Positions 1 to 32,886 of a stretch of DNA of 32,886 nt are shown here, piece by piece. This stretch comes from Lacticaseibacillus camelliae DSM 22697 = JCM 13995 (lineage in GTDB: Bacteria > Bacillota > Bacilli > Lactobacillales > Lactobacillaceae). The notes beneath the pieces were generated by a model, which did not search any database, had not been told where the DNA came from, and worked only from the letters and a program-made list of their open reading frames with translations. The stretch is from assembly GCF_001311195.1 (NCBI RefSeq), contig NZ_BBAJ01000020.1, positions 1-32,886 on the forward strand, read 5' to 3'. Numbering within the stretch: the first letter of the stretch is position 1; the number at the start of each line of letters is the position of its first letter. Made by a program: the position numbers and the translations under genes.

Positions 1-79
1 TAACCTCCCTTTTTTTTCGTACCTATCGCAATTTACTCGGTTGCAATTTTTGCATGAAGCAAGAGTAGGAGTGGGGAAG

Positions 80-322
80 ATGGGAAGATACGTCGCCATT
101 GACGAACTGGTGCATAGCGCAGCTGCTATCCGCACCTGGGATCACCGCTATTTCATCAATCTGGGTGACGGTCGCTTATACGATCGTTTCCAGGGCCAGC
201 ACGTGCTCCTGGAACGTGTCTATCCCAGTATCCGCACCGTGTATAACTCGCAGCATCGTGCCATCGCGCACCGGAAACATCCGCGCGACAAACTGACGAC
301 GATACCGCCAGGCGCAATCTAA
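80..322 (+). CDS. Hypothetical protein, 80 aa
   Basis: A short open frame starting at the ATG at 80, chosen because GTAGGAGTGGGGA lies just upstream. A TTG at 41 in the same frame has no such site. The product is basic and polar (begins MGRYVAIDELVH, many Arg and His), with no signal peptide, membrane segment or recognisable motif. I do not recognise a family. It lies near the left edge of the window and is followed by a long gene-free stretch, so it seems monocistronic here. It could be a small plasmid regulator, but nothing in the sequence proves that. The good ribosome site and lack of a competing frame make it a plausible gene. Confidence 0.5.
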   Translation: MGRYVAIDELVHSAAAIRTWDHRYFINLGDGRLYDRFQGQHVLLERVYPSIRTVYNSQHRAIAHRKHPRDKLTTIPPGAI

Positions 323-880
323 TCTAGCAACATCGTGTGCGAAATATGCGTGCGCTTAACAAGCACACCACCTCTATGACGCGTTGAACTAGTGGCACCG
401 TCCGCTATCCGCAGGCGCGCTGGTCCTTTGACAACTGAATACCTTTATCCCTGCCCGCTTCTGGTCACTCTTACTGCGGGACACTCAGCCGGGGACAGAT
501 TCGCGTGAGATCCACGCAGACTACAAGAAGACGTGACCCAGATTCAAAACGAGCCACCTCACTAGTCGCTTAGGCGGCAAGGTACTTGATGGGCGCTGGC
601 ATTATCAGCGTTGCACTTAATCGCTAGACGGCGAATGCCATTGCGAGGACATGAAAAGGCGGGAAAGGTCGTAGGGGCGCACGCCAAAAGCCCCTTGTCG
701 TGCAGCATAGCTGCTAAGGTCAGTCCGACTCAGGGCCTAAAGCCGGATGAAATGCTGAAGTCAAAAACCAAATAATATGTACTCTAAAAATTAAACAGAA
801 GTAGCAAAAACCGTTAAACCCTACGTGTTAAGCGTAGGCATATTTCACACGCAAAATCATGTATCACAGGAGGTAGGCCA
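323..880 (+). other. Gene-free region with several inverted repeats
   Basis: About 560 bases without a convincing reading frame. I see GGCATT/AATGCC (598-603 with 634-639) enclosing AGCG/CGCT, AGGGGC/GCCCCT (673-678 with 690-695), GCAGC/GCTGC (702-706 with 710-714) and CCTACG/CGTAGG (820-825 with 833-838). The last one sits about 40 bases before the next gene. None is followed by a T run, so they do not look like terminators. They could be a structured leader, a small RNA or part of an origin. No iterons or dnaA-like boxes stood out. Confidence 0.35.
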
Positions 881-1138
881 ATGCGACAGACAGAACGTGT
901 ACAATTAGTGGCGAGCCAACTCACCGACTTTCTAAAGCAGCACTCAGGCAGCGCAACCTATCAGGATTACGCCCAGTATCGGCATGCTATTGGGAAGCCA
1001 ATCACCGCCGCCGAAGTTGGCATTTTGAGCAACATAACCCGCTTGGCCACAGGGGTGACAAGAGTCTACAAGAAGCATGACAACCGCGTTGATACATTCT
1101 GGATTCTGGATAGGAATCCAGAAGCGGTACATGTGTAA
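881..1138 (+). CDS. Hypothetical protein, 85 aa
   Basis: Starts at the ATG at 881 behind a strong AGGAGGTAGGCCA ribosome site. The product (MRQTERVQLV start) is a small soluble protein with a predicted helical first half, then a segment with TRLATGVTRVYKKHD and an aromatic end, FWILDRNPEA. The layout of a small helical protein with a basic stretch would suit a DNA-binding regulator, but I see no clear helix-turn-helix and do not recognise a family. It is followed 123 bases later by another small gene on the same strand. The minus-strand frame over the same bases (944-1213) lacks a ribosome site and is treated as a shadow. Confidence 0.5.
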   Translation: MRQTERVQLVASQLTDFLKQHSGSATYQDYAQYRHAIGKPITAAEVGILSNITRLATGVTRVYKKHDNRVDTFWILDRNPEAVHV

Positions 1139-1261
1139 GTTACTACTTTGGCGGCTTACACGACAGCACAGTGTTCTGGAACCCTTTCGTCTCTCGACAA
1201 GACGATCCTCCAAAGTCAGGACAGTGTGTTGCCTTGTAAGCCGCTAAGGAGGACGAGGAAT

Positions 1262-1468
1262 ATGCTCAAAGAACAAGAAAAGCAAATATTTGACGGCCTT
1301 GGGCGGCCAATCAAGACGCTGGCCAAGGGCGTTCGCTACAAGATGATTGACCATGGTTATTACACAACGGCTTTGAAACCTGGTGAAACAGATGCAGTCA
1401 GGCCGGTGCTTCCTAGAGAGGAGCAACGGTATCTGGATGCAAAGCTGAAGCTCAAAAAGACGCAATAG
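1262..1468 (+). CDS. Hypothetical protein, 68 aa
   Basis: The start at 1262 is chosen because TAAGGAGGACGAGGAAT precedes this ATG. The frame is open further upstream to 1148, but that extension has no ribosome site. The product is charged and Lys/Glu rich (starts MLKEQEKQIFDGLG, ends KLKLKKTQ), soluble and without signal peptide. I do not recognise a family. It may share a transcript with the 85-residue gene before it and the lipoprotein gene after it, since all three lie on the plus strand with gaps of about 65-125 bases and no terminator between them. Confidence 0.45.
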   Translation: MLKEQEKQIFDGLGRPIKTLAKGVRYKMIDHGYYTTALKPGETDAVRPVLPREEQRYLDAKLKLKKTQ

Positions 1469-1534
1469 AGAAGAGCGCCTGGCTGATTGGATAGGCTGTT
1501 GGATAAATCACGAGGATACGGGGGAGAGAGAAAA

Positions 1535-2725
1535 ATGAAAAAGACAACAATCACGGCGGGTAGCCTGATTCTACTGACAGCACTGACGCTTGCGGGCTGC
1601 GGATCAAAACCCGCAGCTAAGACGAGCACCAAGGACACCACAACTGTTGCAGTTTAGACTCTAGCAAAGGACGTTCAAGGCCTCTTCAGCAGCAAGAAGT
1701 ATGAGCTGCCAAGCAAAAAGGTGACCAAAGCCAAGATTACTGCTGCGGGCAAGCAGTACAAGAAGGTCTACAAGCTGCGTGGCGATCTGACCAAGGCGCA
1801 AAAGAAGACGCTGCGTGTCAGCAAGTCTCGCATTGCGGCGATTAAGCAGATGGTCGCCGTCAACACGGAGATCAAGGCTGTGCTCAAGGACAAGCGCGTG
1901 ATTAAGGATCTTACTTACTCAGACGATGCGCTCCAACAGACTCTAACCGGTCTGAAGTCGAAGTACGCGAAGTTTGTCAGTCAGAAGCAAGATGACGCCA
2001 CTCTGATTCATAACGAAGTGGCGGCCATTGCCAAGGTGAAGTCCAGCACCACCGGTGACCCAGACCAGGCGAAGATAGACGCCGCTAAGACAGCGGTCGA
2101 TGCAATCCCGGTTGCCGCCTTCAAGGCTTTTTGGTCACCAAAGATTCCAACCATTGAGAACGGAAAGCTGGTTGCTAAGGAAAGTCTGACCGCTGGCACC
2201 GATAAGGTCTCGGCAACGGTGACACAGGAGACTAGCGCCGCTGCTAAGAGCAGCAGTGCATCTGCACCGGCAGCTTCTTCCAGTGCAAAAGCCAGCCAGG
2301 CAGCAAAGACGACTACTAAGTCAACGCAAGCTACTACGACCAAGCCTTCCACACCAGCAGCTAGCGCAAGCCACAGCACAACCACTAGCCGCCCGACCAC
2401 AACGACGCCTTCTCACTCCACTACGACGACAACCAAGCCGTCTACTGGTTCTTCTACTGGCACGAGCCACACCACAACGCCTAGCAAGCCATCGTCCTCT
2501 AGCTCAAGCACCAAGCCAACTGAGCCAGTCAAGAAGCCGCACGTCCTAGAGCCAGGAGAATACATCGGCAACGGTGGCCTCTTATCTTCAATGAGCGCGG
2601 CCATGGCGGCTATGAATAAGGCATTGGATGACGCCGCTGACGCTGGACAAGGGCGGCAAGCACATGCTTTCAGCGTCTCATATCAAGACGGAACAACCTT
2701 CTACTCTTGGGAATGGTCAGACTAA
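1535..2725 (+). pseudogene. Cell-surface lipoprotein with Ser/Thr-rich linker, interrupted by TAG
   Basis: The ATG at 1535 follows GGGGGAGAGAG and opens a classic lipoprotein signal: MKK, a hydrophobic core, and lipobox LAGC with Cys22. Codon 41 (1655-1657) is TAG. The same frame then stays open to 2725, so a full product would be about 396 residues. After the stop come a Lys/Ala-rich helical region (roughly residues 42-230), a long low-complexity Ser/Thr/Ala/Pro linker (about 235-335) and a small C-terminal domain ending FYSWEWSD. The linker looks like a cell-wall-spanning stalk, so the protein would be membrane-anchored and outward facing. CAG to TAG (Gln to stop) is the simplest lesion. 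The GTG at 1721 could restart translation but has no good ribosome site and would lack the signal peptide. The ligand is unknown; it lies just upstream of the adhesin. Confidence 0.75.
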
Positions 2726-2751
2726 GTTAATTCGATAGTGTAATGCACAGC

Positions 2752-2790
2752 GACTCATACAAAATGGGCCGCTTTTTTTTGTGCTCAAAA
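2752..2790 (+). terminator. Weak hairpin plus T8 run after lipoprotein gene
   Basis: AGCG and CGCT (around 2752-2755 and 2769-2773) can pair across a long loop and are followed by eight T residues. This suggests a weak intrinsic terminator before the adhesin module. The T run and following GTGCTCAAAA recur at 27576-27592 upstream of the primase gene. Confidence 0.35.
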
Positions 2791-2807
2791 TTAAGGAGAT
2801 GAGATCT

Positions 2808-2897
2808 ATGACCAGTATCCGCGCACCGGCAGATATACGATTTGTTGCTACTAAATCTATTTTGAGAGGAGATTCCAAACATGAACAAACAGACTAA
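2808..2897 (+). CDS. Possible 29-aa leader peptide overlapping the adhesin start
   Basis: The ATG at 2808 follows AAGGAG (2793-2798) at a normal distance and opens a 29-codon frame (begins MTSIRAPADIRF). It ends at the TAA at 2895-2897, so its last six codons overlap the start of the adhesin gene at 2881. This is the pattern of a translated leader coupled to the downstream gene. There is no hydrophobic segment or codon run that would suggest attenuation by a particular amino acid. It may be chance, because the adhesin has its own ribosome site (GAGAGGAG, about 2866-2873). Confidence 0.3.
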   Translation: MTSIRAPADIRFVATKSILRGDSKHEQTD

Positions 2898-5800
2898 GAG
2901 CCATTTGTGGCGCGGTCTCATTGCAGCTCTAGGCTTAATGCTTGGTCTATTGTTCGCGTTGAATGCTGTTCAGGCGAGTACAGTAAGTGCCGCGTCGGTA
3001 ACGATGGAGCACGGGGGCCATGGGACTAAATCAACGTGGGTGAAGCCAGGCGGTGGCACATTTAAGGAGGGTGGGACACCCACGCTCCATCTAAACTCGG
3101 CGAGCGGGCCGGTGGTATTTTGTATCGATCCGGGGCAAGGCGTTGTAGCCGATGGAGAAGGGTACACGGGTACAGGTTACAAAACCTATCAGGACTCTTC
3201 GGCTGCCAAGCAAATGATTTCTGCAATCGCGTACTATGGCTACCAGAAACAAAAGAGCGTCAATAACTACATCATGACGCAATGGATGATCTGGGAGGAA
3301 CTTGGCTACAAGCTCCAGAGTGTTCAAGCCGGGCCCGTGTCAAAAGCGACCTACAATGCTTTCAAGGCAAAAGTGAATGGCAGATTTCTCCATTCACCGG
3401 CGTAACGTCGTTCAACAACACCACGGTAACTGTTAAGGCCGGCCAATCGGTCACCGTCACCGATTCCACTGGCCGTTTTGCTAACTACGGTGCCACTACG
3501 TACAAAAATACGACTGGCACTACCGTTACCAAGAACGGTAATTCTATGACCATTACTGCGAGCGCTTCCTCAAACGAGTCGGGCAACATTCAGTTTGTTC
3601 CGCAGATTGACGCTAACTATCAAGGCACTCCACTGATTGCGTCCCACGCAACACGCCAGGACGTTATTCGACCATTGATTGACCCGGTCAGCAACCGGAC
3701 AGTTATCAACGTTAAGGTTGAAAAGAACGTCAACGTCGTTTTGCAGAAGTACGACATTTCGACTGACTTTGGCAATAATGATCCGCTGGCAGGCGTAACC
3801 TTCCACTTCACCAAGGATGGCAAGGACTACGGCGACTTCACCACGGATGCCAAGGGCCAGATCGACCTCAACAAGAACATCTCTGAAATGACTGGCAACT
3901 GGACTTACCAAGAAACAAAAACTGTTGATGGGTTCAAGCTCGATTCTACCGTCAAGAAGTTCAGCATTGCCGCTACTGATGCTGGCAAGACTATTAACCT
4001 GACCGCCACCAACGAACGTGTCCCTGAAGAGTTTCACACGACCGTGACCTCCGAGGATGGTACGCACATCCAAGAACCGCACAAGCAGGTGACGATCACT
4101 GATCGCGTATTCTACGCCAATGCCGTACCTGGCAAGGAGTACACGGTTGTTGGCAAGCTGATGGATAAGGCGACTGGCGACGCGCTCCTTGACGACAACG
4201 GCAAGGTTGTCACCAAGACCATGACCTTTGTTGCCAAGACCGCGACTGGCTACGTTGATATGCCGTTCACGTTTGATGCAGCGCTGCTGGCGGGTAAGAC
4301 CGCCGTTGCGTTTGAATCACTCTCCCGCAACGGCCGCGAAGTGGCTGTTCACAACGACATCAACGACGTACCACAAACCATCACCTTCTCCACGCCAAAG
4401 ATTGGCACCACCGCCACTGACGTAGATGGCTCTCATGACGTTCTGTCAGATGGCGACCTGGTGATCAACGACGTTGTGACTTACCACGATCTGATTGTTG
4501 GTAAGACCTACAACATCAAGGGCCAACTGATGGACAAGGCGACCGGCAAGGTTGTCTTGGACGCCAAGGGTAACCCAATTACCGCTGAGAAGACGTTCGT
4601 TGCCGACAAGGCTGACGGTTCGGTTACCATGACCTACACAGTCGATGCTTCTAAGGCAATGGGCAAAGAATTTGTTGTCTTTGAAAACCTCTACCGTGAC
4701 AACTACCTGGTTGTTAGCCACGCTGACATCAACGACGAAGGCCAAACCGTCAAAGTGGTAACCCCTGTGGTTCACACGACGGCGACCTCTGATGAAGGCG
4801 ACAAGCAAGTAATGCCTGAAGAAGACGTCACCATCAAGGATGCTGTTGCGTACAGCGACCTGGTTGTCGGCAAGCACTACTCCGTGACCGGCTACCTGCA
4901 CTACACCGACGGCTCCTTTGTCCTTGATGCAAAGGGCGAAAAGATTTCCAAGACGGTTTCCTTCACCGCCGAGAAGACCGAAGGCACCATCGACGTGACC
5001 TTCACGGTTGATGGCCGCCTGCTGGCGGGCAAGGACGTGGTTGTGTTTGAAAACCTCTACCACAACAACAATCTGATTGCCTTCCACGAAGACGTGAACG
5101 ACAAGGATCAGACCGTGACCTTCCCTAAGATTGAGCTGCACACGACTGCAACTGACTCTGAAGGCTCCAAGGAAGTTGTCCCAGAAGAAAAGGTAACCGT
5201 TAAGGATGCTGTGGCTTACCACGATCTGATCGTTGGCAAGACCTACACCGTGACTGGCTACCTGCACTATACCGACGGCTCTTTCGTTAAGAACGCCGAT
5301 GGTTCAAAAGTTTCCAAGACCGTGACCTTCAAAGCCGAAAAGGCTGACGGCACGATTGACGTTGAATTTGTCGTTGACGGCCGCGCCTTGGCTGGCAAGG
5401 ACGTTGTGGCCTTTGAGTACCTCTACCACAACAACAAGTTGATTGCTTCGCACGAAGACATCAACGACAAAGACCAAACCGTTCACTTCCCGAAGATTGA
5501 GCTGCACACGACGGCGACCTCTAACGGCAAGAAGACGGTGACTGCTAGCCAGAACATGACCATTAACGACGTTGTTGAGTTTAATGACCTCGTGGTTGGT
5601 AAGACCTACACCGTTAAGGGCTACCTGATGGACAAGGCCACTGGCAAGCCGGTTCTGATCAACGGCAAGAAAGTCACTGCTGAAAAGACCTTCAAGGCAA
5701 CCGCTAAGGACATGAAGGTGACTATGACCTTTACGTTCGATGGCAGCTCCCTGGGCGGCCATGACGTGGTTGCTTTTGAAGACCTTTACCACGATGGCAA

Positions 5801-5975
5801 GCTGATTGCTAGCCACGCTGACATCAACGACGCGGGCCAAACGGTTCACATCGCACCAGCACCTAAGCTGACCCAGACTGACGACTCCCTGAACGGTGCA
5901 CTGCTGGCCTTGGTTGTGGTTGCTCTGATCAGTGCTGCGGGTATTGCCTTCTACCTGCTGCGTAAGCGGGCCTAG
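2881..5975 (+). pseudogene. Thioester/ester-bond surface adhesin, frameshifted at 3369-3372
   Basis: Read with one extra A in the run at 3369-3372, this is a single protein of about 1031 residues. It has a signal peptide ending near residue 32 and a thioester domain with Cys81 (VVFCIDPG) and Gln134 (IMTQWMIW). A CnaB domain follows (about 3715-4015; Lys in VVLQKYD, Glu in TYQETK). Five repeats of about 120 residues come next (about 4030-5850), each opening with a TT-A/V-T motif and closing with VxFExLY, SHxDIND and QTV. These resemble the T-Q ester-bond (VaFE) repeats of Gram-positive pilins. The C-terminus has a membrane helix and RKRA tail. In place of LPQTG the sorting site reads LTQTD (5868-5882). 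In this family the thioester binds host or cell surfaces covalently and the intramolecular bonds stiffen the stalk. As written, frame 1 stops at 3405 and the rest is in another frame. The sortase gene follows 3 bases later. Confidence 0.9.
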
Positions 5976-5978
5976 TCA

Positions 5979-6743
5979 ATGCACAAGCGGCGCTGGCTGG
6001 TTGGCTTTCTACTGCTGTTTTTGGTGGTCGGTATCGGCCTCATTGCGTGGCAGCCGCTGCACGAAGTCAACAAGGGACGCCGTGCAAGCACTGAGGGCAA
6101 ACAGCTCATCAAGGCACTAAAGAAGGGCCAGTCGGTAGAAATTAAGACAACGCCCCAGAGAACGCACATACGGGCCGACACAGCGCTTTCAATTCCATCC
6201 GTTGGGATTGACCTGGCAGTCTACAAAACGACCGCAGGGCTTGCGTATGGCGCATATGCGGAGCTTTCAGGGGTAAAGGCGGACACCGCGCCAGGCGATA
6301 ACAACTATGTCCTAGCCGGGCACTCTAGTTATCTTCACGGTGTGTTGTTCGCAAATCTCTTCCAGCTGACCACCAGCCGGGGCTATGAGCGTCGGGCTGG
6401 GGCTGCTTACCGGCCATCGGACTATCAGGGCGGGAAAGGGGCAGGCGGACTGATTCAGGTGTACACAAAGTTAGGCACCTATACGTATCAAGCCGATGTT
6501 GCTTATACCGTCAATGGAGATGACGCGTCGATTCTGAGTGATCCACAAGCAGGCTCGGCAAAGCAGATTCACCTTTTCACTTGTCCTCGCACCGGGCACA
6601 AACACCCGCCATTTCGATACGTTGTCCAAGGTCACTTAATCAAGGTAACACCAACTAAACTTGGCCTCCAAAAGCACCTTGATACGTCTCTAACGGCATC
6701 TGATCCAACCGCGTATCGCGTGGGCACGTTGACAAGTGATTAA
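5979..6743 (+). CDS. Class A-type sortase
   Basis: A 254-residue sortase: an N-terminal membrane anchor (about residues 7-24), then a beta-barrel domain with the catalytic triad visible as His115 in VLAGHSS, Cys202 in LFTCPR and Arg213 in PPFRYVVQG. Sortases cleave a sorting motif near the C-terminus of surface proteins and join them to peptidoglycan or to other subunits. The gene starts 3 bases after the adhesin stop and has no clear ribosome site of its own, so it is probably translationally coupled and dedicated to that adhesin. The adhesin motif is LTQTD rather than LPxTG, so specificity may be altered. The tail after the catalytic Arg is about 40 residues longer than the core needs. Element A of the stem-loop family starts 9 bases after its stop. 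Confidence 0.92.
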   Translation: MHKRRWLVGFLLLFLVVGIGLIAWQPLHEVNKGRRASTEGKQLIKALKKGQSVEIKTTPQRTHIRADTALSIPSVGIDLAVYKTTAGLAYGAYAELSGVKADTAPGDNNYVLAGHSSYLHGVLFANLFQLTTSRGYERRAGAAYRPSDYQGGKGAGGLIQVYTKLGTYTYQADVAYTVNGDDASILSDPQAGSAKQIHLFTCPRTGHKHPPFRYVVQGHLIKVTPTKLGLQKHLDTSLTASDPTAYRVGTLTSD

Positions 6744-6751
6744 TTACCACT

Positions 6752-6829
6752 ACCGCCACCGGGATAGCGTTAGCGCCTGCTGACGCTGCCAGGGTTCGAC
6801 TCTCTGGGGCGGTCTTGCACCAAGATTTT
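6752..6829 (+). ncRNA. tRNA-elbow-like element A
   Basis: Outer stem ACCGCC (6752-6757) pairs with GGCGGT (6808-6813). The core ACCGG follows the 5' strand. A middle stem AGCGT/ACGCT (6766-6770, 6783-6787) comes next. A T-arm-like hairpin follows: CAGGG (6790-6794), loop TTCGACT (6795-6801), CTCTG (6802-6806), then an unpaired G. A short hairpin TCTTG/CAAGA with five T residues ends it near 6829, giving this copy a terminator-like finish. The loop matches the tRNA T-loop consensus TTCRANY. It follows the sortase gene by 9 bases. Confidence 0.6.
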
Positions 6830-6846
6830 TGAGGAGGTAGTCACTG

Positions 6847-6900
6847 ATGGAAAAATCACAAAAAAAGAGCCCCTTTCAGGGCTTTTCACTTACCGTATAG
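6847..6900 (+). CDS. Possible 17-aa peptide or 5' remnant of a lost gene
   Basis: A very strong ribosome site (GAGGAGGTAG, 6831-6840) precedes the ATG at 6847. The frame encodes only 17 residues (MEKSQKKSPF start) and runs through the terminator of the opposing toxin-antitoxin genes. The ribosome site is better than the peptide deserves. It may be the start of a gene whose remainder was replaced when the neighbouring module arrived. Confidence 0.25.
   Translation: MEKSQKKSPFQGFSLTV
6860..6887 (-). terminator. Intrinsic terminator of the yafQ/dinJ-like pair
   Basis: On the minus strand AGCCC (plus 6879-6883), loop TGAAAG and GGGCT (plus 6868-6872) are followed by C and a T run (plus 6860-6866). 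It begins right at the stop of the toxin gene. Confidence 0.75.
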
Positions 6901-7184
6901 TTCGTCATGGGAGCCTGTTCGCAGCATAGTCGCGGTCAGGTTATCCTGATCGAGCCTGTACATCAATAGCCAATTCCCACGGGCGCCTTTGACCACGTGT
7001 AGTTCGCGGTTTCCTTGCAGATTTCCTGATAACGCATGGTCGGCATATCGGGTCGCCAACGATTCCTTGTTGACACCCTCTAAAATGAGGCAACCACCTG
7101 CTTGAGTTCTTTCATTGGATAATGTTTCTTGCCGAGTCGCTTAACATCGCGGTCGAATGCGTTAGTTGTCTTTAGGCTAAACAC
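6886..7184 (-). pseudogene. yafQ: YafQ/RelE-type mRNA interferase toxin, frameshifted
   Basis: The GTG at 7184 overlaps the antitoxin stop by 8 bases, the usual toxin-antitoxin arrangement. The first frame stops after 34 codons at 7082-7080. Adding one T to the T4 run (plus-strand A at 7082-7085) joins it to a second frame ending at 6886. The restored 99-residue protein has the YafQ/RelE pattern: a KRLGKKHYPMKELKQVV helix, then RYADHALSGN, a NRELHVV strand, NWLLMYRL, and a C-terminal LRTGSHDELYGK carrying the conserved His. Family members cut mRNA on the ribosome and are neutralised by DinJ-like antitoxins. As written it is inactive. Given that the antitoxin upstream has the same kind of one-base loss, sequencing error is a real alternative to decay. 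Confidence 0.8.
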
Positions 7185-7448
7185 CGAGCTTCCTCCACAT
7201 GTCTTCGGCGCTAGCATATTGGTTAAGCCGCTCCGGGTGGTCGGCATCGTCTAGTGCTTCGAGTGTGTCTGCTGGCAGCGCCGTTGGCATGAACGGAAGT
7301 TGCCGGTCTTTAACCATCTGGGTTAGCGTCAGTCTAACTACCGTACTGAGGTCAATTCCCATGTCTTCTGCTACCGCGGTCGCCTTCGCCTTCAACTGTG
7401 GGTCTAGCCGAATATTGAGCCGTGCCTCTGGTTTTTTTTGGTGTCCAT
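7177..7448 (-). pseudogene. dinJ: RelB/DinJ-type antitoxin, probable frameshift in A8 run
   Basis: The body of the protein (PEARLNIRLD, then a ribbon-helix-helix and VKDRQLPFMP) matches RelB/DinJ antitoxins, which repress their own promoter and wrap the toxin. The best start is the ATG at 7448, behind AAGGAGGGGATTTG, but it is one base out of frame with the body. One more A in the A8 run (plus 7432-7439) gives MDTKKKPEARLN and a normal 90-residue length. As written, the in-frame alternative begins further upstream, around 7475, without a ribosome site. The stop overlaps the toxin GTG. If the frame really is broken, the pair is a dead module. Confidence 0.78.
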
Positions 7449-7617
7449 CAAATCCCCTCCTTGTTGAGACCATTGTAACACCATTGGCGCACAAGGGGAA
7501 CCGTTCGGAACACAAGAACTGATCAAGGGTTGACTATCAACTAGCAAATTGTACGGTAACTGGTAATCTGAACTACGGAATCTTGTTGATTCTGCTGTCA
7601 TCTGTGGGACTATCGAC

Positions 7618-7649
7618 GTCATCGCGGCGAGCTAAGGTTCGACTCCTTA
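7618..7649 (+). ncRNA. tRNA-elbow-like element B, 5' part (split by IS)
   Basis: Contains the 5' outer strand GTCATC (7618-7623), the core GCGG, and the T-arm-like hairpin TAAGG (7633-7637), loop TTCGACT (7638-7644) and CCTTA (7645-7649). The 3' outer strand GATGAC is at 8535-8540, on the far side of the insertion sequence. Removing 7650-8530 and one TTA restores a complete element. Confidence 0.6.
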
Positions 7650-7666
7650 GAACGTGTTTGGATACT

Positions 7667-7695
7667 TTGACATTCGATTTGATTTTAGTTAAATT
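7667..7695 (+). promoter_or_regulatory. Transposase promoter
   Basis: TTGACA (7667-7672), a 17-base spacer and TAAATT (7690-7695), about 27 bases before the transposase ATG. It lies wholly inside the insertion sequence. Confidence 0.6.
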
Positions 7696-7721
7696 AGATC
7701 AAAAACAGGAGTTTTTAATCC

Positions 7722-8522
7722 ATGAAAAGCTTTGCACACCATTATAGTAGCGACATCTCTCGTGAACAATTTGAACTAATCCGGACAGATCTAGAAGGCA
7801 TACGTAAGCGGACTAAGCCAAGAAAGGTTGATTTATATGATATCTTTTGCGCCCTGCTTTATACCTTGAAAAATGGGTGCGTTTGGCGCGATTTACCCAG
7901 CGATTTTCCTAAATGGGAAACCGTCTATTATTACTGGTTACTTTGGACTAAAACGCCATCTCCTGCTGGTATCACTCCTCTGGATAAGGTTTTAAAAAAA
8001 ATTGTCAGCCAACATCGGTTGGCTCAGAAGCGTTCAGTTTATACATCGTTCATCATTCTAGATGCTCAAAGTGTCAAGAATACCGATCCTGCTGAAAGTA
8101 GCGGCTACGATGGTGGTAAAAAGGTGAGTGGGATTAAGCGCCATCTTGCTGTAGATATCAATGGGCTGCCGATGGCAGTCCATGTGACAACCGCCAATGT
8201 TTCTGAGCGTGATGGCGCCAATGCGCTACTGGCGTTAAACAAATCACAGTTTGACCTGGTTCAACGAGTAATGGCCGATGGTGGTTATACTGGTAACAAC
8301 TTTGCTCAATCAGTTCAGGCAATGATTAACGCTGAAGTCATTATTGCTAAACAGAGTGACCTTAGGCACGGTCAAGTGACCCCGCAACGCTGGGTTATCG
8401 AACGCAGTTTTAGCTGGCTAGGAAAATATCGGCGCCTCTGGCGCAATTGTGAGCGAAAGCTGAACACCAGTAAGATGATGATTAGCTTAGCCTTCCTGCG
8501 AATACTCTTGAAAAGATTCTAA
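7722..8522 (+). CDS. IS5-family DDE transposase
   Basis: A single uninterrupted 266-residue frame with CAGGAG upstream of the ATG. The N-terminal part has the IS5-type DUF4096-like signature (LYTLKNGCVWRDLPSDFP, then KWETVYYYW). The catalytic DDE residues are visible: Asp in FIILDAQSVKNTD, Asp in VMADGGYTGN, and Glu in WVIERSFSWLGKYRRLWRNCE, which has the expected Y/R-R-E spacing. It would cut the element ends and insert them at TNA targets. Unlike many IS5 relatives, no programmed frameshift is needed. The stop lies 8 bases inside the right end. Confidence 0.95.
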   Translation: MKSFAHHYSSDISREQFELIRTDLEGIRKRTKPRKVDLYDIFCALLYTLKNGCVWRDLPSDFPKWETVYYYWLLWTKTPSPAGITPLDKVLKKIVSQHRLAQKRSVYTSFIILDAQSVKNTDPAESSGYDGGKKVSGIKRHLAVDINGLPMAVHVTTANVSERDGANALLALNKSQFDLVQRVMADGGYTGNNFAQSVQAMINAEVIIAKQSDLRHGQVTPQRWVIERSFSWLGKYRRLWRNCERKLNTSKMMISLAFLRILLKRF

Positions 8523-8530
8523 ACACGTTC

Positions 8531-8571
8531 TTAGGATGACCTTGGTAGGCAGCAGCCCCGTTGCCTACCAT
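8531..8571 (+). ncRNA. tRNA-elbow-like element B, 3' part and trailing hairpin
   Basis: After the TTA duplication come the unpaired G (8534), the 3' outer strand GATGAC (8535-8540), then a perfect 9-bp hairpin TGGTAGGCA/TGCCTACCA (about 8543-8571). The trailing hairpin occupies the same place as in the other copies. Confidence 0.55.
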
Positions 8572-8644
8572 GCACCAACGATTTTTCATTCTATTCCCTT
8601 TTGTACTCCTACCTCTCCCCCAGAGAACAAAGTAGGAGTGCGTT

Positions 8645-8731
8645 GCTGCCACCGGCTTACCCATTCCTAGAGTAAGGTCAGGGTTCAACTCCCTGGGGCA
8701 GTATAAGTTGCTAATCGGCTGATAAAGCAAC
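8645..8731 (+). ncRNA. tRNA-elbow-like element C
   Basis: Outer stem GCTGCC (8645-8650) with GGCAGT (8697-8702, one G-T pair). The core is ACCGG. The middle stem is CTTAC/GTAAG (8656-8660, 8672-8676). The T-arm-like hairpin is CAGGG/CCCTG around loop TTCAACT (8684-8690), then unpaired G8696. A trailing hairpin GTTGCT/AGCAAC lies at 8707-8731. Upstream, ACTCCTAC and GTAGGAGT form a further stem. It precedes the orphan antitoxin gene. Confidence 0.6.
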
Positions 8732-8780
8732 ACCGATAGTATAAAATGCTGTATATGGAAAACGAAAGTAGGGTGAGAAC

Positions 8781-9008
8781 GTGAAGCTGCAAGATGAGAC
8801 TGCCAGAGTCTTTGCGCGTGTTGATGTCGCTACCAAAGCAGCCGCAGAAGAAGCCTTATCAGAAATGGGCTTCTCAGTGAGCGCTGCTATCACAATCTTT
8901 CTGCGTCAAGTTGCAAGGGATAAGAAATTTCCCTTCACGCCAGATACCGGCTACCTGGCTAAGATTGGTTTAGACAACAAAGGCAGGAAGAAGAAACAGA
9001 AGAAGTAA
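8781..9008 (+). CDS. RelB/DinJ-family antitoxin without partner toxin
   Basis: A 75-residue protein from the GTG at 8781 (site TAGGGTGAGAAC). It shows the ribbon-helix-helix pattern of RelB/DinJ: a short first strand (ARVFARVDVATK), helix AAAEEALSEMGFS, then VSAAITIFLRQVARDKKFPF, which is the family's most typical stretch. The tail is very basic (KGRKKKQKK). Such proteins bind operator DNA and neutralise a YafQ/RelE toxin. No toxin gene follows. A terminator starts 10 bases after the stop, so it is an orphan: a remnant, an autonomous regulator, or an anti-addiction antitoxin acting on toxins elsewhere. It is flanked by elements C and D. Its sequence differs clearly from the dinJ-like gene at 7177-7448. 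Confidence 0.82.
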   Translation: MKLQDETARVFARVDVATKAAAEEALSEMGFSVSAAITIFLRQVARDKKFPFTPDTGYLAKIGLDNKGRKKKQKK

Positions 9009-9017
9009 GACTACCAA

Positions 9018-9037
9018 GCCCTCAATCGAGGGCCTTT
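9018..9037 (+). terminator. Hairpin after orphan antitoxin
   Basis: GCCCTC, loop AATC, GAGGGC, then CTTT. The T run is short, so it may be a modest terminator. Element D begins at the next base. Confidence 0.5.
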
Positions 9038-9113
9038 GCTGTACTCGGAAAACTAAGCTTCGACTCCTTAGTACAGCTTAGGCAAAGTCTGGCCTGACGC
9101 TGACTTTGCCTAA
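9038..9113 (+). ncRNA. tRNA-elbow-like element D
   Basis: Outer stem GCTGTA (9038-9043) with TACAGC (9072-9077), perfect. The core is CTCGG. A T-arm-like hairpin TAAGC/CCTTA surrounds loop TTCGACT (9059-9065) with one C-C mismatch next to the loop, then unpaired G9071. A perfect 12-bp hairpin (9078-9089 with 9102-9113) follows at once. This is the shortest copy, with no middle stem. Confidence 0.6.
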
Positions 9114-9140
9114 TCCCCCAAAATTTTAGTTCTCTACCCG

Positions 9141-9166
9141 GCCCCTTCTGCCCGAAGGGGCTTTTT
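9141..9166 (+). terminator. Strong intrinsic terminator before element E
   Basis: GCCCCTTC (9141-9148), loop TGCCC, GAAGGGGC (9154-9161) and five T residues. It would isolate the transfer operon from upstream transcription. Confidence 0.75.
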
Positions 9167-9228
9167 GCTGTCGTCGGTGGTCTAATCCAGGGTTCAACTC
9201 CCTGGGGCAGCGTCGGCCCGATGGGCCG
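9167..9228 (+). ncRNA. tRNA-elbow-like element E, leader of the transfer operon
   Basis: Outer stem GCTGTC (9167-9172) with GGCAGC (9206-9211, one T-G pair). The core is GTCGG. The T-arm-like hairpin is CAGGG/CCCTG around loop TTCAACT (9193-9199), then unpaired G9205. A trailing hairpin CGGCCC/GGGCCG lies at 9214-9228. It ends 29 bases before the first transfer gene, so it would be in that gene's 5' leader if transcription starts upstream. Confidence 0.6.
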
Positions 9229-9257
9229 CAGTCATTTGATAGAAAGGAGGAACGCAC

Positions 9258-9581
9258 ATGGAGAAAGGAGTGTATGTTGATGAACGCTTTTTGGCGCGTG
9301 AGATTGGCACCAGCGGCAAGGACAAAGAGGGGAACGAGATTCTGTTTGTACGTGTGAAAAAGAGCTTCTTCAGCGCAAACCCGGAAGCCAAGAAGTTGAT
9401 GGTACCGGGTATTCTGCTCGCGATTGGGCACGTAGCCCCGCAAATTGCACGACCGGCTGGATTCTACCAAAAGCTCGGCTACCTAGCAGCGCTTGAGGTA
9501 CACCGCATCAGTAAAGCGCCAGATGGGGACTGGCTGATTGAAGGCTACCGAGACACGCATTATCGAAGGGAGTTTGTGTAA
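9258..9581 (+). CDS. Hypothetical protein, first gene of transfer operon, 107 aa
   Basis: Starts at the ATG at 9258 behind AAAGGAGGAACGCAC. The product is soluble, with a predicted mixed fold and no signal peptide, membrane helix or known motif (starts MEKGVYVDERFL, ends YRDTHYRREFV). I do not recognise a family. Its stop overlaps the next ATG by one base (TAATG), so the two are translationally coupled. As the promoter-proximal gene of a 16-kb transfer operon it could be regulatory or accessory, but nothing in the sequence shows which. Confidence 0.65.
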   Translation: MEKGVYVDERFLAREIGTSGKDKEGNEILFVRVKKSFFSANPEAKKLMVPGILLAIGHVAPQIARPAGFYQKLGYLAALEVHRISKAPDGDWLIEGYRDTHYRREFV

Positions 9582-9811
9582 TGGCTAAAGTCTTGAAATT
9601 AGATCCAAGCACGGCATCCGTTGTTGATTGTGGGGCTAATTGGATCAGAGTCACAATTTATAACTCTGGCTTCGGACAGCATATCGAAGCGGGTTATCAC
9701 GCTGTGCTGAAGACCGGTTGGTGGGCGGATCCCGAACTGCTGGATCTGGGCGAGGTGCAAGAAACGCGTCCTGTTAGCCTCCGCAAGGTTGAACTACTGA
9801 TTGTGAACTAG
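9581..9811 (+). CDS. Hypothetical protein, 76 aa
   Basis: Begins in a TAATG overlap with the previous gene. It encodes a 76-residue soluble protein (starts MAKVLKLDPSTA, ends RKVELLIVN) with alternating hydrophobic residues that suggest a beta-rich fold. There is no signal peptide, membrane segment or catalytic motif that I recognise. Tight coupling with the 107-residue gene before it and a 14-base gap to the next gene place it in the transfer operon. Its function is unknown. Confidence 0.6.
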   Translation: MAKVLKLDPSTASVVDCGANWIRVTIYNSGFGQHIEAGYHAVLKTGWWADPELLDLGEVQETRPVSLRKVELLIVN

Positions 9812-9825
9812 AAAGGATTGAGAAC

Positions 9826-10029
9826 ATGGCAAATCGTGCTGAACAGAACCAAAACAAACGCCTTGCTACCGCTATTTTGGCAGCCAAGGGAATCAAGATG
9901 GAAGACTGGCTCAACGACAAGTATCAGGAAATCATTACGGAGAACACATCGCTATTGATTAAGTCGATGACGGCGCAGAAGAGCCAGCCTACGCGGGAAC
10001 TAACTCAGGAGGATCGTGAAAATGGATAA
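9826..10029 (+). CDS. Hypothetical small helical protein, 67 aa
   Basis: Starts behind AAAGGATTGAGAAC. The product is short and predicted all-helical (starts MANRAEQNQNKR), polar and without a membrane segment. Its last codons overlap the next small gene: GGATAA of this gene contains the end of the ATGGATAAA start. The strong AGGAGG inside its 3' end serves that next gene. I do not recognise a family. Confidence 0.6.
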   Translation: MANRAEQNQNKRLATAILAAKGIKMEDWLNDKYQEIITENTSLLIKSMTAQKSQPTRELTQEDRENG

Positions 10030-10126
10030 AATCTTGCAGGCATTACAATTCTTTGTGACGGCAATCGGGACAGTCTCAGGTGCATACGCAGCCGTGAAAT
10101 TAGGATTATACGGCTCGCTCACATGA
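10022..10126 (+). CDS. Small membrane protein, likely N-half of a VirB2-like subunit
   Basis: A 34-residue frame with a strong AGGAGG site nine bases before its ATG. It encodes one hydrophobic helix (QALQFFVTAIGTVSGAYAAVK) and ends at a TGA that overlaps the next ATG (ATGA at 10123-10126). One extra base near 10121 would join it to the next small frame into a 72-residue protein with two membrane helices and a short charged loop between them. That is the size and shape of the VirB2/TrbC-like channel or pilin subunits of Gram-positive type IV systems, and the position early in the transfer operon fits. The alternative is two separately translated one-helix proteins. Confidence 0.5.
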   Translation: MDKILQALQFFVTAIGTVSGAYAAVKLGLYGSLT

Positions 10127-10239
10127 CGAAGAATCGCCAAAAAATTGAAGAGGCCAGAGATGGTATGACTAACACCGCAATTGGGTTATTCATTGCCTTG
10201 TCGGCTACCGCCATCGTGACTTGGCTGAAAACCATTTAA
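10123..10239 (+). CDS. Small membrane protein, likely C-half of a VirB2-like subunit
   Basis: A 38-residue frame: a charged stretch (TKNRQKIEEARDGM) followed by one hydrophobic helix (AIGLFIALSATAIVTWLK). No good ribosome site lies before the ATG at 10123, which argues that it is the second half of the preceding frame rather than an independent gene. In VirB2-like proteins the short polar loop between the two helices faces the cytoplasm. The next gene follows after 24 bases with its own AAGGAGGTGAG site. Confidence 0.5.
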   Translation: MTKNRQKIEEARDGMTNTAIGLFIALSATAIVTWLKTI

Positions 10240-10263
10240 TCACGCTGAAGGAGGTGAGTAGCG

Positions 10264-11569
10264 ATGTATGTGTTGCTGAAGCGCAGCCGCTTTGCCTGGC
10301 CTTTCTTTTCCAAGCTCTCCAAGACCCGCCGTTACTCACTGCATGAGGCGGAGAAGACCATCCGAGAGACAAATCGCGCTTGTCTGGATAGCCACAAAAA
10401 GCTGGTTGTCGTGATTAGCATTCATGACCAGCCAAACGGTGACCTGCTTTTCCGTGATGCACTAGAGCTTGGAACGGATGCGCCGTATATGAGCAACCTG
10501 TTGGCACTGGTTCAGCATACCTTTAAAGAAGTGCTAGATAATGTCTCTTCGGACGATGCCCAGCGATTCATAGCGATGCTTCAGGCAGCTTTGGTCGCGG
10601 AGACAACGCCGGGGCCTAATCCAGAATCCGATTGGGATCCTGGTGCAGCGTCAGAGGAAAAGCCTGAATCAGCCGACAAAAAAATCCCCTCAATCAGAGA
10701 CGGGTCGTTCTGAAGGCGCACCAGAGCAGCGTGAAGCAGCCCACCCATCGCCGGAGGCTGAACCTGACGCTACGTTGGAGGATGATTCCAATGCCGAACC
10801 AGAGCCAGTAGAAGAACCGCCTCGCCGTGAACCCGGGCAACCTGAACCGAAGGTAGAACGGGAACGGCGCGCCAGGCGCCGCCTCGCGCAAGGAGACATC
10901 ATTCGTAAACACAAACGGCTGTTGATTGGACTGGCGGCTGCGCTATTGGCGCTGCTGTGTGTGTTTGGGTCGTACCGGTTCTTTTTCTCATCCAAGGCGG
11001 CGCCACAACCCAGTTACCAATCGCTGGTGCGTGGCGAGAAGTATATCCAAGCAGCTCAGGTGTACCCGGAAAAGCGCAGCAATATTGAAGCCGTGGTGGT
11101 CACTGATGGGACGACGGCACAATTAGCGAAGTTTCAGGCGAAGTACCCCAGCGCAAACGGTAAGTTTGACCTAGCCTACGCACAGCAAAAGTACCTGGTA
11201 GTGATCACTGCTAGCCAGGAAGCAGCGATGACCAGGGTTCGTAAGTCTAAGTTGGCCGTGGCCTATATAAAGACCAAACAGTATGAGCAGGCGGAGATTC
11301 TTAACCAGGATCTGAATGACCAGGACTTGCAAAGTCTGATTGCGATAGGCTACATCCAGACTGGAAAGTTCGATCAAGCGAAGCAAATCAATGCTGAGTT
11401 GAAGAACAAGACCATAGACCAGGCCATCCAAACCGGGGAAACCTACCAAAAGGCGGTTGAGCACTATCAATCTATTGCAAATGATAAAACCAAGAGTGCT
11501 GCTGAAAGAGCGCAGGCAAAAGCTAGCGCTGCTTCATTTCAACATCAACTCGAAACTTTAGGAGAGTGA
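10264..11569 (+). pseudogene. Bitopic membrane protein of transfer operon, frameshifted at A7
   Basis: Two overlapping frames (10264-10713 and 10643-11569) join into one 434-residue protein if the A7 run at 10678-10684 is read as A6. The junction lies inside an acidic, Pro-rich linker that continues smoothly across both frames, and the second frame has no ribosome site, so one gene is likely. Layout: a cytoplasmic domain (residues 1-115), a Pro/Glu linker (115-205), one membrane helix (LLIGLAAALLALLCVFGSY) and an outside domain with TPR-like helical repeats (LAVAYIKTKQYEQAE, IAIGYIQTGKFDQAK). The overall plan recalls EssB/YukC-type scaffold proteins, but I cannot confirm homology. It may be a structural part of the transfer apparatus. 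The stop overlaps the upstream region of the next gene. Confidence 0.6.
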
Positions 11570-11574
11570 CAAGA

Positions 11575-13076
11575 ATGGCACAGGAACCAGAACAAGAGAA
11601 GAAGGGCAGCCGCAAGATTCTTGCGGCTGTTTTAATTTCAGCCGCCGTGCTTGGTGGTGGTGGCTACGGTATCTATCAGGCGGTGGCGGGGCCAGCGCAG
11701 CAGACCGAAAAGACAGCGAAGCCTGCAACAAAGAAGAAGCAGGATACCGTGAAGTCAGTGATCAAGGAGGCCGCTGGCAGCGACTCGCAAAGCAACAAGG
11801 ACGATAGCGCCAAGTCTGTTATCCAGGACGCGTTCCCGACACTCTTGGAGAACGATGAGGGCAATGGCGTGGCCGGAGTCCTGCTCGACAATGGCGTGCA
11901 GAAGCTAGCAGACAACCTCAACTCTGATCAGACCAAGGGCCTTGTGGCACTGGCAACGGATGCCACCAAGCCAACACCAGAACCGATTGAGCCAGCAACA
12001 CCGGAGGTGCTTCCTGGTGGAGACAGCGGCACGTCTGGCAATCAGCCTGGGACACTTCCTGGTGATGGCGGACAGACCGGCGGGGGCACTGATGGTGGAG
12101 GCTCAGATTCTGGTGTAACCACACCTGACCAGGCACCATCCATCAGCGCACCGGCGACGATGACGGTGCACAAGGGTCAGGAATCAGTCAATTTCCGGCT
12201 CGGCGTGACGGCAAGTGACCCAGAAGATGGCGATCTGACAAACGCGATTGGCTATACAACCACGCTTGATAAGAACACGCCAGGCACCTATACCGTTACC
12301 TACTCAGTAACGGATAGCGAGGGGCACACCGTATCAGTGACGCGTGAGATTACAGTAATCAACGACAAGCCTTCTATCGTGTTTCTGAATGACAATCCGG
12401 TTGAGGTGGGTACAACCTTCGACGCCTTGAAAGACGTTCACGCTGCCGACTTCCAAGACGGCGATGTGACGGGCAAGGTTACTGCTGAAGGTAAGGTTGA
12501 TACAACGACTCCTGGTCAGTATGAACTGACCTATTTTGTTACCGATAGTGACGGGCAGACGGTCACCAAGCAACGCACAGTCACGGTTTACGCTGACAAG
12601 CCAGTCATTGACACTACCGACCAGAACACGAGCATCGCAATCAACACTAACTTCGATGCCCTTCAGGGTGTCAAAGCAACCAGCAAGTATGGCGAATCTG
12701 CCTCAAGGTAGACGGAAGCGTCGATACCAGCAAGCCTGGCGAAAATAAGCTGACCTACACGGCGACCGATAAGTTCGGGCAGACGACGACCAAGACTGTG
12801 ACGATTAACGTCACGGCCGACAAGCCGAGCTTGGATGTTGCTAAGGTGCAAACGACGCTCAAGGTCGGTGATCAGTTTGATGCCCTGGTTAACGTAACCA
12901 CAACCAGCCCTTACGGTGAGGCAAGGGTTACCGTTGATGGTTCCGTTGATACGGCTGTGGCAGGTGACTACAAGTTGACCTACACAGCGACTGACAAGTT
13001 TGGACAGACCACAACTAAAGAAGTCACGGTTACTGTGGCAGCTGATGACAGCGCGGATGTAACCGAGGAGGAATAG
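11575..13076 (+). pseudogene. Membrane-anchored Ig-like repeat protein, frameshifted near 12705
   Basis: The start at 11575 follows AGGAGAGTGACAAG. Adding one A at 12705-12706 joins the frame ending at 12711 with the one running to 13076, giving about 500 residues. Layout: an N-terminal anchor helix (ILAAVLISAAVLGGGGYGIY), a charged helical region, a Gly/Pro/Asp-rich spacer, then four Ig-like repeats. Each repeat has an FDAL..V start and a PGxYxLTYxVTDxxGxT end, as in DUF5011/HYR-type bacterial Ig domains. The repeats would project outward from the membrane, for example for contact with the recipient or as a wall spacer. Repeats 3 and 4 are similar enough to support the repaired reading (KVDGSVDT aligns with VTVDGSVDT). 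It sits between the scaffold-like gene and the SSB-like gene. Confidence 0.75.
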
Positions 13077-13078
13077 CA

Positions 13079-13576
13079 ATGACTAAGATGATGAATGACA
13101 TGACCGTTATGGGTCGTGTAATGCCGGAGACGCGAAGTAATGATAGCAACGGCCGTACCTACGTGAACGGGTACCTCTCCAATGAACGCAGTTTTGACAC
13201 TGGGCGTAGCGAGACGAACAAAGTTCCATTCACCCTTTCTGGTGAGGCGGCCACCCGCTTCCTTGACGAAGTAGAGCCAGGTGCCGTGATTGTGGTTAAT
13301 GGCTATTTCCAAAGCAGTGAGTTCAAGCGCGATGATGGCAGCCAGGCGGTTTCCTACCGCCTAAGGGGCTATGACTTCTACCGGGTCTACCAGCCAGGCG
13401 AGGTCGCTAAGCCGCTGCAGCAGGCCATCCAGCCGGAATTTGAACGCGCACCTGAGGCTCCGGCCCAGCCAGCACCACAGCCGCAGCCTAAGCCCGTAGC
13501 GCCGCAACCAGAACCGTCAGCGGCCCCAACTCAGCAACCGACGCCACAAGCACAGTCGCCGTACCAGGGTTGGTAG
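13079..13576 (+). CDS. SSB-like single-stranded DNA-binding protein
   Basis: A 165-residue protein starting behind GAGGAGGAATAGCA. The first about 105 residues look like an OB fold of the SSB kind: VMGRVMPETR, VNGYLSNERSFDTG, a conserved-looking VPFTLSGEAATRFLDEV, then GAVIVVNGYFQ and YRLRGYDFYRV. The rest is a Pro/Gln-rich disordered tail, as in SSB proteins, but it ends SPYQGW and lacks the acidic DDDIPF-type tip that recruits replication partners. Conjugative plasmids often carry their own SSB to protect the entering strand. The match is by pattern only, so a related OB-fold protein with another role is possible. It lies just upstream of the antirestriction gene, another early-entry function. 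Confidence 0.6.
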   Translation: MTKMMNDMTVMGRVMPETRSNDSNGRTYVNGYLSNERSFDTGRSETNKVPFTLSGEAATRFLDEVEPGAVIVVNGYFQSSEFKRDDGSQAVSYRLRGYDFYRVYQPGEVAKPLQQAIQPEFERAPEAPAQPAPQPQPKPVAPQPEPSAAPTQQPTPQAQSPYQGW

Positions 13577-13587
13577 AGGAGGCTGCT

Positions 13588-13845
13588 ATGAATAACGATT
13601 TAATCATGTTGGTTTCGGTAGATGGGCAGAAGGTGGTTGGTGAGGATGTTGCCACCGGTGAGCCTTTGACGATTACTGTGACGCCAGAGCGGGCCGAAGT
13701 CTTAAAGGCGATCATGGCCGAAGCGGGCACCGAGGAGGGCATTGATTACCGGGAGGTTGGCCGCGAGGTGCAATCCGATTCGGTAGAACCAGAAAGCCCC
13801 GCCTACCTGACGAGAGAAGGCTTTATGACGGAGGTGGTCGAGTAA
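13588..13845 (+). CDS. Hypothetical protein, 85 aa
   Basis: The start at 13588 is preferred because GAGGAGGCTGCT lies just before this ATG. The frame is open slightly further upstream to 13570. The product is small, acidic and soluble (starts MNNDLIMLVSVDG). The last base of its TAA is the first base of the next ATG, so it is coupled to the ArdC-like gene. I do not recognise a family. Small acidic proteins next to antirestriction genes sometimes also interfere with restriction, but there is no motif here to support that. Confidence 0.55.
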   Translation: MNNDLIMLVSVDGQKVVGEDVATGEPLTITVTPERAEVLKAIMAEAGTEEGIDYREVGREVQSDSVEPESPAYLTREGFMTEVVE

Positions 13846-14933
13846 TGGCCGCTAAACGGGCATATACGCCAAAGACCCCGGAACAGATCAAAGCAGAAGT
13901 TGCCAAAGTCGTAAAAGACGCCTTGCCGAAGATCAAGTTGCAGTCAAGTAGCCCGGAAGAGCGCAAGGCGTTTTTGGATTTCATGGCCACCGGGTATCAC
14001 TATTCACCTCGAAACGTGGCGCTGATTCGATCCCAGTTTCAACAGGCCGGGCTGGTCGGTTCCTTCAAGTTCTGGAAGGATAAAGGTTTTTCAGTGCAGA
14101 AGGGCGAACACGCGCTCAAAATTCTGGTGCCGCACGACTTGAAGCTCTACCGCGATCCTAGTTCCAAGCAGTATTTGAGCTTTACGAAGCTAAGCAAAGA
14201 ATTACAGGCGCGGGTGAAGACTGACCCTGATGCACTCAAGACCATAACGAGCCGGTTTTACAACCTGGGGAACGTCTTTGATGTGTTGCAGACCAACGCA
14301 CAGCCAGAAGATTACCCTGACCTGTACCCGAACCGGCCATTTGATCTTGATAATCCGAACCCCGAAGGGACCAAGAAGGCGGTCGAAACACTCAAAGTGG
14401 TCGCCATGCAGGAAGGAATCCGGGTGACTAGTCCCGAGACGACGGAGTTTCCGTCCTACCAGTTAGGGGCTGCCAAAGGGGCAACAATCAACGTCGATGG
14501 CAAAGCCAAAGAGATTGTGATGAAGAACAATCTCGGTGATCCCGAATATGCGGCCACTTTAATCCACGAGCTGGCTCACGCAAAGATGCACAATGCAGAT
14601 CATGCGGGAGCATCAAAGTTCTGGGCGTTAAAGGATACCAAGTCAAATAAGTACCGCGACATTATGGAGTTCCAGGCCGAAATGACCAGCTATGTTGTGA
14701 GCAAGTCGCTGGGCATTGACACAAGTGAAGAAGCGATGCCCTACATTGCCTCCTGGACAGAGAACCTAAAGACGATAGAAGGGAACGAGGAGCAGCAGCA
14801 AGCCGCCATCATGGGCGACGTGCAGCGCGTTTCAAAAGACTTGATTGAGTCTATCCAGGATGGGCTGGCACCGCAGCAGGCCAAGGACGCAGGCAAGCAA
14901 ATTGCTAAGCCGAAGCAATTAGCACGAAGTTAG
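13845..14933 (+). CDS. ArdC/LtrC-like antirestriction protein with zinc peptidase domain
   Basis: A 362-residue protein of two domains. Residues about 40-105 match the ArdC N-terminal ssDNA-binding domain (YHYSPRNVALI, FKFWKDKGFSVQKGEHALKILVP). Residues about 180-290 form an IrrE/ImmA-type metallopeptidase domain with HELAH (His241, Glu242, His245) and a downstream Glu in EFQAEMTSYVVS as the likely third zinc ligand. ArdC-type proteins coat or protect incoming single-stranded plasmid DNA and counter host restriction. The peptidase motif suggests they may also process a host or plasmid protein. The name LtrC is used for relatives on lactococcal conjugative plasmids. Start and length fit the family. 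It is coupled to the small gene before it and sits in the transfer operon, where it would be expressed early. Confidence 0.8.
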   Translation: MAAKRAYTPKTPEQIKAEVAKVVKDALPKIKLQSSSPEERKAFLDFMATGYHYSPRNVALIRSQFQQAGLVGSFKFWKDKGFSVQKGEHALKILVPHDLKLYRDPSSKQYLSFTKLSKELQARVKTDPDALKTITSRFYNLGNVFDVLQTNAQPEDYPDLYPNRPFDLDNPNPEGTKKAVETLKVVAMQEGIRVTSPETTEFPSYQLGAAKGATINVDGKAKEIVMKNNLGDPEYAATLIHELAHAKMHNADHAGASKFWALKDTKSNKYRDIMEFQAEMTSYVVSKSLGIDTSEEAMPYIASWTENLKTIEGNEEQQQAAIMGDVQRVSKDLIESIQDGLAPQQAKDAGKQIAKPKQLARS

Positions 14934-14944
14934 GAGTTGAGGAC

Positions 14945-15528
14945 ATGAAGCAGTCAAAACAATCGCGGCACTATCGAATGAGGCGTTCCAGCGGCGCTTA
15001 AACGACAGCATTCTTGATCTGGAGCGCGCTGGAATGCCGGTCGTTGGGATTCAGACCAACCAGGGGGTGTGGATTAAGCAAGGCACCATCCTGTTTGAGG
15101 ACAATTTGTCTGAAGAGCAGCGACAGCTGCGGTATGAGATGACCCACAGCAAGCTAGCCACTTGGTTCAACCTAGTCGTTGATCTCCTGCTTCTAGGCGC
15201 AACAAGTTGGCTTGCACTGAAGCTGTTGGTCACTCCGCAGATCCAAGTCGCTGTACTAATCATCTTTGGGTTGTTGGCTGCTGGCATGACCCTAATTGAG
15301 TTGCTCAATGCGGCACTGGGCCTCTCCATGCGAGGGCTTGGGGCCTTTACGCTAGCGGTGGTGGTGGCTTACAAACTGCTGGTTGGCTATGTGCTTTCTA
15401 CTGTTCCCGCCGCCTGGTCACTGGTTCTTGCGGTCACTTGTGTCTCCGCAGTAGCCATCGGCGGAAAGCCAATATTTGACAGAATCCAGCTCTGGTGGCA
15501 GCACGTCGCGGTCGATCGAAGGGGGTGA
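14945..15528 (+). pseudogene. Polytopic membrane protein of transfer operon, frameshifted at A4
   Basis: The ATG at 14945 follows GGAGTTGAGGAC, but its frame stops after 18 codons. Reading the A4 run at 14956-14959 as A5 joins it to the main frame and gives a 194-residue protein (MKQSKTIAALSN start). A soluble segment of about 75 residues is followed by four hydrophobic helices between about residues 78 and 175. The track of hydrophobic segments is clear, but the family is not. The main frame alone could start at the ATG at 15034, without a ribosome site. The position just before the coupling protein suggests a membrane component of the transfer channel. Confidence 0.65.
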
Positions 15529-15537
15529 AACGACGAA

Positions 15538-18064
15538 ATGAATATTGACTATAAACAATGGAAAAGCCTTTTGTCGCGGCGTGATGTAATCACCGGTACA
15601 GGGGCTTTTCTGCTTCTAATCTCATGGTGTCTGGGGTGCTTGGCAAGCCACTTGCTTGAGTACCTATTTAGTAGTTTTCAAGCCACTCTGGCAAGTTTCA
15701 ACCAGGGTAAAACGATCACAAGCGCGTCAGGAATCGGCGCCGTGTTTGCACCGTTGAATTGGTTCCTACCGTCAACAAGCGGTCTATTCTGGCTCGTTAC
15801 GGTTGTTGTGCTGTTTGTGTGGCTGGTGAAGGTGCCAAAGCTGCTTTACCAAATGCGTATTGCCTACCGTGATCTTAACCTTGGCTCAATGGGCACCGCT
15901 GCCTTTACACCGTTATCTGATCTTGTGGAGCAGAGTGTGGCGGTACCGCTCGACGGCTCCATCTATGATGGGTACTCCGGCGTGCCGCAAGTGCACGTGA
16001 CGCCGGAGGCTGCCGAAAAACTCAACCTGCATGTCACCTCTTCCCGTGGCCCTCGCCAGAAGAAAGCGTTCGATGCGGTTGTTGCTAGACGAGAGAAGAG
16101 GCAAGGGCGACGCACAATCGGGCCCGTCCCGAAGAACGGATATGACCTGATTGACACGAACAAGACTAACGCGGCCGTTGTCGCGGGTACCCAGTCAGGT
16201 AAGACCCAGACCTTTACATACCCGGTGCTGGACTTGATTATGCGCGCAGCAAAGCAAGATTCGGTCATTGTCACCGACCTGAAAGGCGATATGGTCAAGA
16301 ATACGAAGGCTGCCTTTGAGCAGCACGGCTATGATGTTCGCGTGTTCAACCTGGTTACGCCCGAGTACTCCATTGGCTACAATCCGTTGGCGCTGATTTG
16401 GGAAGCCTACGACAAGGGTGATTATGATGAGGCTCAGCTTCTGTGTAATACGCTGAGCTATTCCCTGTTTCACAATCCTAATGCTAAGGATCCAATGTGG
16501 GAGGAGGCATCTATCGCGCTCACCAACGCATTGATCCTGGCAGTGTGCAGAGTCTGCAAGATCAAGAACACACCGGAGCGCGTCACGATGTACACCGTGT
16601 CAGTCATGCTAAACGAGTTAGGGTCAAACCCTGACGAGAACGGCGACACGAAGATGGATATGTTCTTCAGCCAGCTGGAAGTCAATGACCCCGCAAAGCT
16701 GCAATACGGGACGATCACCTTTTCGCAAGGTATCACACGGGCCGGGATTTACACCGGAACCATGGCCAAGCTCAAAAACTATACGTTTAGTGCAATCGGC
16801 AAGTTGACCGCGACCAATGATCTTCATCTCGCGGATATTGCCAACGGCAACAAGCCGGTCGCGTTGTTCATTGTCTATCCTGACTATGACGATTCCAACT
16901 ACTCACTGATTTCAACGCTGATCAGCCAGATTTCCTACGTCTTGTCAAAGGCTGCCACGCTGTCTGAGACGTCTAGTTTGAAGCGGCGCGTCAAGTTTGT
17001 CCTAGAAGAAGTGGCTAATATCCCGACGATAGAAGCTGAGCCGCTATATGAACGTTGGCCTGCAACGTGGTCTCATTTACTACCTGGTCTTCCAATCTAT
17101 CGCGCAGCTCAAGGATAAGTACGGTGATCGCGGTGCCGAGGCGCTGTTGTCGGCGTGCGGGAATAAGTACGACATCCTGGCCGATGGGAAAGAAGACGCA
17201 GAATACTTCTCGCGGTTGCTTGGTAAAAAGACCATTATCGTACCTAATCGGGCTGGCGATCCCATGAGCATGGATAAGTCATACAGCGAGTCTGAACAGG
17301 CTCGCGATTTGATGACCCCTGAGGAGCTGAGCCAGCTCAAAGAAGGGGAGTGGGTGTTGATCCGTGGGAAGCAGCGGCGGGCCCTTGATGGTACGCAGAT
17401 TAGCGCAAAGCCAATCTACGCCAATCAGGCTGACCAGGATCACATGCTCTTTCAGTATCAGTACCTGAAGGATTTTGATCACCCGCAGACCTTTGAAGAA
17501 CTCAACGGTGACAAGCTGGCATCACATGCGGGCACCAAACTCGATGGGTTGACCATCTCGCAGAATGAATTTGCAGAGACCGCAACCACGACTTTAGACC
17601 AAGCGGAGCGCTTAAAGAACGAGCCAGATCAGTTTGAGGTGCACAGCAGCGACAACGTTCATTCGTCCTATCAGAAAGACAGCAGTGGGAACGTCACAGT
17701 CACTGAGAGTCGTACCGAGGCTGCTAAAGCAGCGGCTGAGACACGTCAGAAGGAAAAGGAAGATCCTGTTGCTGATCTCCACGAGGACGACAAGCCGCTG
17801 ACACAGAACGTTAGCGACTTCGTGAGTGAGGATAGCAGATTTATCGAAGTGGCCTTGACAGAGGCCCAATTAAAAATGGTTCATGACCAGACTGAGCAGT
17901 GGCTCGACAGCGATGAGAATGCGGCGTTCTGGCGTGGCAATACCATGAGCCAGGCACAGGCGTATCTGGCTGGCCACCGCGAGGATAAGCCTGAGTTGTA
18001 TAAGGCGCTGCGGATGATGTTCAAGTTGGCGCAGTTTGAGAAGAAGGAGGGAGCTCATGGGTGA
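15538..18064 (+). pseudogene. virD4: VirD4/TraG-family coupling protein, frameshifted at 17035
   Basis: The coupling ATPase that links the relaxase-DNA complex to the channel. Two membrane helices lie near residues 22-45 and 82-100. Walker A is VAGTQSGKTQ (about 216-224), a nearby strand is VIVTDLKGD, and the Walker B-like region is KFVLEEVANIP. The first frame runs to 17118 but loses the family pattern after TIEA. The second frame picks it up with LSRYMNVGLQRG. Replacing GC at 17035-17036 by GGCC gives TIEGLSRYMNVGLQRG and one protein of about 842 residues. The C-terminal part after about residue 590 is charged and variable, and probably contacts the relaxosome. The stop overlaps the start of the VirB6-like gene. 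Known as TrsK in the staphylococcal naming. Confidence 0.9.
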
Positions 18065-19950
18065 TCAACAAATCATTCAGATTCTACGGGCATACAGTGA
18101 CTATTTGCATGTCTCCAACATGGTCAGTGACGGCCTGCGGTACATTGGCAATGTGATCATTCTGGGACTCGCCACTTTGACAAATGTAGTTAGCAGCAGT
18201 TTTCGCCAAATGTACAAGCTGCTCAACTTCTGGGAGTACAGCGGGGTCAAGAATTTTCTTAAAACCTACAATGCAGCAATCTGGGCGCTCGCCGCGGTGG
18301 CAATCGCCTGGGCAGGCCTCATGTTCATTCACAATAAGCGCGTTGACTACCAAGAAAAAGGCAACAATTTTCTGGTTGCGGTTCTCCTGTTCTTTGGAAC
18401 GACCTTTTTTTATGACTCAGGCCACAGGGCTAGTCAACAGCGGGATTGCTGGAAACTCCGTTGACTCGCCGGTGGTGGTATCACTGTACAAAAGCTACAT
18501 TACCGATGTGTACTCACTGGACAAGGCGGGGTGGAAGCATTCCGGTACGACAGCGACGTTGCCTAGCGTTGCGAAGCGTAACGCCATTAGTGATATGGGC
18601 GATGTGAAGCTCCTAAACATCAACGAAAAGGTTGATACCGGGCACTGGTACGGCGGTTCTCAGGTCAGCTCTGACGGGAACAGCATCCTGACTCACCAGG
18701 TCTCGAAGAACTCAGATGGAACCTGGGAGCTGCACAACATGACCGGCATGTTTAAGCTCGATGATCATTACTACCGCTACTCCTGGTCGCCGTGGTACTT
18801 ATTCTTCAGCATTATCTGCGTGCTGCTGGTGACCATCATTACTATTTTCAAAGTCGTCAAGATTGAGATGGAGATAGGCTTCATTGGCTTACTCACTCAA
18901 GGAATCGCCCTGACTGACATAGACTCTGGCAAGCGCAATCGGCAGTTAATCACGAAGCTGCGTGACAGTTTCGTCGTACTGTTCCTGCTAGACGTCCTAA
19001 TTCAGTTCTACGGACTGTTTCTGGGGTATATCAATCAAGCGGGTCTAACGCCGGGAACCAAGATTTTAGCCATGATTGGGGCCGCGCTGTTCATTATCGA
19101 CGGGCCGAACATCATTCAGGCAATCTTTGGCATCGACGCGGGCGTTGCGTCGATGGCACAGACCATGACCAACGTGATGTTCGCGAGTCGTGGCCTGGGT
19201 ACGTTGGGACGCGGTGCTGGGCATCTTGCTAAAGGTGTCGCCAAGACGGCTGGAAACGTCGCCAAGGGCGGTTTGGTGGCCGGTGCCGGTCTTGCTGGCG
19301 CGGGTATGGGGCTGCTATCCAAGCCTAATCTACCGGCCTCACCACTTGCGGCTGCACCTGGTACCGGCAAAGCGTCGGGGCCAGAAGTGACCGGTGAAGT
19401 ACCTGGAATGCCTGCGGGCGACACAGAGAGCGCGCCTAATCTTTCAGAAGGCGGGGGAGCACCTGGCACTCAACCCGCAGCTGTTCCGAATGGAAAGCAG
19501 TTAGGAGCAGTACCGTTCCACCCGCCGTTGGCCAACGGTAAGAGGATTTCGACTAAGACGGGGCTGCCGACAGGGATTGCGCAGCAACGCCTACAAGCGC
19601 AAAAGAGTGGTGCTGGCAAGGCCCCCGCTTTACCGGAGAGTAGCACTAAACACCAGGTGCCAAAAGTGATCGCTTCTTCGATGCCTGGCGTGACTGGGGC
19701 TCAAGCGCGAGGCGCGATGGCGGCCTTGCAGCGTGATCAACCGCAAGCTGCGACGCAGCAAACGCTTGGCCAGCGTGCTCAAGCAAAGCTGATGACGTCG
19801 CCAACGGTGCAAACCATGCACCGGGTCTATCGCCAAGGCGAAAACCAAGGCGCGCTGATCCGTGAAGCGAACCAAGAGGTCAAACGTCACCCAGTTGGTC
19901 ATGCGTTGGATGACGCACCGCACCAGCCAAATATGGAAGAAAGGGAGTAA
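18057..19950 (+). pseudogene. VirB6/TrsL-like polytopic channel protein, frameshifted at T7
   Basis: The ATG at 18057 follows AAGGAGGGAGCTC inside the end of the coupling-protein gene. The first frame stops at 18464. Reading the T7 run at 18405-18411 as T6 joins it to the frame ending at 19950, giving about 630 residues. Hydrophobic segments lie near residues 40, 80 and 110, then an outside domain, then four or five more (SPWYLFFSIICVLLVTIITIF, SFVVLFLLDVLIQFYGLF, ILAMIGAALFIIDGPNIIQ). A tail of over 200 residues is rich in Ala, Gly, Pro and Gln. This is the plan of the VirB6-type channel proteins of Gram-positive systems, which often carry long C-terminal tails. The second frame's own start at 18271 has no ribosome site. 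The family call rests on topology and gene order. Confidence 0.75.
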
Positions 19951-19956
19951 ATGTGT

Positions 19957-20286
19957 ATGTACCATCAAGTTCAGTTCTCAAAGAAGATCAACATTAAGAA
20001 CCAGTACAGCAGCCACCTCACAATTACCGACTTCTTCGTGATTCTTGCTGCGGCTGGGGTTCCATGGCTGGCCTTCTCGCATCTCTTTCCTGCGGTGCTT
20101 CAGCTACTTCCGGCGGTGTTAGGGGCGGGAATCTCGTATATCCTAGTTTCGCCGTCAGGGATTCCAGAGAAGAAAACCTACCAGGTCATCTGGCAGGTAT
20201 TGCGTAAGCCGCGCCGGGTCTACCACAGTATTGATAACCCGCGGTGGCGTCTACTATTTAGAGAGGGGGAGAAACATGGCCTTTGA
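19957..20286 (+). CDS. VirB3-like (DUF5592/TrsC type) membrane protein
   Basis: About 109 residues from the ATG at 19957, preferred over the ATG at 19951 because AAGGGAG then lies at a normal distance. Two adjacent hydrophobic segments (TDFFVILAAAGVPWLAFSHLF and VLQLLPAVLGAGISYILVS) are followed by a short charged tail. Small two-helix proteins directly upstream of VirB4 are typically the VirB3-equivalent that docks the ATPase to the membrane. In Gram-positive plasmids they are annotated as TrsC or DUF5592. Its end overlaps the next gene by 11 bases. The assignment is by topology and position. Confidence 0.6.
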   Translation: MYHQVQFSKKINIKNQYSSHLTITDFFVILAAAGVPWLAFSHLFPAVLQLLPAVLGAGISYILVSPSGIPEKKTYQVIWQVLRKPRRVYHSIDNPRWRLLFREGEKHGL

Positions 20287-20866
20287 TGCTGTATCTGTTC
20301 GCAAGCAAAAGCAAGACAAACAGTCAGCTGCGATTGCAGATAAAAAGACGAAGGTGACGGCGATATTCCCCGTTACCGGTATTACGGAGAAAGGGTATCT
20401 CACCCTACACGCCGGTATTTCAGACTATTATGCGGAGGTGTTCAAGCCTAAGAAATATGACCTAGATCGCGTGACGCTTGAAGAGGCTGATCAGATTGAG
20501 GCCGGATCCTGGGAGTTTATGCGCCAATATTCTGCTTCGGTGAAAGAGGTCTTCCTCAACTTCCCGGAATCCAACAAGACTCAGCAGCATTACTTTCGGC
20601 ATCTGATTGAGACCACGCGAGACCCGTTCCGCTTGGAGATGCTGCAAAGAGAATTGCTCAACATGCAGTATCTCGAAAGTCACTATCGCAAGCTCTCAAG
20701 CTGGATCTGGGTATTTGGTGATACCGTGCCAGAACTTGAGCGACACATTGAATCAGCCTTGCAGTACAGCAGCATCTACGGTTTTGAACCGACAACCACG
20801 GTAGAGAAGCAGACCATGCTGCACTTAATGAATAATCCGGGGGTGATTGCACATGAAGAAGAATAA
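20276..20866 (+). CDS. TrsD-like conjugal transfer protein
   Basis: A 196-residue soluble protein. The start at 20276 follows GAGAGGGGGAGAAAC; the frame is open upstream to 20231 without a site. It contains an aromatic, VirB4-N-terminal-like stretch (GYLTLHAGISDYYAEVFKPKKYDL) and a helical second half. TrsD-type proteins precede VirB4 in staphylococcal and lactobacillus transfer operons and may act with it. The 3' end overlaps the VirB4 gene by 14 bases, indicating coupled translation and probably equal amounts. There is no membrane segment or nucleotide-binding motif. The call rests on position and general pattern. Confidence 0.55.
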   Translation: MAFDAVSVRKQKQDKQSAAIADKKTKVTAIFPVTGITEKGYLTLHAGISDYYAEVFKPKKYDLDRVTLEEADQIEAGSWEFMRQYSASVKEVFLNFPESNKTQQHYFRHLIETTRDPFRLEMLQRELLNMQYLESHYRKLSSWIWVFGDTVPELERHIESALQYSSIYGFEPTTTVEKQTMLHLMNNPGVIAHEEE

Positions 20867-22760
20867 AGGACTGGATGACTCGTTTGTTTACCGCATTCAG
20901 CCGCAAGGGGGCATAGACACCCGCAATGAATACTACACGCGTCTAGGAAACGTCTACCTGGCCTGCGTACACGTGTATGAAATCCCCGACACGTTCACTG
21001 ACTTTTGGCTGAAGGAGATTACCAGCATTGCCGGGGTTACCATCACGGTGGACTATTTCACCAATCAAAACCTCAACTACAAGAAGCGCATTGAGGGTTC
21101 AGTAACTGAGCTTGAGGTGCAGCGCTCCCATGCCAATACGACAACGGAACGCGACTTGATTGACCAGGAGCTAGACCCATTGCGTGACCTGAGCATTGCG
21201 CTCAACAAGCAAGGTGAGGTGATCAAGCAGGTGCATATTAGGGTCTACGTCTACGCTAGCAGTCTTGAAGAATTGAATACCAAGGTCAACCGAGTGATCG
21301 GGCGACTCGACAGCAGCGCCTATCAGGGCGCTGTTTTTTTGGACGAGAATGCGGACGAGTACCAGTCGATGTTTCTGCCGATGACGGCGCAGCGTCAGCT
21401 CCCCAGTCGCCGCGAAGGGCTCCCATTGAGCGGCCAGGTAATGGGGTTAGGGTTTGCCCACAACCAAACTAGCCTGGACGATCCGTATGGGTCGTACTTT
21501 GGCTATACGCCTACTGGCGGCACCGTGTACTGGGATATGTTCCGAGTCAGCCAGCAGCGGACGTACTACAACACGTTCCTGAGTGGCGACTTGGGCTCAG
21601 GCAAATCGACGTCGATCAAAAAGATGCTTTGGGAGCGGGCAATCCGCGGGGATATGGTGCGTGTCTTTGACCGCTCTGGTGAGTTTGCTGACCTGGTTCA
21701 CCGCTTCCGTGGTACTGTGATCAACCTGGACGGGAGCCAGGGCAGAATCAACATGTTTCAGGTTTATCCTACCGCTGTTGATGAAAAGACCGCTGACGTG
21801 GACGTGACGGCTTCCTACCGGGCCCATATTGGCAACCTCTCAATCAAGTACCGACTGGTTGACAGTGATGCGGACGCGCGAACAGCAAGCGTGTTTGGTA
21901 CACTGTGCGATCAATACTACAAGTCCAACGGGTACCTGGATAAAGGGGCTAAGCCGATTACTAGCTTAGCCAGCGAGGACTATCCGACGTTGAGCGATAT
22001 TGTCGCCTACATTGAGGAGCGCCGCCGTGATGAGCCAGACGATCAAATGTCTAAGTATTACAACACCATTCTATTGACGCTTCGCCGCCTGGCGACGATG
22101 TATGGCCAGCTCTTTGATGGGTATTCGTCGCTGCCGCCCCTGCAAGATGTCCAGCTGGTCTCGTATCAGCTGGATACGATTGACCAGATGGAAGAAGGAA
22201 TCCAAGACCTGGCTATCTACAACGCCATCATGGACTCGTACAACAACTGTATGGCAGTGGGCCGCCGCGAGAAGAAGGCCTACGATCACCGCGAAAAGAC
22301 ACTGGAGGACGTTCAGCACTGGCTGATTATCGTCGATGAATGCCACACGATCTTGAACACTGATAAGGCATTTGCGGCCGACTTCTTCGTTAAGCTGATG
22401 TCTGAAGACCGCAAGATGTTCGGCGCGATTGTGCTAGCAACGCAGCGTCTTGAGCGTATGTTTCCAAACGGCAGCAATGTCTCTGATCGGGATATGGTCA
22501 AGGCGGTCAACTCCCTCAATCAGATCTATTCCCTATGCCAATACAAGGTACTTTTGAAGCACGACGTTTCCACCATTCAGACTGCAAAGAATCCTGGGAT
22601 TCTACGCCGTCTGTTCGGTGGCATTATGACCGAGCAAGACTTCGCGACGATTCCAAATTTTGATAAAGGGGAATGCTATCTGCTGACCGGGCCAAGCAAG
22701 CTGCACATGCAGTTCCAGGTCACAGATGATGAACTGCGGGTATTTGCAGGGGGTGCTTGA
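20853..22760 (+). CDS. virB4: VirB4/TrsE-family type IV secretion ATPase
   Basis: The motor ATPase of the channel, 635 residues from the ATG at 20853 and intact. Walker A is GDLGSGKSTS (about residues 244-253), Walker B is LIIVDECH (about 490), followed by a VLATQRLERMF segment typical of the family. The N-terminal 200 residues carry the usual VirB4 domain with a coiled segment (EVQRSHANTTTERDLI). VirB4 hydrolyses ATP at the cytoplasmic face to assemble the channel and drive transfer. The length fits Gram-positive VirB4 proteins. It begins within the TrsD-like gene, and its TGA lies just upstream of the wall hydrolase start, so the three are coupled. Confidence 0.95.
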   Translation: MKKNKGLDDSFVYRIQPQGGIDTRNEYYTRLGNVYLACVHVYEIPDTFTDFWLKEITSIAGVTITVDYFTNQNLNYKKRIEGSVTELEVQRSHANTTTERDLIDQELDPLRDLSIALNKQGEVIKQVHIRVYVYASSLEELNTKVNRVIGRLDSSAYQGAVFLDENADEYQSMFLPMTAQRQLPSRREGLPLSGQVMGLGFAHNQTSLDDPYGSYFGYTPTGGTVYWDMFRVSQQRTYYNTFLSGDLGSGKSTSIKKMLWERAIRGDMVRVFDRSGEFADLVHRFRGTVINLDGSQGRINMFQVYPTAVDEKTADVDVTASYRAHIGNLSIKYRLVDSDADARTASVFGTLCDQYYKSNGYLDKGAKPITSLASEDYPTLSDIVAYIEERRRDEPDDQMSKYYNTILLTLRRLATMYGQLFDGYSSLPPLQDVQLVSYQLDTIDQMEEGIQDLAIYNAIMDSYNNCMAVGRREKKAYDHREKTLEDVQHWLIIVDECHTILNTDKAFAADFFVKLMSEDRKMFGAIVLATQRLERMFPNGSNVSDRDMVKAVNSLNQIYSLCQYKVLLKHDVSTIQTAKNPGILRRLFGGIMTEQDFATIPNFDKGECYLLTGPSKLHMQFQVTDDELRVFAGGA

Positions 22761-22762
22761 TT

Positions 22763-23833
22763 ATGAAGCAATCCACGACTATGCGGCGCGTCTGGGCCGG
22801 GTGGCGTTGGCGTAAGTGGCTGGTGCCACTCGGCCTGGGTGCGGCGGTTCTTCTCCTGGGGCTGTCGCTGATGATTGGCATTCTCGCCAGTGTCGATGCG
22901 TATATGGGTCGAGAAGCTGAAGATGTGGCTGCTGACGCTGGGAGCGGCGGCTTGCTGACCAACATGGCTTTCGACGCGGCGGTATTTCATGCTGCCTGGG
23001 ATAAAGGGTTCGGGCATGGCGTGCTGGCTAACCAGGAACAGTACACTATTGCCGCAGCGCAAAATGCAGGCGTCAATCCGGCGCTTTTTGCCGCCATCAT
23101 GGCTAACGAGTCTGGCTGGGGCACCAGCCGTGCTGTCCGCGTAGACAACAATCCCAGTGGTCAGATGAGTGGTAACCAGGTGATTCACTTTAGCAGCATT
23201 GAGGCGGGTATCGACGGCACCGCAGCCACGCTTCACAACCTGGTCGTTGTGCGTGGGCTGAGCACTCTGACTGCTCTCCAACAAGCCTATGCACCAGTTG
23301 GGGCTGGCAACGATCCCGGAAATCTGAACTCCGGCTGGTTATCGGCCGTGACCTCTATCATTAAACAATTCATGACCCCGGCGGACGCAGATGCGCTGCT
23401 CACCGGCAAGGGAGCGAGCAACGCTAACGTCAAGATTATGGGAGACAAGATGAGCTACTTTGATCAAGCTTACGCCGCAGCAAGCGCACAGCTCGGCAAG
23501 CCTTACGTCTTTGGCGCGAACGTCTCCGGCGCAAACCCGACCGGATTTGATTGTAGTGGCCTGGTACAATGGGCGCTACGGAAGGCCGGAATTTCCTTGC
23601 CTCGTACCGCTCAGGATCAGTACGATGCCACCAAGCGGTTAAGCAAGAGTGAGGTGAAGGCCGGTGATCTGATATTCTTTGAGCACACGTATTCTGGGCC
23701 GCGTATCACCCACGTTGGTATCGTGCTTTCAAGTACGCAAATGATCAACGCAGCGGGCAGTAATGTTAATATTGCTACCTACACATCGTCATACTGGCAA
23801 GCACACTTTGCCGGCTTTGGCAGAGTCAAATAA
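22763..23833 (+). CDS. VirB1-like two-domain peptidoglycan hydrolase (muramidase/glucosaminidase plus NlpC/P60)
   Basis: About 356 residues from the ATG at 22763 (AGGGGGTG upstream). There is an N-terminal membrane anchor (about residues 20-45). A lysozyme-like glycan hydrolase domain (about 85-210) has the probable catalytic Glu in ANESGWGTS and the NNPSG motif. The C-terminal NlpC/P60 domain (about 228-356) has Cys264 in GFDCSGLVQWA and His in ITHVGIVLS. Such CwlT/TcpG/TrsG-type enzymes cut both the sugar backbone and the peptide stems to open a local passage through the wall for the transfer channel. The anchor keeps it with the apparatus. Both catalytic sets are present, so it looks functional. 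It follows VirB4 directly. Confidence 0.9.
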   Translation: MKQSTTMRRVWAGWRWRKWLVPLGLGAAVLLLGLSLMIGILASVDAYMGREAEDVAADAGSGGLLTNMAFDAAVFHAAWDKGFGHGVLANQEQYTIAAAQNAGVNPALFAAIMANESGWGTSRAVRVDNNPSGQMSGNQVIHFSSIEAGIDGTAATLHNLVVVRGLSTLTALQQAYAPVGAGNDPGNLNSGWLSAVTSIIKQFMTPADADALLTGKGASNANVKIMGDKMSYFDQAYAAASAQLGKPYVFGANVSGANPTGFDCSGLVQWALRKAGISLPRTAQDQYDATKRLSKSEVKAGDLIFFEHTYSGPRITHVGIVLSSTQMINAAGSNVNIATYTSSYWQAHFAGFGRVK

Positions 23834-23847
23834 GGAGGAGTTAGGAA

Positions 23848-24468
23848 ATGGCAAATGGGAAAATCGTATTTGGGTTAGCAACCTGGGCAGTACTAGCCAC
23901 CGGCGCAGCCGGGTTCGGATGGTACCAGGTTCATCAGGAAGCCTTAAAACCGCGCACCAATGTTGTGGTGAATAAAGGCGCTGGCAAGACGACGACCACG
24001 ACGTCAACGCCGCAGGATTCCGGCACCTCGCAAGCTGAAAAAGCGGACGCAAAAGAGCTTGCCTCTTTGAAGGCAAGCAACGACACAATCACCAAACGCG
24101 CGAAGGCTTTCGTCACATTGCACACACAATTCTATGAGAATGCACGTAAGCAACACGACGATATTGAGGCCATCTCAACGAAGAAGATTGCCGACGACCT
24201 CGTGGTCGTTCCGACCGGCGGCATGGCCGCTGACAACTTCCGTTGGAGCACGACCTGGTACAACCGAGACGTGCAGATTCAGCCGGAAAACGGCAATGAA
24301 CGCCAGGCAACTGTCCGGGTGGTATTCGATTTGAGCGGAGCCGGGAACACGAATCCACAGAAGCAGGACATCCTCTATCGCCTCACTTTTAAGGACGAGA
24401 AAATTACCGAGTGGAGTGAGTATGTTTACGCAGAAATGGAGCCTGGCGTGTCTATGAACCAACAGTAG
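23848..24468 (+). CDS. Bitopic protein, possible VirB8/TcpC-like component
   Basis: A 206-residue protein behind AAGGAGGAGTTAGGAA. It has one membrane helix near the N-terminus (IVFGLATWAVLATGAAGFGWY), a Thr-rich spacer with a short coiled segment, then an outside domain of about 120 residues (FVTLHTQFYENARKQHDDIEAIS, TWYNRDVQIQ, ERQATVRVVFDLSGAG, ILYRLTFKDEKITEWSEYVYA). The alternation of helix and strands with a final long strand pair resembles the NTF2-like fold of VirB8/TcpC scaffold proteins, and the operon position supports that. No sequence motif proves it. It seems intact and separate from its neighbours, with gaps of 14 and 12 bases. Confidence 0.55.
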   Translation: MANGKIVFGLATWAVLATGAAGFGWYQVHQEALKPRTNVVVNKGAGKTTTTTSTPQDSGTSQAEKADAKELASLKASNDTITKRAKAFVTLHTQFYENARKQHDDIEAISTKKIADDLVVVPTGGMAADNFRWSTTWYNRDVQIQPENGNERQATVRVVFDLSGAGNTNPQKQDILYRLTFKDEKITEWSEYVYAEMEPGVSMNQQ

Positions 24469-24480
24469 AAGGGAGGAGAA

Positions 24481-25300
24481 GTGTTGAGTGCTTTTAGTTC
24501 AACAATCACGATGAGGCCACAGAATCGGGCCGAGAAAAAGTTCATCTATCTCCTCGCAGGAATCATCGTCGTTGTCGCCACTGCCTTTGCAGTGGCTTTT
24601 TTTATTTCCCAAAAGCAGCACAGCAAGTGGCGTAAAACCAGATCAGTCTTTTACCCAAGGCGACAACCAATTCACTTTCGCTGGGGCGTCACGCTACGCC
24701 AACAAAACGACGTATCAGTTGAACCTCTATGTGAAGGATAACCAGATTGATCCGCTGCAACCAATCACCGCAAACGTGCGCACTCGTAGTGCTGGTAATG
24801 GCGAAAAGCTACCAGCAAAACTGGTTCAGGTAAGCGAAGATTTCTACGCCTTGGTCGTGAAGAATGTACCTGATAAGCAGACGAGTCTGTACGTTGCCAT
24901 TGGCACAAACAAGCAACTGAACGGCGGCCTTTCCATGTCATCTTCTCAGCCAATCAGTATCCAAAAGGTGACTCTTTCTGATCATAGTTCGACACCATCG
25001 AGTCGCGCATTGGAGCAGGAATACTTCACCTACATGGTTCATTTCTACGGCAAGCGCATCACTACCTACCGTCAGAAAGTGAAGGACGCTGACGCCAATA
25101 TCGCAACGCTCAAGGCTACTTTGAAGAAGCAGAAAGCGTCGCTTTCCGTTCAAACCGGATCGCAAAAGGCCGCAACAAAACAGAAGATTTCGGACACCGA
25201 AACCTCGCTAAAGACGCAGAAAACCGAACGGGCATCTGCACAAAAATCAATTAAATCTGCACGCATTGCGCGCGAAAAGTACCAGAAGCAGTTGGAATAG
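24481..25300 (+). pseudogene. Membrane-anchored coiled-coil protein, last of transfer operon, frameshifted near 24600
   Basis: The GTG at 24481 follows AAGGGAGGAGAA. Its frame encodes an N-terminal membrane helix (FIYLLAGIIVVVATAFAVAFF) but stops at 24741. The second frame (to 25300) carries the rest. Removing one base in the T7 run (24597-24603) or the A4 run (24611-24614) joins them into about 272 residues. The outside part has a beta-like domain (about residues 50-150) and a C-terminal coiled coil of about 75 residues rich in Lys, Gln and Thr. I do not recognise a family. Its place after the VirB8-like candidate suggests a structural role in the channel or surface. The oriT region follows. 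Confidence 0.6.
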
Positions 25301-25610
25301 CATGAAAATCCCCGTGGGTTTTTCATGGGTTATCGTGGGCCTTGCTGAAAATGCGTGGGCATAGGCCTTGAATCGTGGGTTTAGGTGTTTTGGGTCCGTG
25401 GGCGTAGCGGGCTATAACGTGGGTTTTAGGGCCTAATTCCGCTATCACCCAGAATCAACCCGCACTGCGGGTTCTATCACAATGTGATAGCAGATTTCTA
25501 TTATGCTCTTTCAAATGGCTTGGGCTTTTCGCCCCAGCCAGACCTTTGAACCGCCCCGCCGCAAGCGGCAGTAGAAAGCAGTGCACCCTTATATGGAAGG
25601 AGGAGGCAAC
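25301..25610 (+). other. Probable origin of transfer (oriT) and mob promoter region
   Basis: A 310-base gene-free region directly before the relaxase operon. It holds six CGTGGG direct repeats (25313-25423), an inverted repeat AACCCGC/GCGGGTT (25457-25463, 25467-25473), and CTATCAC/GTGATAG (25474-25480, 25484-25490) with another GCTATCAC at 25441. An imperfect hairpin lies at 25517-25539 and a GCCGC/GCGGC hairpin near 25560. Repeats next to nested inverted repeats upstream of a relaxase are the usual look of an oriT, with repeats for the accessory protein and a hairpin near nic. I cannot place nic. Confidence 0.65.
25313..25423 (+). repeat. Six CGTGGG direct repeats, about 21-bp period
   Basis: CGTGGG starts at 25313, 25334, 25354, 25374, 25397 and 25418, so the spacing is 21, 20, 20, 23 and 21 bases, or two helical turns. 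All copies lie on one face of the helix and in one direction. The ribbon-helix-helix protein at 25611 is the obvious candidate to bind here. The pattern also resembles replication iterons. Confidence 0.75.
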
Positions 25611-25865
25611 GTGGCAACTACAATCATTCGCAACATTCGTAGTGCAGATCTAGCGGTCATCGACGACGCTGCGTCAAAAAAAGGAGTCTCAAGAGAGCAA
25701 TTCCTGAGACAACTGATCCACACCTCGGCGTCGCAATATTTCAGCGATCACGACAAGGAAAGCCTGGAGGAAACGTTGCGCAAAGCCGAAACGGTGATTG
25801 CGGAATCGACAAAAGCCATTAACAGTTTCGTCGCTGTTCTTGGCAACAAACAGGAGGGACTATGA
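25611..25865 (+). CDS. Ribbon-helix-helix relaxosome accessory protein (MobC-like)
   Basis: The GTG at 25611 is chosen because AAGGAGGAGGCAAC precedes it. It encodes 84 residues: a short strand (TTIIRNIRS) and two helices (ADLAVIDDAASKKGVS, REQFLRQLIHTSA) in the ribbon-helix-helix pattern, then a helical tail. Such proteins bind repeats at oriT, help the relaxase open the DNA and repress the mob operon. The CGTGGG array lies directly upstream. The stop overlaps the next gene by 4 bases (ATGA). Structure and context are convincing, but the exact family name is not certain. Confidence 0.75.
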   Translation: MATTIIRNIRSADLAVIDDAASKKGVSREQFLRQLIHTSASQYFSDHDKESLEETLRKAETVIAESTKAINSFVAVLGNKQEGL

Positions 25866-26305
25866 CAAAAGTTCGTAAGCACATCATGCTTGAGGACACC
25901 TCCAAGAATGGGTTGTCTTGGGAGTGGCTAGCCGACTACATGAAGGAAAATGGCATCCGTACGCTTGGTGATGGGCTGCAACATCTCTTTGTAGAATATC
26001 GGCAACTGCAACGGCAGGTCGCTGACCAAGAGAACCTTGCAAAAGCAATCGCCAAGGAGGTTAAACCTCAGCTCGATCCGATTCGTATTCGGACGGGCTA
26101 TGTAGACAAGAACGTGCGTGTGCTCACTAATTTACTCAACTCGTATTTGATTATCAGTGGCATGGAAGACGCAATTCCGGTGACCGATGTTATGGCGGAA
26201 TCTATTACCGCAACACAGAAGCAGGTCGCAGATCAAATCCATGCTTACCAGGTCGCACGCAAGGATAAGCTAACGAGATCGACGCGGGGTGATGGTGATG
26301 AGTAA
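25862..26305 (+). CDS. Relaxosome accessory protein, 147 aa
   Basis: Starts in the ATGA overlap with the ribbon-helix-helix gene (site AGGAGGGAC). The product is soluble and predicted all-helical, with LSWEWLADYMKENGIRTLG near the start and a long helix with heptad character (FVEYRQLQRQVADQENLAKAIAKEV). There is no catalytic motif. It sits between the DNA-binding gene and the relaxase, and its last bases overlap the relaxase start, so the three form a coupled operon. It is probably a helper of relaxase loading, but I do not recognise the family by sequence. Confidence 0.6.
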   Translation: MTKVRKHIMLEDTSKNGLSWEWLADYMKENGIRTLGDGLQHLFVEYRQLQRQVADQENLAKAIAKEVKPQLDPIRIRTGYVDKNVRVLTNLLNSYLIISGMEDAIPVTDVMAESITATQKQVADQIHAYQVARKDKLTRSTRGDGDE

Positions 26306-27554
26306 GTCACCTGGCATCGTGACCGTAATGAAATTTGTCCCAGCACCCGACAAGAAGTTCAGCGGTTACGTGAACTATATGGATAGGCCGGACGCAATGC
26401 GCGGTGATCACTTCAAGGAATGGAACGTTAACCGTTTCGACGGCTACAACTATTACATGAATAACCCAGAAAAGAGTAAAGGGTTGTTCACGGCAGGTAA
26501 GGATTCTTTAACGCAGGAGGAACGCACCGAGCTGAAACGACAGTTTGCGCTCGCACAGAAAAACGGCTCGCTAATGTGGCAAACCGTGGTGAGTTTCGAT
26601 AACCGGTTTCTCGCAGACCACGGGCTTTATAATCTGCAAAGCAAGCAGCTCGACCAGGAGAAAATACAACAGACAATTCGTAATGGCATGAGTGGTCTTC
26701 TAATCAATGAAGGTTTAGCCAACACGGCGGTGTGGTCAGCATCAATTCACCTCAATACTGACAACATTCACGTGCATATTGCGTTTGTAGAACCTGAACC
26801 AACGCGCCAGAGTATCCTGATTCATGATTCCGAAGGCCAGGTGAAAGAGGCAGCAAACGGTATGATAAAACGCTCGACTATTTCCGCCTTTAAGTCCTCA
26901 ATCGCAAATGAGTTAATCAACCGGGATCAGTCGCTTGCTCGACTTTCCATCCTGATACGTAATGAGCTTCCGCAGCATGACTATGACTGGGGGAAGCTCC
27001 CGAACTTTGACTTGCTGCGGTTGTACCAACAGATCTACAAAGCGCTTCCTGACGATAAGCGGAAGTGGAAGTACAACATGAACGCGCTTCAAGAAGCGCG
27101 ACCGCTGCTCGACGCGTTTAGCTCCAAATTCATGCAGCGGTATCACGCAAATGAGTTGCAAGAGTTTGATCAAGCGCTGAAGGCCGAGACAGATTTTCGC
27201 GAGGCACTGTATGGTTCTGGTCAAGAAGGTAAGGAAGCTGGTCGGGCCAAAGACTACGAACACGGTAAGTATGATGAATTGTACGCCAGGATGGGCAACT
27301 CGATCCTGAGCGAGATGAGAAAGACAGACGACGCGGTTTATAGGAAGGAGCATCCGAACGGGCTCTCCAACCACAAGGCCCAGCGAGGCCAGCCTAACCA
27401 GGGCATCTTCCAAGCCTTGTCGTCTATCCGCCGGGCGCTTTCCGGCGACATGAAGGCGCGTGCGAAAGCACAGCGCGACTATGAACGAATGCAGGATGAA
27501 AAAGAAGCTGACCGCCAGCGTCAGCAGAATCAGGGCTATGGCCCTGAACGATGA
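26298..27554 (+). CDS. MobP-type relaxase
   Basis: About 418 residues from the ATG at 26298; in-frame starts at 26289 and 26292 are also possible. The N-terminal half is the relaxase domain. The first motif FSGYVNYMDRPDA carries candidate catalytic Tyr residues. The metal-binding histidines are in HLNTDNIHVHIAFVEPEPTR (His151, His158, His160). The enzyme nicks one strand at oriT, stays covalently attached through Tyr, and pilots the strand through VirD4. The motif spacing is that of the MobP2 relaxases common on lactobacillus plasmids. The C-terminal part is highly charged and helical and probably binds partners. A terminator begins at its stop codon. Confidence 0.88.
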   Translation: MSKSPGIVTVMKFVPAPDKKFSGYVNYMDRPDAMRGDHFKEWNVNRFDGYNYYMNNPEKSKGLFTAGKDSLTQEERTELKRQFALAQKNGSLMWQTVVSFDNRFLADHGLYNLQSKQLDQEKIQQTIRNGMSGLLINEGLANTAVWSASIHLNTDNIHVHIAFVEPEPTRQSILIHDSEGQVKEAANGMIKRSTISAFKSSIANELINRDQSLARLSILIRNELPQHDYDWGKLPNFDLLRLYQQIYKALPDDKRKWKYNMNALQEARPLLDAFSSKFMQRYHANELQEFDQALKAETDFREALYGSGQEGKEAGRAKDYEHGKYDELYARMGNSILSEMRKTDDAVYRKEHPNGLSNHKAQRGQPNQGIFQALSSIRRALSGDMKARAKAQRDYERMQDEKEADRQRQQNQGYGPER

Positions 27555-27582
27555 TCGCAGCCAATCAGGTTGCGATTTTTTT
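27554..27582 (+). terminator. Terminator after relaxase gene
   Basis: ATCGCA (27554-27559) pairs with TGCGAT (27571-27576), followed by a run of seven T residues. It separates the mob operon from the primase gene, possibly only partly. Confidence 0.7.
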
Positions 27583-27592
27583 GTGCTCAAAA
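27576..27592 (+). repeat. 17-bp repeat shared with 2774-2790
   Basis: TTTTTTTGTGCTCAAAA occurs here and at 2774-2790. In both places it sits between a hairpin and the ribosome site of the next gene (adhesin leader and primase). Confidence 0.5.
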
Positions 27593-27605
27593 GGAGGAAT
27601 GACAG

Positions 27606-30069
27606 ATGGCAACAGAAGCAACGATTGCACCGGTCACTGATGATCAAATTCTCAAATACTTGGCCGATATTGGCGATGAACTGACGACTAACCCGCGTGA
27701 AGGCATCTTTGTTTTGCGCAACGGCAGTATCATCAGTGGTCAATATGAAATGGGAACCCGTGGCGTCGATCACAACGACCTTCTCGGCCTTTTCCCAGGG
27801 CTGGATGTAACCGACGGGCACGTTGAACCATGGGGCCAGGTTCATGCCGCGACGGGCGTTGTACGCCTGGTCGCTGAGTCTGGAAAGGCACTGGTCATGG
27901 AAGGCCAGGATCTGACCGCAGCGCAGCGGAAGGTCGTACGTGATGGCAGTTATGAAGTGGTGGCGGCTACGCCAGCCGTCACCCTTGCACCAGCATCCAA
28001 TCAGTCGCAGCCTCAACATTCAGAACAAAGAGACCCGGCATCAATCGTACCGGAGGTACCACACGCGGCGACAGGGAACCTGGATGAAATCATGATTAAA
28101 TCTGATCAGGCCAGCGCATGGTGGTTCAAACAGCTTCGCGAACACGCCGGGCAAGCACTCAAGATTACCCAGGTAGACGCTAATGGTGAAGAGCGATTGT
28201 ATGCAACACTGACGAAGAGTAGCCGCCCAGATGTAGATTTACAACTGACCAGTTTTGCTAAGGACGGCGGGCCACAGAGCCACCTGGAATTTAGCCAAAA
28301 CACGCTGAAGGAATGGGAAAACAACCCGTTGCTGAGTGAGTTGCCGCATTCCTCGCCGGACACGCACTACCTGGCTAGCTGGGAAGAACAGACGGTAGAA
28401 AAAGCAAAACCAAAGTCCGCTAACAAGGGCATCACGGAGAAGATGATCTTGCATGCCAAGGCAGTTTCCATCCTTGATGTTGCCGCCAAGAATGGCGTGA
28501 ACTTGGTACATGACGGAGGTGATTATTGGTCTTGGGATCAGCACGATTCACTGAAAGTGAATGCCCGAAAGAACCAATTCATTTGGAACAGCCGCCAGGT
28601 AGGGGGGTCAACCATCGACTTCATGATGAAGGTTGTCGGCGTCGATAACTTCCAAAAGGCAGTGACCGCATTAAACGACGACAGTCTCTCCACCACCAAA
28701 GTGGCTGCTGAAGACCGGCAACCGTTTAAGTACGACATTCAAAACTCTCAAGATTTCACCAAGGCTCGCGATTACCTAACGCTGGCACGCGGTCTAAATC
28801 CCTCGATTGTGGATCAGCTTCACCAGCGCGGCTTCATTCAACAGGACAGCAAGGGCAACGCGGTGTTTGTCTGGGCACATGATGGTGAGCGCGTTGGCGC
28901 TTCGATTCAGGGAACGACGATCGACAAGAAACGCAACGGCCCACGCGGTACCTTCAAGCAGATTGCTAAGAACTCAGAGCAGGACTACGGTTTCAACTTC
29001 TCCATCGGTCGGCCGAAACAACTGTACGTCTTTGAGTCGCCAATCGACGCGTTATCGTACTTGAGTCTGCACCCGCAAACAAAGGACACGATGTTCTTTG
29101 CGATGGATGGACTAAAGCCGCAGACCGTCACAAAAGCAATGGCATACTTTCATTCCCGCACTGGCGCCGTTCCCGAACGGGTCGGCTTTGGTGTAGACAA
29201 TGACCCAGCCGGGCACCGCTTCTTTGATGAGATGATCAACAAACACGCTTTTGTGAACGTCAAAACCGGGGAGACCCTTCCATACGGGCACTTCATGGTT
29301 GATAACCTGGCAATTCCACAGGAACGCCTAAAGGTTCTGCAACAGCAGGCCGCCACCGCTGGTGTTCCATGGGAGCCGCTCGCCGCACTGGATAAAGTAG
29401 AAACCAACTTTCATGACGACAAGGAGGTCAACAACTGGTTTGGCCTGAAAGGCGGTTTCACTCACAGCGACGGAATGGCGGCCGGTGAAGCATATGAAGA
29501 GCGTACTGGCCAGCTGGCCGGTCTCATGCACGACCTGACCGGCCAAAATGGTCTGGATTATCAGGCGCTGGTCAAGCGCCTGGATCCGGCCCTCGATCCA
29601 ACCATGCAACATGCAGTGATCACCAAGATAAAGTCATATGCTGGGCAGTACGAAAGGCTGGGCGTGAAACCGGTAAGGTATGAGATCAAAGATTGGAACG
29701 ACCGACTGAAGCAGGTGCAAAACGAGAGCGGGTTTCCCACCCGCGTAATCGACCGGATTTATGCCAAGAAGGACGAAGAGAACGCACTGAAGGTGATTCA
29801 AGAACGGAACCAAGATGGTGACAATCGCTTAAAAGCGGTACAGGCGAATCAGCTCAATAAGGGTCTGTTTGAGGCTGACTCACCGCAGGAGATGGCCTAC
29901 CTGATCAAGACCTATGGTTATAGCGCCGTTGATAAAGAAGACGAGCGAAAGTACCAGCAAGCACCAGGCGTCAAGGCAGAGGCATTGCAAAAGCAAGCTC
30001 CGGCATTAGCTCAGCAGCCCGCACAGCCGCCGCACAAGCAGCCGGACGATAGGGGGCCGGAAACAATGA
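27606..30069 (+). CDS. TOPRIM-domain DNA primase-like protein
   Basis: Starts at the ATG at 27606 behind AGGAGGAATGACAG. Order of parts: an N-terminal domain (1-130), a variable Pro/Gln linker, a domain at about 160-260, a DUF3991/CHC2-like region without zinc ligands (about 290-365; NARKNQFIWNSRQVGGSTIDFM) and a TOPRIM domain with Glu477 (FESPIDALS) and Asp531/Asp533 (VDNDPAGHRFF). A long helical C-terminal part follows. Plasmid primases of this type prime the complementary strand in the recipient. As written, the frame runs on to 30932 (1108 codons) through a second protein. If the G5 run at 30052-30056 were G4, this gene would end in a TGA overlapping the next ATG (30066-30069), which I take as its natural end, at about 820 residues. 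It probably acts with the SSB-like and ArdC-like proteins. Confidence 0.8.
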
Positions 30070-30932
30070 AGACGAAGTATTTGGGCCGCCTCTTGACCTT
30101 GGGTGCGGCCCTGGTCGCACTCAGTGGCTGTAAGGCGGTGGATGGAATATCAAGCCTCCTCCCAGGAGCAACGGTGGAGAACAGTAAGGCCGACAACGCT
30201 TTAATCAAGACACCCTTCAGCATTAAAAAGTATCCGCAGAACTACATGGTGGTGAAGGACAACAAACCGGAGTTTGAGGGCGTGTTCGCGCGTACTGTTA
30301 GCCGTGACTTGAAGGAGCCTAGCTATATCACAGCGACGACTGATTACTCGACTCTTGATCGCGCCGGGAGAACCCAGGGCGTGACGGCAATCGTTACCTA
30401 TCAGTCGATGATGTTTCACAACAGTAGTGTTGTCAGCCGGCCCGCCTTCCCAGAAGAAACGCGAGTTTCTGGCGAGTATTTGCATGCCAAATACACGGCA
30501 ACGAAAGACTCAGTAGAGAAGGGGTGGCATGGCGGCATCAATAACAACCGCATTGTGCAACTCACGGGGTACCGGGGATACTTGTACAACAAGTCGCACC
30601 TGGTCGCCTGGTCACTCAATGGAGACATGCAAACCCACAACGTGATTCTTGGCACGCGGGCGCAAAATGTGGGCACCAACGACATGCGTAACCCTGGCGG
30701 CATGGCTTATCCTGAGACTCTCACACGAAATTACCTGCAAGCGCACCAGGACGAAGCGGTCGCATACCAGGCCATACCCATATATAGTGGATCGGAGTTG
30801 GTACCGCGTGGCGTACACGTGATTGTGCAGTCCCTCAAAAATCCGAACGGTCTGCGCCTGAACCTCTGGGTCTTTAACCAGCAGGCGGGCGTTAAAATCA
30901 ACTATAAGACTGGGCAATTCAGCCTAAAATGA
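30066..30932 (+). CDS. Lipoprotein DNA/RNA non-specific endonuclease (EndA-like)
   Basis: The ATG at 30066 follows AGGGGG and opens a textbook lipoprotein signal (MKTKYLGRL, hydrophobic core, LSGC with Cys22). A beta-beta-alpha-metal nuclease domain follows: the NKSHLVAWSL motif with catalytic His178 (the place of DRGH in EndA/NucA), then THNVILGTRAQN with the metal-binding Asn192. The 288-residue product would be anchored outside the membrane, where it could cut extracellular or incoming DNA or RNA. Relatives include competence DNA-entry nucleases. A signal peptide in the middle of a longer frame is the key evidence that this is its own gene, although here it is in frame with the primase. 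A strong terminator follows. Confidence 0.85.
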   Translation: MKTKYLGRLLTLGAALVALSGCKAVDGISSLLPGATVENSKADNALIKTPFSIKKYPQNYMVVKDNKPEFEGVFARTVSRDLKEPSYITATTDYSTLDRAGRTQGVTAIVTYQSMMFHNSSVVSRPAFPEETRVSGEYLHAKYTATKDSVEKGWHGGINNNRIVQLTGYRGYLYNKSHLVAWSLNGDMQTHNVILGTRAQNVGTNDMRNPGGMAYPETLTRNYLQAHQDEAVAYQAIPIYSGSELVPRGVHVIVQSLKNPNGLRLNLWVFNQQAGVKINYKTGQFSLK

Positions 30933-30986
30933 TGACGACACCTGTTTACGCATGGTGAATGATTATGCTTCAAAATTGCATTAGTT

Positions 30987-31021
30987 CCGTCGCCGACGCG
31001 GGCGGCGGGGCTATTTTTTTT
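30987..31021 (+). terminator. Strong terminator after nuclease gene
   Basis: CCGTCGCC (30987-30994) pairs with GGCGGCGG (one T-G pair) across a 6-base loop, followed by GGCTA and eight T residues. It ends the plus-strand gene series. Confidence 0.8.
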
Positions 31022-31099
31022 GCCCTATTTTGAGGCCGTTGCCGCATAGTTGTTCGCCGTCTCGCACAAAAACGCGTCAGAATCGCCTCTGACGACACC

Positions 31100-31128
31100 A
31101 AAAAAAGGCTGATATTAGTCAGCCTTTG
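31100..31128 (-). terminator. Terminator of mazEF, overlapping the mazF stop
   Basis: On the minus strand AAGGCTGA and TCAGCCTT (plus 31105-31112 and 31119-31126) form an 8-bp stem followed by a T run. Just beyond, CGTCAGA/TCTGACG (about 31075-31094) makes another hairpin. Confidence 0.75.
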
Positions 31129-31505
31129 ACTGAGCCACGCTTCCGGGGTTCAGTAGCATTGATTACGTCGTTGATTGTTTGTAACGCTTGCGCCAGCGTG
31201 TCGGTTGCAACGGTCTCGATCCGCTCAAATCGCCGACGACGGAAATCAAACGTATGAAATTGAAGCGGGTTGATGTACCCTTCCGTTTTCTTCTGGTGAA
31301 GTGGAATGAGCAGTCCGGTGTCTCTGAATCGGTTGCTGTCTGCATGAGTAATCGGGCACACGACCGCAAGGCCCGTTAATTTTGCGTACTGGGCATTGCT
31401 GACGACTAGGGCTGGTCGGCGCTTCTGAATCTCCTTGCCAGCACTGGGGTCAAAACTGGCACTCACGATGTCGCCTTTGTGTGGAATGTACTCAGTCCCA
31501 CTCAC
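31119..31505 (-). CDS. mazF: MazF/PemK-family mRNA interferase toxin
   Basis: 128 residues from the GTG at 31505, which follows AGGAGGTGCTGGATA. The frame is open upstream to 31634, but that part is the antitoxin read in another frame. The PemK/MazF beta-barrel is clear: YIPHKGDIVSASFDPSAGKEIQKRRPALVVSNAQYAKLTGLAVVCPIT is contiguous in pattern, with the catalytic Arg in the KRRPALV region and a conserved Thr in CPIT. These toxins cut mRNA at short sequence motifs and kill or arrest plasmid-free daughter cells. The gene overlaps the antitoxin by 14 bases, so the toxin is made only with antitoxin. It looks intact, unlike the YafQ-like module. Confidence 0.9.
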   Translation of the reverse strand: MSGTEYIPHKGDIVSASFDPSAGKEIQKRRPALVVSNAQYAKLTGLAVVCPITHADSNRFRDTGLLIPLHQKKTEGYINPLQFHTFDFRRRRFERIETVATDTLAQALQTINDVINATEPRKRGSVKG

Positions 31506-31716
31506 TATCCAGCACCTCCTGGTCACCCAGTACGTCGTTTTGCTTGAGGTCTGCTTTGAACCATTCACCTTCAAATGGGTTGCGGTGCTTTGGGGTAAAA
31601 ACGATGGCTCCGTCGGCTTTACGTTGCACGTCAAATTCCTGTCCTTCTTCGACGCGAAGTTCCTTTGGTACTGTCAGCGTCACAGAGTTTCCAACTGATC
31701 TGGCTTTGACTGTCAT
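31492..31716 (-). CDS. mazE: MazE/AbrB-type antitoxin
   Basis: 74 residues from the ATG at 31716 (GAGGGGCGATTCAG upstream); a longer in-frame extension to 31773 contains the promoter and is rejected. The N-terminal half is the swapped-hairpin AbrB/MazE DNA-binding domain (ARSVGNSVTLTVPKELRVEEGQEFDV). The C-terminal half (NPFEGEWFKADLKQNDVLGDQEVLDSEWD in pattern, acidic) is the flexible toxin-neutralising tail. It represses its own promoter, where two GTATACAC repeats overlap the -10 region. It is first in the mazEF operon. Confidence 0.88.
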   Translation of the reverse strand: MTVKARSVGNSVTLTVPKELRVEEGQEFDVQRKADGAIVFTPKHRNPFEGEWFKADLKQNDVLGDQEVLDSEWD

Positions 31717-31733
31717 TCTGAATCGCCCCTCTC

Positions 31734-31772
31734 GTATACACGTAGTATACACCTCGGCGGGTTTTCTGTCCA
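31734..31772 (-). promoter_or_regulatory. mazEF promoter with operator repeats
   Basis: On the minus strand TGGACA (plus 31767-31772), a 17-base spacer and TATACT (plus 31744-31749). Two GTATACAC repeats (plus 31734-31741 and 31745-31752) start 11 bases apart and overlap the -10 box, which fits autorepression by the MazE-MazF complex. A TATAAT at plus 31772-31777 with TTGAAC 15 bases before it is a weaker alternative promoter. Confidence 0.65.
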
Positions 31773-31815
31773 TTATATCCTTCGGGGAACACGTTCAATC
31801 GTCATTAGCGCATAG

Positions 31816-31839
31816 AAAAAAAGCCGCCTCAACGGCGGC
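31816..31839 (-). terminator. Terminator of the two-gene minus-strand operon
   Basis: On the minus strand GCCGCC, loop GTTGA, GGCGGC (plus 31823-31828 and 31834-31839) and seven T residues. Confidence 0.8.
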
Positions 31840-31845
31840 ATCCTA

Positions 31846-32196
31846 TTATTGTGCTTCCCAGAAAAAGTTGGCTGGCAGGTACTCGTCTCTCTCAACCTCG
31901 TTGAGTGCGTCCCACTCTGAAGCGGCCTTTCGCAAGATTCGTTTGATTTCCCGGCCTTCGTCCGCCACCATCTCTGCTTGCCACTGTGCAGTCGCCTGAT
32001 TAGCGCCGGGGTCGGTAGACTCAGTGGCTGAAGTAAACGACAAGTCTTGAACAATACCATTGAAGATGACCTCTTCAGTTGAGGTTAGGCCCTGGTCAAC
32101 GACGATGTTGTAGAACTCAGCATCAAGCAGATTCCCTAAACTTTCATCTTCGCCGTTATACGCTTCTACCAGCTTTGCAAAGGTTGCGATTTCCAT
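31846..32196 (-). CDS. Hypothetical acidic protein, 116 aa
   Basis: Starts at the ATG at 32196 behind AGGAGGCAACCAAA. The product is soluble and strongly acidic (starts MEIATFAKLVEAYNGEDESL), predicted helical, without signal peptide or known motif; the end is rich in aromatic residues (PANFFWEAQ). It follows the 83-residue gene by 12 bases and is followed by a strong terminator, so the two form an operon. Acidic helical proteins of this size on mobile DNA are sometimes DNA mimics or antirestriction factors, but nothing here proves it. Confidence 0.65.
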   Translation of the reverse strand: MEIATFAKLVEAYNGEDESLGNLLDAEFYNIVVDQGLTSTEEVIFNGIVQDLSFTSATESTDPGANQATAQWQAEMVADEGREIKRILRKAASEWDALNEVERDEYLPANFFWEAQ

Positions 32197-32208
32197 TTTG
32201 GTTGCCTC

Positions 32209-32460
32209 CTAAAATGTCGAAACGTGAGCATCTTCGATTGCGTCAAGGATTTGGGTGTAATCAGATTTAGTTGATTGCTCATAGATTCTTGAGGAATAAG
32301 GTGATGTGACCGTGACCTGAACGCTGTCTTCTTTTTCAACGGTGCTGACGGCCACCAGTCCGAACACGTATAGCCCGCATCCATCGCCGCCGAACGTCTC
32401 GCCTTCCTCACCATAATCCGCTGTGGCCATCACGCTGTAAAAATCTGCTAGTGTTCTCAT
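32209..32460 (-). CDS. Hypothetical protein, 83 aa
   Basis: Starts at the ATG at 32460 behind CAAGGAGGGCAAAC. The product is small and acidic (starts MRTLADFYSVMATADYGEEG), with a strand-rich middle (GLYVFGLVAVSTVEKEDSVQVTV in pattern) and a helical end. There is no signal peptide or known domain. It is the first gene of a two-gene minus-strand operon with the 116-residue acidic protein. I do not recognise a family. Its promoter should lie in the gene-free region to the right, but I could not pick out clear -35 and -10 boxes. Confidence 0.6.
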   Translation of the reverse strand: MRTLADFYSVMATADYGEEGETFGGDGCGLYVFGLVAVSTVEKEDSVQVTVTSPYSSRIYEQSTKSDYTQILDAIEDAHVSTF

Positions 32461-32886
32461 GTTTGCCCTCCTTGGCTTTTGCCCGACCTTCTACTGCGCA
32501 TTTGCGCCTTTCGTTGACTCTCAACGTCGTAGCCGTAACACCGGGTTCCTGGAGCAAGCAAGGGTGGGCTGAGCGCAAAAAGTTTTGCCGGGCTTGCAAA
32601 AGTTTTTCGCCCCTTGCTGGCGGAAGGGTTCCGGTGTAGCCGCGCAGCGGCGGTAGGCGGAGCGTGAGAACCAATGAAAGGCGCCAGGTCTTGCTGGCAG
32701 ATCGCCAGGCGCTGCACAGCAGCGCAAGCCTTTGAAACTACCCGTTCTTGGTAGTTTCAGGCCGCCGCGCGGCCGAGGGAGCTTCTGGAGGCGACAAACG
32801 AGTGCGGCTGGGTTTTGCCGTACCGTTTACTATGCTGCATCCTTTTGATCGTTCGCTTCGTGATCTGTGTTGCCCGGAGGGCGTGA
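32461..32886. other. GC-rich gene-free region at right edge
   Basis: No frame here has a ribosome site or protein-like composition. I see a perfect 9-bp hairpin GAAACTACC/GGTAGTTTC with a 7-base loop (32734-32758) and two GCAAAA(A)GTTTT copies 21 bases apart (32575 and 32596); the first copy is itself palindromic. Short GC-rich palindromes lie around 32760-32775. It may hold an origin or the promoter for the minus-strand operon. Confidence 0.4.

Follow-up and report, generated by a model that had tools for sequence, protein, structure and literature searches.

We find that the DNA analysed here (a stretch of 32,886 bases, referred to below as the window) probably encodes, on a conjugative-type plasmid, an anchoring pair of two genes: a thioester/TQ adhesin whose sorting signal lacks proline, and a dedicated sortase that would read that signal. 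We favor a specificity belonging to the pair itself because the proline-free signal is conserved with synonymous changes, is carried by two unrelated kinds of protein, and is present at all 10 loci of the sortase's clade. A preliminary description of this DNA had posed two alternatives, a new specificity or an adhesin that is no longer anchored to the wall; conservation of the signal across genomes, at 10 of 10 loci, favors the former and disfavors the latter.

The adhesin, its signal and the element that carries them

The window is the whole of contig C20 of a Lacticaseibacillus genome assembled in 161 contigs (84.5% complete, 5.9% contamination). The features on which the argument rests are the following:

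1721-2725, + strand: Ser/Thr-rich protein upstream of the adhesin; C-terminus like that of the gene upstream of the G232 clade sortase (by eye), no Pfam match
2881-3405, + strand: N-terminal frame of the adhesin, with signal peptide and thioester domain (TED; PF08341, 43.4 bits); terminates early relative to relatives
3282-5975, + strand: remaining frame of the adhesin, with SpaA domain (PF17802), five TQ ester-bond domains (PF18202, 5 stretches) and the sorting signal
5865-5897, + strand: sorting-signal region K-L-T-Q-T-D-D-S-L-N-G, with identical residues and synonymous codon changes at five loci
5868-5882, + strand: the pentapeptide LTQTD (CTG ACC CAG ACT GAC), proline-free and with Asp in fifth position
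5898-5960, + strand: hydrophobic, probably membrane-spanning stretch of the sorting signal (read from the sequence by eye)
5961-5972, + strand: positively charged tail RKRA, from the sequence itself
5979-6743, + strand: sortase (PF04203), 254 aa, with a hydrophobic helix at the N-terminus only
6321-6323, + strand: catalytic His115 in AGHSSY (alignment of sortases)
6369-6443, + strand: 25-residue insertion, residues 131-155, from the FxxL helix to strand beta5 (alignment of sortases)
6570-6584, + strand: residues 198-202, H-L-F-T-C in place of T-L-I/V-T-C, including catalytic Cys202 (alignment)
6615-6617, + strand: catalytic Arg213 (alignment of sortases)
15538-18064, + strand: VirD4-type coupling protein of a conjugation module, in two frames in the window (PF02534 on the first)
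26289-27554, + strand: MobL relaxase (PF18555, 525 bits)

Since the window holds genes for both a coupling protein and a MobL relaxase, the adhesin-sortase pair sits on a conjugative or mobilisable element.

The adhesin tail, PKLTQTDDSLNG-ALLALVVVALISAAGIAFYLL-RKRA, closes at the stop codon at 5973-5975, and the ATG of the sortase follows 3 bases further, at 5979. The sequence thus agrees with three points of the preliminary description: that LTQTD at 5868-5882 stands in a sorting-signal context ending in RKRA; that its Thr and Asp are each one base away from the canonical codons (ACC against CCC, GAC against GGC); and that a sortase with a full triad (H115, C202, R213) lies 3 bases downstream. 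The description had also treated the change from Gly to Asp as key, a view that has to be given up: Asp in fifth position is unremarkable in lactobacilli, as LPQTD on a Limosilactobacillus reuteri plasmid homologue and, in the excerpted text of PMC3619620, the L. plantarum consensus LPQTXE illustrate. These two signals resemble LTQTD in their non-Gly fifth residue and differ from it in keeping Pro. Because Asp for Gly is already known in lactobacilli, the true anomaly of LTQTD is its absent proline.

A signal peptide, a C-terminal hydrophobic stretch and a basic tail are all present, as read by eye from an intact homologue in L. suilingensis and, for the C-terminal parts, from the window's own tail. 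The LPXTG pattern calls for Pro at position 2, where the window adhesin has Thr. In Pfam, Gram_pos_anchor (PF00746) gave no match to this adhesin at E values up to 0.001, and a search of the window's own genome at E values as high as 10 gave 23 PF00746 places, none of them on contig C20. Annotation based on LPXTG overlooks proteins of this kind, and Pfam did so here.

In the window the adhesin is divided between two reading frames, 2881-3405 and 3282-5975. The L. suilingensis homologue is intact (1030 aa) and has the LTQTD signal; in genome G263 the adhesin is open across the region that is broken in the window, reaching the contig end, with its last 239 residues at the opposite contig end; one L. 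suibinensis copy (L005) is also split. We compared the window with the near-identical G263 plasmid, to which it is 97.8-99.0% identical in large blocks, and counted 28 one- or two-base indels over 32.9 kb. Several genes that are single frames in the G263 plasmid are broken up in the window (2881-5975, 10264-13076, and 15538-18064 with the coupling protein). The small indels relative to a near-identical plasmid, together with the splitting of several genes at once, suggest assembly error, which is likelier than decay of so many genes at the same time. None of the listed indels relative to G263 falls inside the signal or the sortase.

Two further observations concern the surroundings of the pair. 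An IS4/5-family transposase (PF01609, PF13340) lies at 7722-8522, within about 880 bases that are unmatched in the G263 plasmid pieces compared. Two proteins of low complexity, rich in Ser/Thr and encoded upstream of clade sortase modules (window 1721-2725; L040:12063-12848), have in common, by eye, the C-terminal pattern GNGGL/GSGGLF ... FSV.Y.DG...WSWE, and Pfam matches neither.

A sortase only distantly like class A

The window sortase scores 46.8 bits against Pfam Sortase (PF04203; curated cut-off 26.6), which places it in the superfamily. Among the NCBIfam models, TIGR01076 reached 29.4 bits against a cut-off of 39.35 and no class model exceeded its cut-off, which holds likewise for two other clade members; the class E model NF033747 gave no match at E up to 0.001 in the three clade sortases scanned. 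Since these NCBIfam cut-offs were all missed, we rejected class A and class E membership as defined by curated models. The clade sortase is only distantly class A-like, with 19-26% identity to the aligned class A rows. Its architecture is that of class A: an N-terminal hydrophobic helix, no C-terminal one, and a class A-like fold in an AlphaFold2 model built from 28 rows (pLDDT 77.5, pTM 0.79; an 8-row model with pLDDT 35 was left unused). When this model was compared with solved structures, SrtA enzymes occupied rows 1-19 of the best 50 (Z 14.0-15.8), a ranking that may lean to them because the input rows included class A enzymes. The top matches were 8snq (S. pyogenes SrtA; Z 15.8, 3.1 A over 137 residues) and 5hu4 (Z 15.5, 2.6 A over 133 residues); class E structures reached Z values of up to 14.0, with 13.3 for S. 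coelicolor SrtE1 (5cuw).

The residues around the active site set the clade apart. The triad H115, C202, R213 is unvarying in 28 of 28 aligned sortases, rows that were chosen partly for GH and TC; for the comparison of residues, seven clade rows were set against 21 other sortases from the loci, of class A and C types. The TLxTC signature is altered in the clade: all seven clade rows have His at its first T, where the 21 others have T or S, while the last T and the C are retained, so that the wording around the catalytic Cys is [IL]H[LV][FY]TC throughout (7/7). Position x of the signature (residue 200) is Phe or Tyr in every clade row, compared with Ile, Val or Leu in 20 of the 21 others and Tyr in the remaining one. 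Directly after the catalytic Cys stands Pro203 (7/7 clade rows, 0/21 other sortases), and directly after the catalytic His comes Ser-Ser-Tyr in all seven clade rows. Finally, the segment from the FxxL helix to beta5 is 25 residues long in 7/7 clade rows, against 2 in 20 of the 21 other sortases and 20 in one.

His198 and Phe/Tyr200 of the clade sortase occupy what we take to be the places of Thr180 and Ile182 in S. aureus SrtA. In Spy0129, a sortase of altered specificity, excerpts of PMC3019223 describe Ser replacing Ile182 and Tyr replacing Ala118 in the binding groove. We suggest, more tentatively than for the pair as a whole, that His198, Phe/Tyr200 and the 25-residue insertion remodel the pocket in which class A enzymes hold the proline; behind these residue assignments stand an alignment and a model whose input included class A rows.

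Recurrence of proline-free signals beside the sortase

Among 30 Lacticaseibacillus genomes, a profile of clade sortases recovered 10 loci in nine, at 296-501 bits; the match after them had 34 bits. The 10 loci represent few lineages, perhaps three or four independent comparisons. Each has one proline-free signal: LTQTD on the TQ adhesin (5 loci), LQQTG on a basal-pilin-like protein (4), or LTQTD on another basal-pilin-like protein (1). Close relatives of the sortase were sought in 84,980 species genomes and four were confirmed: L. daqingensis (99% identical) and L. suilingensis (72%) have one each, and L. suibinensis has two (71-72%). All four loci show LTQTDDSLNG followed by the sortase after an equal 3-base gap. 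Outside the window's genome, LTQTD occurs in G263, G312, G313 and G309, and its recurrence in these four independently assembled genomes rules out a mutation private to the window.

The codons vary beneath the constant residues. Thr at position 2 is encoded by ACC in the window and L. daqingensis; one L. suibinensis copy shares ACT with L. suilingensis, and the other L. suibinensis copy has ACG; the Asp codon of LTQTD is GAC in all six loci read. Comparison of the last 149 adhesin codons between the window and L. suilingensis gave 28 synonymous and 7 other codon differences (dN/dS 0.067). The sortase gave dN/dS values of 0.134, 0.083 and 0.100 in three pairs, two of them with dS >1, and a fourth pair was saturated; judged by these substitution rates, the clade sortase is under purifying selection. 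Its frame is open at 10 of 10 loci, the stop flagged in G305 being the terminal one.

In wider samples, 50 of 301 genomes of the family matched at E 0.001, with only G000, G263, G232 and G216 above 180 bits and the rest below 25, and an order sample of 395 genomes at E 1e-10 gave the window's own genome as the sole match; both sets are samples and do not imply that the clade is absent outside the genus. Searches of plasmids with the locus (megablast) and with the window and G232 sortases (tblastn) gave no match, and viral contigs yielded no relative. The clade loci share some of their surroundings: window gene 11566, which lies near the conjugation genes, has a homologue, 42-99.7% identical, in the fetched stretch of each of the nine other clade loci. 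Within those stretches the coupling protein was within reach for G263 and G309 only, and was found in both.

In G216, G232, G304 and G305, a clade sortase roughly 230 residues long, sharing 42-46% identity with that of the window, lies upstream of a pilus cluster comprising a thioester/SpaA protein (LPNTG), a backbone-type protein (LPNTG), a class C-type sortase, and a 287-residue protein that ends in KLQQTGHTL and that in G232 matches GramPos_pilinD1. In G309, the clade sortase (52% identical to the window's) lies about 3.2 kb from a 289-residue protein ending in KLTQTDHQYNG, before which stand two large surface-protein frames ending in LPVTG. This G309 protein, which has no Pfam match, is 35-39% identical to the LQQTG basal-pilin-like proteins and 44% identical to the FPQTG base of a second G304 cluster, on a 16.9-kb contig without a clade sortase (that of G304 is on another contig). 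Its similarity to the window adhesin is confined to the last 39 residues (41% identity; E 2.7e-4 with the adhesin as query, 0.084 in reverse). Because LTQTD thus occurs on dissimilar proteins beside the clade sortase, the signal goes with the sortase lineage and not with the protein. The proline-free signal is always on a single adhesin or a putative pilus base, the other pilins of a cluster having LPNTG or LPVTG and their own SrtC. We looked for the arrangement that the preliminary description had named as speaking against a distinct specificity, homologues all carrying LPxTG with the same sortase, and did not find it: all 10 loci have a proline-free signal.

Adhesins of the same kinds elsewhere keep the proline. 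The other thioester-adhesin loci in the genus end in LPQTG in 13 of 13 cases, and the seven plasmid TQ adhesins read, out of 35 records found, are all of the proline type: MPQTG (three, of which two records share one protein accession), LPKTG, LPQTD and LPQTG (two). No sortase is annotated near these seven in the stretches shown, for which the gene table is incomplete. Of the 23 PF00746 places in the window's own genome, 15 have a readable motif and 8 do not; all 15 readable ones have Pro, which the model favors.

A profile of proline-free signals run over 30 genomes scored the 10 clade loci highest (68-78 bits, against 28.3 for the match after them), a ranking that is partly circular because the profile was built from 7 of the 10 signals. 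Below these loci, among the matches listed, we read 80 places (60 fetched plus 20 loci), of which 78 were readable: 75 with Pro, three of them also counted among the 13 thioester adhesins, and 3 with Thr. This census covers signals that resemble the signal profile or PF00746, and leaves out L216, L177 (signal unreadable), G314:C2, L190 and two LPNTG pilins of the clade clusters (read separately). It was counted by eye from C-terminal tails; regex counts gave false motifs in helices and antisense frames. The three Thr signals are LTQTG on repetitive coiled-coil-type chromosomal proteins, two in G309 (L251 on G309:C31, L252 on G309:C38) and one in G303 (L253 on G303:C12), and no sortase was seen beside them in the stretches read. 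G303 is without a clade sortase and has six sortase matches of other kinds. Because LTQTG is found in this genome, Thr at position 2 is not exclusive to the clade sortase, whether or not such proteins are wall-anchored, and LTQTG may be tolerated by a housekeeping enzyme; this is the strongest point against an exclusive pairing.

A related arrangement was seen in two conjugative plasmids of enterococci, pQY082 of E. mundtii and another from E. hirae: a row of genes for a sortase annotated as class A, a pilin, a class C sortase and a homologue of the basal pilin. The basal-pilin homologues (L289:6908-7669, L290:6908-7669) have IVSTGVKKNFFENCWDFVTHLF or similar at the C-terminus and lack both LPxTG and a clear membrane helix. 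The annotated class A sortase has TLFTC and is 24-28% identical to the window's sortase and 38% identical to the class A-type sortase of the window's own genome. In pQY082, near an intact sortase, L289:1521-2210 is annotated as a sortase and has neither the catalytic His (AGYNV) nor the Cys; it is likely a pseudo-sortase. As a lead, the enterococcal case suggests that element-borne anchoring sortases with divergent pilus-base signals may be a wider theme.

Precedents, alternatives and implications

The known sortase systems provide instructive comparisons, for which we draw on excerpts of the papers cited. S. aureus SrtA, whose site accommodates the L shape that Pro at position 2 imposes on the signal, cut the Pro peptide only (PMC5148588). 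With class A SrtA/LPXTG (L. rhamnosus GG SrtA, PDB 7cfj/7f87), the clade shares the fold (Z 14.3-14.4), a hydrophobic helix at the N-terminus only, and the His-Cys-Arg triad; it differs in its altered TLxTC, the 25-residue insertion, the Pro-less neighboring substrate, and its tie to one substrate on a mobile element. The class E enzyme SrtE1 of Streptomyces coelicolor (PDB 5cuw) has a similar fold and prefers Ala over Pro two-fold, and the LAXTG signal of its class differs from 90% of known signals at position 2 (PMC5148588); class E is a precedent for a sortase reading a Pro-less signal. SrtE, however, is actinobacterial and its signal has Ala at position 2, while the signals neighboring the clade have Thr or Gln (LTQTD, LQQTG) and so fall outside LAXTG. 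Spy0129, the class B pilus sortase of Streptococcus pyogenes, is likewise a pilus-cluster enzyme with an altered signal, (E/Q/V)(V/P)PTG (PMC3019223); it polymerises pilins and its signals keep Pro at position 3, whereas the clade enzyme adjoins a separate SrtC in the pilus clusters and its signal is without any Pro. Pilus bases are typically anchored by the housekeeping SrtA (PMC3019223). A plasmid-borne sortase pilus is known from Lactococcus lactis pSH74 (spaCB-spaA-srtC1-srtC2), where the pilus base carries LPDTGE and its predicted anchor is the chromosomal SrtA; as described in the excerpts of PMC5152845, that cluster is without a dedicated anchoring sortase.

Against this background, could the host's housekeeping SrtA anchor the LTQTD protein, with Thr at position 2 tolerated in the genus and the adjoining sortase redundant or in another role? 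The LTQTG signals on three chromosomal proteins of G303 and G309 speak for such tolerance, the more so as none of the six sortase matches in G303 belongs to the clade. We consider this explanation unlikely, given that Pro is kept in 75 of the 78 other signals of the genus, among the matches listed, and in 15 of the 15 readable PF00746 places of the own genome (the model favoring Pro), that in the excerpted data of PMC5148588 S. aureus SrtA gave no hydrolysis of a peptide with Ala for Pro, and that it leaves unexplained the proline-free signal at all 10 clade loci. The simplest reading is a dedicated anchoring pair, since the element has its own anchoring-type sortase and the proline-free signal is on the wall-linkable subunit, while the other pilins have LPNTG or LPVTG with SrtC.

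That the signal has decayed and the adhesin is no longer wall-anchored appears very improbable. The split frames in the window and in one L. suibinensis copy would fit such decay, but the signal is unchanged over the five TQ-adhesin loci with synonymous codon changes, it is present in the intact L. suilingensis adhesin, the sortase is under purifying selection, and the indels relative to the near-identical plasmid, with several genes split together, suggest assembly error. Somewhat less remote, and still improbable, is a sortase that links the adhesin or pilus base not to peptidoglycan but to another protein, for example a component of the conjugation apparatus. The clade loci do adjoin related conjugation-module genes, and some sortases are pilin polymerases (excerpts of PMC3019223); yet a C-terminal hydrophobic helix is absent from the clade enzyme, the solved structures most like it are those of class A anchoring enzymes, and the pilus clusters already have a class C-type enzyme.

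On the favored reading of a dedicated anchoring pair, the clade sortase is predicted from sequence to cleave after Thr in L-[T/Q]-Q-T-[D/G] and would then join a single adhesin or pilus base to the wall, with peptidoglycan as the presumed acceptor. The conjugative element could in this way anchor a mating adhesin or pilus independently of the host's LPxTG-reading SrtA and without competition with it. A mating role for the window adhesin fits, by analogy, the effect of the plasmid pilus in L. lactis, where the overexpressed pSH74 cluster raised conjugation efficiency (excerpts of PMC5152845). We propose, as an idea about evenly poised between right and wrong, that these enzymes form a separate sortase subclass on Lacticaseibacillus conjugative elements, orthogonal to the host SrtA: a remodelled proline pocket would read the proline-free signal L-[T/Q]-Q-T-[D/G], and the enzymes would serve solely the terminal anchor of the element's own adhesin or pilus. 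A literature search with most subscription journals outside its scope returned no paper with LTQTD, or with a sortase plus LTQTG or LQQTG, and in a broader search no such sortase-signal pair was named in titles or abstract openings.

If the proposal is true, these enzymes would be a second natural solution, besides class E, to proline-free sorting. A Firmicute enzyme-signal pair without Pro would be a natural experiment in sortase specificity and a candidate orthogonal tool for sortase-mediated ligation, and it would be a sign that the surface display of mobile elements is maintained independently of the host.
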